Below, one piece after another: positions 1 through 31,366 of a stretch of 31,366 nt of DNA (its first letter is position 1; the number at the start of each line of letters is the position of its first letter). Source of the stretch: a virus; IMG/VR virus record IMGVR_UViG_3300027773_000205, positions 1 to 31,366 of that record, one strand, 5' to 3'. Below the pieces are notes generated by a model. The model saw only the letters and a program-made list of their open reading frames with translations, made no database searches and was not told the DNA's origin. Position numbers and translations under genes: made by a program.

Positions 1-1413
1 TCAATGGCAATGCCGCATGCGGTGTGCGTGGTGTACGGCTCTATCATAGCATACAGGCGGAGGTGGCGTCTCACCGGGTTGAAGGCTCGCCAGGAGTTCA
101 TAGTCCTTCCTGAGAAGTGTATAGACGACGCCGATAAGCTGGCCGATGATGCGGCCCAGCACTTTATTTTTACCACGATACCGGCCCAGTCGCTCATCGT
201 AGCGGCAGATTCGTGGCACGAGGCGCAGATACAGGTCGCGCCACTCGCTGTCATGGCGGACGGCGAGCCAGGCGGCGAGATACATGGTCTGTTTGATGGT
301 TCTATTGCCGCCCTTTGTGAGCGGCATCGAGTCCAGCGTCGTCCCTGTTTGACGCTGATCTGGCGACCAACCGAAGAACGCGCGCAGCTTTGCCGCGCTT
401 TCAAAATTCGCGATAGAGCCAATGGAGGCCAGAATCGTCGCTGCGGCAATCTCCGAAATTCCTGGGATCGAGGTCAGGATCTGGCCTTCGCGTGTAGAGC
501 TTATGATCTCGCCGATCCTGGAATCGAGTTCCTCGATGTGCTCAGTGAGCAGGCGCAGCTCTGCGATGAGTTGTTTCTTCTCAAGATGCATCGACGATCT
601 GCGCGCTGGGTCACGCGTGCCAATGCTCTCTCTCGCAAGTTCCTGAAGGCGCAAAAGGCCAGCTCTGCCTGGCTTTACCCCGGTACAGCAGGCAAGCAAC
701 TCCCCGATGCTCGCCTCGGCCAGCTCCTCGCGGCTTGCAAAACGGCTGCGAATATTGAGCGCCGACTCGCAGGTTGGATTTTTAAAAACCTGCGCAAATT
801 CGGGGAATACTTCATCTACGATGGCAGTCAGTTGATTTTTTCTCTGCGCGATTTCGCGCACCAATTCCAGGCGTCGCCTGACCAGGCCGCGCAGAAGATT
901 CGCCGTCTCGCTCTTTCGCAGAGCCGGGCGCGCGATCTGCGCGGATTCGGAGACTTGCACACGAAGCGCGATTTGATTATAGAGAAGATTCGCGAGGCTC
1001 TGCGCATCTCGCGGATCGCTCTTGATCCTGGAAAGACGCTCTTGCACATGCAGTTCGTAGACGGCGATGCCTGCATCGAGAAGATACTGCTCGATGGCCT
1101 TGTGGTAGTGTCCAGTACGCTCCAGGACAACGCTGCACTCCGAAAGCGGAGCATAGAATTGCATCGCTTGTACCAGACTCTCAAAGCCAGATCTCGAGTT
1201 CTCGAAGGCGAGCACGGGGCAGGACTCGAAACGGCGGTGCTTCTTGAGCAACTCACTGCTTACGAAGGCAGCGACGTGGCTGTTTTTCGCCACGTCAATA
1301 CCAATGAAAAGAGGCAAAGATTCCGACTCGGGCGTGATGAGAGTTTTCGCGATCATTGCGCATTCATCCTTCCTTATGGTGTTGTGGGGGTGAAGAGAAG
1401 CGCTGCTTGCCAC
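1..1413 (-). CDS. IS110-family transposase (DEDD recombinase)
   Basis: The protein has the two IS110 domains. The N-terminal RuvC-like domain shows GIDVAKNSH (D40), LERTGHY (E98) and SDPRDAQSLA (D133, D136), the four acidic positions of the DEDD site. The C-terminal transposase_20 domain shows LTSIPGISEIAAATILASIG and then FFGWSPDQRQTGTT with KGGNRTIKQ. Family knowledge: IS110 enzymes recombine DNA through a RuvC site plus a C-terminal serine. Here the residue in the usual [S]G position is Thr356 (QTG), so the nucleophile is conservatively changed. The length of 470 aa is slightly above the usual 330-450. Met20 (position 1356) is an alternative start, with an AAGGAAGG sequence upstream. The stop codon is at the window edge, so the right end of the element cannot be seen. 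Confidence 0.93.
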   Translation of the reverse strand: MASSASLHPHNTIRKDECAMIAKTLITPESESLPLFIGIDVAKNSHVAAFVSSELLKKHRRFESCPVLAFENSRSGFESLVQAMQFYAPLSECSVVLERTGHYHKAIEQYLLDAGIAVYELHVQERLSRIKSDPRDAQSLANLLYNQIALRVQVSESAQIARPALRKSETANLLRGLVRRRLELVREIAQRKNQLTAIVDEVFPEFAQVFKNPTCESALNIRSRFASREELAEASIGELLACCTGVKPGRAGLLRLQELARESIGTRDPARRSSMHLEKKQLIAELRLLTEHIEELDSRIGEIISSTREGQILTSIPGISEIAAATILASIGSIANFESAAKLRAFFGWSPDQRQTGTTLDSMPLTKGGNRTIKQTMYLAAWLAVRHDSEWRDLYLRLVPRICRYDERLGRYRGKNKVLGRIIGQLIGVVYTLLRKDYELLASLQPGETPPPPVCYDRAVHHAHRMRHCH

Positions 1414-1570
1414 GGCGACGGGCTATCCAAACACAGACGAGGGGGTCTTTATGCCCCCAGATGCTCATCAGGATTCGAGGCTTTGCCGCCTGCTCCACTC
1501 ACGAAAAAGGCATACTTCGCCAATAGCATATTAGGAGTCAATGGCAGGCGGAGAGTAGCTAGCTCTCCCT
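1414..1570 (-). ncRNA. candidate bridge-RNA region of the IS110 element
   Basis: This is non-coding sequence directly upstream of the transposase, which is where IS110-group elements encode their bridge RNA (established for IS621-type elements). It is rich in possible stems: a GGAGAG-N7-CTCTCC hairpin at 1551-1569, a GGGGG-N8-CCCCC hairpin near 1441-1458, and an 8-bp pair GCAGGCGG/CCGCCTGC (about 1489 and 1544) that could close a roughly 50-nt loop. I cannot identify the target-binding or donor-binding loops. The nine bases TCAATGGCA occur both at 1-9 and at 1538-1546, which may mark the core of the two element ends. Assignment is by position and structure only. Confidence 0.3.
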
Positions 1571-1604
1571 GCCCTTCTCTTCTATTACAAGTATGTAGAG
1601 CCAG

Positions 1605-1620
1605 ATTGATAATTGTCAAT
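1605..1620. promoter_or_regulatory. near-perfect 16-bp palindrome, possible ArsR operator
   Basis: ATTGATAATTGTCAAT is palindromic except for one T/C pair. It lies about 90 bp before the ArsR-type gene in an AT-rich stretch. ArsR/SmtB proteins commonly repress their own promoter through such palindromes, so self-regulation is a reasonable inference. Confidence 0.35.
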
Positions 1621-1710
1621 ATTCATGGCATTAATGACCTATTAAAAATCGCAAGTTACACAAGAAGTTCAGCGGATTTCATAATCATCAGAAATCGAGG
1701 GGGAAGAACA

Positions 1711-2097
1711 ATGACGACGACCACGACCATGAACGTTCCTTTCGGCGCCACATTGCGCGAGGACGACAAGATATGCCGGGAACGCGAAGGGCGGGCGCGG
1801 CAGGCACAGACGATTGCGCGGTTGCTCGAAGCGCTCGCCGATCCAACGCGACTTGAGATCCTGCGACTGCTCCATCGTGAGCCGCAGTGCTCGCTCGCTG
1901 TCGAGGAGCTGGTAGATCTGGTCGGTGGCAAAGAGCAGCCGACGATCAGCCACCACTTGCGCCGATTGCTCAAGGTGGGCCTTGTGCGCTGCGCATTGAA
2001 AAAGGGCCAGTGGCGCTATTACGTCACAGAGCAAGCAGCAGTAGTCGCAGCGTGCATGGCGCCTCTCGATTACATCGGCCTGGCACAGACCACATAA
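1711..2097 (+). CDS. ArsR-family winged-helix transcriptional regulator
   Basis: The 128-aa protein contains a typical ArsR winged helix. LLEALADPTRLEILRLL opens it, then QPTISHHLRRLLKVGLV (recognition helix) and a KKGQWRYYV wing. The start ATG follows GAGGGGGAAGAACA, a strong ribosome binding site, and the reading frame upstream of it runs through the non-coding leader of the IS element, so the longer frame is not used. The alpha-3 metal motif ELCVCDL of arsenic sensors is absent (SLAVEEL here), so the ligand is unknown. The Thr-rich N-terminus (MTTTTTT) is low complexity. It may regulate itself through the palindrome upstream. Whether it belongs to the phage or to sequence brought in with the IS is unclear. 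Confidence 0.85.
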   Translation: MTTTTTMNVPFGATLREDDKICREREGRARQAQTIARLLEALADPTRLEILRLLHREPQCSLAVEELVDLVGGKEQPTISHHLRRLLKVGLVRCALKKGQWRYYVTEQAAVVAACMAPLDYIGLAQTT

Positions 2098-2103
2098 AGA
2101 AGC

Positions 2104-2139
2104 GGTGCCGGCGCTGAATGCGATCTCAGCGCCGGCACC
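2104..2139. terminator. 14-bp GC-rich hairpin after the ArsR gene
   Basis: GGTGCCGGCGCTGA and its exact reverse complement flank an 8-nt loop, 7 bp after the ArsR stop codon. There is no T-tract, so it may be a bidirectional stop or an RNA-stabilising hairpin rather than a classical intrinsic terminator. A very similar unit follows the next gene. Confidence 0.5.
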
Positions 2140-2145
2140 AGAAAG

Positions 2146-2169
2146 CCATACTATGTCCTCATAGTATGG
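2146..2169. promoter_or_regulatory. CCATACTATG/CATAGTATGG palindromic operator
   Basis: A perfect 10-bp inverted repeat with a 4-nt spacer. The right arm contains the likely start codon (CATAGT-ATG-G) of the following gene. The same CATAGTATGG half-site recurs at 2705-2714 before the Rep-like gene, together with related GTAGTACTATGG and CGTAGTATAG words. This indicates a shared regulator or a leaderless promoter with the operator across the start codon. Confidence 0.5.
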
Positions 2170-2624
2170 CACACAGAACAAAGAAAGGGAAAGCCATTCT
2201 ATTGTATCAAGCACCGCCCTGTCTTATTCATCGTGATACCTCAAAATCCTTTGATCTCTGCGAGGATTACGTCATCATCACCGATCACGATATTGCGAGC
2301 GCTGTCGCGCTCCAGGTGATCGTTGATAAGACAAAAGAAGCAATTGCACTCATTGAGCTTCGCACAAAGCGCGAAGTCACCTCCGTCCCCTGGATCACGG
2401 TGTCACTGCGCGACTTTGAGGAGCATTGTCTTTACATTGTCGCGAAGTCTACCTTTGCGCGTGTGCTCGCCGCGCAGGGGGAGCCGGCGCGGCCAAGCCT
2501 GGTTGAGCGCGGCTTCATCGAGCGCCGCACAAACGAGCAGGGAGAGACACAGTATCAGCTTGTCACCCCTCGGCTCAACGCAGCGATCCTTGCCCTCATC
2601 GAGCACGATGAAGGGAAACAATAA
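2166..2624 (+). CDS. small winged-helix-like protein related to the Rep N-terminus
   Basis: A 152-aa protein of no family I can name. Its middle (about residues 80-125) reads WITVSLRDFEEHCLYIV, KSTFARVLAAQG, then SLVERGFIERR. The Rep-like protein encoded next has the matching series WLDISLHEFEKLSLGL, ASYARALADRA, SLIQLGYVRAR. The shared pattern (W-x-x-[IV]SL-x-x-FE ... [ST][FY]AR-x-LA ... SL-[VI]-x-x-G-[FY]-[VI]-x-x-R) indicates paralogues, and helix-turn-helix-wing is the likely fold. The start is placed inside the CATAGTATGG element with no ribosome binding site, so translation may be leaderless. A TTG at 2202 behind AAAGGGAAAG is an alternative. It may be a repressor or modulator of replication; this is inferred only from the relationship. 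Confidence 0.6.
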   Translation: MAHRTKKGKAILLYQAPPCLIHRDTSKSFDLCEDYVIITDHDIASAVALQVIVDKTKEAIALIELRTKREVTSVPWITVSLRDFEEHCLYIVAKSTFARVLAAQGEPARPSLVERGFIERRTNEQGETQYQLVTPRLNAAILALIEHDEGKQ

Positions 2625-2674
2625 CAGGAGCGGCGCCGGTCAATTACGCGTGCAAAGACCGGCGCCGCTCCTGT
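2624..2674. terminator. 18-bp perfect GC-rich hairpin
   Basis: ACAGGAGCGGCGCCGGTC pairs exactly with GACCGGCGCCGCTCCTGT across a 15-nt loop. It overlaps the stop codon of the preceding gene and lies between it and the CATAGTATGG element of the Rep-like gene. There is no T-tract. The architecture gene-hairpin-element-gene repeats that found at 2104-2169. Confidence 0.55.
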
Positions 2675-2714
2675 AGTACTATGGGCTTGATCGTAGTATA
2701 GCTCATAGTATGGT
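2675..2714. promoter_or_regulatory. cluster of TACTATG/CATAGTA operator half-sites before rep
   Basis: Within 40 bp there are GTAGTACTATGG, CGTAGTATAG and CATAGTATGG, all variants of the palindrome at 2146-2169. A further AGTACTATGG covers the chosen Rep start codon at 2755. Likely binding sites of an autoregulator, for example Rep or its small paralogue. Confidence 0.4.
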
Positions 2715-2754
2715 AGTTTACAAGAGTTTTCGTAGAATTGGAGAAAGAAGTACT

Positions 2755-4695
2755 ATGGCGACCTACCCTCGCTGTCTTATTGAGCGGCTTGACCCCAGAT
2801 TTTTTAAGCTGCGCGATGATTTACTCTACCTCTCCCCGCGCTGCGACATGGCGAACGCCGGAGCACTGCGGGTGCTGGAGACGAAGACCGATCAGCGCAT
2901 TCAATACATTGGCGAGAAATACGGCATTCCCGATGGCTACATTCCGCCCGACGACTATCTCTGGCTTGATATATCGCTCCACGAATTTGAAAAGCTCTCA
3001 TTGGGACTGCGCAAGCGCGCCTCCTATGCCCGCGCCCTCGCTGATCGCGCACCAGAGACTGAGGTGCCTTCCCTCATCCAGCTTGGCTATGTCAGAGCGC
3101 GCATCGTCGCCTACTATGACCGGCTCGACAAACCAATGGCTGCGACCAGGATCTACCGCGATCATCTTGGTCGCTCGTTTGTCATCGTCGCTGATATGGC
3201 CGGGCAGTATTTTGGCCGCGATGGCCGTGTACACAATGCGATAGCCGAAGGCTTCACACGGGTTTCCCGGCAATTTCTGCTGCTCTCTGATAATGTCAAC
3301 GCAGCCATCGCGGCCCTTGATGACCGTGACCCGCCAGAGCCGCTGCCGCGCTGGGAGATAGAGGACAGCGGTGGCAGAAGACACAAGAAAGGCACTGTCA
3401 ATCAGGCGACGACGAATCCCAAGCTTGACAGCGCCCCGACATTGAATGACTCTTTGCAGATCTCTGCCAACGAGATCCACGCCAATCGAGGGGGTATCCT
3501 TGAAATGGCAGGAAGTTCATTCATCTCAGAGAATATCACAGCCGTCGATGATCTGTCTACCTCTGAGGCTGCCCCGGAAGCCCAAAATTCTCAGGGTTTC
3601 GACGGAAATTCATCAAAAACAGCGCTGTCCAAAAATGCATGGGGGGCCACTAAAAATGCATGGGGGGGTGATGAAAGTGCAAGGGGCGCGCCTAAATCTT
3701 CCGGGGCCTCGCCCAAAAAGGCGCCCTTAAAGAATCAGAATCATTACAGAGATCTCACAGGAGATTCTAAGAAAGATTCTGCGCAGGCGCCTCTTTCTTT
3801 CTCTCTTTATCGAGAGAGCATTGATTTTGAAAAACTCCGCCAGGCCGAATGGTGCCCGGAAACCGTCGTCGGCCTCTTATCGCACATCCTCGCCATCCCT
3901 GCACAATCTGAGGTAAGCCCGGATGCCTGGCGCGCCGAGTGCCTTGAGCCTGCGGCGCGGCTCATGGAGCAGACGGCGGGCATGGCGCCTTCGCGCGCCT
4001 GGGAACGCATCGATACCGTTGCGCGCTATATGGCAACGCCGGGATCGCCGTCGTGGTGGCAGCAGCCTGTCACGGGTGGCGGGCGTACCACAAAGTCGCC
4101 TGTGACACCTAAAAACGTCGCTGACAACTTTGAACGGCAATATGCCGACTATGACCGTCATCGCCATCTCTGGCATCCTACAGACTGGACACCCTACGAT
4201 GGCCCGCCGCTCACCGAGTACGAGCGTGGCTATGGCGGCATCGATCCTGCTCCGCCTGTCGAAGATACAGCGCCCACCGCCGTACTCGGCGAGCAGGCGG
4301 AGTTGGGCGAAGCATTGCCCACAACCGACGAAGTGCCGATAGTCGAGATCGCGCCGGCCTCCCAGGCGATGGCGCAGCCTTTGTACGCCATGTCACGCGA
4401 GGAGGCCGCTGATCTCGCCGATCTCATCGCGGCGCAATATCCGATGCTTTCGCTCGGCTATCGCGAGGATTACGAGGATGGCAGTGTCGCGCTCTGCGTC
4501 GAGCATGCAGAGGACGCGTGGATTACGCTGCGTAGCCACAACGATTGGTATAATCCGCCGCCGATTGTACAGCGCCTTATCAAGGCTGCCATTGCTTTCG
4601 GCGAAAGCCGTGCTGGCGAAGCTAGCGAAGGGAACAAGGAACACGATGGAGGCGCCGAGACTGGCGCTATATGCGAGGAAATGAGGACAACATGA
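2755..4695 (+). CDS. Rep-like replication protein with internal iterons
   Basis: A 646-aa protein. Residues 1-130 contain the winged-helix-like segment shared with the small upstream gene. Residues about 200-350 are low complexity, with a repeated KNAWG motif, and encode DNA repeats that look like iterons. Residues 360-450 form a helical domain (FEKLRQAEWCPETVVGLLSH ... SPSWWQQP). The C-terminal third is acidic and Pro-rich before a last folded part. Start choice: ATG at 2755 has GGAGAAAGAAG upstream, better than the ATG at 2710. The plan of an N-terminal DNA-binding domain, flexible linker carrying the origin, and a C-terminal partner-binding domain resembles lambda O and plasmid/phage initiators. 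I recognise no diagnostic motif, so initiator function is inferred. Its stop overlaps the next start (ATGA). Confidence 0.6.
   Translation: MATYPRCLIERLDPRFFKLRDDLLYLSPRCDMANAGALRVLETKTDQRIQYIGEKYGIPDGYIPPDDYLWLDISLHEFEKLSLGLRKRASYARALADRAPETEVPSLIQLGYVRARIVAYYDRLDKPMAATRIYRDHLGRSFVIVADMAGQYFGRDGRVHNAIAEGFTRVSRQFLLLSDNVNAAIAALDDRDPPEPLPRWEIEDSGGRRHKKGTVNQATTNPKLDSAPTLNDSLQISANEIHANRGGILEMAGSSFISENITAVDDLSTSEAAPEAQNSQGFDGNSSKTALSKNAWGATKNAWGGDESARGAPKSSGASPKKAPLKNQNHYRDLTGDSKKDSAQAPLSFSLYRESIDFEKLRQAEWCPETVVGLLSHILAIPAQSEVSPDAWRAECLEPAARLMEQTAGMAPSRAWERIDTVARYMATPGSPSWWQQPVTGGGRTTKSPVTPKNVADNFERQYADYDRHRHLWHPTDWTPYDGPPLTEYERGYGGIDPAPPVEDTAPTAVLGEQAELGEALPTTDEVPIVEIAPASQAMAQPLYAMSREEAADLADLIAAQYPMLSLGYREDYEDGSVALCVEHAEDAWITLRSHNDWYNPPPIVQRLIKAAIAFGESRAGEASEGNKEHDGGAETGAICEEMRTT
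3631..3835. other. putative replication origin inside the rep gene
   Basis: AAAAATGCATGGGGGG occurs at 3631-3646 and exactly again at 3652-3667. A degenerate third copy (GAAAGTGCAAGGGGCG) lies at 3673-3688 and a weak fourth near 3694. The period is 21 bp, two helical turns. Downstream, 3721-3835 is clearly AT-rich against its surroundings (runs such as GAATCAGAATCATTACAG and CTTTCTTTCTCTCTTTATC), as expected for an unwinding region. Iterons plus an AT-rich region within an initiator gene is the organisation of lambda ori in gene O. The repeats also encode NAWG motifs, so protein-level repetition is the alternative explanation. Confidence 0.45.
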
Positions 4696-5210
4696 CGATG
4701 CGAGCTACGAAACCAACGAGTGGCAAGGCCACGAAGGCGGCGCCGCGCCTCAAAAACTATGCGAGCGAGGCAAGCCTTGAATCGATCTTCGCGGCGATCC
4801 GCACGACGCTCGCCACGCATAAGGCAAAGCGGATTATGTTTGATTACGACGAAGCTGGCCGCGCCACTGCCATCGAGTTCGTCGTGGAACTGGGCCGGAC
4901 GCCGTATACGTTCCGGTTGCCTGCGCGCTTTGAAGCAGCGAAACCATTGGTGAAGAAAGCGCGCGAGGATGCCGGGGCATGGCGGATTTCCGAAGAGAAG
5001 CTTGATGAGCAGGCATATCGCGCTGTCTGGGCAACGATCCGCGACTGGGTGAGCGCTCAGATGGCGCTGATCGACATTGGCGCATCGAGGATGGAAGAGG
5101 TCTTTATGCCGTATCTCATCGTTGAGCCGGGGGTGACGATGTTTGAGCGCTTTGCAGAGCAGCGTCAGCTTCCGGCGCCAAAATTCAGCATCACGGAGGA
5201 AATGACGTAG
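4692..5210 (+). CDS. hypothetical protein, coupled to rep
   Basis: A 172-aa protein of unknown function. It starts within the stop codon of the Rep-like gene (ATGA overlap) after GAGGACAAC, so it is probably translationally coupled to it. The first 25 residues are basic and Ala/Lys/Thr-rich; the rest is a mixed alpha/beta sequence (KRIMFDYDEAGRATAIEFVV, then YTFRLPARF, then a helical end). No catalytic motif is visible. Tight coupling suggests a role in replication or its control. The 110 bp that follow contain a hairpin but no gene. Confidence 0.75.
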   Translation: MTMRATKPTSGKATKAAPRLKNYASEASLESIFAAIRTTLATHKAKRIMFDYDEAGRATAIEFVVELGRTPYTFRLPARFEAAKPLVKKAREDAGAWRISEEKLDEQAYRAVWATIRDWVSAQMALIDIGASRMEEVFMPYLIVEPGVTMFERFAEQRQLPAPKFSITEEMT

Positions 5211-5227
5211 TGCGTTGAACAGGAATG

Positions 5228-5255
5228 CGCCTGGCAAGGTGAAAGCTGCCAGGCG
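5228..5255. other. 9-bp hairpin in the intergenic region
   Basis: CGCCTGGCA pairs with TGCCAGGCG over a 10-nt loop, nested within a second pair ATGCGCC/GGCGCAT. It has no T-tract, so it may be a processing or pausing structure between the rep operon and the next genes. Confidence 0.3.
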
Positions 5256-5321
5256 ACGATCCGGCGCATGGGGATGCTCGGATCGAGGACATTATAGCAA
5301 AGCATGGGAAAGGTTAGCACA

Positions 5322-5639
5322 ATGACGGATCTCGTTCCCTACACCTTTGGGGAAAGCATGCTCCCCGCATCAGCGGGTGGCGCATTGCCGCCGGGGCAAC
5401 TTCAAGGCGTTCACTTTACCGTGACAGCTCAAATTTCCTGGATTTTGGAGAAACTTGAGCAGTGGTTTCGTGACCGCAATGAAGTCATCCTGGTCGCTCA
5501 TGGATCAACACGGCAGGGCTTAGGCTTTGTCATCCTTGAATGGGAGGAGTGCGAGGTTGACCCGCTCTTCCTGGCTATCTTAGAGCATGAGGACATCGTG
5601 GCAGATTACGCCGTCTACACCCGCACGGCGGAGGTGTAG
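5322..5639 (+). CDS. hypothetical protein
   Basis: A 105-aa acidic, soluble protein with an FTVTAQISWILEKLEQWF helix and a predicted beta-rich second half (EVILVAHGSTRQGLGFVILEW). Start ATG at 5322 follows GGGAAAGG at good spacing, preferred over the ATG at 5304 that has no ribosome binding site. The gene ends two bases before the membrane protein gene, so the two are likely one operon. I do not recognise the family. Confidence 0.7.
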   Translation: MTDLVPYTFGESMLPASAGGALPPGQLQGVHFTVTAQISWILEKLEQWFRDRNEVILVAHGSTRQGLGFVILEWEECEVDPLFLAILEHEDIVADYAVYTRTAEV

Positions 5640-5641
5640 CC

Positions 5642-6199
5642 ATGCGAGGAGCGACAACGAACACGGCGAAAAGCGGCGGCGAGCCTCTGGCTCCGACGTT
5701 TCTCTATGGCTTACTCGAAGTTGGCACGGGCCTATTCTGCTCATTTCAGCAGCTTATGACGACGCATGACAGCATCGTCGGCATTCTGCAAGGTGGAATC
5801 ATTGTCCCCTCGCACATGAGCGCGCAGGCTCTGCTCGCGTTCATTCAGAGCAATATGGACAAAGATAATCGTATTGCCTGGACGGTAGCAATCGTCACAC
5901 AGGTTCTGTATTGGGGCGCGATGCTGCACGCCGGGCCATTCCAGCGAAGGCTCCTACACCGGCTGACGATCTGGGGATTCTTCGGCCTGGAGATTGTCAC
6001 CGACCTCTGGTATAGCATCGCAACGAACACGACGCTCGGCGGCGCGTTCGTATGGATCTTTAATTTTGGTAACGGCGGCTGGCTGGTCAGCCTCTGCTAT
6101 ATCGCAGCGATGAGTGCCGGATCGATCTTCCTGGTATGGCGCGGCCTCTCGCGGCTCGGCAAGTGTGCAAGTGTGGTCTTTGCGAGCGAAAACCACTAA
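5642..6199 (+). CDS. integral membrane protein
   Basis: A 185-aa protein with about four hydrophobic segments: near residues 20-40 (FLYGLLEVGTGLFCSF), 80-97 (WTVAIVTQVLYWGAMLHAG), 110-130 (LTIWGFFGLEIVTDLWYSIA) and 138-168 (GAFVWIFNFGNGGWLVSLCY and AAMSAGSIFLVW). The start follows GGAGGTGTAGCC. It lies directly before the membrane-anchored ATPase gene with only 13 bp between them, so the two products may form one membrane complex, possibly for DNA movement or segregation. That is inference; the sequence carries no family motif I know. Confidence 0.75.
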   Translation: MRGATTNTAKSGGEPLAPTFLYGLLEVGTGLFCSFQQLMTTHDSIVGILQGGIIVPSHMSAQALLAFIQSNMDKDNRIAWTVAIVTQVLYWGAMLHAGPFQRRLLHRLTIWGFFGLEIVTDLWYSIATNTTLGGAFVWIFNFGNGGWLVSLCYIAAMSAGSIFLVWRGLSRLGKCASVVFASENH

Positions 6200-6212
6200 G
6201 GAGGGATACGAG

Positions 6213-7724
6213 ATGGGCGATGAGCACGAAGAGGACAATGATGGCTTTGTCCCTCTCTCCACGGGAACCGAGGCGGGCATCGCAGCGTTCTTCGTGGGCG
6301 CGCCGTTTCTGGGCATGGCTTCGGCCATGCTCGGACTCGGCGAGGCTGGTATCCTGGCCGGCGTTATCGGCGGCGGGGCGCTCGCAATCGCCGCAAAGGT
6401 CGCGGTTGATGGCAATGCAGGAAAGAATCCTCACGTTACCCTGCCTGGGCTTACACAGCTACGCTCAGCCAACTGGCGCGCGCTGTTCGTGCCTACCGAT
6501 ATCGATGACCAGGTGCAGACCTTGACAACGAACGAAGCGTCGAGTCTTTCTCACAATGAAAGCGAAGAATACATGGATCTTGGCAGCACCTTGCGTCCGC
6601 ATGCCAACGCGATCTTCTCTGGCCGCAAGGCGCTCTTTGGTGCTTCGGATGCCGGCAAGTCGAATGCTGTCGCCGTGATCTGTGAGGAGATCGCGAAGTT
6701 CGGCGCGCCGCTCTTCCTGCTCGATACCGAGGATGAATACCGCGCGCTCTGCGATAAGCGGTACTTTCCGCGCCCGGTGTGGGTGGAGAGTGCTCGCATC
6801 GCGCCATCGCAGGCATACGACTTTGCGCAGTGGGCGATGAATAAGCGCGCCCAGGTCGTCGTTAACCTGCAAAGCTACGAGGATGACGAGGCGGCCTGGC
6901 TGATGATCGATCTTATCAAGGGTATCCGAGCATGGGAGGAATCGCATGATCGCATCCCATGCGAGGTCATCTTAGACGAGGCGACGGTGTGGCTGCCGCA
7001 GAATGTCGCTGAGAGCACCCTTGCACGCATCATGGTCGCTGATCCAGAGGCAGGCGAGGAAGGCAAGCAGATCTCATTGCTGGCGCTCTTACAGCGGGCC
7101 TTCTTTTCAGTCGTCGTGCGCAGAGGACGCAAGCGCGGCATGGGCTTTACCTTCGCTGCGCAGCGCATCGCTGAGATCGACAAGCGCGCGCTGCAAGCAT
7201 CCTGGCTGATCCTGATGAAGCAGGCACAGCCGGCGGATTTCCGCATCTACAAGGAATTTGGCATCGAGGGAGACGCAGCGCTCTCTCTTGCCAAAGGCGA
7301 GGCGTTCGTCCAGGCCCCAGGCAAAACAATGGAACGACATCAATTCCGGCTGCGTCGCTCCCCGCATGGCGCCCACGCGCCGGGATTGGCGGAGCTGCGC
7401 AAGGCCGTTTCCGCGAGCGTTTCCCAACCTGGAAACAGCGGAAACGACGGAAACACCAATGGAAACAGCGCGGAAACGCCTCTACAGGCCAATGCAGCCA
7501 AGATCATTACGGATGTGTTTCCTGTTTCCCAGGATGGAAACGACGACCATTCGAGCGCAGGCAATGGCCTCCCTGTTTCCCCGGAAACGCGGAAACACAT
7601 CGCCGCGATGCGCGAGGCAGGATACCCAGATCGGGACATTGCGCAGCTCGTTGGCTTATCCGGGCGCAAGTATGCGCTCTATCGGCAAGTCGTGGCATCG
7701 CTTGGCTCTACCCGCGAAGCATAG
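6213..7724 (+). CDS. membrane-anchored HerA/FtsK-like P-loop ATPase with C-terminal HTH
   Basis: A 503-aa protein. Residues 19-64 form two hydrophobic, Gly/Ala-rich membrane segments. The motor domain has Walker A FGASDAGKSN (residues 142-151) and Walker B VILDEATVWLP (D255, E256). A later conserved-looking stretch RAFFSVVVRRGRKRGMGFTF resembles the arginine/sensor region of HerA, VirB4 and FtsK motors. Residues about 400-460 are Asn/Gly-rich, and the last 45 look like a helix-turn-helix (DRDIAQLVGLSGRKYALYRQ). Start: AAGGAGGGATACGAG before the ATG. Function is probably pumping or positioning DNA at the membrane, as in plasmid transfer or segregation. Virion packaging uses the separate terminase. 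The 3' part carries the GGAAAC cluster. Confidence 0.8.
   Translation: MGDEHEEDNDGFVPLSTGTEAGIAAFFVGAPFLGMASAMLGLGEAGILAGVIGGGALAIAAKVAVDGNAGKNPHVTLPGLTQLRSANWRALFVPTDIDDQVQTLTTNEASSLSHNESEEYMDLGSTLRPHANAIFSGRKALFGASDAGKSNAVAVICEEIAKFGAPLFLLDTEDEYRALCDKRYFPRPVWVESARIAPSQAYDFAQWAMNKRAQVVVNLQSYEDDEAAWLMIDLIKGIRAWEESHDRIPCEVILDEATVWLPQNVAESTLARIMVADPEAGEEGKQISLLALLQRAFFSVVVRRGRKRGMGFTFAAQRIAEIDKRALQASWLILMKQAQPADFRIYKEFGIEGDAALSLAKGEAFVQAPGKTMERHQFRLRRSPHGAHAPGLAELRKAVSASVSQPGNSGNDGNTNGNSAETPLQANAAKIITDVFPVSQDGNDDHSSAGNGLPVSPETRKHIAAMREAGYPDRDIAQLVGLSGRKYALYRQVVASLGSTREA
7407..7596. repeat. cluster of 13 GGAAAC/GTTTCC hexamers
   Basis: GTTTCC starts at 7407, 7419, 7517, 7524 and 7575. GGAAAC starts at 7431, 7440, 7449, 7461, 7472, 7536, 7583 and 7591. 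Fewer than one would be expected by chance in 190 bp. The hexamer appears in different reading frames, coding GN, VS, ETR/RKH or FP, so repetition at the protein level does not explain it. A protein-binding array such as a centromere, loading site or origin is the likely reason. Confidence 0.6.
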
Positions 7725-7725
7725 G

Positions 7726-7755
7726 GACAAGTACCGAACAAGCGCGGTACTTGTC
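7726..7755. promoter_or_regulatory. 11-bp inverted repeat, candidate parC site 1
   Basis: GACAAGTACCG, 8-nt spacer, CGGTACTTGTC. It lies 93 bp upstream of the ParM-like gene. The inner core GTACCG-N8-CGGTAC recurs at 7804-7823 with the identical spacer length, which points to one DNA-binding protein. Confidence 0.55.
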
Positions 7756-7803
7756 TGTAGTAGAACACGCAATACCAGCAAAATAACACAGATAGACAAA
7801 GCA

Positions 7804-7823
7804 GTACCGCGCAAGTTCGGTAC
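7804..7823. promoter_or_regulatory. inverted repeat, candidate parC site 2
   Basis: GTACCG-N8-CGGTAC, the second copy of the core at 7731-7750, 73 bp away and 24 bp before the ParM-like start. In plasmid ParMRC systems the adaptor binds such repeats upstream of parM, both to hold the filament and to repress the operon. Confidence 0.5.
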
Positions 7824-7847
7824 AAGTTCAGAGCAAGGAGGAACACA

Positions 7848-8936
7848 ATGAACATGAGATGGTATGGCTATGGGCATGACTTTGGCAACTCGGAGATCGG
7901 CGGCGTCACCGTCTGCGATGGCAAGATGCTCTCCGCATCTATTCCGACTGCCATCGCAAAGATCGATACGGCAGCCATGCGCAATCTCGGCATCGACATC
8001 GCGGCAAGAGATGCACACATCATAGGGTTCGCCGATGAGGAGAGCACCTGGGCCGTCGGCGATCTCGCTTTACAACAGACGAGCGCCGCCTGGCATGGAC
8101 GTGGCGATATCCAGAGATATGCGAGCAAGCAGAGCCTGCGCGGCTTGCTCACGGTGGCGTCCTCGCTCATCCCTGATCGCGAGTTCGGTCTCTACGTCGT
8201 CACCGGGCTGCCAGCGGAGATCTACATGAAAAACGATGCGTTGCGCAAAGACATCAAGGCAGCCCTGGAAGGTCGGCATGTCTTCACGACTGACGGCGGC
8301 TCTACATGGCGCATTGCCCACGTTGAGGTTGCAAAAGTTGTCATGGAGGGCGCCGGGGCACTCATCGCCTACGGTAGCCAGCAAGAGCAGAATAGGTACG
8401 CTGCTGTCATCGATGTTGGAGGCCGCACAACGGATCTCTATGTGGCCCGTGCAGGCGTGCCGCAGGCTGAGTTCTGCCGTGGCAAACCGCTGGGAGTTGC
8501 CACGGCTGCTGAGGCGATCAAGGCTGCCTTCGAGGAGAAGCACGAGTATCCGCTGACGGACCTGGAGGCCCGCGACATTCTTCATGCCTATGTCAGTCAT
8601 GGGAGCAAGAGCTACCCGGAGATTACCGCGTATGGCAAGGAAATCAATCCGCTTGCCATCGAAAAGGTTGTAAAGCAAGCCGTTACCGATGTTGGCGCCG
8701 AGATCGTCTCGTTCACAGCCAGCTCCTGGCGGCAAAGCGAGCGCGGCGCTGTCGCGGTGAGCTTTAAGCCAGTGCTCTGCATCGGCGGCGGGACCTTCTA
8801 CTTCTATTCGTCGCTCAAAGAGCGCATACCGCATATCTCGCGTGTCAGTAATCCGGTGCATGCCAATGCTATCGGGTATTGCACACTCGCAGCGCAGCTC
8901 TATAACCGTCGTCCAACGCAGAGCGCAGCATCGTAA
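7848..8936 (+). CDS. ParM/Alp-like actin-family ATPase
   Basis: A 362-aa protein with the actin/Hsp70 nucleotide-binding pattern: phosphate-1 GYGHDFGNSEIGG at the N-terminus, phosphate-2 AAVIDVGGRTTDLYVA around residue 190, and adenosine motif VLCIGGGTFYFY near residue 307. Length fits ParM, AlfA and Alp7A-type proteins. The start ATG follows AAGGAGGAACACA. Known family role: ATP-driven filaments that push apart or position plasmid or phage DNA. The two matched inverted repeats upstream and the small gene directly downstream fit the parC-parM-parR order. Related phage actin-like proteins (PhuZ is a tubulin, Alp1 an actin) also position DNA in large phages, so a phage role is possible. Confidence 0.82.
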   Translation: MNMRWYGYGHDFGNSEIGGVTVCDGKMLSASIPTAIAKIDTAAMRNLGIDIAARDAHIIGFADEESTWAVGDLALQQTSAAWHGRGDIQRYASKQSLRGLLTVASSLIPDREFGLYVVTGLPAEIYMKNDALRKDIKAALEGRHVFTTDGGSTWRIAHVEVAKVVMEGAGALIAYGSQQEQNRYAAVIDVGGRTTDLYVARAGVPQAEFCRGKPLGVATAAEAIKAAFEEKHEYPLTDLEARDILHAYVSHGSKSYPEITAYGKEINPLAIEKVVKQAVTDVGAEIVSFTASSWRQSERGAVAVSFKPVLCIGGGTFYFYSSLKERIPHISRVSNPVHANAIGYCTLAAQLYNRRPTQSAAS

Positions 8937-8950
8937 TCATGGAGATCGTC

Positions 8951-9244
8951 ATGCCGAAAGATCGTGAAAAGTTTCAGTACTATGAGGTCGGAATCCTGCG
9001 CGATTCCGACCTGCACCGAGATATCCTTGCCGATGCTGAGGCATCGCAGATGCCGGGGCATATTCCGTTGCTGCTCGCCGCTCGGCTCTCTGAGTACTAT
9101 GCATTGCGTCGAGCTGGCGCGATCCCTGCTCTGTCAGCCACGGCCTCAAAACAAGGAGAGCATATCGAAGAGAGCGATGTCGTCACAGAGGCACCGCCAG
9201 GCGTGGCTGCGCAGTCAGCCCTCGGCTATGAGTGGCCGGATTAA
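8951..9244 (+). CDS. small protein, candidate ParR-like adaptor
   Basis: A 97-aa protein directly after the ParM-like gene. The N-terminal half has a short strand-like KFQYYEVGIL then two predicted helices (LHRDILADAEASQ and IPLLLAARLSEYYALRRAG), a layout compatible with a ribbon-helix-helix adaptor. The tail is acidic and unstructured, as in ParR proteins whose C-terminus contacts the filament. The start is ATG 8951 with GGAGATCGTC upstream. No sequence signature proves it; the call rests on size, position and predicted structure. Confidence 0.45.
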   Translation: MPKDREKFQYYEVGILRDSDLHRDILADAEASQMPGHIPLLLAARLSEYYALRRAGAIPALSATASKQGEHIEESDVVTEAPPGVAAQSALGYEWPD

Positions 9245-9263
9245 TCGAAGATTGGAGGGAATT

Positions 9264-9569
9264 ATGCCAATACAAACAATGACTTACGAAGCCCCGCTCG
9301 GCTCGCCGACGTACTGGCAGCGCAATGACTGGCCTGACGAGCTGCGCCGGGCCATGAACGCATTTCTTCACCGACACGCGATGACTGCCGCGCAGATCGC
9401 GCTCGTCCGGGCGTATTTGCAGTATTACGTCGAGGCGCCGTGCTGGATCGTCGAGGACAAAGAAGAGCAGTGGCAGCGACTGCGTGAACGCGCAAAGACC
9501 GCCAGGAGCGCCGTCGAACTGCGCGATATCATCAATATATGCAAGGCGCTCGACATCGATCCGCTGTAA
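9264..9569 (+). CDS. hypothetical protein
   Basis: A 101-aa helical protein, start ATG after TTGGAGGGAATT. It contains DWPDELRRAMNAFLHRHAMT and a run of helix-forming residues, and it keeps to one frame with normal codon use. It lies 19 bp after the candidate adaptor gene and 16 bp before the next gene, so it is probably in the same operon. Family not recognised. Confidence 0.75.
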   Translation: MPIQTMTYEAPLGSPTYWQRNDWPDELRRAMNAFLHRHAMTAAQIALVRAYLQYYVEAPCWIVEDKEEQWQRLRERAKTARSAVELRDIINICKALDIDPL

Positions 9570-9585
9570 TGCGCGAGGAGGAATA

Positions 9586-10113
9586 ATGGATATTCAAGCA
9601 TTGACGCAGCACGCCAAAGAATTTTTACTCCAGGACAGGGAACTCGCGCCGGTACTCTTTGCCGAGCTTTCCGGCAAGGAGATCACACTGCATTTCTTTG
9701 CAACCTTCCCGAATAGCTTGCGTGCGCAGCGAGCAGCGATGTTCGAGCTTGGGCGCTCGCATGGCAAAAGGCATAAAAACGCAGAGATTACGCAACTCTG
9801 TCTTATTCAGGAAGTCTGGGGACAGACCTCAGCCTGCGGCGCGCCGATCCCGCCATACAAACCATCGGAAGATCCGGCGCGCAAGGAATATCTGCTCGTT
9901 CATGTGCTCAATGTAGGGCCGGGCCAGCAGTATGAGTATCAGGGCCGTTTCATCGAAATCCTGAGAGCCGGTGGGAGCATTGATCTTGCGCCGGAGAGCG
10001 AGCCTTACGAGGCCAAAGAAGGATTGCTGGACTATTTCCTCGCTGGCTTTAGGAGCCGCGATCTCTCAGAGAAGAAGCTGAGAAAGCTGTTGAAAGCAGC
10101 GGTTTCACGATGA
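9586..10113 (+). CDS. hypothetical protein
   Basis: A 175-aa protein that starts after GCGAGGAGGAATA. It has an alpha/beta look with an ITLHFFATFPNSLRAQRA segment, QEVWGQTSACGAPIPPYKPS in the middle, and a basic, Leu-rich C-terminus (LSEKKLRKLLKAAVSR). No known catalytic motif is seen. The end overlaps the short region before the methyltransferase fragment. Confidence 0.75.
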   Translation: MDIQALTQHAKEFLLQDRELAPVLFAELSGKEITLHFFATFPNSLRAQRAAMFELGRSHGKRHKNAEITQLCLIQEVWGQTSACGAPIPPYKPSEDPARKEYLLVHVLNVGPGQQYEYQGRFIEILRAGGSIDLAPESEPYEAKEGLLDYFLAGFRSRDLSEKKLRKLLKAAVSR

Positions 10114-10185
10114 TGGTCCGGGATCCGATCATAAACGCAAATGGTCGGCGTGCGCGAAGTTTGAGCAGTATACGCGAGAAAATCA

Positions 10186-10500
10186 ATGAATGTATTGACA
10201 ACCATAGAAAATCCTTACTGGGACGAGGTAGCAGAACTTTTCACGCTGCCACCAATGTCGTATGGCGACGATCTCGGAAGCCTCGCCTGGCGTCATCGTA
10301 TAGATGCCCAGATACAGCAGTTCAGAGCGCGCGATGACTTTGTACGCCGCTATGCCTGGGCCGTGTCTGACCCGGCATCGCTCGACTTTGTGGCAGAGTG
10401 GCTTGGCGAGCGTGCCATTGAGATCGGCGCCGGCACAGGATATTGGGCCTGGCAGCTTGCGCAGCGCGGCACGGATATCATCGCCGTGGACGACGAATAA
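10186..10500 (+). pseudogene. truncated SAM-dependent methyltransferase
   Basis: A 104-aa product with methyltransferase motif I near its end (AIEIGAGTGYWAWQLAQRG) and an acidic end of the second strand (IIAVDDE), where the frame stops. All later motifs, including the catalytic region of the Rossmann fold, are missing, and the next gene begins 55 bp on in another frame. The N-terminal part (NPYWDEVAELFTLPPMSYGD) matches the lead-in of stand-alone phage methyltransferases. Either the gene was truncated or the short form has another use. There is no good ribosome binding site, and an imperfect hairpin follows. Confidence 0.6.
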
Positions 10501-10554
10501 AATCGAAGCGAGCAGCAATCCCGCTGCTTCTCATTAAAAATCGAGGGGGTAACT

Positions 10555-11016
10555 ATGACCACAGCACTTATCGCAACACCATCACCGAATGACACTGACG
10601 CGCAACTCCAGGCCGTTGCGGCAGAGCAAGCATCGAAGACGCCGGGGGCGTCATTATTTCCGAAGGTCTACATTATTGCGCCGATGCCGAAGACGAGAGG
10701 CTCACGCGAGGCCGTCTTCAATCTCGAAACAGCGCCGCCAAAGGTCTTCGATGGCTGGCTCTACCAGCGCTGTGTTGAAGCGAAGATTACGCACCCCGAC
10801 TTCATTGCCAAAGTAGGCAGCCTCGACTGGACAGCATGGAGCCTCGCTGATCGCTGGACGGCTATCGAGGCCCTGGCGAAGCATCTTGCCGAAGAGGGCA
10901 AAACGCTGCCCCTCTATGAGAGCAAGGCGGCAGCTCAAGCCGTGCTCATCGCCAAAGAAGCCCAGGCACAGCATTCCGCGTGCAATGAGAGCGAGGCCGT
11001 CGATGAGCAGCCATGA
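10555..11016 (+). CDS. hypothetical protein
   Basis: A 153-aa protein with start ATG after TCGAGGGGGTAACT. It is Ala-rich at both ends. The central part (KVFDGWLYQRCVEAKITHPD and SLDWTAWSLADRWTAIEALA) is Trp-containing and helical. It may be a small regulatory or structural protein; I do not recognise it. The same ATCGAGGGGG leader word precedes the ArsR gene at 1694. Confidence 0.75.
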   Translation: MTTALIATPSPNDTDAQLQAVAAEQASKTPGASLFPKVYIIAPMPKTRGSREAVFNLETAPPKVFDGWLYQRCVEAKITHPDFIAKVGSLDWTAWSLADRWTAIEALAKHLAEEGKTLPLYESKAAAQAVLIAKEAQAQHSACNESEAVDEQP

Positions 11017-11371
11017 TGATTTGGGGGCCGTCGAGAAGATCGCAGAGGAAGTTGCGCGGAAAGCCTGGGATGACGCGGAGCGTCGCGAGCAATGCATCGA
11101 GGAGCGAATCCGAGCGGCAGTCGGCGCCCATCTTGAAAGCAATGGATGGCCTGGCTATGAGATTATCCACGTCTGTAAGCATGTGCTCCCTGATGGAAGG
11201 CCAATCTATGTGATCGGTGAGGTGCTTAAAACAACATTCTGGAAAGGACAAGACCGCTATCAGAGCATCGAGATCGGCCATGACCTGGTGCTCTCCGATG
11301 GCGAAGGCTTTGTTATTTTGCCGAAAGCTGCGATGAGCAGCAAGAGTGAGGACGCCGATGGACAGCAATAG
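11003..11371 (+). CDS. hypothetical protein
   Basis: A 122-aa protein whose start overlaps the end of the preceding gene by 14 bp, so translation is probably coupled. An acidic, Glu/Ala-rich N-terminal helix (GAVEKIAEEVARKAWDDAER) is followed by a beta-rich part (HVLPDGRPIYVIGEVLKTTF, then GHDLVLSDGEGFVILP). Function unknown. Confidence 0.7.
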   Translation: MSSHDDLGAVEKIAEEVARKAWDDAERREQCIEERIRAAVGAHLESNGWPGYEIIHVCKHVLPDGRPIYVIGEVLKTTFWKGQDRYQSIEIGHDLVLSDGEGFVILPKAAMSSKSEDADGQQ

Positions 11372-11789
11372 CCTGCTCTTTGCCGCACGCGCCTACACCG
11401 AGCTGATCGTCGTGCTCTTCGCGATCTGTATTGGCTGGCGCTATGCACAGCGCCGGAAAGTCCTCACCTGGTGGACGCTGTGGATCGGCGTGATCTTAGT
11501 TCTTGCGCTTGGCATTGAGCACATGCCGCCCATACCTCTACGGGGCTACCTTGTTGGCGCGGCCATCGTCCTTTTCGTGGTCTTTCTTCCCGGCTGGCTA
11601 CGCGATGGAGGAGAGCGCGATCTGCGCCCGCGCTCCCTGTCCTGGGAGACCGAGCAGTTCATCGGCTTCATCGTGACAGATCGCGAGCGCGATGGATGCC
11701 GCATTATCCAGATCGACCTCGTTGACAATGATGGCAATACTCGCGTCGTCTATCGATGCGACAAAGAGGAAGCGAGGCCGAAGGAATGA
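11358..11789 (+). CDS. membrane protein with cytoplasmic tail
   Basis: A 143-aa protein with three hydrophobic segments near residues 14-25, 38-52 and 62-76 (ELIVVLFAICIGW, WTLWIGVILVLALGI, LVGAAIVLFVVFLPGWL), then a charged 60-residue tail (RDREGC-like, ending DKEEARPKE). The start overlaps the preceding gene by 14 bp and follows GTGAGGACGCCG. Four bases of its stop overlap the next start (ATGA). The two are likely a membrane pair. Confidence 0.7.
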   Translation: MDSNSLLFAARAYTELIVVLFAICIGWRYAQRRKVLTWWTLWIGVILVLALGIEHMPPIPLRGYLVGAAIVLFVVFLPGWLRDGGERDLRPRSLSWETEQFIGFIVTDRERDGCRIIQIDLVDNDGNTRVVYRCDKEEARPKE

Positions 11790-11962
11790 TGCTTGTCGGC
11801 GCAGCAGCGCTCGCACTCTTGCCCAGCGCTGCATTCTTCAGCTATGGCCTGTGGCGCTATAGTGGTCGCCGTCTTCCCTGGCGCGATCTTGGCTTAGCTC
11901 TGCTCTGGGCAGCGTTCGCGGCGATATTTCTCTGGTTCGCAGTGCAGGTCCTTTTGCATTGA
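11786..11962 (+). CDS. small membrane protein
   Basis: A 58-aa protein coupled to the upstream membrane protein through an ATGA overlap. Two hydrophobic segments, MMLVGAAALALLPSAAFFSY and LGLALLWAAFAAIFLWFAVQ, are joined by the basic RYSGRRLPWRD. Size and topology fit a holin or a small membrane partner, but no lysis gene is next to it, so its role is open. Confidence 0.6.
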   Translation: MMLVGAAALALLPSAAFFSYGLWRYSGRRLPWRDLGLALLWAAFAAIFLWFAVQVLLH

Positions 11963-11988
11963 CGCGTGGATGGCGCGCGCGGTATACT
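11959..11988 (+). promoter_or_regulatory. sigma-70 promoter TTGACG-18-TATACT
   Basis: -35 TTGACG at 11959-11964 and -10 TATACT at 11983-11988. The -10 is embedded in GCGCG...CGCGC. Transcription would begin near 11995 and meet the strong terminator at 12019-12070, giving an RNA of roughly 75 nt. Confidence 0.5.
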
Positions 11989-11994
11989 ACGCGC

Positions 11995-12070
11995 ATCCAT
12001 ATCATTTCTCCGTTCTATCGCCGAAGCCGCTGCGTCTGCCGGGGGGAGCGCAGCGGCTTCGGCGTTTTTT
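11995..12070 (+). ncRNA. candidate ~75-nt small RNA
   Basis: Bounded by the promoter at 11959-11988 and the terminator at 12019-12070, with no coding sequence between. Most of the RNA would be the terminator stem. Possible roles are a regulatory RNA, or an unused leader of the regulator gene. Confidence 0.35.
12019..12070 (+). terminator. intrinsic terminator
   Basis: CGCCGAAGCCGCTGCG and its exact complement form a 16-bp stem with a 14-nt loop, followed by six T. It separates the membrane-protein operon from the regulator gene. Confidence 0.9.
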
Positions 12071-12081
12071 ATGGTTGGACA

Positions 12082-12128
12082 TCGAGGAGCGATGCTCCTC
12101 GACAAGAGGCAACACCATCTGCTATACT
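12082..12128 (+). promoter_or_regulatory. regulator promoter with operator palindrome
   Basis: A TCGAGGAGC-GAT-GCTCCTCGA inverted repeat at 12082-12102 overlaps a -35 box TCGACA (12099-12104). After 18 bp comes -10 TATACT (12123-12128). The layout suggests autoregulation of the XRE gene that follows. Confidence 0.5.
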
Positions 12129-12193
12129 TTCATTGATAAAAATGAATGAACCGTCTTCCAGGCAAGCAGAGTTGTTGCGGAGGGAGCGATAAC

Positions 12194-13558
12194 ATGGAAC
12201 GGGCACAGTTATCAGCAGCACGGCACAAAAAGCACTGGTCTCTCGACGAGGCAGCCGCAGAGATCGGCATTGACCGCTCAACGCTCCTGCGTTGGGAGAA
12301 AGGGAGGACATCACCTCAGCCGATGCATATTCGCAAGCTCTGCGAGGTCTATGGGAAATCTGCGCATGAATTGGACCTGGAGGACGAACCCCCTCCGGTG
12401 CATCATATCCAGGGCGATATCGGAGACAATGAGGTCATCGCCGAATTCTCGCGCCAAGATCTTACCATGCGTCTCCTACAGATTGCCTGGAATTGGTCTG
12501 CACGCACTGCCCGATATCAAGACCTCCAGCGACTGATCGTCCTGGAGGTGGAGGGTAGCGATATGTCTGATGACCTCATCAGCCGGCGCGATGCACTGCG
12601 ACGCCTGGCGCTGTTCCCCGTCGAGTTTTGTAGTCTTTCGGCGCTTATCCCTGTACTCTCACGTCCCACCGAGGAGATCCTGACCTCCTGCGCAGCAGGC
12701 ATTACTGCCTGCTGGGAATTGCGCAAGGGTCACGATCTCGCCTTTGCAGGCGAAGTCATTGAGAGATATCTGCCTACCTTGCAAGCTCTCTCTCAGCAAG
12801 GATCAAGCCACAACAGAACCGAGGCGGCGCATTTGCTCACCCAGGCGCTGCTCCTCAAGTCTATCCTGGCCCGGCATCTTGCTGGCTCGGCGCAGGCACT
12901 GCATTACGCAAAGCAAGCAGCCATGATCGCGCATCAGGCACATGACTCAGTATTGGAGATCGTCGTTGCCAGGAATGTCGCAACGGTCTACGATTCAATG
13001 CAGGATGTGCGGCCCTGGCGCGATGCGGCAGAGCGCACCGTGATGCTTGTCACAAACGCCTCGCACGTCCCTCCGGCCATTGCCAGCACCGCATATATCG
13101 GCCTGGCGAATGCCCTGTCCTATACGGGAGAGAAGCAAGATGCGCTCTCAGCGCTCAAAAAAGCAAAGGCGCTCTTTTTTGCCCAGGACCCCGGCGCGAC
13201 ACTTCCGATCTTCGCTGACTATGGCTGGGCAAATGTCCTTCTCAATGAAGGACATGTCTACTACCATCTCGGCGATCCTGCGCCTTCCATTGCCGCCCTC
13301 GATCAATTACAGGAAGAGCGTGCCGCCAACGCCACCTGGAAAGCACAAGCCTATACCGAGCAGACCCTGGCCGAACTGATGCATCCTTCGCGTGATATGG
13401 AGTATGCCATTGATCGCTGGATAAAAGGAGCGCAGATCGCGCGCCAACTTTCCAGTCAGCAGCGTCGCCGTGAGAGTCTTTCGGCGCTCGTTGCTATGCA
13501 GTCTGCCTGGCCGGGTGAACGACGCATAGCTGAGCTTCGCGAGCACATCGTGCGCTGA
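12194..13558 (+). CDS. XRE-family regulator with TPR-like C-terminus
   Basis: A 454-aa protein. Residues 1-65 form an XRE helix-turn-helix (WSLDEAAAEIGIDRSTLLRW, then PMHIRKLCEVYGKSA). The remaining sequence is a long all-helical part with TPR-like repeats (for example TAYIGLANALSYTGEKQDAL and GHVYYHLGDPAPSIAALDQL). This design is known in Actinobacteria and Ktedonobacteria, where the TPR part usually senses a peptide or partner. The start ATG follows GGAGGGAGCGATAAC and its promoter and operator are visible. It is the best candidate for the lysis-lysogeny or plasmid-maintenance switch. Confidence 0.85.
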   Translation: MERAQLSAARHKKHWSLDEAAAEIGIDRSTLLRWEKGRTSPQPMHIRKLCEVYGKSAHELDLEDEPPPVHHIQGDIGDNEVIAEFSRQDLTMRLLQIAWNWSARTARYQDLQRLIVLEVEGSDMSDDLISRRDALRRLALFPVEFCSLSALIPVLSRPTEEILTSCAAGITACWELRKGHDLAFAGEVIERYLPTLQALSQQGSSHNRTEAAHLLTQALLLKSILARHLAGSAQALHYAKQAAMIAHQAHDSVLEIVVARNVATVYDSMQDVRPWRDAAERTVMLVTNASHVPPAIASTAYIGLANALSYTGEKQDALSALKKAKALFFAQDPGATLPIFADYGWANVLLNEGHVYYHLGDPAPSIAALDQLQEERAANATWKAQAYTEQTLAELMHPSRDMEYAIDRWIKGAQIARQLSSQQRRRESLSALVAMQSAWPGERRIAELREHIVR

Positions 13559-13572
13559 AATTCGTTGATATC

Positions 13573-13606
13573 AGAGCATGTGAGGCGCCTCACATGCTCT
13601 TTCTTT
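13573..13606. terminator. 28-bp perfect palindrome with T-rich tail
   Basis: AGAGCATGTGAGGC is followed directly by its reverse complement, then TTCTTT. It can act as terminator of the XRE gene. Because it has no loop spacing and lies 18 bp before the next start, it could also be an operator. Confidence 0.65.
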
Positions 13607-13618
13607 AACGATATCACC

Positions 13619-13927
13619 ATGCGCGCACTGTTGGAAGGCGCCGGAATTATACCAGAAAAAGCGCACCCCGCGCATTTTCGGGCTAGCATCATGAAAGCGC
13701 TAGAAGACTTGACGAAGCAAAGAGGGGATAAGCCGCCGGTTGTGGGTAGCTACTGGCGCGTAGTGGATAGCTCACCAGACTGCGAAGAGAGAGAGAAGGC
13801 AGTACGTGAGCAGGCGTATGGATGGCTGGATTTGTGGCTTGAACAAGAGTGGAATTTTGCGCCGCCAGAGTCGGTGCTAAAGCAATATCGGAAAATGCTT
13901 AGAGAGGCGCCAGAGCAGGGATCATAA
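13619..13927 (+). CDS. hypothetical protein
   Basis: A 102-aa, largely helical protein. It contains HFRASIMKALEDLTKQRGDK and a Trp/Glu-rich second half (YGWLDLWLEQEWNFAPPES). No ribosome binding site is clear before the ATG, so the start and the coding call are less certain than for its neighbours. Family not recognised. Confidence 0.6.
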   Translation: MRALLEGAGIIPEKAHPAHFRASIMKALEDLTKQRGDKPPVVGSYWRVVDSSPDCEEREKAVREQAYGWLDLWLEQEWNFAPPESVLKQYRKMLREAPEQGS

Positions 13928-13950
13928 GCCTGTAATCTTGTCCTGATAAG

Positions 13951-14013
13951 TCCAGAATGAAACGCGCAAATTCCAGAATGAAACGCGCAAATTCCAGAAT
14001 GAAACGCGCAAAT
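13951..14013. repeat. three perfect 21-bp tandem repeats (iteron-like)
   Basis: The unit TCCAGAATGAAACGCGCAAAT occurs at 13951-13971, 13972-13992 and 13993-14013 without a mismatch. It is followed by AT-rich sequence that includes a TTTAAC-GAA-GTTAAA inverted repeat (14039-14053). The 21-bp period equals that in the rep gene. Such arrays serve as origins, incompatibility regions or centromeres. Confidence 0.7.
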
Positions 14014-14223
14014 TGAGCGAGAAAGGGGGGGTAATAAATTTAACGAAGTTAAATGTGCACTCGCGCCGCTTGCTACGCGCGGCGCGGCGCGCTATGCTGC
14101 GGAAGGGCTACCTGCTGAGGCAGGCAAAGAAATTTTACCCCGCGCCTGCAAGAAGCGCATCAGGCGCGGGGGCTGTAACCAATAAGCGGTACGGGTATAC
14201 CGCTTAGAAAAGGAGTAACGCCA
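14014..14223. other. non-coding, structured region after the repeat array
   Basis: No convincing gene. It holds a G-run (GGGGGGG at 14025), the AT-rich TTTAAC/GTTAAA repeat, a GC-rich stretch, an 11-bp hairpin CCCCGCGCCTG/CAGGCGCGGGG (14138-14171), and the inverted repeat TAAGCGGTA-N6-TACCGCTTA (14183-14206) directly before the next ribosome binding site. The last repeat is a good operator candidate for the gene at 14224. Confidence 0.45.
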
Positions 14224-14808
14224 ATGGTTGACAATTCTACTCCTCATTCTGAGGATACCACAATCGCGCAACTGACGGCCAGCCTGGAATATGCCAATAA
14301 GCTTTTGAGCAGTATTGAGGGCATGCAGAACACGCTGGCGAATGCCAAGCGGCGCCATGATGGCGGCTTAGAGGCCGATCTGACGAAGGCGCTAGAGGCT
14401 GCGCAGAAATCGCTCTCTGATATAGAGCGTCAGGTAAGCACCTTTCCAGGCCGGCGCGGCGCGCTCAATGTTACCGATGTGTCCGGGTGTCTTATAAGCA
14501 AGCAGACATGCAACAAGATGCGCACACTATGCATCATGCCCCGTCTCTGCTTGATCTGTTCCCCTCATCTGCAATCATCTGCCTGCACTTCATCGGCTAT
14601 ACTGATCTGTGGCGCTGCCCTTTATGGGCAGGGCTGGCGCGGCGATGACCGCCCGTTCTCGTCGCCGCGTCCCAGTAGTCGCAGCGCCGCGCGGCATATG
14701 GACCGTCACGCGCAGCGATGTGGCCGCCCAGGCAGCGATGCGCGCTCCGTTTCTGTGTTTCCAGAGTGCGCGCATGGGGATCGCTGCCTCTCTTTGATCG
14801 TGTTGTGA
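14224..14808 (+). CDS. hypothetical protein, coiled-coil N-terminus, doubtful tail
   Basis: The first 80 residues are a clear coiled coil (AQLTASLEYANKLLSSIEG, KALEAAQKSLSDIERQV) behind a strong AAAAGGAGTAACGCCA. After RRGALNVTDV the frame turns Cys- and Ser-rich and loses coding character, while another frame takes over from about 14480. This suggests a frameshift, or a gene of which only the first part is functional. The two small overlapping frames at 14508 and 14645 are listed separately. Confidence 0.5.
   Translation: MVDNSTPHSEDTTIAQLTASLEYANKLLSSIEGMQNTLANAKRRHDGGLEADLTKALEAAQKSLSDIERQVSTFPGRRGALNVTDVSGCLISKQTCNKMRTLCIMPRLCLICSPHLQSSACTSSAILICGAALYGQGWRGDDRPFSSPRPSSRSAARHMDRHAQRCGRPGSDARSVSVFPECAHGDRCLSLIVL
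14508..14648 (+). CDS. possible small protein overlapping the previous frame
   Basis: A 46-aa frame, MQQDAHTMHHAPSLLDLF then a hydrophobic IICLHFIGYTDLW. Codon use is better than in the overlapping frame. Its stop overlaps the start at 14645 (ATGA). It could be the continuation of the coiled-coil gene after a frameshift, or a separate coupled peptide. Confidence 0.35.
   Translation: MQQDAHTMHHAPSLLDLFPSSAIICLHFIGYTDLWRCPLWAGLARR
14645..14797 (+). CDS. possible small basic protein
   Basis: A 50-aa frame starting at an ATGA overlap. It begins MTARSRRRVPVVAAPRGIWT and stays basic. Its small size and the absence of a known motif make it uncertain. Confidence 0.35.
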   Translation: MTARSRRRVPVVAAPRGIWTVTRSDVAAQAAMRAPFLCFQSARMGIAASL

Positions 14809-14829
14809 GTGCAAGGAGCATGATATGGT

Positions 14830-15069
14830 ATGGAAGAGTTACTCGATTACAGTAACGAACTTGGCTGGCATTATTTCAAAGATGGCATGCTCTGTCTGCG
14901 CATGACAGACGCTGTGTTTCAGCGCCATGTCGAGGCGTATTTGAAACAGCAAGGGATCACGGAACCGACACAGGAGCAACGGATAGCAGCCAGGCAACAT
15001 TGCCGGCGCGTGGCGTTCTGGGAAGGGTGTAGCGATCCAGAGGTAAAGCGGCGTATACTCAAGAAATAA
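14830..15069 (+). CDS. hypothetical protein
   Basis: A 79-aa protein with AAGGAG upstream (14812-14817). It begins with LDYSNELGWHYFKDGMLCLR, then a helical middle (VFQRHVEAYLKQQGIT) and a Cys/Arg-containing end. The gene is one of a series of small genes before the terminator at 15348. Function unknown. Confidence 0.7.
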   Translation: MEELLDYSNELGWHYFKDGMLCLRMTDAVFQRHVEAYLKQQGITEPTQEQRIAARQHCRRVAFWEGCSDPEVKRRILKK

Positions 15070-15097
15070 CTCAGCTTCTTTAAGGGGGTATCCTGGA

Positions 15098-15328
15098 ATG
15101 GCTATGAATCACAGCGAAGTGGCGCGCATCCGTGCGGCCATTGAGGCGGAATGCGAGGGCATGCGGCGCGGGCTTTCGGGCTATGCGATCACGGCCCAGC
15201 ATCGGTTTATCAATGCGCGCTATGATCGCCTGGGAGAGTTACAAGACAAGCTCGCGGCGCACGTTGGAGAGCATGAGGCGACCAGGCAGGTCGTTGACCT
15301 CTACATCAAGGCGGTGGATGGCGATTGA
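15098..15328 (+). CDS. hypothetical helical protein
   Basis: A 76-aa protein after TAAGGGGGTATCCTGGA. It is almost wholly helical (SEVARIRAAIEAECEGMRRG, then RYDRLGELQDKLAAHVGE). It is of a common small-protein type in Ktedonobacteria and phages, with no known function. It ends 19 bp before the terminator stem. Confidence 0.75.
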   Translation: MAMNHSEVARIRAAIEAECEGMRRGLSGYAITAQHRFINARYDRLGELQDKLAAHVGEHEATRQVVDLYIKAVDGD

Positions 15329-15347
15329 GGTTCAAGGATTTCGCAGT

Positions 15348-15384
15348 ACTCCCCTGCTTCCAAAGAGAAGCAGGGGAGTTTTAT
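15348..15384 (+). terminator. intrinsic terminator of the small-gene operon
   Basis: ACTCCCCTGCTTC, loop CAAAGA, and the complement GAAGCAGGGGAGT, followed by TTTTATC. A further perfect 10-bp repeat ATCTCATGGT-N8-ACCATGAGAT follows at once (15383-15410). Confidence 0.85.
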
Positions 15385-15410
15385 CTCATGGTTCAGAAAC
15401 ACCATGAGAT
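15383..15410. promoter_or_regulatory. 10-bp inverted repeat, possible operator of the late promoter
   Basis: ATCTCATGGT and ACCATGAGAT flank 8 nt. It overlaps the 3' side of the terminator and lies 34 bp before the -35 box of the late promoter, so it may bind an activator or repressor. Confidence 0.35.
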
Positions 15411-15443
15411 TTGATGAAAATCTCAGAAATAGAGCGAAACCCC

Positions 15444-15472
15444 TTGACAAACCACAAACCATCGTGTATCAT
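15444..15472 (+). promoter_or_regulatory. consensus promoter TTGACA-17-TATCAT
   Basis: -35 TTGACA at 15444-15449, exact 17-bp spacer, -10 TATCAT at 15467-15472. It stands directly before the genes leading to the terminase and head module, and is the best promoter in the window. A terminator begins 15 bp after the -10. Confidence 0.8.
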
Positions 15473-15486
15473 TAGTGTAATTAACG

Positions 15487-15519
15487 AGGCATAGATCCCG
15501 GAGGACTATGCCTTTTTTT
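15487..15519 (+). terminator. early terminator directly after the late promoter
   Basis: AGGCATAG and CTATGCCT form an 8-bp stem with a 11-nt loop, followed by seven T. RNA from the promoter would be only about 40 nt unless polymerase is modified. This matches pR'-tR' type control of phage late genes. Confidence 0.75.
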
Positions 15520-15568
15520 GTTTTTAGCTGAGTTTTTCTACGACCTCACTGTGAAAGGCGGGGCCTCC

Positions 15569-15799
15569 ATGACCTCTCTTGAATCGTCTGCTGTTTCTTC
15601 ACCGTCAATCATGGAGGCGCTGCGTCAGTTCAGCGGCTTCTGTGGTATCTCCTTGCAATTCGCTGTCGATCTTGCTGACGATCTCAAGCGGCTGGTCGCA
15701 GAAAAAGCGTATGCTGAACTGCACATTGAGATCAAGGCTGGCCGCGTCTTTCGGTGTGGTCTCATGGAGACAAAGCAGTACAGCGATACCGCGCTGTGA
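15569..15799 (+). CDS. hypothetical protein
   Basis: A 76-aa protein, first gene after the early terminator. A Ser-rich start is followed by MEALRQFSGFCGISLQFAVD and a basic, strand-forming end (ELHIEIKAGRVFRCG). GTGAAAGGCGGGG precedes the ATG. If late transcription is controlled by antitermination, this is the first late gene. No family recognised. Confidence 0.6.
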   Translation: MTSLESSAVSSPSIMEALRQFSGFCGISLQFAVDLADDLKRLVAEKAYAELHIEIKAGRVFRCGLMETKQYSDTAL

Positions 15800-15851
15800 G
15801 TGATTCCTATAGCCTGTCCACTATTTCCGATGAAAACTGGAGGAAACCCTG

Positions 15852-16307
15852 ATGTGTGGTTTATGCGGGAATCCACTGGCTCTTCATTTCAGTACTGGGA
15901 GCAGCCCACTCTCACCCTCGCCCGCTCCGTCTCTTTCTACGCCACAAGGCATCGCGGCGGCTATCGGCGCACTCGATAAAAGCGCTGACATTACGCCGAT
16001 TGCAGAGAAGGTCAAGCAGTGTGAGGCAGAGCACAAGAGTCGCATTGAAAAAGACCTCGCTGGCCTGGCTGACCTGGAACTGCTTGGTGGCGCGAAGGGC
16101 CGCCGCTTTGTCCTTGCGTACTGGTATGAAAATGCCGCCCATATGACGCAGGGCATTGAATATCCCAAGAGGGCATCGATCTACACGGTCTTCATCCTGG
16201 AAGCAAGATATCCGCTCCGTAGCGAGTGCTCTTCGATGGAAGATCTATGCAAGCGCCTTAATGAGCACAAGATTCCCTATCACATCGCTTACTTCGATAA
16301 CAAATAG
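15852..16307 (+). CDS. hypothetical protein
   Basis: A 151-aa protein after ACTGGAGGAAACCCTG. It has an N-terminal CGLCG motif, a Pro/Ser-rich segment, a helical middle (IAEKVKQCEAEHKSRIEKD) and a hydrophobic C-terminal part (RRFVLAYWYENAAHMTQGIE). Directly before the terminase genes. Role unknown. Confidence 0.65.
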   Translation: MCGLCGNPLALHFSTGSSPLSPSPAPSLSTPQGIAAAIGALDKSADITPIAEKVKQCEAEHKSRIEKDLAGLADLELLGGAKGRRFVLAYWYENAAHMTQGIEYPKRASIYTVFILEARYPLRSECSSMEDLCKRLNEHKIPYHIAYFDNK

Positions 16308-16318
16308 CCTGGAGAGCC

Positions 16319-16873
16319 ATGAATGCCGATGAGCAGCCCTGGGAACGACGAGCAGGTGAAAGTAATCTCTGGTATGATCGCTTTTGCCGCTACGTTCAGA
16401 TGGGCGCGGCGCGCTCTGTGCGCGCGGTTTACAATGCTGAGAAAAATCATCCACAAAGTAAACCGACGCCCTCTGCATGGACAGAAGCTGCGCATCGCTA
16501 CGACTGGCGTGCTCGCGCCGAAGCCTACGATACCTGGTGGCGCGCGGTGCAGTTCGCGACAGGCAACGCGCAGGACACGGAGCGGATCAAGAAGCTCGAT
16601 GCGCTTACGGAGCGCATGTACAGCCGTCTCATGGCAGACATCGACCAGGTGCCCGTCAACGAGAAATTCCTTGAACGCTTCGCCCAGGTCGTTGATCTCC
16701 TCGCAAAACACACCGGCGGCTATGCGCCACAGCGCGTCGAGCACACCGGCAAAGACGGCAAAGCTATCGAGGTCAGCGAGGAGCGCAAAGTCGATGTCAT
16801 CTTTTATCTGCCTGAAACAGAGCACATCGAGGAGAGCACTGATCGCGCAGAAGATCAAGGCGGCGCTGTATAA
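16319..16873 (+). CDS. terminase small subunit-like protein
   Basis: A 184-aa protein with the layout of small terminases: an N-terminal GESNLWYDRFCRYVQMG and RSVRAVYNAEKN region, then WTEAAHRYDWRARAEAYDTW, a pattern common in phage small terminases (W..AA..YDW..RA.AYD), then a helical oligomerisation part and an acidic tail. Role: recognises viral DNA and loads it on the large subunit. The position directly before the large terminase supports it. A small membrane-protein frame lies inside its 3' end. Confidence 0.65.
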   Translation: MNADEQPWERRAGESNLWYDRFCRYVQMGAARSVRAVYNAEKNHPQSKPTPSAWTEAAHRYDWRARAEAYDTWWRAVQFATGNAQDTERIKKLDALTERMYSRLMADIDQVPVNEKFLERFAQVVDLLAKHTGGYAPQRVEHTGKDGKAIEVSEERKVDVIFYLPETEHIEESTDRAEDQGGAV

Positions 16874-16955
16874 CATCGCACTCGCTCTGGCTGTCATCCT
16901 GCTCTTTGTGCTGATCGGTGTTGTATTGGTGCTCAGGGCTACACCGATGCCGTAG
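16794..16955 (+). CDS. small membrane protein nested in the terminase small subunit gene
   Basis: A 53-aa frame with GAGGAGCGCAAAGTCG before the ATG. It has one long hydrophobic segment (NIALALAVILLFVLIGVVLV) ending LRATPMP. It overlaps the preceding gene out of frame by 80 bp. A one-span pinholin or a chance hydrophobic frame are both possible. No homologue is known to me. Confidence 0.4.
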   Translation: MSSFICLKQSTSRRALIAQKIKAALYNIALALAVILLFVLIGVVLVLRATPMP

Positions 16956-17028
16956 CGCCGGGCTCTATGAATCACTCAGCCATAATTTCGTACACATAGA
17001 ATTCCTTGTAGCATCCTGAGATCCCCGC

Positions 17029-18477
17029 ATGACCTTCGCCGCTCGCAGCATTCCACGGCCCGTCGAGGCCCTGGTCAGGGAACAGCAGAGCTTAGGCGTT
17101 GAGGTCATCGGGCCGCAGCGGGGGCCGCAGGAGCGATTCTTAGCCAGCCCTGCAAAGGTGGCAGTCTTTGGTGGCGGCGCCGGTGGCGGAAAATCGGTGT
17201 CACTGCTCCTCGATGCTTTGCGCTATGCGGCATTGGAGCCGCGCCCAGGATATCGGGCGGTGCTCTTTCGCCGCGTCATGCCGCAGATTACGCAGCCCGG
17301 CGGTCTCTGGGATGAGTCGCAGCGATTCTATGCAGAGGCCGGCGGCCATGCCAACCAGAGCCGCTATGAGTGGCGCTGGCCCAAATTTGACACAAAGATC
17401 AAACTGGCCTCGATGCAATACGAAGCAGACCGCTTCGCCTGGCAAGGCAGCCAGCTTGCTTTTATCGGTTTCGACGAACTCACCCATTATACATCTGAGC
17501 AATTCTTTTACCTGTTTTCCAGGCTGCGCACAACCAGCGGCGCACCGGCGCGCATCAGGGCAACGACGAATCCCGACGCAGACTCATGGGTCAAATCGTT
17601 CCTTGCCCCCTGGGTCGATGCGACCTATGAGCATCCGGCGCGCTCCGGGGAGATTCGCTGGTTTATCAGAGATGGCGGCGCGATCCATTGGCTTGCCCCT
17701 GGCAAGCGACACCCCGACGGGGTATCCGTTACCTTCATCGCCGCCAGCATCTTCGACAATCCAGCGCTTCTCAACGCTGATCCATCGTATCTCTCATCGC
17801 TCAAAGCCCTGCCGCTCGTCGAGCGACAGCGCCTGCTCTATGGCGACTGGAATGCCAGGAACACCGGCAGCCTCTTTAAGCGTCACTGGTTCCCGCTGCT
17901 CGAAGCGGCGCCGGCGACAGACGACATCGCGCGCGCTGTGCGCTACTGGGACTTAGCCGCGACAGAGCCTTCAGAGAGCAGCCCAGATCCTGACTGGACC
18001 GTCGGCATCAAGGTGGCGCGCACAAAGGATGATCGCTATGTCGTCCTCGATATGCGCCGTGAGCGCACGACGCCGGCGAACGTCGAGGCGCTGGTGCGCA
18101 GAACGGCAGAGCAAGACGGCCATGATGTCGCCGTATTCATCGAGCAAGAGCCTGGTAGCTCAGGGAAAACGCTGATCGACTACTACCGGCGCAAAGTCCT
18201 CGCTGGCTTCGTCTTCACTGGCATCAAGACCACCGGCGACAAAGTATCGCGGGCGCAGCCAGTGTCGTCGCAAGCGCAGGGCCAGAACATCGCACTGCTG
18301 CGAGCGCATTGGAATGATGCGCTGCTCAGCGAGCTTGAAGCGTTTCCAACAGAAGGCGTCCACGATGACGCCGCAGACGCTCTTTCTGGGGCAATGGAAC
18401 AATTATTCTCACGGAGCGCTGAAGGCCATGTGGCCTGGACGAAGAGATATCTGGAAGCGAGGCAAGGCAAGCCATGA
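17029..18477 (+). CDS. terminase large subunit
   Basis: A 482-aa protein with all motor and nuclease landmarks of large terminases. Walker A is GGGAGGGKS (residues 48-56), Walker B LAFIGFDELTHY (D149, E150). The nuclease acidic residues are in RYWDLAATE (D308), VFIEQEPGSSG (E372) and VHDDAADA (D446/D447/D450). Packages DNA into the procapsid and cuts it at the packaging signal. Length is normal for the family. Ribosome binding site is weak (TGAGATCCCCGC). The last bases overlap the next small gene (ATGA). Confidence 0.95.
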   Translation: MTFAARSIPRPVEALVREQQSLGVEVIGPQRGPQERFLASPAKVAVFGGGAGGGKSVSLLLDALRYAALEPRPGYRAVLFRRVMPQITQPGGLWDESQRFYAEAGGHANQSRYEWRWPKFDTKIKLASMQYEADRFAWQGSQLAFIGFDELTHYTSEQFFYLFSRLRTTSGAPARIRATTNPDADSWVKSFLAPWVDATYEHPARSGEIRWFIRDGGAIHWLAPGKRHPDGVSVTFIAASIFDNPALLNADPSYLSSLKALPLVERQRLLYGDWNARNTGSLFKRHWFPLLEAAPATDDIARAVRYWDLAATEPSESSPDPDWTVGIKVARTKDDRYVVLDMRRERTTPANVEALVRRTAEQDGHDVAVFIEQEPGSSGKTLIDYYRRKVLAGFVFTGIKTTGDKVSRAQPVSSQAQGQNIALLRAHWNDALLSELEAFPTEGVHDDAADALSGAMEQLFSRSAEGHVAWTKRYLEARQGKP

Positions 18478-18665
18478 CAGGCGGCAGGCGCTATCCATTC
18501 ACGCATAGCAAGCAGAATGAGATCCGCACCTATGGCCTGCGCTATCACGCTGGAGGCTGGATTTACTTCGAGTATCAGCGCCGGCGCATTCGTCGCATAT
18601 GGCGTAAGCGCGCCAGACGCGAGGCGAAACGCTCTCTAGAGGAGCAATGCTATGCCGGGCGATGA
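18474..18665 (+). CDS. small basic protein coupled to the terminase
   Basis: A 63-aa protein, start at the ATGA overlap. Very basic C-terminal half (FEYQRRRIRRIWRKRARREA), so nucleic-acid binding is possible. No family recognised. Confidence 0.6.
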   Translation: MTGGRRYPFTHSKQNEIRTYGLRYHAGGWIYFEYQRRRIRRIWRKRARREAKRSLEEQCYAGR

Positions 18666-18843
18666 TACCTTCGTTTCCTCCGCTATCGATGCCGCGATCA
18701 GGACCCTCGTCGAGCTGGAGGCCACGCTTTCCGTCGCCAATATCCGCAAAATCCTCCTCATCGCCGGCGTTGGCGCTGTGATTTCGTCGAAAGCCATTGA
18801 TGAGCGATTATCCCGGTATTTAGCACAGCATAAGGAGCAATAG
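18652..18843 (+). CDS. small hypothetical protein
   Basis: A 63-aa protein after AGAGGAGCAATGCT, overlapping the previous gene by 14 bp. Helical, with a hydrophobic patch (IRKILLIAGVGAVIS) that may be a short membrane segment. Its place directly before the glycosidase gene could fit a lysis accessory, but this is guesswork. Confidence 0.6.
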   Translation: MPGDDTFVSSAIDAAIRTLVELEATLSVANIRKILLIAGVGAVISSKAIDERLSRYLAQHKEQ

Positions 18844-18845
18844 CC

Positions 18846-19919
18846 ATGACAGTCTATGGCGTCACCGTCGGCTCAAAAGGGCCGCAACTCAACCCGCAAG
18901 TCATCACAGCGATGCGGGATCTTGGTCTTACCTCGCTGCGCTTTAATCTGTCGGCCACAGTGCTGACCGATGGCCGTGGCAGCTATAACTGGGCTGTCGC
19001 TGATAACTTTGTGCAGCAGTGTAACGAAGCCGGCATCGAAGCCTACTATGTGCTCAAGGATTTGCCGGCGGCCTGGCTTGACAGTCAAGGATTACCGACG
19101 CCTGCCGGGATGCTCGCGTATGCTTCGGCGGTAGCGAGCCGCTATAACGGCAAGACTGGACATGGCAAGATCGGCGTCCTTGAGGTCGGCAATGAGGCGT
19201 ACAGCCTCAGCTCGACGTTTTACGGCGCGCAGCTCGCCGCTGCGATGAACGCAGTGTACCAGCCTATCAAGAATATCAATGCTGATCTCCTGGTTGTCCC
19301 TGGCGCGCTCTTGCAGCGCAATACGCAGACCATTGAGAATGGCACGGCGACGCTTTTACAGCAGGCTGCGCACAGCATGGATGCGCTGAATTGCCATACC
19401 TACTTCGGTATCCCTGGAAACGGCCATATCGATCCCTCAGATGGCAGTCTCCCAAATATTCCCAGCTTCCCACAGTACATCGAAGCGATGCAGGGTGTGC
19501 TGGCCCAGCACACCATAAGCCTGCCGATCTGGGTGACAGAGTTTGGCTGGGCCACCACGGCGAACTTTGGCCGCGCATTGCGCACCGTCGTCACTCCTGA
19601 ACTGCAATGGCAATATGAGAAGTATTGCTACGACCAGGCGGCAAAGCTCGGAGTTCAACGCATGTACGTCTTTACCCTCGGCTTTGCGAACCCGCCTGAC
19701 GGCACATCGCTGGTCCAGGCAGGCGGCGCGAAGACGGTGGCCTACAACGGTCTCAAGGCATACATTGCCGGCCAGCCGAGTAGCGACCCACCGCCGAATA
19801 ATGGGAACGACGGCGGCAATGGTGGGAACAGTGGAGGCGGATCAGGGCCAACGAGCGCGCAGATCGCGCAGGCGGTATCGCTGCTCGATGAGGCGAAGCA
19901 GTTGCTGAGTGGTTCCTAG
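18846..19919 (+). CDS. clan GH-A glycoside hydrolase-like protein, possible lysin
   Basis: A 357-aa TIM-barrel-like protein. The acid/base site is EVGNEAY (Asn116-Glu117) and the nucleophile candidate is IWVTEFGW (Glu232), the paired signature of clan GH-A (families such as GH5, GH39, GH128). A Gly/Asn/Pro-rich linker (about residues 318-338) leads to a short helical end (IAQAVSLLDEAKQLLSGS). There is no signal peptide. Known family chemistry: retaining hydrolysis of beta-glycosidic bonds. In this place, between terminase and head genes, it may be an endolysin, a virion enzyme or a polysaccharide depolymerase. The substrate is unknown. Its stop overlaps the stop of the convergent recombinase. 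Confidence 0.75.
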   Translation: MTVYGVTVGSKGPQLNPQVITAMRDLGLTSLRFNLSATVLTDGRGSYNWAVADNFVQQCNEAGIEAYYVLKDLPAAWLDSQGLPTPAGMLAYASAVASRYNGKTGHGKIGVLEVGNEAYSLSSTFYGAQLAAAMNAVYQPIKNINADLLVVPGALLQRNTQTIENGTATLLQQAAHSMDALNCHTYFGIPGNGHIDPSDGSLPNIPSFPQYIEAMQGVLAQHTISLPIWVTEFGWATTANFGRALRTVVTPELQWQYEKYCYDQAAKLGVQRMYVFTLGFANPPDGTSLVQAGGAKTVAYNGLKAYIAGQPSSDPPPNNGNDGGNGGNSGGGSGPTSAQIAQAVSLLDEAKQLLSGS

Positions 19920-20875
19920 ATCCCGAACATTTCTTCGAGTTTGTCGCCGTAGGGGTTCTCAGCGCTGTGGAGCTGCTTCATATACATGGAGGTGGTTTTG
20001 AGGTCATTGTGACCGAGGCGTTCACCGATTTCAGAGAGTGAGGCGCCGGCCTTCTCCATATTGATCGCAAACGAGTGGCGCAGAACATGACCGCGCGGAT
20101 CGTCCAGATACCTGTCGCAGATATCGGAGATGGACTGTGATGAGAGCGGCCCGCCATAGTTGTTGTGCGAAAGCGAAATCCAAATCGGCGAATCATTCTC
20201 GATGGAAAGCAAGGCTTCACCATAGACGGCGTGAAGGTATTCCATGAGTGCAGTTGCAGTCTTCGGCTTCAAGACATCGTGCATCACTTTGCCGCCCTTA
20301 CAGCGGGGCCATGTAACCAGGATGCGCCGCGCTGAAATTGAGAGATGTCCATAGCGCATCGCCGCCAGCTCTCCGATGCGTCGCCCGGTCGTAAATCCAA
20401 CGGAAAGCAGCGCGAAGTCACGCATGCCAGCAAGAGTTCGGCGATCAATCAAGGCAAGTCGCGCTGCAATCTCCTGGCTTGTCATGGGGAGGGCCGCATG
20501 CACGCTCACGCGTGGGCGACGCTCTGCAAGGTCAATAGGGTTCACGGCGACGATCCTCCCGGTTCTGGCATAGCGATAGAAGCTACTGAGTATCGCCAGG
20601 CGCTGATTATGCGTTGCTGGCGCAATAGCGCGGCCATCGCGGCCTATCGATGCCCATGTCTCAGCAAATCGCGCTACCAGTGTAGCATCACTGTCGAGAT
20701 CGCGTCCAGCTCGTTGCAACGCGGCGCGAAACTCTCGAATGGTCCATTCATAGGCTGTCTTCGTCTTCTCACTGCCAGAACGTCGCGTTTTCGTGGCAAG
20801 CCAGGTGGTAATGCACTCTTCAAGCGCACGAAGCCGGTCTGGAACAGCCTGGAGCATCCCGGAATACTCATCCAT
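19916..20875 (-). CDS. tyrosine recombinase (integrase or Xer-like resolvase)
   Basis: A 319-aa protein with a SAM-like N-terminal core-binding domain (to about residue 115) and a complete catalytic set: R166 in TTGRRIGELAAM, K193 in RCKGGKVM, H263 and R266 in GHVLRHSFA, H289 in RLGHNDLKTTSMYM, and Y298. Size matches XerC/D or a compact integrase, with no arm-binding domain seen. It is coded on the opposite strand inside the late region, which is unusual. It could integrate the element or resolve multimers of a plasmid form. A TTGACA-like promoter (complement near 20950) precedes it. Confidence 0.9.
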   Translation of the reverse strand: MDEYSGMLQAVPDRLRALEECITTWLATKTRRSGSEKTKTAYEWTIREFRAALQRAGRDLDSDATLVARFAETWASIGRDGRAIAPATHNQRLAILSSFYRYARTGRIVAVNPIDLAERRPRVSVHAALPMTSQEIAARLALIDRRTLAGMRDFALLSVGFTTGRRIGELAAMRYGHLSISARRILVTWPRCKGGKVMHDVLKPKTATALMEYLHAVYGEALLSIENDSPIWISLSHNNYGGPLSSQSISDICDRYLDDPRGHVLRHSFAINMEKAGASLSEIGERLGHNDLKTTSMYMKQLHSAENPYGDKLEEMFGI

Positions 20876-20980
20876 CTAGGCACCTGTCCCAAGTACAACT
20901 AATCACCGTTCTTCCAAGTTCAGCTTAATTCAACACTGTCAATGTGTCAAGCAAGCAGGCGCCATTTTCAAGGAGATCCG
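20876..20980. promoter_or_regulatory. divergent region between recombinase and small genes
   Basis: On the minus strand two TTGACA words lie within 12 bp (complement about 20936-20953), one with a TAAGCT about 17 bp on. The plus strand holds AAGGAGATCCG before the next gene, and ACAC-N7-GTGT is symmetric. A divergent promoter for the recombinase is plausible. No att site could be proved. Confidence 0.35.
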
Positions 20981-21193
20981 ATGAAAACAACGCTCATCAC
21001 AAAGCTCGCGACGAATGTCACCGACTTTTCGCCGGCGCAAATCGAAGCCTACAAAGCCTTCATGCTCGCCAGCTTCGCCGATACCTTCAAGATCAGCTTC
21101 GAGGTCCTTCACGAAGACGAGGAGGCCCGCGCAACAGCGCTGCTCGACCAGGTGCGCGCCGAGTTCAAAGAGCATGACGAGGCCAGCCAATGA
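20981..21193 (+). CDS. small hypothetical protein
   Basis: A 70-aa protein with start after AAGGAGATCCG. Helical and acidic (SPAQIEAYKAFMLASFADTF, then EDEEARATALLDQVRAEFKE). First of four overlapping genes. Function unknown. Confidence 0.7.
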   Translation: MKTTLITKLATNVTDFSPAQIEAYKAFMLASFADTFKISFEVLHEDEEARATALLDQVRAEFKEHDEASQ

Positions 21194-21372
21194 AGACGAG
21201 GATGACGCACAGGATCGTCGTGTCAACCGACATGTCAACCTGGAGCTATGAACAGATCGCCGAATATCAGCGCCGATGGAAAGAGATCATCAAGGATCTC
21301 GATTATGACGTAGAGGTCACGACGACTATCGAAGAGCATACGCCTGCGCTGCGTGCGGAGGATGAGCTATGA
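21190..21372 (+). CDS. small hypothetical protein
   Basis: A 60-aa protein coupled to its neighbour by an ATGA overlap, and to the next in the same way. Contains YEQIAEYQRRWKEIIKDL then strand-like VEVTTTI. No known family. Confidence 0.65.
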   Translation: MKTRMTHRIVVSTDMSTWSYEQIAEYQRRWKEIIKDLDYDVEVTTTIEEHTPALRAEDEL

Positions 21373-21881
21373 ATGCCGAGACCTCCTCTGATCTCAATGG
21401 GAATAAATCTAACGTCAAAACCGAAACGATGCCGCCGAAAATACTGATTACGCCGCGCAAACACGATGCGCCCGTTGTCCTGAACCGCGCACAGCGCCGC
21501 GCGCTCGCGAAGTACATTCGAGGCCGCGCCGCGCCGATGCGCAGATTACAGCGAGAGACCCGTGCGCAGACGACGTGCCAGCGCTGCGGCAAGATTGTCA
21601 TTCTGGCAGCACAGACGCTGTTTGAAGTCGGCCTCAAGGACCGCATCGAGCGCTGTCAGTGCCCGGCAGCAGATCGGCATGCCTGCGCGATGTGTGGCGC
21701 TGTTTTCATGGCGTCACCGAAAGAATATCGCCGAACCAATGTGTGTGCACAGTGCGCTGAGCAGATCCGCGTACAGCGAGAACGCGAGGCGAAGAGCACA
21801 AGCGCTGCGCAAGAACGTTGGTATGCGCAGCGCTTGTGGGACGATGAGCAGCACCGGCTTGCGCAGGAGAACAGGCAGTGA
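21369..21881 (+). CDS. protein with zinc-ribbon-like cysteines
   Basis: A 170-aa basic protein. Cys pairs are spaced as in zinc ribbons: CQRCG (about residue 70), CQCP, CAMCG, and CAQCAE. Between them are basic Arg-rich helices. It may bind nucleic acid; the role is unknown. ATGA overlap to the preceding gene and GTGA overlap to the next. Confidence 0.7.
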   Translation: MNAETSSDLNGNKSNVKTETMPPKILITPRKHDAPVVLNRAQRRALAKYIRGRAAPMRRLQRETRAQTTCQRCGKIVILAAQTLFEVGLKDRIERCQCPAADRHACAMCGAVFMASPKEYRRTNVCAQCAEQIRVQREREAKSTSAAQERWYAQRLWDDEQHRLAQENRQ

Positions 21882-22273
21882 AGTACCGCGATCCTGTGAC
21901 CGACGATGAGCTGTCGCGCGGCGAGTACATATCGTGGATGGTGCAATCGATCATACGGCGCTGGACCTTCCTCGGCGTCGTGACGCTGCTTACGCTCCTC
22001 GCCTGGTCAACGGTGTTCTGGCTGTCGCAGAGCGGCGCGGTGCTCACCTGGTGGAATCTGTGCGCGTCGTACCTCGCCATTGTGATCGAGTCTATCGTCG
22101 GCCTGGCGATGTTCGGCCAGACCAGGCGCGACGCCGTTATTTTGCGCCGCATTGCAAGAATGGATAACGTCAACGCAGCGCAGCTCGATAAGCTGGTCGC
22201 GCTGGAGGCCGCAACTTCGCAGCAGACCGCGATGCTCGTTGCGCTCTTAGAGAAGCATGAAGCGCAGGGATAA
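21878..22273 (+). CDS. membrane protein with two helices
   Basis: A 131-aa protein started by GTG at a GTGA overlap. Two hydrophobic segments (FLGVVTLLTLLAWSTVFWLS and LCASYLAIVIESIVGLAMFG) are followed by QTRRDAVILRR and a cytoplasmic coiled coil. The two-helix-plus-QxRRD form recalls DUF1003-like membrane proteins. Its function is unknown. Last gene of the cluster that begins at 20981. Confidence 0.65.
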   Translation: MKYRDPVTDDELSRGEYISWMVQSIIRRWTFLGVVTLLTLLAWSTVFWLSQSGAVLTWWNLCASYLAIVIESIVGLAMFGQTRRDAVILRRIARMDNVNAAQLDKLVALEAATSQQTAMLVALLEKHEAQG

Positions 22274-22344
22274 GCGCGGAGAGGCTGCGCTATTCAAGGA
22301 AAGACGCTGATTCTTTATTAGCGACGTGGCTTATTAAAGACTCG

Positions 22345-22662
22345 TTAAGATTCGAGGCTGGCAAGGTAGAGGGCGAGTTCCTGATAAATGGCATTGATAT
22401 CGAGGTATGAGAGCGCTTCTGGATTGGTGATAGTGGTATCAATGCGCGCCGTAAAGCCGCACGGGAGAGGCATGAATTGCGCTGTCACGATGACTCCGAG
22501 ATCTGGATAGTGCTCATCGAACCATCTCTGGATAACGCGAATGCGAATCGGCAGCCCTGCTTCGAGAACCTCGCGTGCACGCCGATACGCCTGTCGATAT
22601 TCATGCTCATCGGTGAGGGCCTCGCCCGCCCGCGCGACTTGCAGCGCCTGCTCCTCGCTCAT
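22345..22662 (-). CDS. hypothetical protein on the opposite strand (moron candidate)
   Basis: A 105-aa protein. On the minus strand AAGGGAGTCGGCG precedes the ATG. An N-terminal helical part (EYRQAYRRAREVLEAGL) is followed by a beta-rich half (GVIVTAQFMPLPCGFTARID). Opposite orientation to its neighbours suggests an independent transcription unit such as a moron. I do not recognise it. Confidence 0.65.
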   Translation of the reverse strand: MSEEQALQVARAGEALTDEHEYRQAYRRAREVLEAGLPIRIRVIQRWFDEHYPDLGVIVTAQFMPLPCGFTARIDTTITNPEALSYLDINAIYQELALYLASLES

Positions 22663-22731
22663 TCGCCGACTCCCTTGTAATCTTTGTGGTTATATTATCA
22701 CATCCTTTTTAACAGCACCGGAGGACGCCGC

Positions 22732-23775
22732 ATGCCAGGCCCGCTCATCGTCCCCGTCACCACTATTTCAAAGATCAGGCCGCACAGTAACGCCGATTCC
22801 CTCGAAATCGCTGAGGTCTTGGGATGGCAGTGTGTCGTGCAGAAGGATCGCTATAACGTCGGCGACAAAGTGGTCTATTTCCCTCCTGATACGATGCTCC
22901 CCAAAGACAAGAGCGACTCCTGGGGTATCACGCAGTATCTCGATAAGCAGCGTATCAAAGCGACGCGACTGCGCGGCGAACCATCGTTCGGCCTGGTCAT
23001 GCCGTGCGAGGATGAATCATGGCAGATCGGTGAGAACGTCGCCGAGTATTACGGCGCGACGAAGTGGGAGCCACCGACACGCGAGGCCGCCTGGGCGAAG
23101 GCGATGCGAGGGCAGGGAAAGTTCGTCGCCAACCCTGATGCACTCCCTGGTAATCCGCTCTTCCCTGAGTACACGCACATTCAGAACCTGCGCCACTTCC
23201 CTGATCTCTTCGGCGCCGACGAGCTGGTCGTCGTCACTGAGAAGCTGCACGGCACCAATTCGCGGATCGGCATCATCAACGGCGAATGGATGGCAGGATC
23301 GCACCGGGTGCGCCGTGGCGAAGGTGACGCGCTCTACTGGTCGCCACGAAAACAGCGAGGTGTCGAGGCGCTGCTTACAGCGCTAGCTTCGTATCACCGC
23401 CAGGTCGTGCTCTACGGCGAAATTCTGGGCAGTGATGTGCAGAGCTTAGATTACGGCTATGCGGGCCACGCTGGCTACAGAGCATTCGATCTCATGATCG
23501 ATGGCCGCTATGTCGAGTTCGATGTCTTCCGCATGCTCTGTGTGCGCTACGATGTTGCGATGGTGCCGATGCTCTCCTATGGCTATCCCTTCAACCTCGA
23601 TGAGATCCGCATGGAGGCCAGCGGCAAAACGGCACTCGGCTCGAATCATCTTCGCGAAGGCGTCGTGGTGAAGCCGCTCATTGAGCGCACGGATCCACGC
23701 ATTGGGCGCGCCATTGCCAAGTACGTCAGCGATGATTTTCTGCTCGCGAAGCACAGCGATTTTGCGGAGGTGTGA
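22732..23775 (+). CDS. RNA ligase of the DraRnl (Rnl5) type
   Basis: A 347-aa protein. An N-terminal OB-like part (about 1-110: LIVPVTTISKIRPHSNADSL, then GDKVVYFPPD) precedes a nucleotidyltransferase domain. The latter has the motif I lysine in VTEKLHGTN (K171), motif IV REGVVVKPL and motif V IAKYVSDDF. That order, OB domain first, is characteristic of Deinococcus DraRnl/DR_B0094 (Rnl5), which seals 3'-OH/5'-phosphate nicks in RNA duplexes. Start ATG follows CACCGGAGGACGCCGC, preferred over an upstream ATG without site. In phages, RNA ligases repair tRNAs cleaved by host defence, so anti-defence or RNA repair is inferred. Confidence 0.85.
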   Translation: MPGPLIVPVTTISKIRPHSNADSLEIAEVLGWQCVVQKDRYNVGDKVVYFPPDTMLPKDKSDSWGITQYLDKQRIKATRLRGEPSFGLVMPCEDESWQIGENVAEYYGATKWEPPTREAAWAKAMRGQGKFVANPDALPGNPLFPEYTHIQNLRHFPDLFGADELVVVTEKLHGTNSRIGIINGEWMAGSHRVRRGEGDALYWSPRKQRGVEALLTALASYHRQVVLYGEILGSDVQSLDYGYAGHAGYRAFDLMIDGRYVEFDVFRMLCVRYDVAMVPMLSYGYPFNLDEIRMEASGKTALGSNHLREGVVVKPLIERTDPRIGRAIAKYVSDDFLLAKHSDFAEV

Positions 23776-23819
23776 TGCTGGCGCCGCGTACTTCTCGGCA
23801 CACGACGCCGCTACTCTGC

Positions 23820-23861
23820 CTACGCATGGCAGGCGAGCTATGCGTAGTATACTCTACGCAT
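23820..23861 (+). promoter_or_regulatory. leaderless promoter with three CTACGCAT half-sites
   Basis: CTACGCAT occurs at 23820-23827 and 23854-23861, and inverted as ATGCGTAG at 23840-23847. A -10 box TATACT (23848-23853) lies between the last two. The ATG at 23860 begins only 6 bases after the -10, the distance typical of leaderless transcripts, and it forms part of the third half-site. Strong sign of repressor control at this gene. Confidence 0.6.
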
Positions 23862-24258
23862 GAATGCTCTTGATGAACTGCTCGGTAAGTACTGCGATCC
23901 CGTTGCGCTGCATAAGCGCCAGTGGAAATCCGATGAGGTATGTAAAGCCGTCTGCGCGCTTTCTCTCGTCGTTCGCCATTATTTCTTCGGCTATTGCGAC
24001 ATCGCCATTGTCGCAGCGTCCCTCTTAGAGCAAAGCGAACCATTGGAGGCCCTTGACGCCTTTGCCCTGCCCGTGAAGAAAATGCAGGCACTCGCACACG
24101 TTGCCTATCGGCACTACGACGAAGCGCTGTGCATCCTCGATCCACTGCGCGCCGTGCATGCCGATGATCGCTTTATCACCGGGCTGCACAGCATATGTAT
24201 GGAGCGACAGCCTGCGCGGCGCAGGCAAGGGCAACGTAGAGGCGGCGGGCCGAAGTAG
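23860..24258 (+). CDS. hypothetical protein, leaderless
   Basis: A 132-aa helical protein with Cys at several positions (YCDP, VCKAVC, YFFGYCD). The middle has TPR-like features (PLEALDAFALPVKKMQALAH, then YRHYDEALCILDPLRAVHAD). The C-terminus is Arg/Gly-rich and basic. It has its own promoter between the RNA ligase and the convergent gene. It may be a regulator or partner of RNA ligase, but this is open. Confidence 0.65.
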   Translation: MNALDELLGKYCDPVALHKRQWKSDEVCKAVCALSLVVRHYFFGYCDIAIVAASLLEQSEPLEALDAFALPVKKMQALAHVAYRHYDEALCILDPLRAVHADDRFITGLHSICMERQPARRRQGQRRGGGPK

Positions 24259-24277
24259 CCGGGAGGGCGGTGATGTC

Positions 24278-24607
24278 TCATGGCTGCACCCAGGCGAGCG
24301 CTTCTTTCAACGTCTTCATCATTGCCTGTTCCTCGTCGGTCAGTGCAAGGTCGTCATCACCCAGGTAAGACGACAGATATGCAAAGGCAAGCCTGGTTGC
24401 CTCCTCGAACCTTTTGAGGCGCGTCGTTTGAGCGCTGCGCCAAATCGAGCGCTTTATCCAGTGTTGCCCTGCCTGACGCCGATCTGGCGTGATCTTATCG
24501 CATTCACGGCAAATCACCCAATCGCCAGGCCGTATGCTGTCTGCAACGTCTGCCTCTGCAACATCACGCTCACAGACAATGCAGATCATGAATAGCTCTT
24601 TGCTCAT
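24278..24607 (-). CDS. Cys-rich hypothetical protein on the opposite strand
   Basis: A 109-aa protein. GAGGGGCGGC precedes the minus-strand ATG at 24607; frames starting earlier overlap the portal start and lack a site. An N-terminal CIVCERD ... VICRECD pair looks like a zinc ribbon, followed by helical sequence (TRLKRFEEATRLAFAYLSSY). Convergent to the gene before it. Probably a moron or a small regulator. Confidence 0.6.
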   Translation of the reverse strand: MSKELFMICIVCERDVAEADVADSIRPGDWVICRECDKITPDRRQAGQHWIKRSIWRSAQTTRLKRFEEATRLAFAYLSSYLGDDDLALTDEEQAMMKTLKEALAWVQP

Positions 24608-24653
24608 GCCGCCCCTCGCTATTTTCCCCTGATTATTCCACGAAAGCCCCTCT

Positions 24654-27017
24654 ATGTCACGCCGATCTCGACGACAACCAAAGATCAGCCCTGCGCAGAT
24701 TGACCGCCTCATTGACGCCGCAATCGAGCGCCGCATTGCGTCGATGATGGGGCCGCCCGCTGTACCGCGCAACCCACGCCAGGAGGCATTGTGGAGCCAA
24801 ATGGTCGCGCAACAGGCGCCGGCGAAGCAAGGCACGCCGATGTTCCCACCCGGCGCGCCGCTTGCGCCTCAACCTGGCATGGCATTGCCACAAGGGCCTC
24901 GCCAGTTCGTCTATCCCGTCGGCTACAATATCTATTCGCAGCCGCGCAGTACCGAAGCGACGAGCTTCGAGACGCTGCGCAACCTCGCTGCGCTCTATGA
25001 TGGCATTCAACTCTGCGAGCAAGTATGGCTCGACACCGTAGCAAAGCTCAATCTCGTCATCAAGCCACGCGATGAGATCATTAACGAGCAGGGCAAGAGC
25101 GCCGCAACGCAGAAGTACGCTGACAGAATCAGGAAATACAGCGACTTCTTCGCCATGCCAGATCGCGGCAATGGCTATGATTTGAAGTCGTGGCTGCGCG
25201 CAGCAGTCAGAGATCAGCTTCAAATCGATGCCGTTGCGATCTATATGCGGCGGAATCGAGGCGGCGGGCTGTACTCAATGGAGCTGGTCGATGGGAGCAC
25301 AGTGAAACCCCTGATCGATCCCAGAGGCCGCAGGCCCTCGCCGCCATTCCCTGCCTATCAGCAATTCGTCTATGGCGTCCCTGCCGGCTGGTATTCCAGC
25401 GATGAGATGCTCTATCAGCGCGAAACAACGCGCACAGAGAGCGTCTTCGGCCTCAGCCGCGTTGAGCGTATCATTCTCAGAGTCAACCAGGCGCTGCGCA
25501 AAGAGAATAGAGATCTTTCGCACTACACTGAGGGCAATGTACCGCCTGGCCTCTTAGAGCCGCCGGATGATGGCTCGCAATGGACGCCAGAGCAGCTCGC
25601 TGCCTATCAAATGCTCTGGGATGCGCTGCTCGCAGGGAACGACCAGGCGAGATCGCGCGTCAAGGTCGTGCAGCCAGGCTCAAAGTATACGCCGCTTTCC
25701 GAAGAGATCCCGACGACAGACTTCGACAGATTTTTGTTCAATGTGACCTGCGCGTGCTACAGCATGACGATGGCCGATCTCGGCTTCACTGAGACGGTCA
25801 ACAAGTCGAGCGGTGAGAGCCAGGAAAACGTCTTTTATCGTCGCGCGGTGCAGCCCTTGATGGATCGCTATGCGACGCTGTTCACGCAGGTCCTGCGAGA
25901 ATACTTCGGCGAAAATGACCTCGTTGTCTCATGGAGCGGCTTTGAAGAGTCGGAAGACTTCAACGCAATGGCAGCGTCCTACGTCGCGCTCACTGGCGCC
26001 GGCATTACATCGCCAACGGTGGCTGCACGGCAACTCAATATTCCCTGGACCGGCCCTGAGATCCCCAATTACGTCCTCACCAAAGATGGCCCTGTCTTCT
26101 TAGAGGACGCTGCCGATCCGCAGGTACGCAAAGCTGCCAATGACGCAAAGCTCGCCGGCTTGCAATTCACACAGCAGAATCCAGGTGGGCCACCGAAAGA
26201 GCAGCCAGGCGATGATGAGCAGGGGGACGACCAGGCGCCACCCAAAAAGGCAACGGAAAGCAACGGAAAGCAACGCGCTCAAAGCAAACCGAAGCAACCA
26301 TCATCTGCTCCAGATAGCGAAGATGATGCGGAGGGCGACAATGCGCAGCGTATAGAGCGCAGCGACGCCTGGCGCCGCCCATCGCAGCAGCAGATTACGC
26401 TGGAGGTGCAGCTTGCGCAGGCGATCCGCGACTTCATCGACCAGACGAAGCTCAGCAGCGATGGCGCGCAGATGCCCGATGAGCAGGCGCAAGAAACATT
26501 GCTCGACATTGTGAGCACATTGTTAGAAGATGCTGTGCATGAAGGCCGGCGAATCGCAACCGGCATCGATGAGCGCGGCTTGATCTCCGCCGCCAAAAAC
26601 GTCGCAGGTAGAGCGGTGCAAGCAGTCTCCGGCATCATGACGCAGCTCCACGACAAAGCACAGCAGATTATCGATGCCATCTTCCATAGCGGAGAAATCA
26701 GCGATCCCGATGGCGCGCTCGACGAGGCCCAAGATCAGCTCGACTTGTGGCGCATGCAGTATGCAGTAATGGTCGCGGAGACTGAGATCCACGCCGCCGT
26801 TGAAAGCGCAGTCCTCGATGAACTGCGAGCGCAGGGTGTGACGAAGATTGCTTGGGTGACGGACGGAGATCCCTGCGAGGTCTGTGTGAAGAATGCTGCT
26901 GCGTCGCCGCTGCCCATTGATGCGAAGTGGCCGTCAGGGGATACAGCGCCGCCAGCGCATCCTCGCTGTCGCTGCACAGTCACGCCGGCGGCATTGAGAG
27001 CAGGGGACGGGACTTGA
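24654..27017 (+). CDS. portal protein fused to a MuF-like minor head domain
   Basis: A 787-aa protein. Residues about 90-480 match an HK97/SPP1-type portal (FETLRNLAALYDGIQLCEQV, then LKSWLRAAVRDQLQIDAVAI, then NVTCACYSMTMADLGFTETV, then SGESQENVFYRRAVQPLMDR). Residues 490-560 are Gln/Pro/Lys-rich linker. The end (about 690-787) has the signature of Mu gpF/SPP1 gp7 minor head proteins, TDGDPCEVCVKN and APPAHPRCRCTV. The portal forms the DNA entry ring of the head; gpF-type proteins sit inside or at the base of the procapsid. Usually they are separate genes, so this is a fusion. The start lacks a strong site. Its last codons overlap an antisense tRNA-like sequence. Confidence 0.9.
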   Translation: MSRRSRRQPKISPAQIDRLIDAAIERRIASMMGPPAVPRNPRQEALWSQMVAQQAPAKQGTPMFPPGAPLAPQPGMALPQGPRQFVYPVGYNIYSQPRSTEATSFETLRNLAALYDGIQLCEQVWLDTVAKLNLVIKPRDEIINEQGKSAATQKYADRIRKYSDFFAMPDRGNGYDLKSWLRAAVRDQLQIDAVAIYMRRNRGGGLYSMELVDGSTVKPLIDPRGRRPSPPFPAYQQFVYGVPAGWYSSDEMLYQRETTRTESVFGLSRVERIILRVNQALRKENRDLSHYTEGNVPPGLLEPPDDGSQWTPEQLAAYQMLWDALLAGNDQARSRVKVVQPGSKYTPLSEEIPTTDFDRFLFNVTCACYSMTMADLGFTETVNKSSGESQENVFYRRAVQPLMDRYATLFTQVLREYFGENDLVVSWSGFEESEDFNAMAASYVALTGAGITSPTVAARQLNIPWTGPEIPNYVLTKDGPVFLEDAADPQVRKAANDAKLAGLQFTQQNPGGPPKEQPGDDEQGDDQAPPKKATESNGKQRAQSKPKQPSSAPDSEDDAEGDNAQRIERSDAWRRPSQQQITLEVQLAQAIRDFIDQTKLSSDGAQMPDEQAQETLLDIVSTLLEDAVHEGRRIATGIDERGLISAAKNVAGRAVQAVSGIMTQLHDKAQQIIDAIFHSGEISDPDGALDEAQDQLDLWRMQYAVMVAETEIHAAVESAVLDELRAQGVTKIAWVTDGDPCEVCVKNAAASPLPIDAKWPSGDTAPPAHPRCRCTVTPAALRAGDGT

Positions 27018-27070
27018 ACCCGCGTTCCCGAGCTGGGATGCCCGATATCCTGCCATTGAACGACACTGGC
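26999..27070 (-). tRNA. degenerate tRNA-Gly(CCC)-like sequence
   Basis: Minus-strand 72 nt. The T arm is complete (GCGGG-TTCAAGT-CCCGT). The D arm GTTC-N7-GGAT pairs with two wobbles. The anticodon arm has stem TCGGG/CTCGG with the loop CATCCCAG, 8 nt long and containing CCC. The acceptor stem pairs at only about 4 of 7 positions (GCCAGTG against CCCCTGC), and no CCA is coded. So it is either a decayed tRNA or a tRNA with an unusual 8-nt loop. It overlaps the portal 3' end (to 27017) in antisense. Confidence 0.45.
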
Positions 27071-27271
27071 CTATTGATCACTTTGTTCCGCCTGGAGGAG
27101 CAGCGATTGTAATTTTGCTGCGAGAAGCGCTGACATGAGACCGACCATCCCTAGCCGATCCTCGCTTGCAGGGCGAGCCGAAGCTTTTGCCATGAGATCC
27201 TCGATTTGTTGCTGCACCGCGCGGCGATTCCTCTCCGAATGCCGGCGTTCACGCTTGCTCTCTTTGGACAT
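27071..27271 (-). CDS. small basic hypothetical protein (moron candidate)
   Basis: A 66-aa protein. GGAGGGGAAGCG precedes the minus-strand ATG. A basic start (SKESKRERRHSERNRRAVQQ) leads to a helical amphipathic end. The stop abuts the tRNA-like sequence. Opposite to the head genes, so probably an independent insertion. Confidence 0.6.
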   Translation of the reverse strand: MSKESKRERRHSERNRRAVQQQIEDLMAKASARPASEDRLGMVGLMSALLAAKLQSLLLQAEQSDQ

Positions 27272-27327
27272 CGCTTCCCCTCCGTCGTGGTGGCGCTAGT
27301 ATACCGCAATTTCCACGAAATCTCAAC

Positions 27328-27606
27328 ATGATTAAGCAACACAGCCATCTTCGCATCGAGCGCCTTCCCATCAGCGCCCTACACGTCACTGAATGTCAGC
27401 CGCGCTACGCTGATCGGCTGCTGCATTACATCGATCTCATGCAGAGATACCCTGACGATGCGCCGGGCCTCATCTCTGTGCAGCCATCAAAGTACTACCC
27501 CGGCCTCTACGAACTTCTGGACGGACATCACAGGTACTGCGCGCATATACTCTGTGGCCGCAGCACAGTGCTCTGCCTGGTCATTGAAGAGCCTGAAACC
27601 GCATAG
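27328..27606 (+). CDS. ParB/sulfiredoxin-like small protein
   Basis: A 92-aa protein. Its core IERLPISALHVTECQPRYAD, then LLDGHHRYCAHILCGRSTVL, matches the fold of ParB N-terminal/Srx domains, where GHHR corresponds to the nucleotide-binding G-x-x-R. It lacks the helix-turn-helix of partition ParB proteins. Single-domain ParB-like proteins occur in phage genomes and may be DNA-modifying or CTP-binding. Its role here between portal and protease is unknown. Confidence 0.6.
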   Translation: MIKQHSHLRIERLPISALHVTECQPRYADRLLHYIDLMQRYPDDAPGLISVQPSKYYPGLYELLDGHHRYCAHILCGRSTVLCLVIEEPETA

Positions 27607-27652
27607 ATTCCCCGCATACTTCCGTACTACCTAGCCTTCCCTGGAGAACTAC

Positions 27653-29167
27653 ATGCCCCCAACGAAATCAAAGCAGCCTGTAGAGCACCTTGATCCCGAT
27701 GACATCTATCGGGCAAAGTGGACGACTGCGAAACGCGAAGCCTATCTCAAAGAACACCCGGAGAACTTTGCCGGCCCAGATGGCAGCTACCCAATCGAGG
27801 ATGCCAGCGATGTCAATGATGCCTGGCGTCTTGCCGGCCACGCTGACAACCCCGATGCTGTGCGCCGCAAGATCAAGTCCATCGCCAAGCGTCTTGGTCT
27901 TGAGTCAGGGCTTCCTGATACGGCCAAAGAGGACAAAGATTCCTCTGAGCGCGCTGACCAGACTGATGAACACGCCGATACCTCCGATGCACAAGAGACA
28001 CTCGGCGAACTCATCGAGCGCACGATGCCCGCCCCGGATGTGCATTACTACGCGCCAATCATCAGGGTCAACCAAGAGCGCCGGGAGGTGATCGGTGTCG
28101 CCACCGTCGAGACCAAAGACGCGTACCGCACGGTCATCGGCTACGAGGCCAGCAAGGATGCGTTCAACCGATGGCGCGGCAATATCAGAGAGATGCATGA
28201 TCCCAAGAAAGCCGTCGGGCGCGCATTGGAGATCACGCCTGACGATGAGCATAAGCGCATCATTGTGCGTGCAATGATCTCGAAGGGCGCCGAGGATACG
28301 TGGCACAAAGTTCTCGACGGCACGCTCACCGGCTTCTCTATCGGCGGCAAAAATGGCAAGTGGACGACGCGCGTCATTGAAGGCGAGGAGCTGCCGTATC
28401 TTGAGCGCTATGATGCTGTGGAACTCAGCCTCGTTGACAACCCTGCCTGCCCTGGCTGCAATGTGGAAGTTGTGCGCGCCGACGGCGTAGCCAGCGCGGT
28501 TCTCGCGTCAGCCTCAGAAATGGAGAAAGCAGCGAAGCCCTCGCAAGCCCCGCCCACTACCGAGAGCGTCGAGCGTGCCGGCGCCAGAATCAGCGCCGAG
28601 ACCAGGGCTGCGATGCATATGGCGCGCGACCACGCGCACAATGCCCACATGGCGGCGGCCCAGACCTGCGGCTGCGATGAGTGCCAGGATCATATCGATG
28701 CGCTGAACCAGATCGGAAGGTCCGATGACAACGATGGCGACATGGACGCAAACTATGTGTCGCCGGCTTCGATGCGGCGCCTGGTCGCTGACATTGTGCG
28801 TGCTGAAATCAGTGAGGCCCTGCGCGACCAGGTGGCGCCCATGACTGCCCGCGTCAATGCCCTGCTCGCCGCTGATGCGCAGCGTTCCGAGGATTCGCCA
28901 GAGATCACGCGGCGCGTCGATGGCATCGATGAGCAACTTAAAGCGATCAAAGATCTCGTTGAGAAGATCGCCGCGCAGCCTACAGATGGCGGCCCGGTAC
29001 TGCATGGTGCGCCTGTCGATAAACGCCTCGCGACACAGGCGACATCGCGTAGCGCCGATGACGCCGAGATTATGCGCCGCGCGCTTGAGCTTGGCTTCGC
29101 ACCTCCCAGCAATCCCCAGGACCAGGTGAAGGCCGCAGCTCGCCTCATGCGTCCTATTCCCCGCTAA
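27653..29167 (+). CDS. prohead protease with scaffold-like tail
   Basis: A 504-aa protein. Residues about 35-85 form a small domain (NFAGPDGSYPIEDASDVNDA, then a Lys/Arg helix) seen in phage structural proteins. Residues 130-280 match XkdF/S78-type prohead proteases, with His182 in REMHDPKK, Ser229 in TGFSIGGK, and a conserved ELSLVDNPACPG. A long acidic, coiled-coil C-terminus (IVRAEISEALRDQVAPMTAR, then GIDEQLKAIKDLVEKIAAQ) fits a scaffold. Known role: cuts capsid or scaffold during head maturation. Protease-scaffold fusions are known in HK97-like phages. TCCCTGGAGAACTAC precedes the ATG. Confidence 0.85.
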   Translation: MPPTKSKQPVEHLDPDDIYRAKWTTAKREAYLKEHPENFAGPDGSYPIEDASDVNDAWRLAGHADNPDAVRRKIKSIAKRLGLESGLPDTAKEDKDSSERADQTDEHADTSDAQETLGELIERTMPAPDVHYYAPIIRVNQERREVIGVATVETKDAYRTVIGYEASKDAFNRWRGNIREMHDPKKAVGRALEITPDDEHKRIIVRAMISKGAEDTWHKVLDGTLTGFSIGGKNGKWTTRVIEGEELPYLERYDAVELSLVDNPACPGCNVEVVRADGVASAVLASASEMEKAAKPSQAPPTTESVERAGARISAETRAAMHMARDHAHNAHMAAAQTCGCDECQDHIDALNQIGRSDDNDGDMDANYVSPASMRRLVADIVRAEISEALRDQVAPMTARVNALLAADAQRSEDSPEITRRVDGIDEQLKAIKDLVEKIAAQPTDGGPVLHGAPVDKRLATQATSRSADDAEIMRRALELGFAPPSNPQDQVKAAARLMRPIPR

Positions 29168-29236
29168 CTATGCTGTAAGCATAGGAAATACCCCCAGATC
29201 GTCCCCGTTTAGCAATGCCTTAAGCATAGCCTCATC
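29168..29236. other. short intergenic region with AAGCATAG repeats
   Basis: CTATGCT-GTA-AGCATAG is an inverted repeat at 29168-29184, and AAGCATAG recurs at 29222-29229 just before the capsid start. It may be an RNA-processing or regulatory element setting the high level of capsid mRNA. Confidence 0.35.
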
Positions 29237-30931
29237 ATGGAGACCTCCTTGAGTAACACCCCGAAACTCCCTCAGAAGTACGATGCGCTCATTGAACGGG
29301 TGCGCGGCCTCGATCCACAGCTTGCAACGCAGATGGTCGATGCCTTTGCGCCAGTTGTCAATGCCAGCATCGCGCAAACGCCGATCACTGAGCATCGGCA
29401 AGCCGTCGGCGACATCTATCGCAATACCACGCCGCCCAACGTGAGCGATCCGAAATCCGATCTCTCCCAGGCAACCATCGATCTTGTCAAGAATAGCCAG
29501 GCCGATATTACCCGCGCCGGAACCAACCTCGCAACGGGCTTCCTGGGCTACGATTTGCAGGCGCCGGCAGCGATGCTCGTTCCCTACCTCACGCCGCTCC
29601 TCAACATGACACCGCGTGAGCAGGGCGTGGGCATCGACACCCACCACTGGAAAGCGGTCACGGACCTCTTCGGCGGTAACGGTCCACAGAGCGTCATCGG
29701 CGCCGTTGATGACGGTGGCAATCCGCAGTTCGTGTCGCGCAACGTCGTACCGATGTCGAACACGTTTCAGACCATCGGCCTCCAGGATAGCCTGACCTTC
29801 CAGGCCGAATGGCGCGGTCAAAGCTTCGAAGGCGATCTGCGCGCACTGCTCACGGCGCAGCTCCTCTACGCCTTGAAGCTCGTCGAGGAAAACTGGCTCA
29901 TCAATATGAGCGATTACCTCTGGGCGCCGCCCTCGCCACTGGCTACCGCTGCCTCCACCGGCGGCACGATTGCCGCCGGCTCGTACTGGATCCAGGTCAC
30001 AGCGACGAACGCGAACGGCGAGTCTCTGGCCTCGAAGATCATCGGCCCGATTGCGACGAGTGGCAGCACCTCCAGCATTGCCCTCACGCTCTTTACCGTG
30101 CCGAATGCCGCCGGCTACAACGTCTATGTTGGCTCTGGCGCCACGCAACCCGCGAACGGCGCCATGTGGAAGCAGGTCGCAGGCAATTTCCAGGGCGGCG
30201 CAACCCCCGTGCAGCCGGCAACGCCAACCACTGGCAACTTCGCCGCGACATTGACCAGCCTTACCTCTAGCGGTGCCAATCCTCCCGCGACGAACACTGC
30301 CGCCGTCGCCCTCGGCGCATCCTCGCAGCCGCTGACCTTCCAGGGCGTACAGGCGATGATCTACGCGAATGCCGGCAACATCAACAATATCGTGACCGGC
30401 ACGGGCGCCCTGAAGGCGCTGATCTCGCAGCCAGCAGCATCCACTGGCTACCTCGCACTCAGCGATATTCAGAACCAGTTCTACAACATGTTCACTGCGT
30501 CGCGCGCCGATCCTCGCTACATCTTCGTCAGCCCGCTCGACGCCATCACCATCACCAACCTCGTCAGCAATGCCGGCAATACGCGCGTCGTGGTCACAGC
30601 GGATAACCTCAACGAGCAGAACAACCTCATCGCCGGCTACCGGGTGGCGAAGATCCTCAACGAAGTCACCAATAACGTCGCGACGATCATCTCGCTGCCC
30701 TACCTCGCACAAGGCACGATGATCTTTGGCAGCCTGGAATTTCCCTATCCCGTCGCTGGCTACAATAAGCCTCCGTATCGCGTGATTTACAACCGCGATT
30801 ACTACGGCGTCGATTATCCACCGACGCAGCAGAACCCGACAAAATGGGGCTTTGGAGATTTTGTGGATGAAACGCTCTGTATCGAGTTCCTCGGTGGCTG
30901 GGGAATTTTAAACGGCGTCGTGTATCATTGA
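29237..30931 (+). CDS. major capsid protein with an inserted Ig/FN3-like domain
   Basis: A 564-aa protein after the protease, the usual capsid place. The N-terminal and C-terminal parts fit an HK97-type capsid protein (FLGYDLQAPAAMLVPYLTPL; ending VDYPPTQQNP, then GFGDFVDETLCIEFLGGWG). Residues about 232-366 form an Ala/Gly/Thr-rich beta domain, SYWIQVTATNANGESLASKI, then AAGYNVYVGSGATQ, like Ig/FN3 domains that decorate virions. Without the insert it would be about 430 aa. A TTG at 29249 behind GGAG is an alternative start to the ATG at 29237. Forms the icosahedral shell. Confidence 0.82.
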   Translation: METSLSNTPKLPQKYDALIERVRGLDPQLATQMVDAFAPVVNASIAQTPITEHRQAVGDIYRNTTPPNVSDPKSDLSQATIDLVKNSQADITRAGTNLATGFLGYDLQAPAAMLVPYLTPLLNMTPREQGVGIDTHHWKAVTDLFGGNGPQSVIGAVDDGGNPQFVSRNVVPMSNTFQTIGLQDSLTFQAEWRGQSFEGDLRALLTAQLLYALKLVEENWLINMSDYLWAPPSPLATAASTGGTIAAGSYWIQVTATNANGESLASKIIGPIATSGSTSSIALTLFTVPNAAGYNVYVGSGATQPANGAMWKQVAGNFQGGATPVQPATPTTGNFAATLTSLTSSGANPPATNTAAVALGASSQPLTFQGVQAMIYANAGNINNIVTGTGALKALISQPAASTGYLALSDIQNQFYNMFTASRADPRYIFVSPLDAITITNLVSNAGNTRVVVTADNLNEQNNLIAGYRVAKILNEVTNNVATIISLPYLAQGTMIFGSLEFPYPVAGYNKPPYRVIYNRDYYGVDYPPTQQNPTKWGFGDFVDETLCIEFLGGWGILNGVVYH

Positions 30932-30962
30932 TCGCGCTGCATAGTTGCGTATACACACAACT

Positions 30963-30991
30963 GACAGAGTGAGAATGATTCTCACTCTGTC
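30963..30991. terminator. 14-bp hairpin between capsid and the next gene
   Basis: GACAGAGTGAGAAT pairs exactly with ATTCTCACTCTGTC around a single base. No T-tract follows and the next ribosome binding site starts at once, so it is more likely an attenuator or RNA-processing hairpin that lowers expression after the capsid gene. Confidence 0.5.
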
Positions 30992-31003
30992 GAGGAGAAG
31001 ACT

Positions 31004-31366
31004 ATGGCAGCCAGGAACACGAAGCCAGCCAAAGCAGTGCCAGGCACTCCCGAATCCACAGAGAAAGCATCACCTATCCAGAATGAACGGCGCAATGTGA
31101 GCGCAGAAGCCGCCGCCACAAGCCCGGCAAAAGCCATGCAGGCCACATCGTCCTCGCCGCCGGCCTCTGAGCCACGCCTGGCCGTGACGCTGCGCGCGCG
31201 CAATGGCTTTGAGTACCACATCGACATGGCGCGCTCCGTTGCCGAGGCGCTCATCGATCCCGATGTCCCCGATGCCTTCATCGAAGTACCAGGCCCGCGC
31301 GAGGGCATACGGCGCTTCCTGCATACCTCTGAAATCAAAGAGATCGACGTGCGCGGCCTCGAATAG
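31004..31366 (+). CDS. hypothetical head-associated protein
   Basis: A 120-aa protein that ends exactly at the window edge with a TAG stop, after CGAGGAGAAGACT. The first 55 residues are Ala/Ser/Pro-rich and disordered. The second half is folded (RLAVTLRARNGFEYHIDMAR, then IRRFLHTSEIKEIDVRG). By position it may be a head decoration or connector protein; no motif confirms that. Confidence 0.7.
   Translation: MAARNTKPAKAVPGTPESTEKASPIQNERRNVSAEAAATSPAKAMQATSSSPPASEPRLAVTLRARNGFEYHIDMARSVAEALIDPDVPDAFIEVPGPREGIRRFLHTSEIKEIDVRGLE

Follow-up and report, generated by a model that had tools for sequence, protein, structure and literature searches.

Genes and features of the locus

The window analyzed here is the whole 31,366-bp stretch of IMG/VR virus record IMGVR_UViG_3300027773_000205. 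It was joined to an identical IMG/VR contig of 54,769 bp, which starts at window position 2755 and overlaps the window by 28,612 bp with 0 mismatches, giving an element of 57.5 kb. The features surrounding the gene for a HerA/DUF87-type ATPase (P0001) are listed in Table 1. The long open reading frame at 4-2097 was taken as mostly antisense of the IS110 transposase. The deduced sequence of P0004 revealed no family and no relative in phages or plasmids; it could be a novel replication protein. Elsewhere the window contains three perfect 21-bp tandem copies of TCCAGAATGAAACGCGCAAAT (13951-14014) and encodes an RNA ligase with a PHA02142 OB-fold domain (22684-23775).

Table 1. Features of the window at and around the ATPase gene.
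Feature	Position	Strand	Remarks
IS110-family transposase	1-1413	-	At window edge
P0004, 661 aa	2710-4695		Upstream of ATPase, head of gene block
Membrane-protein-like gene	5642-6199		Directly upstream of ATPase
HerA/DUF87-type ATPase gene, P0001, 503 aa	6213-7724	+	Pfam and PDB matches; GGAGG ribosome-binding sequence just before ATG
Two predicted transmembrane helices of ATPase, aa ~21-43 and ~42-66	6273-6410	+	Kyte-Doolittle 19-residue means 1.6-2.05
Array of 13 GGAAACR	7407-7596	8 on +, 5 on -	Coding for ATPase linker, aa ~399-461
Individual sites of the array	7407-, 7419-, 7431+, 7440+, 7449+, 7461+, 7472+, 7517-, 7524-, 7536+, 7575-, 7583+, 7591+		Strand follows each position
C-terminal HTH of ATPase, aa ~456-503	7578-7721	+	Weak Pfam matches; immediately after array
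Palindrome GTACCG-N8-CGGTAC, copy 1	7731-7750	.	parM leader
A+T-rich stretch, candidate unwinding element	7747-7806	.	62% AT, top 1% of the element's 60-bp windows; intergenic; 150 bp from array
Palindrome GTACCG-N8-CGGTAC, copy 2	7804-7823	.	parM leader
ParM/Alp-type actin-like protein, P0002, 362 aa	7848-8936	+	Pfam ALP_N 4e-17, MreB-like_C 3e-8; PHROG partition protein 3e-24
101-aa protein, candidate adaptor	8939-9244	+	Directly after parM; ParR-like by position and helix pattern only

The deduced sequence of P0001 matched Pfam DUF87 (1.5e-6) at residues 131-180, the nucleotide-binding site, and the HerA structure 4d2i in the PDB (5e-5, residues 135-177). HerA/DUF87 was the only family match, which places the protein in a related class of P-loop ATPases and not among the RecA-fold or SF3-type helicases; it was not recognizable as a replicative helicase or initiator. 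A low-confidence structure model (pLDDT 39) contained N-terminal helices at residues 17-39 and 44-68 and three helices at residues 457-497. The C-terminal helix-turn-helix (HTH) was matched by HTH_38 (E = 0.0023) and HTH_23 (E = 0.0095), both under the curated cut-offs. With an FtsK/HerA motor, N-terminal membrane helices and a weakly matched C-terminal HTH, P0001 fits the plan of TraB/FtsK proteins; TraB is membrane associated and has a C-terminal DNA-binding domain. The array fills the linker that separates the HerA/DUF87 ATPase domain from the HTH and encodes the peptide VSASVSQPGNSGNDGNTNGNSAET...DVFPVSQDGN...LPVSPETRK. The original prediction had named the HTH as a candidate reader of the array, a reasonable choice given that the HTH codons directly follow the array, the HTH match itself being weak.

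The array is selected at the DNA level

An exact hexamer count identified 13 GGAAAC/GTTTCC sites in both orientations within the 190 bp at 7407-7596, in agreement with the original prediction, as was the use of different reading frames: relative to the start of the ORF at 6213, nine sites are in frame 0, three in frame 2 and one in frame 1. The base following GGAAAC is a purine at 13 of 13 sites, extending the repeat to the heptamer GGAAACR. Spacing is irregular, with 7-12 bp between sites inside groups and two gaps of 39-45 bp, and tandem-repeat calling returned no tandem array at this position.

The whole window has 21 hexamer matches compared with 9.4±2.9 in dinucleotide shuffles. The 30 sites in the joined 57.5 kb comprise the 13 in the 190 bp and 17 elsewhere, equivalent to 68/kb inside the array and 0.30/kb outside; the hexamer is therefore not equally dense elsewhere in the element, which contains no second GGAAAC array. 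Counted over any 190 bp, no other hexamer reached more than 6 copies in the window or more than 7 in the joined element. Selection on the DNA itself, which had been proposed from the clustering and frame use, was evaluated with a codon null in which 67 codons were recoded synonymously in 20,000 draws according to the codon usage of the phage, the protein being held fixed. Since recoding yielded only 0.90±0.92 sites, with a maximum of 6 in the 20,000 draws, compared with the 13 observed, the 190-bp cluster is selected at the DNA level and is functional as DNA.

GGAAACR arrays mark the 3' ends of helicase genes in other phages

Searches of viral contigs, of 84,980 species genomes and of phage records recovered no divergent relative of P0001, the only other copy being on the identical contig, and plasmids yielded haloarchaeal DUF87 proteins only (~23% identity). 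Recurrence of the motif was therefore searched across viral contigs. The pattern GTTTCC-N0-10-GGAAACR-N0-10-GGAAACR was scanned in 2.9 million viral contigs with CTTTGG/CCAAAG in the identical pattern as a control of the same composition, and loci with at least 6 GGAAAC/GTTTCC sites in 250 bp were considered arrays. The scan returned at least 117 new loci, of which at least 42 qualified as arrays (a count that includes L162, the identical contig), whereas the control returned 102 loci, none with more than 5 sites. Eight hits of an initial scan (L116, L107, L089, L066, L058, L019, L063 and L055) were simple repeats and were excluded. Scans of two further orientation patterns recovered more arrays.

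Arrays were considered helicase-linked when located within -350 to +200 bp of the 3' end of a helicase gene; most were within -115 to +30 bp. By this definition, 37 of the 64 arrays among the matches listed from the first two scans of mixed orientation were linked to a replicative helicase gene, a count that was not blind in that some search models were derived from the same loci; the choice of models does not bear in the same manner on the 3'-end distance or on the two control sets. The same association was found for 1 of 140 loci with 3-4 GGAAAC sites and for none of the 102 CCAAAG loci. With the third scan added and L162 excluded, the numbers among the matches listed were 37 of 69 arrays versus 2 of 214 loci with 3-4 sites. 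The linked helicases fell into 15 clusters at 40% identity and belonged to the Pfam families AAA_25/RepA (in many cases joined to a Prim-Pol, Toprim or DnaB_N domain), VapE, DUF3987 and DUF927 (loci L139, L147, L148, L164, L172, L182, L217, L232, L234, L244, L245, L368, L370, L380, L383 and relatives). Most of the arrays are positioned just past the stop codon, and in L182, L370, L054, L245 and L542 an HTH at the C-terminus of the helicase is encoded right beside the array.

The arrays of other phages contain the same heptamer as the window, with a purine as the next base at 190 of the 213 sites that the search pattern left free, and they occur in mixed orientation in phages of 33-71% GC. The window array has the properties by which the helicase-linked arrays are defined, namely at least 6 sites per 250 bp, both orientations and a purine after the C. 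No description of GGAAACR as a phage iteron or origin signal was found in the openly accessible literature, and its association with helicase 3' ends appears undescribed there.

Intragenic arrays and exceptions

Three of the other arrays are also located inside coding sequence. In L232, a phage of 71% GC, eight sites in three frames are within the C-terminal coding sequence of a DnaB/AAA_25 helicase, encoding the peptide FDVSPERFPDPFPQTFPGNVSRN...TFPGNVGETP. In L546 (1823-2692) eleven sites, including five GTTTCC-N5-GGAAAC units, are in the linker that follows the winged-helix-like N-terminus of an initiator-like protein, an arrangement that resembles lambda O in that the lambda origin is inside the O gene. 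L033 encodes a small HTH protein with ten sites in the C-terminal tail. Codon nulls for the three genes gave means of 0.9-3.1 and maxima of 5-9 sites, in each case below the observed count. The arrangement in the window thus has parallels in L232, L546 and L033, and lambda likewise has its origin inside gene O (PMC4488673); an array inside a coding sequence is therefore no novelty as such, contrary to what had been supposed. A separate observation was made at L111 (424-573), where in-register GTTTCC repeats encode the repeat peptide METEGKHYGNT in a phage protein resembling a replication organizer.

The motif is not universal to the AAA_25 class, since GGAAAC arrays are absent from named phages with distant AAA_25 helicases, namely Nocardia NTR1 and NBR1, ReqiPine5, Trine, Gadjet and Yersinia P744. 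In L358 (Streptococcus phage Javan377) GGACA/TGTCC repeats were seen by eye at ~3700-3950, immediately past the 3' end of repA, the helicase gene, and appear to be a lineage-specific motif in the same position. Nor is the heptamer exclusive to replication genes, since the arrays of the related loci L197 (4440-4544) and L195 (8087-8163) adjoin the gene for the terminase large subunit (Pfam Terminase_6 in L197). These two arrays are also beside a small gene that may encode the terminase small subunit, with no helicase there, and may mark a site for packaging or reflect a further role of the motif. Approximately 30 array loci have no recognized helicase neighbor.

Proposed role in initiator loading

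The reading that we favor, with belief and doubt about equally balanced, is that the array is an iteron-like initiator-loading site, most likely a replication origin, on which the ATPase would act by way of its HTH. The HTH would bind the 13 sites side by side and thereby gather several ATPase subunits at one spot, whereupon an ATPase ring would form on the phage DNA; unwinding or recruitment of replication proteins would start close by, possibly within the A+T-rich leader (7747-7806). The membrane-anchored HerA-type ATPase would in this way occupy the seat held by the RepA, DnaB or VapE helicase in other phages. Loading is envisaged by analogy with SaPI Rep and SCCmec Cch2, in which the C-terminal domain reads repeats at the gene end and loads a hexameric helicase.

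A replication origin is favored because the same heptamer marks helicase 3' ends in many unrelated phages, because intragenic arrays recur in three other phages, including in the helicase of L232 and the initiator-like protein of L546, and because the 57.5 kb contain no recognized competing helicase (no match to the AAA_25, VapE, DUF3987 or DUF927 models) and no second array. It is weakened by the fact that P0001 is not a recognizable replicative helicase, by the two N-terminal transmembrane helices, which are FtsK/TraB-like and unusual for a replicative helicase, and by the weak HTH match. Also against it, the recognition helix of P0001, judged by eye, lacks the V-S-K-like pattern seen in several of the other HTHs linked to arrays, and cumulative GC skew has no turn at the array. 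The C-terminal HTH or winged-helix domains of the other helicases linked to arrays differ, so that one shared reader is no more than a possibility. The element is perhaps incomplete, in which case a helicase may sit outside the 57.5 kb. The array behaves as an iteron origin in being a cluster of short repeated sites located within the 3' part of an ATPase gene, before the HTH codons, but it was not classed as a member because the gene product is no recognizable replicative helicase or initiator.

Among known systems, oriL of phage lambda has iterons inside the gene for the O initiator and A+T-rich DNA on one flank (PMC4488673). The likeness is in repeated sites of initiator-binding type, here putative, embedded in coding sequence; lambda differs in having four 19-bp iterons and an initiator that is not an ATPase, compared with 13 heptamers of mixed orientation in a gene for a HerA-type ATPase. 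SaPI Rep and SCCmec Cch2 use their C-terminal domains to read iterons that immediately follow the respective gene (PMC7581432). These hexameric proteins share with the window an ATPase gene with short repeats at its own 3' end, but are recognizable replicative helicases with the iterons past the gene (AAGTG for Cch2), whereas the window protein is HerA-type and membrane-anchored with the array before the HTH codons. The arrays at AAA_25, VapE and DUF3987 genes have the same heptamer, likewise in both orientations and where an ATPase gene ends; they differ in that the helicase families are not HerA and in that most are just beyond the stop codon, few (L232, L546 and L033) being intragenic.

Alternative readings

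The alternative that survives best, although we consider it doubtful, is that the array is a loading site similar to clt or KOPS for a TraB/FtsK-like, membrane-anchored pump of double-stranded DNA, used for moving the phage-plasmid between cells or compartments or for clearing it from a septum. Replication is favored by the identity of the motif and translocation by the protein family, P0001 being an HerA/FtsK-superfamily motor with two N-terminal transmembrane helices and a C-terminal HTH. A membrane-protein-like gene is directly upstream and parM is downstream. Streptomyces TraB, a motor of the same FtsK/HerA superfamily, forms its hexamer on short repeats, the 8-bp TRS repeats at clt (PMC4170104). 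The repeat sequence is nevertheless a different one, the heptamer matching the replicative-helicase arrays of many phages and neither clt nor KOPS. The sites also run in both directions (8 +, 5 -), unlike KOPS, a polarity signal of similarly oriented sites. TraB serves conjugation, whereas the element, a tailed phage, has genes for terminase, portal, capsid and lysis, and no other transfer gene was recognized in it.

It is unlikely that the array is read by another protein, such as a factor found in many bacterial hosts or a different HTH protein of the phage, for starting replication or assembling a nucleoprotein complex. Such a reader would account for a heptamer common to phages of 33-71% GC with unrelated helicases and differing C-terminal domains, and for the two arrays beside terminase genes. 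We know of no such protein that reads GGAAACR, and the arrays keep close to the 3' end of one gene and are not freely placed, which favors the protein encoded there.

The original prediction had also considered a centromere, and a parC site bound by a small adaptor for a ParM-like filament is very unlikely. The array ends 250 bp before parM and the ParM/Alp identity is solid, providing the actin-like ATPase of a type II partition system (ALP_N 4e-17), but the link comes down to this adjacency. The leader of parM has its own pair of GTACCG-N8-CGGTAC palindromes (7731-7823), the only two copies in the 57.5 kb, which may serve the parM operon as an operator or a parC-like site and are a better-placed parC candidate than the GGAAACR array. 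The small gene after parM encodes a protein with no family match, for which a low-confidence model (pLDDT 50) contained two helices at residues 24-35 and 42-58. A small adaptor gene after parM and a site in the leader are the usual place and make-up of such a partition locus. Since the parM locus looks self-sufficient, the GGAAACR array is probably not its centromere; no other inspected GGAAACR array is known to adjoin parM. What stands of the predicted protein-binding array is its type, a loading site being among the surviving readings, and not the ParM centromere.

That the array is a by-product of a repetitive Gly-Asn-rich linker, produced by protein selection or slippage and with no function as DNA, can be dismissed. 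Although the linker is rich in Gly, Asn and Ser and probably unstructured, with Gly-Asn encoded by six of the sites, a protein-level or low-complexity origin is ruled out by the use of all three frames and both strands and by the codon null (0.9 sites, never more than 6), in addition to which the spacings vary with no tandem array called and the purine follows at every site.

Implications for phage replication

Taken further than the initiator-loading site itself, a tentative proposal, with the chances against it, is that GGAAACR arrays are an undescribed signal for the start of replication that tailed phages share widely, in combination with many unrelated hosts and families of helicase, and that in the window phage a membrane-anchored HerA/FtsK-type motor serves as the helicase or initiator, the origin being located between its motor and DNA-binding domains. 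If an HerA/FtsK motor is the initiator, initiation of replication would be tethered to the membrane. To our knowledge, the replication origins of most environmental phages are unknown; with the seven-base array at helicase 3' ends, they could be called straight from sequence across at least 15 helicase families. The results also raise the question of how unrelated helicases and hosts came to use one signal, for which the window phage would be the odd case, an HerA-type membrane ATPase with the signal inside its own gene.
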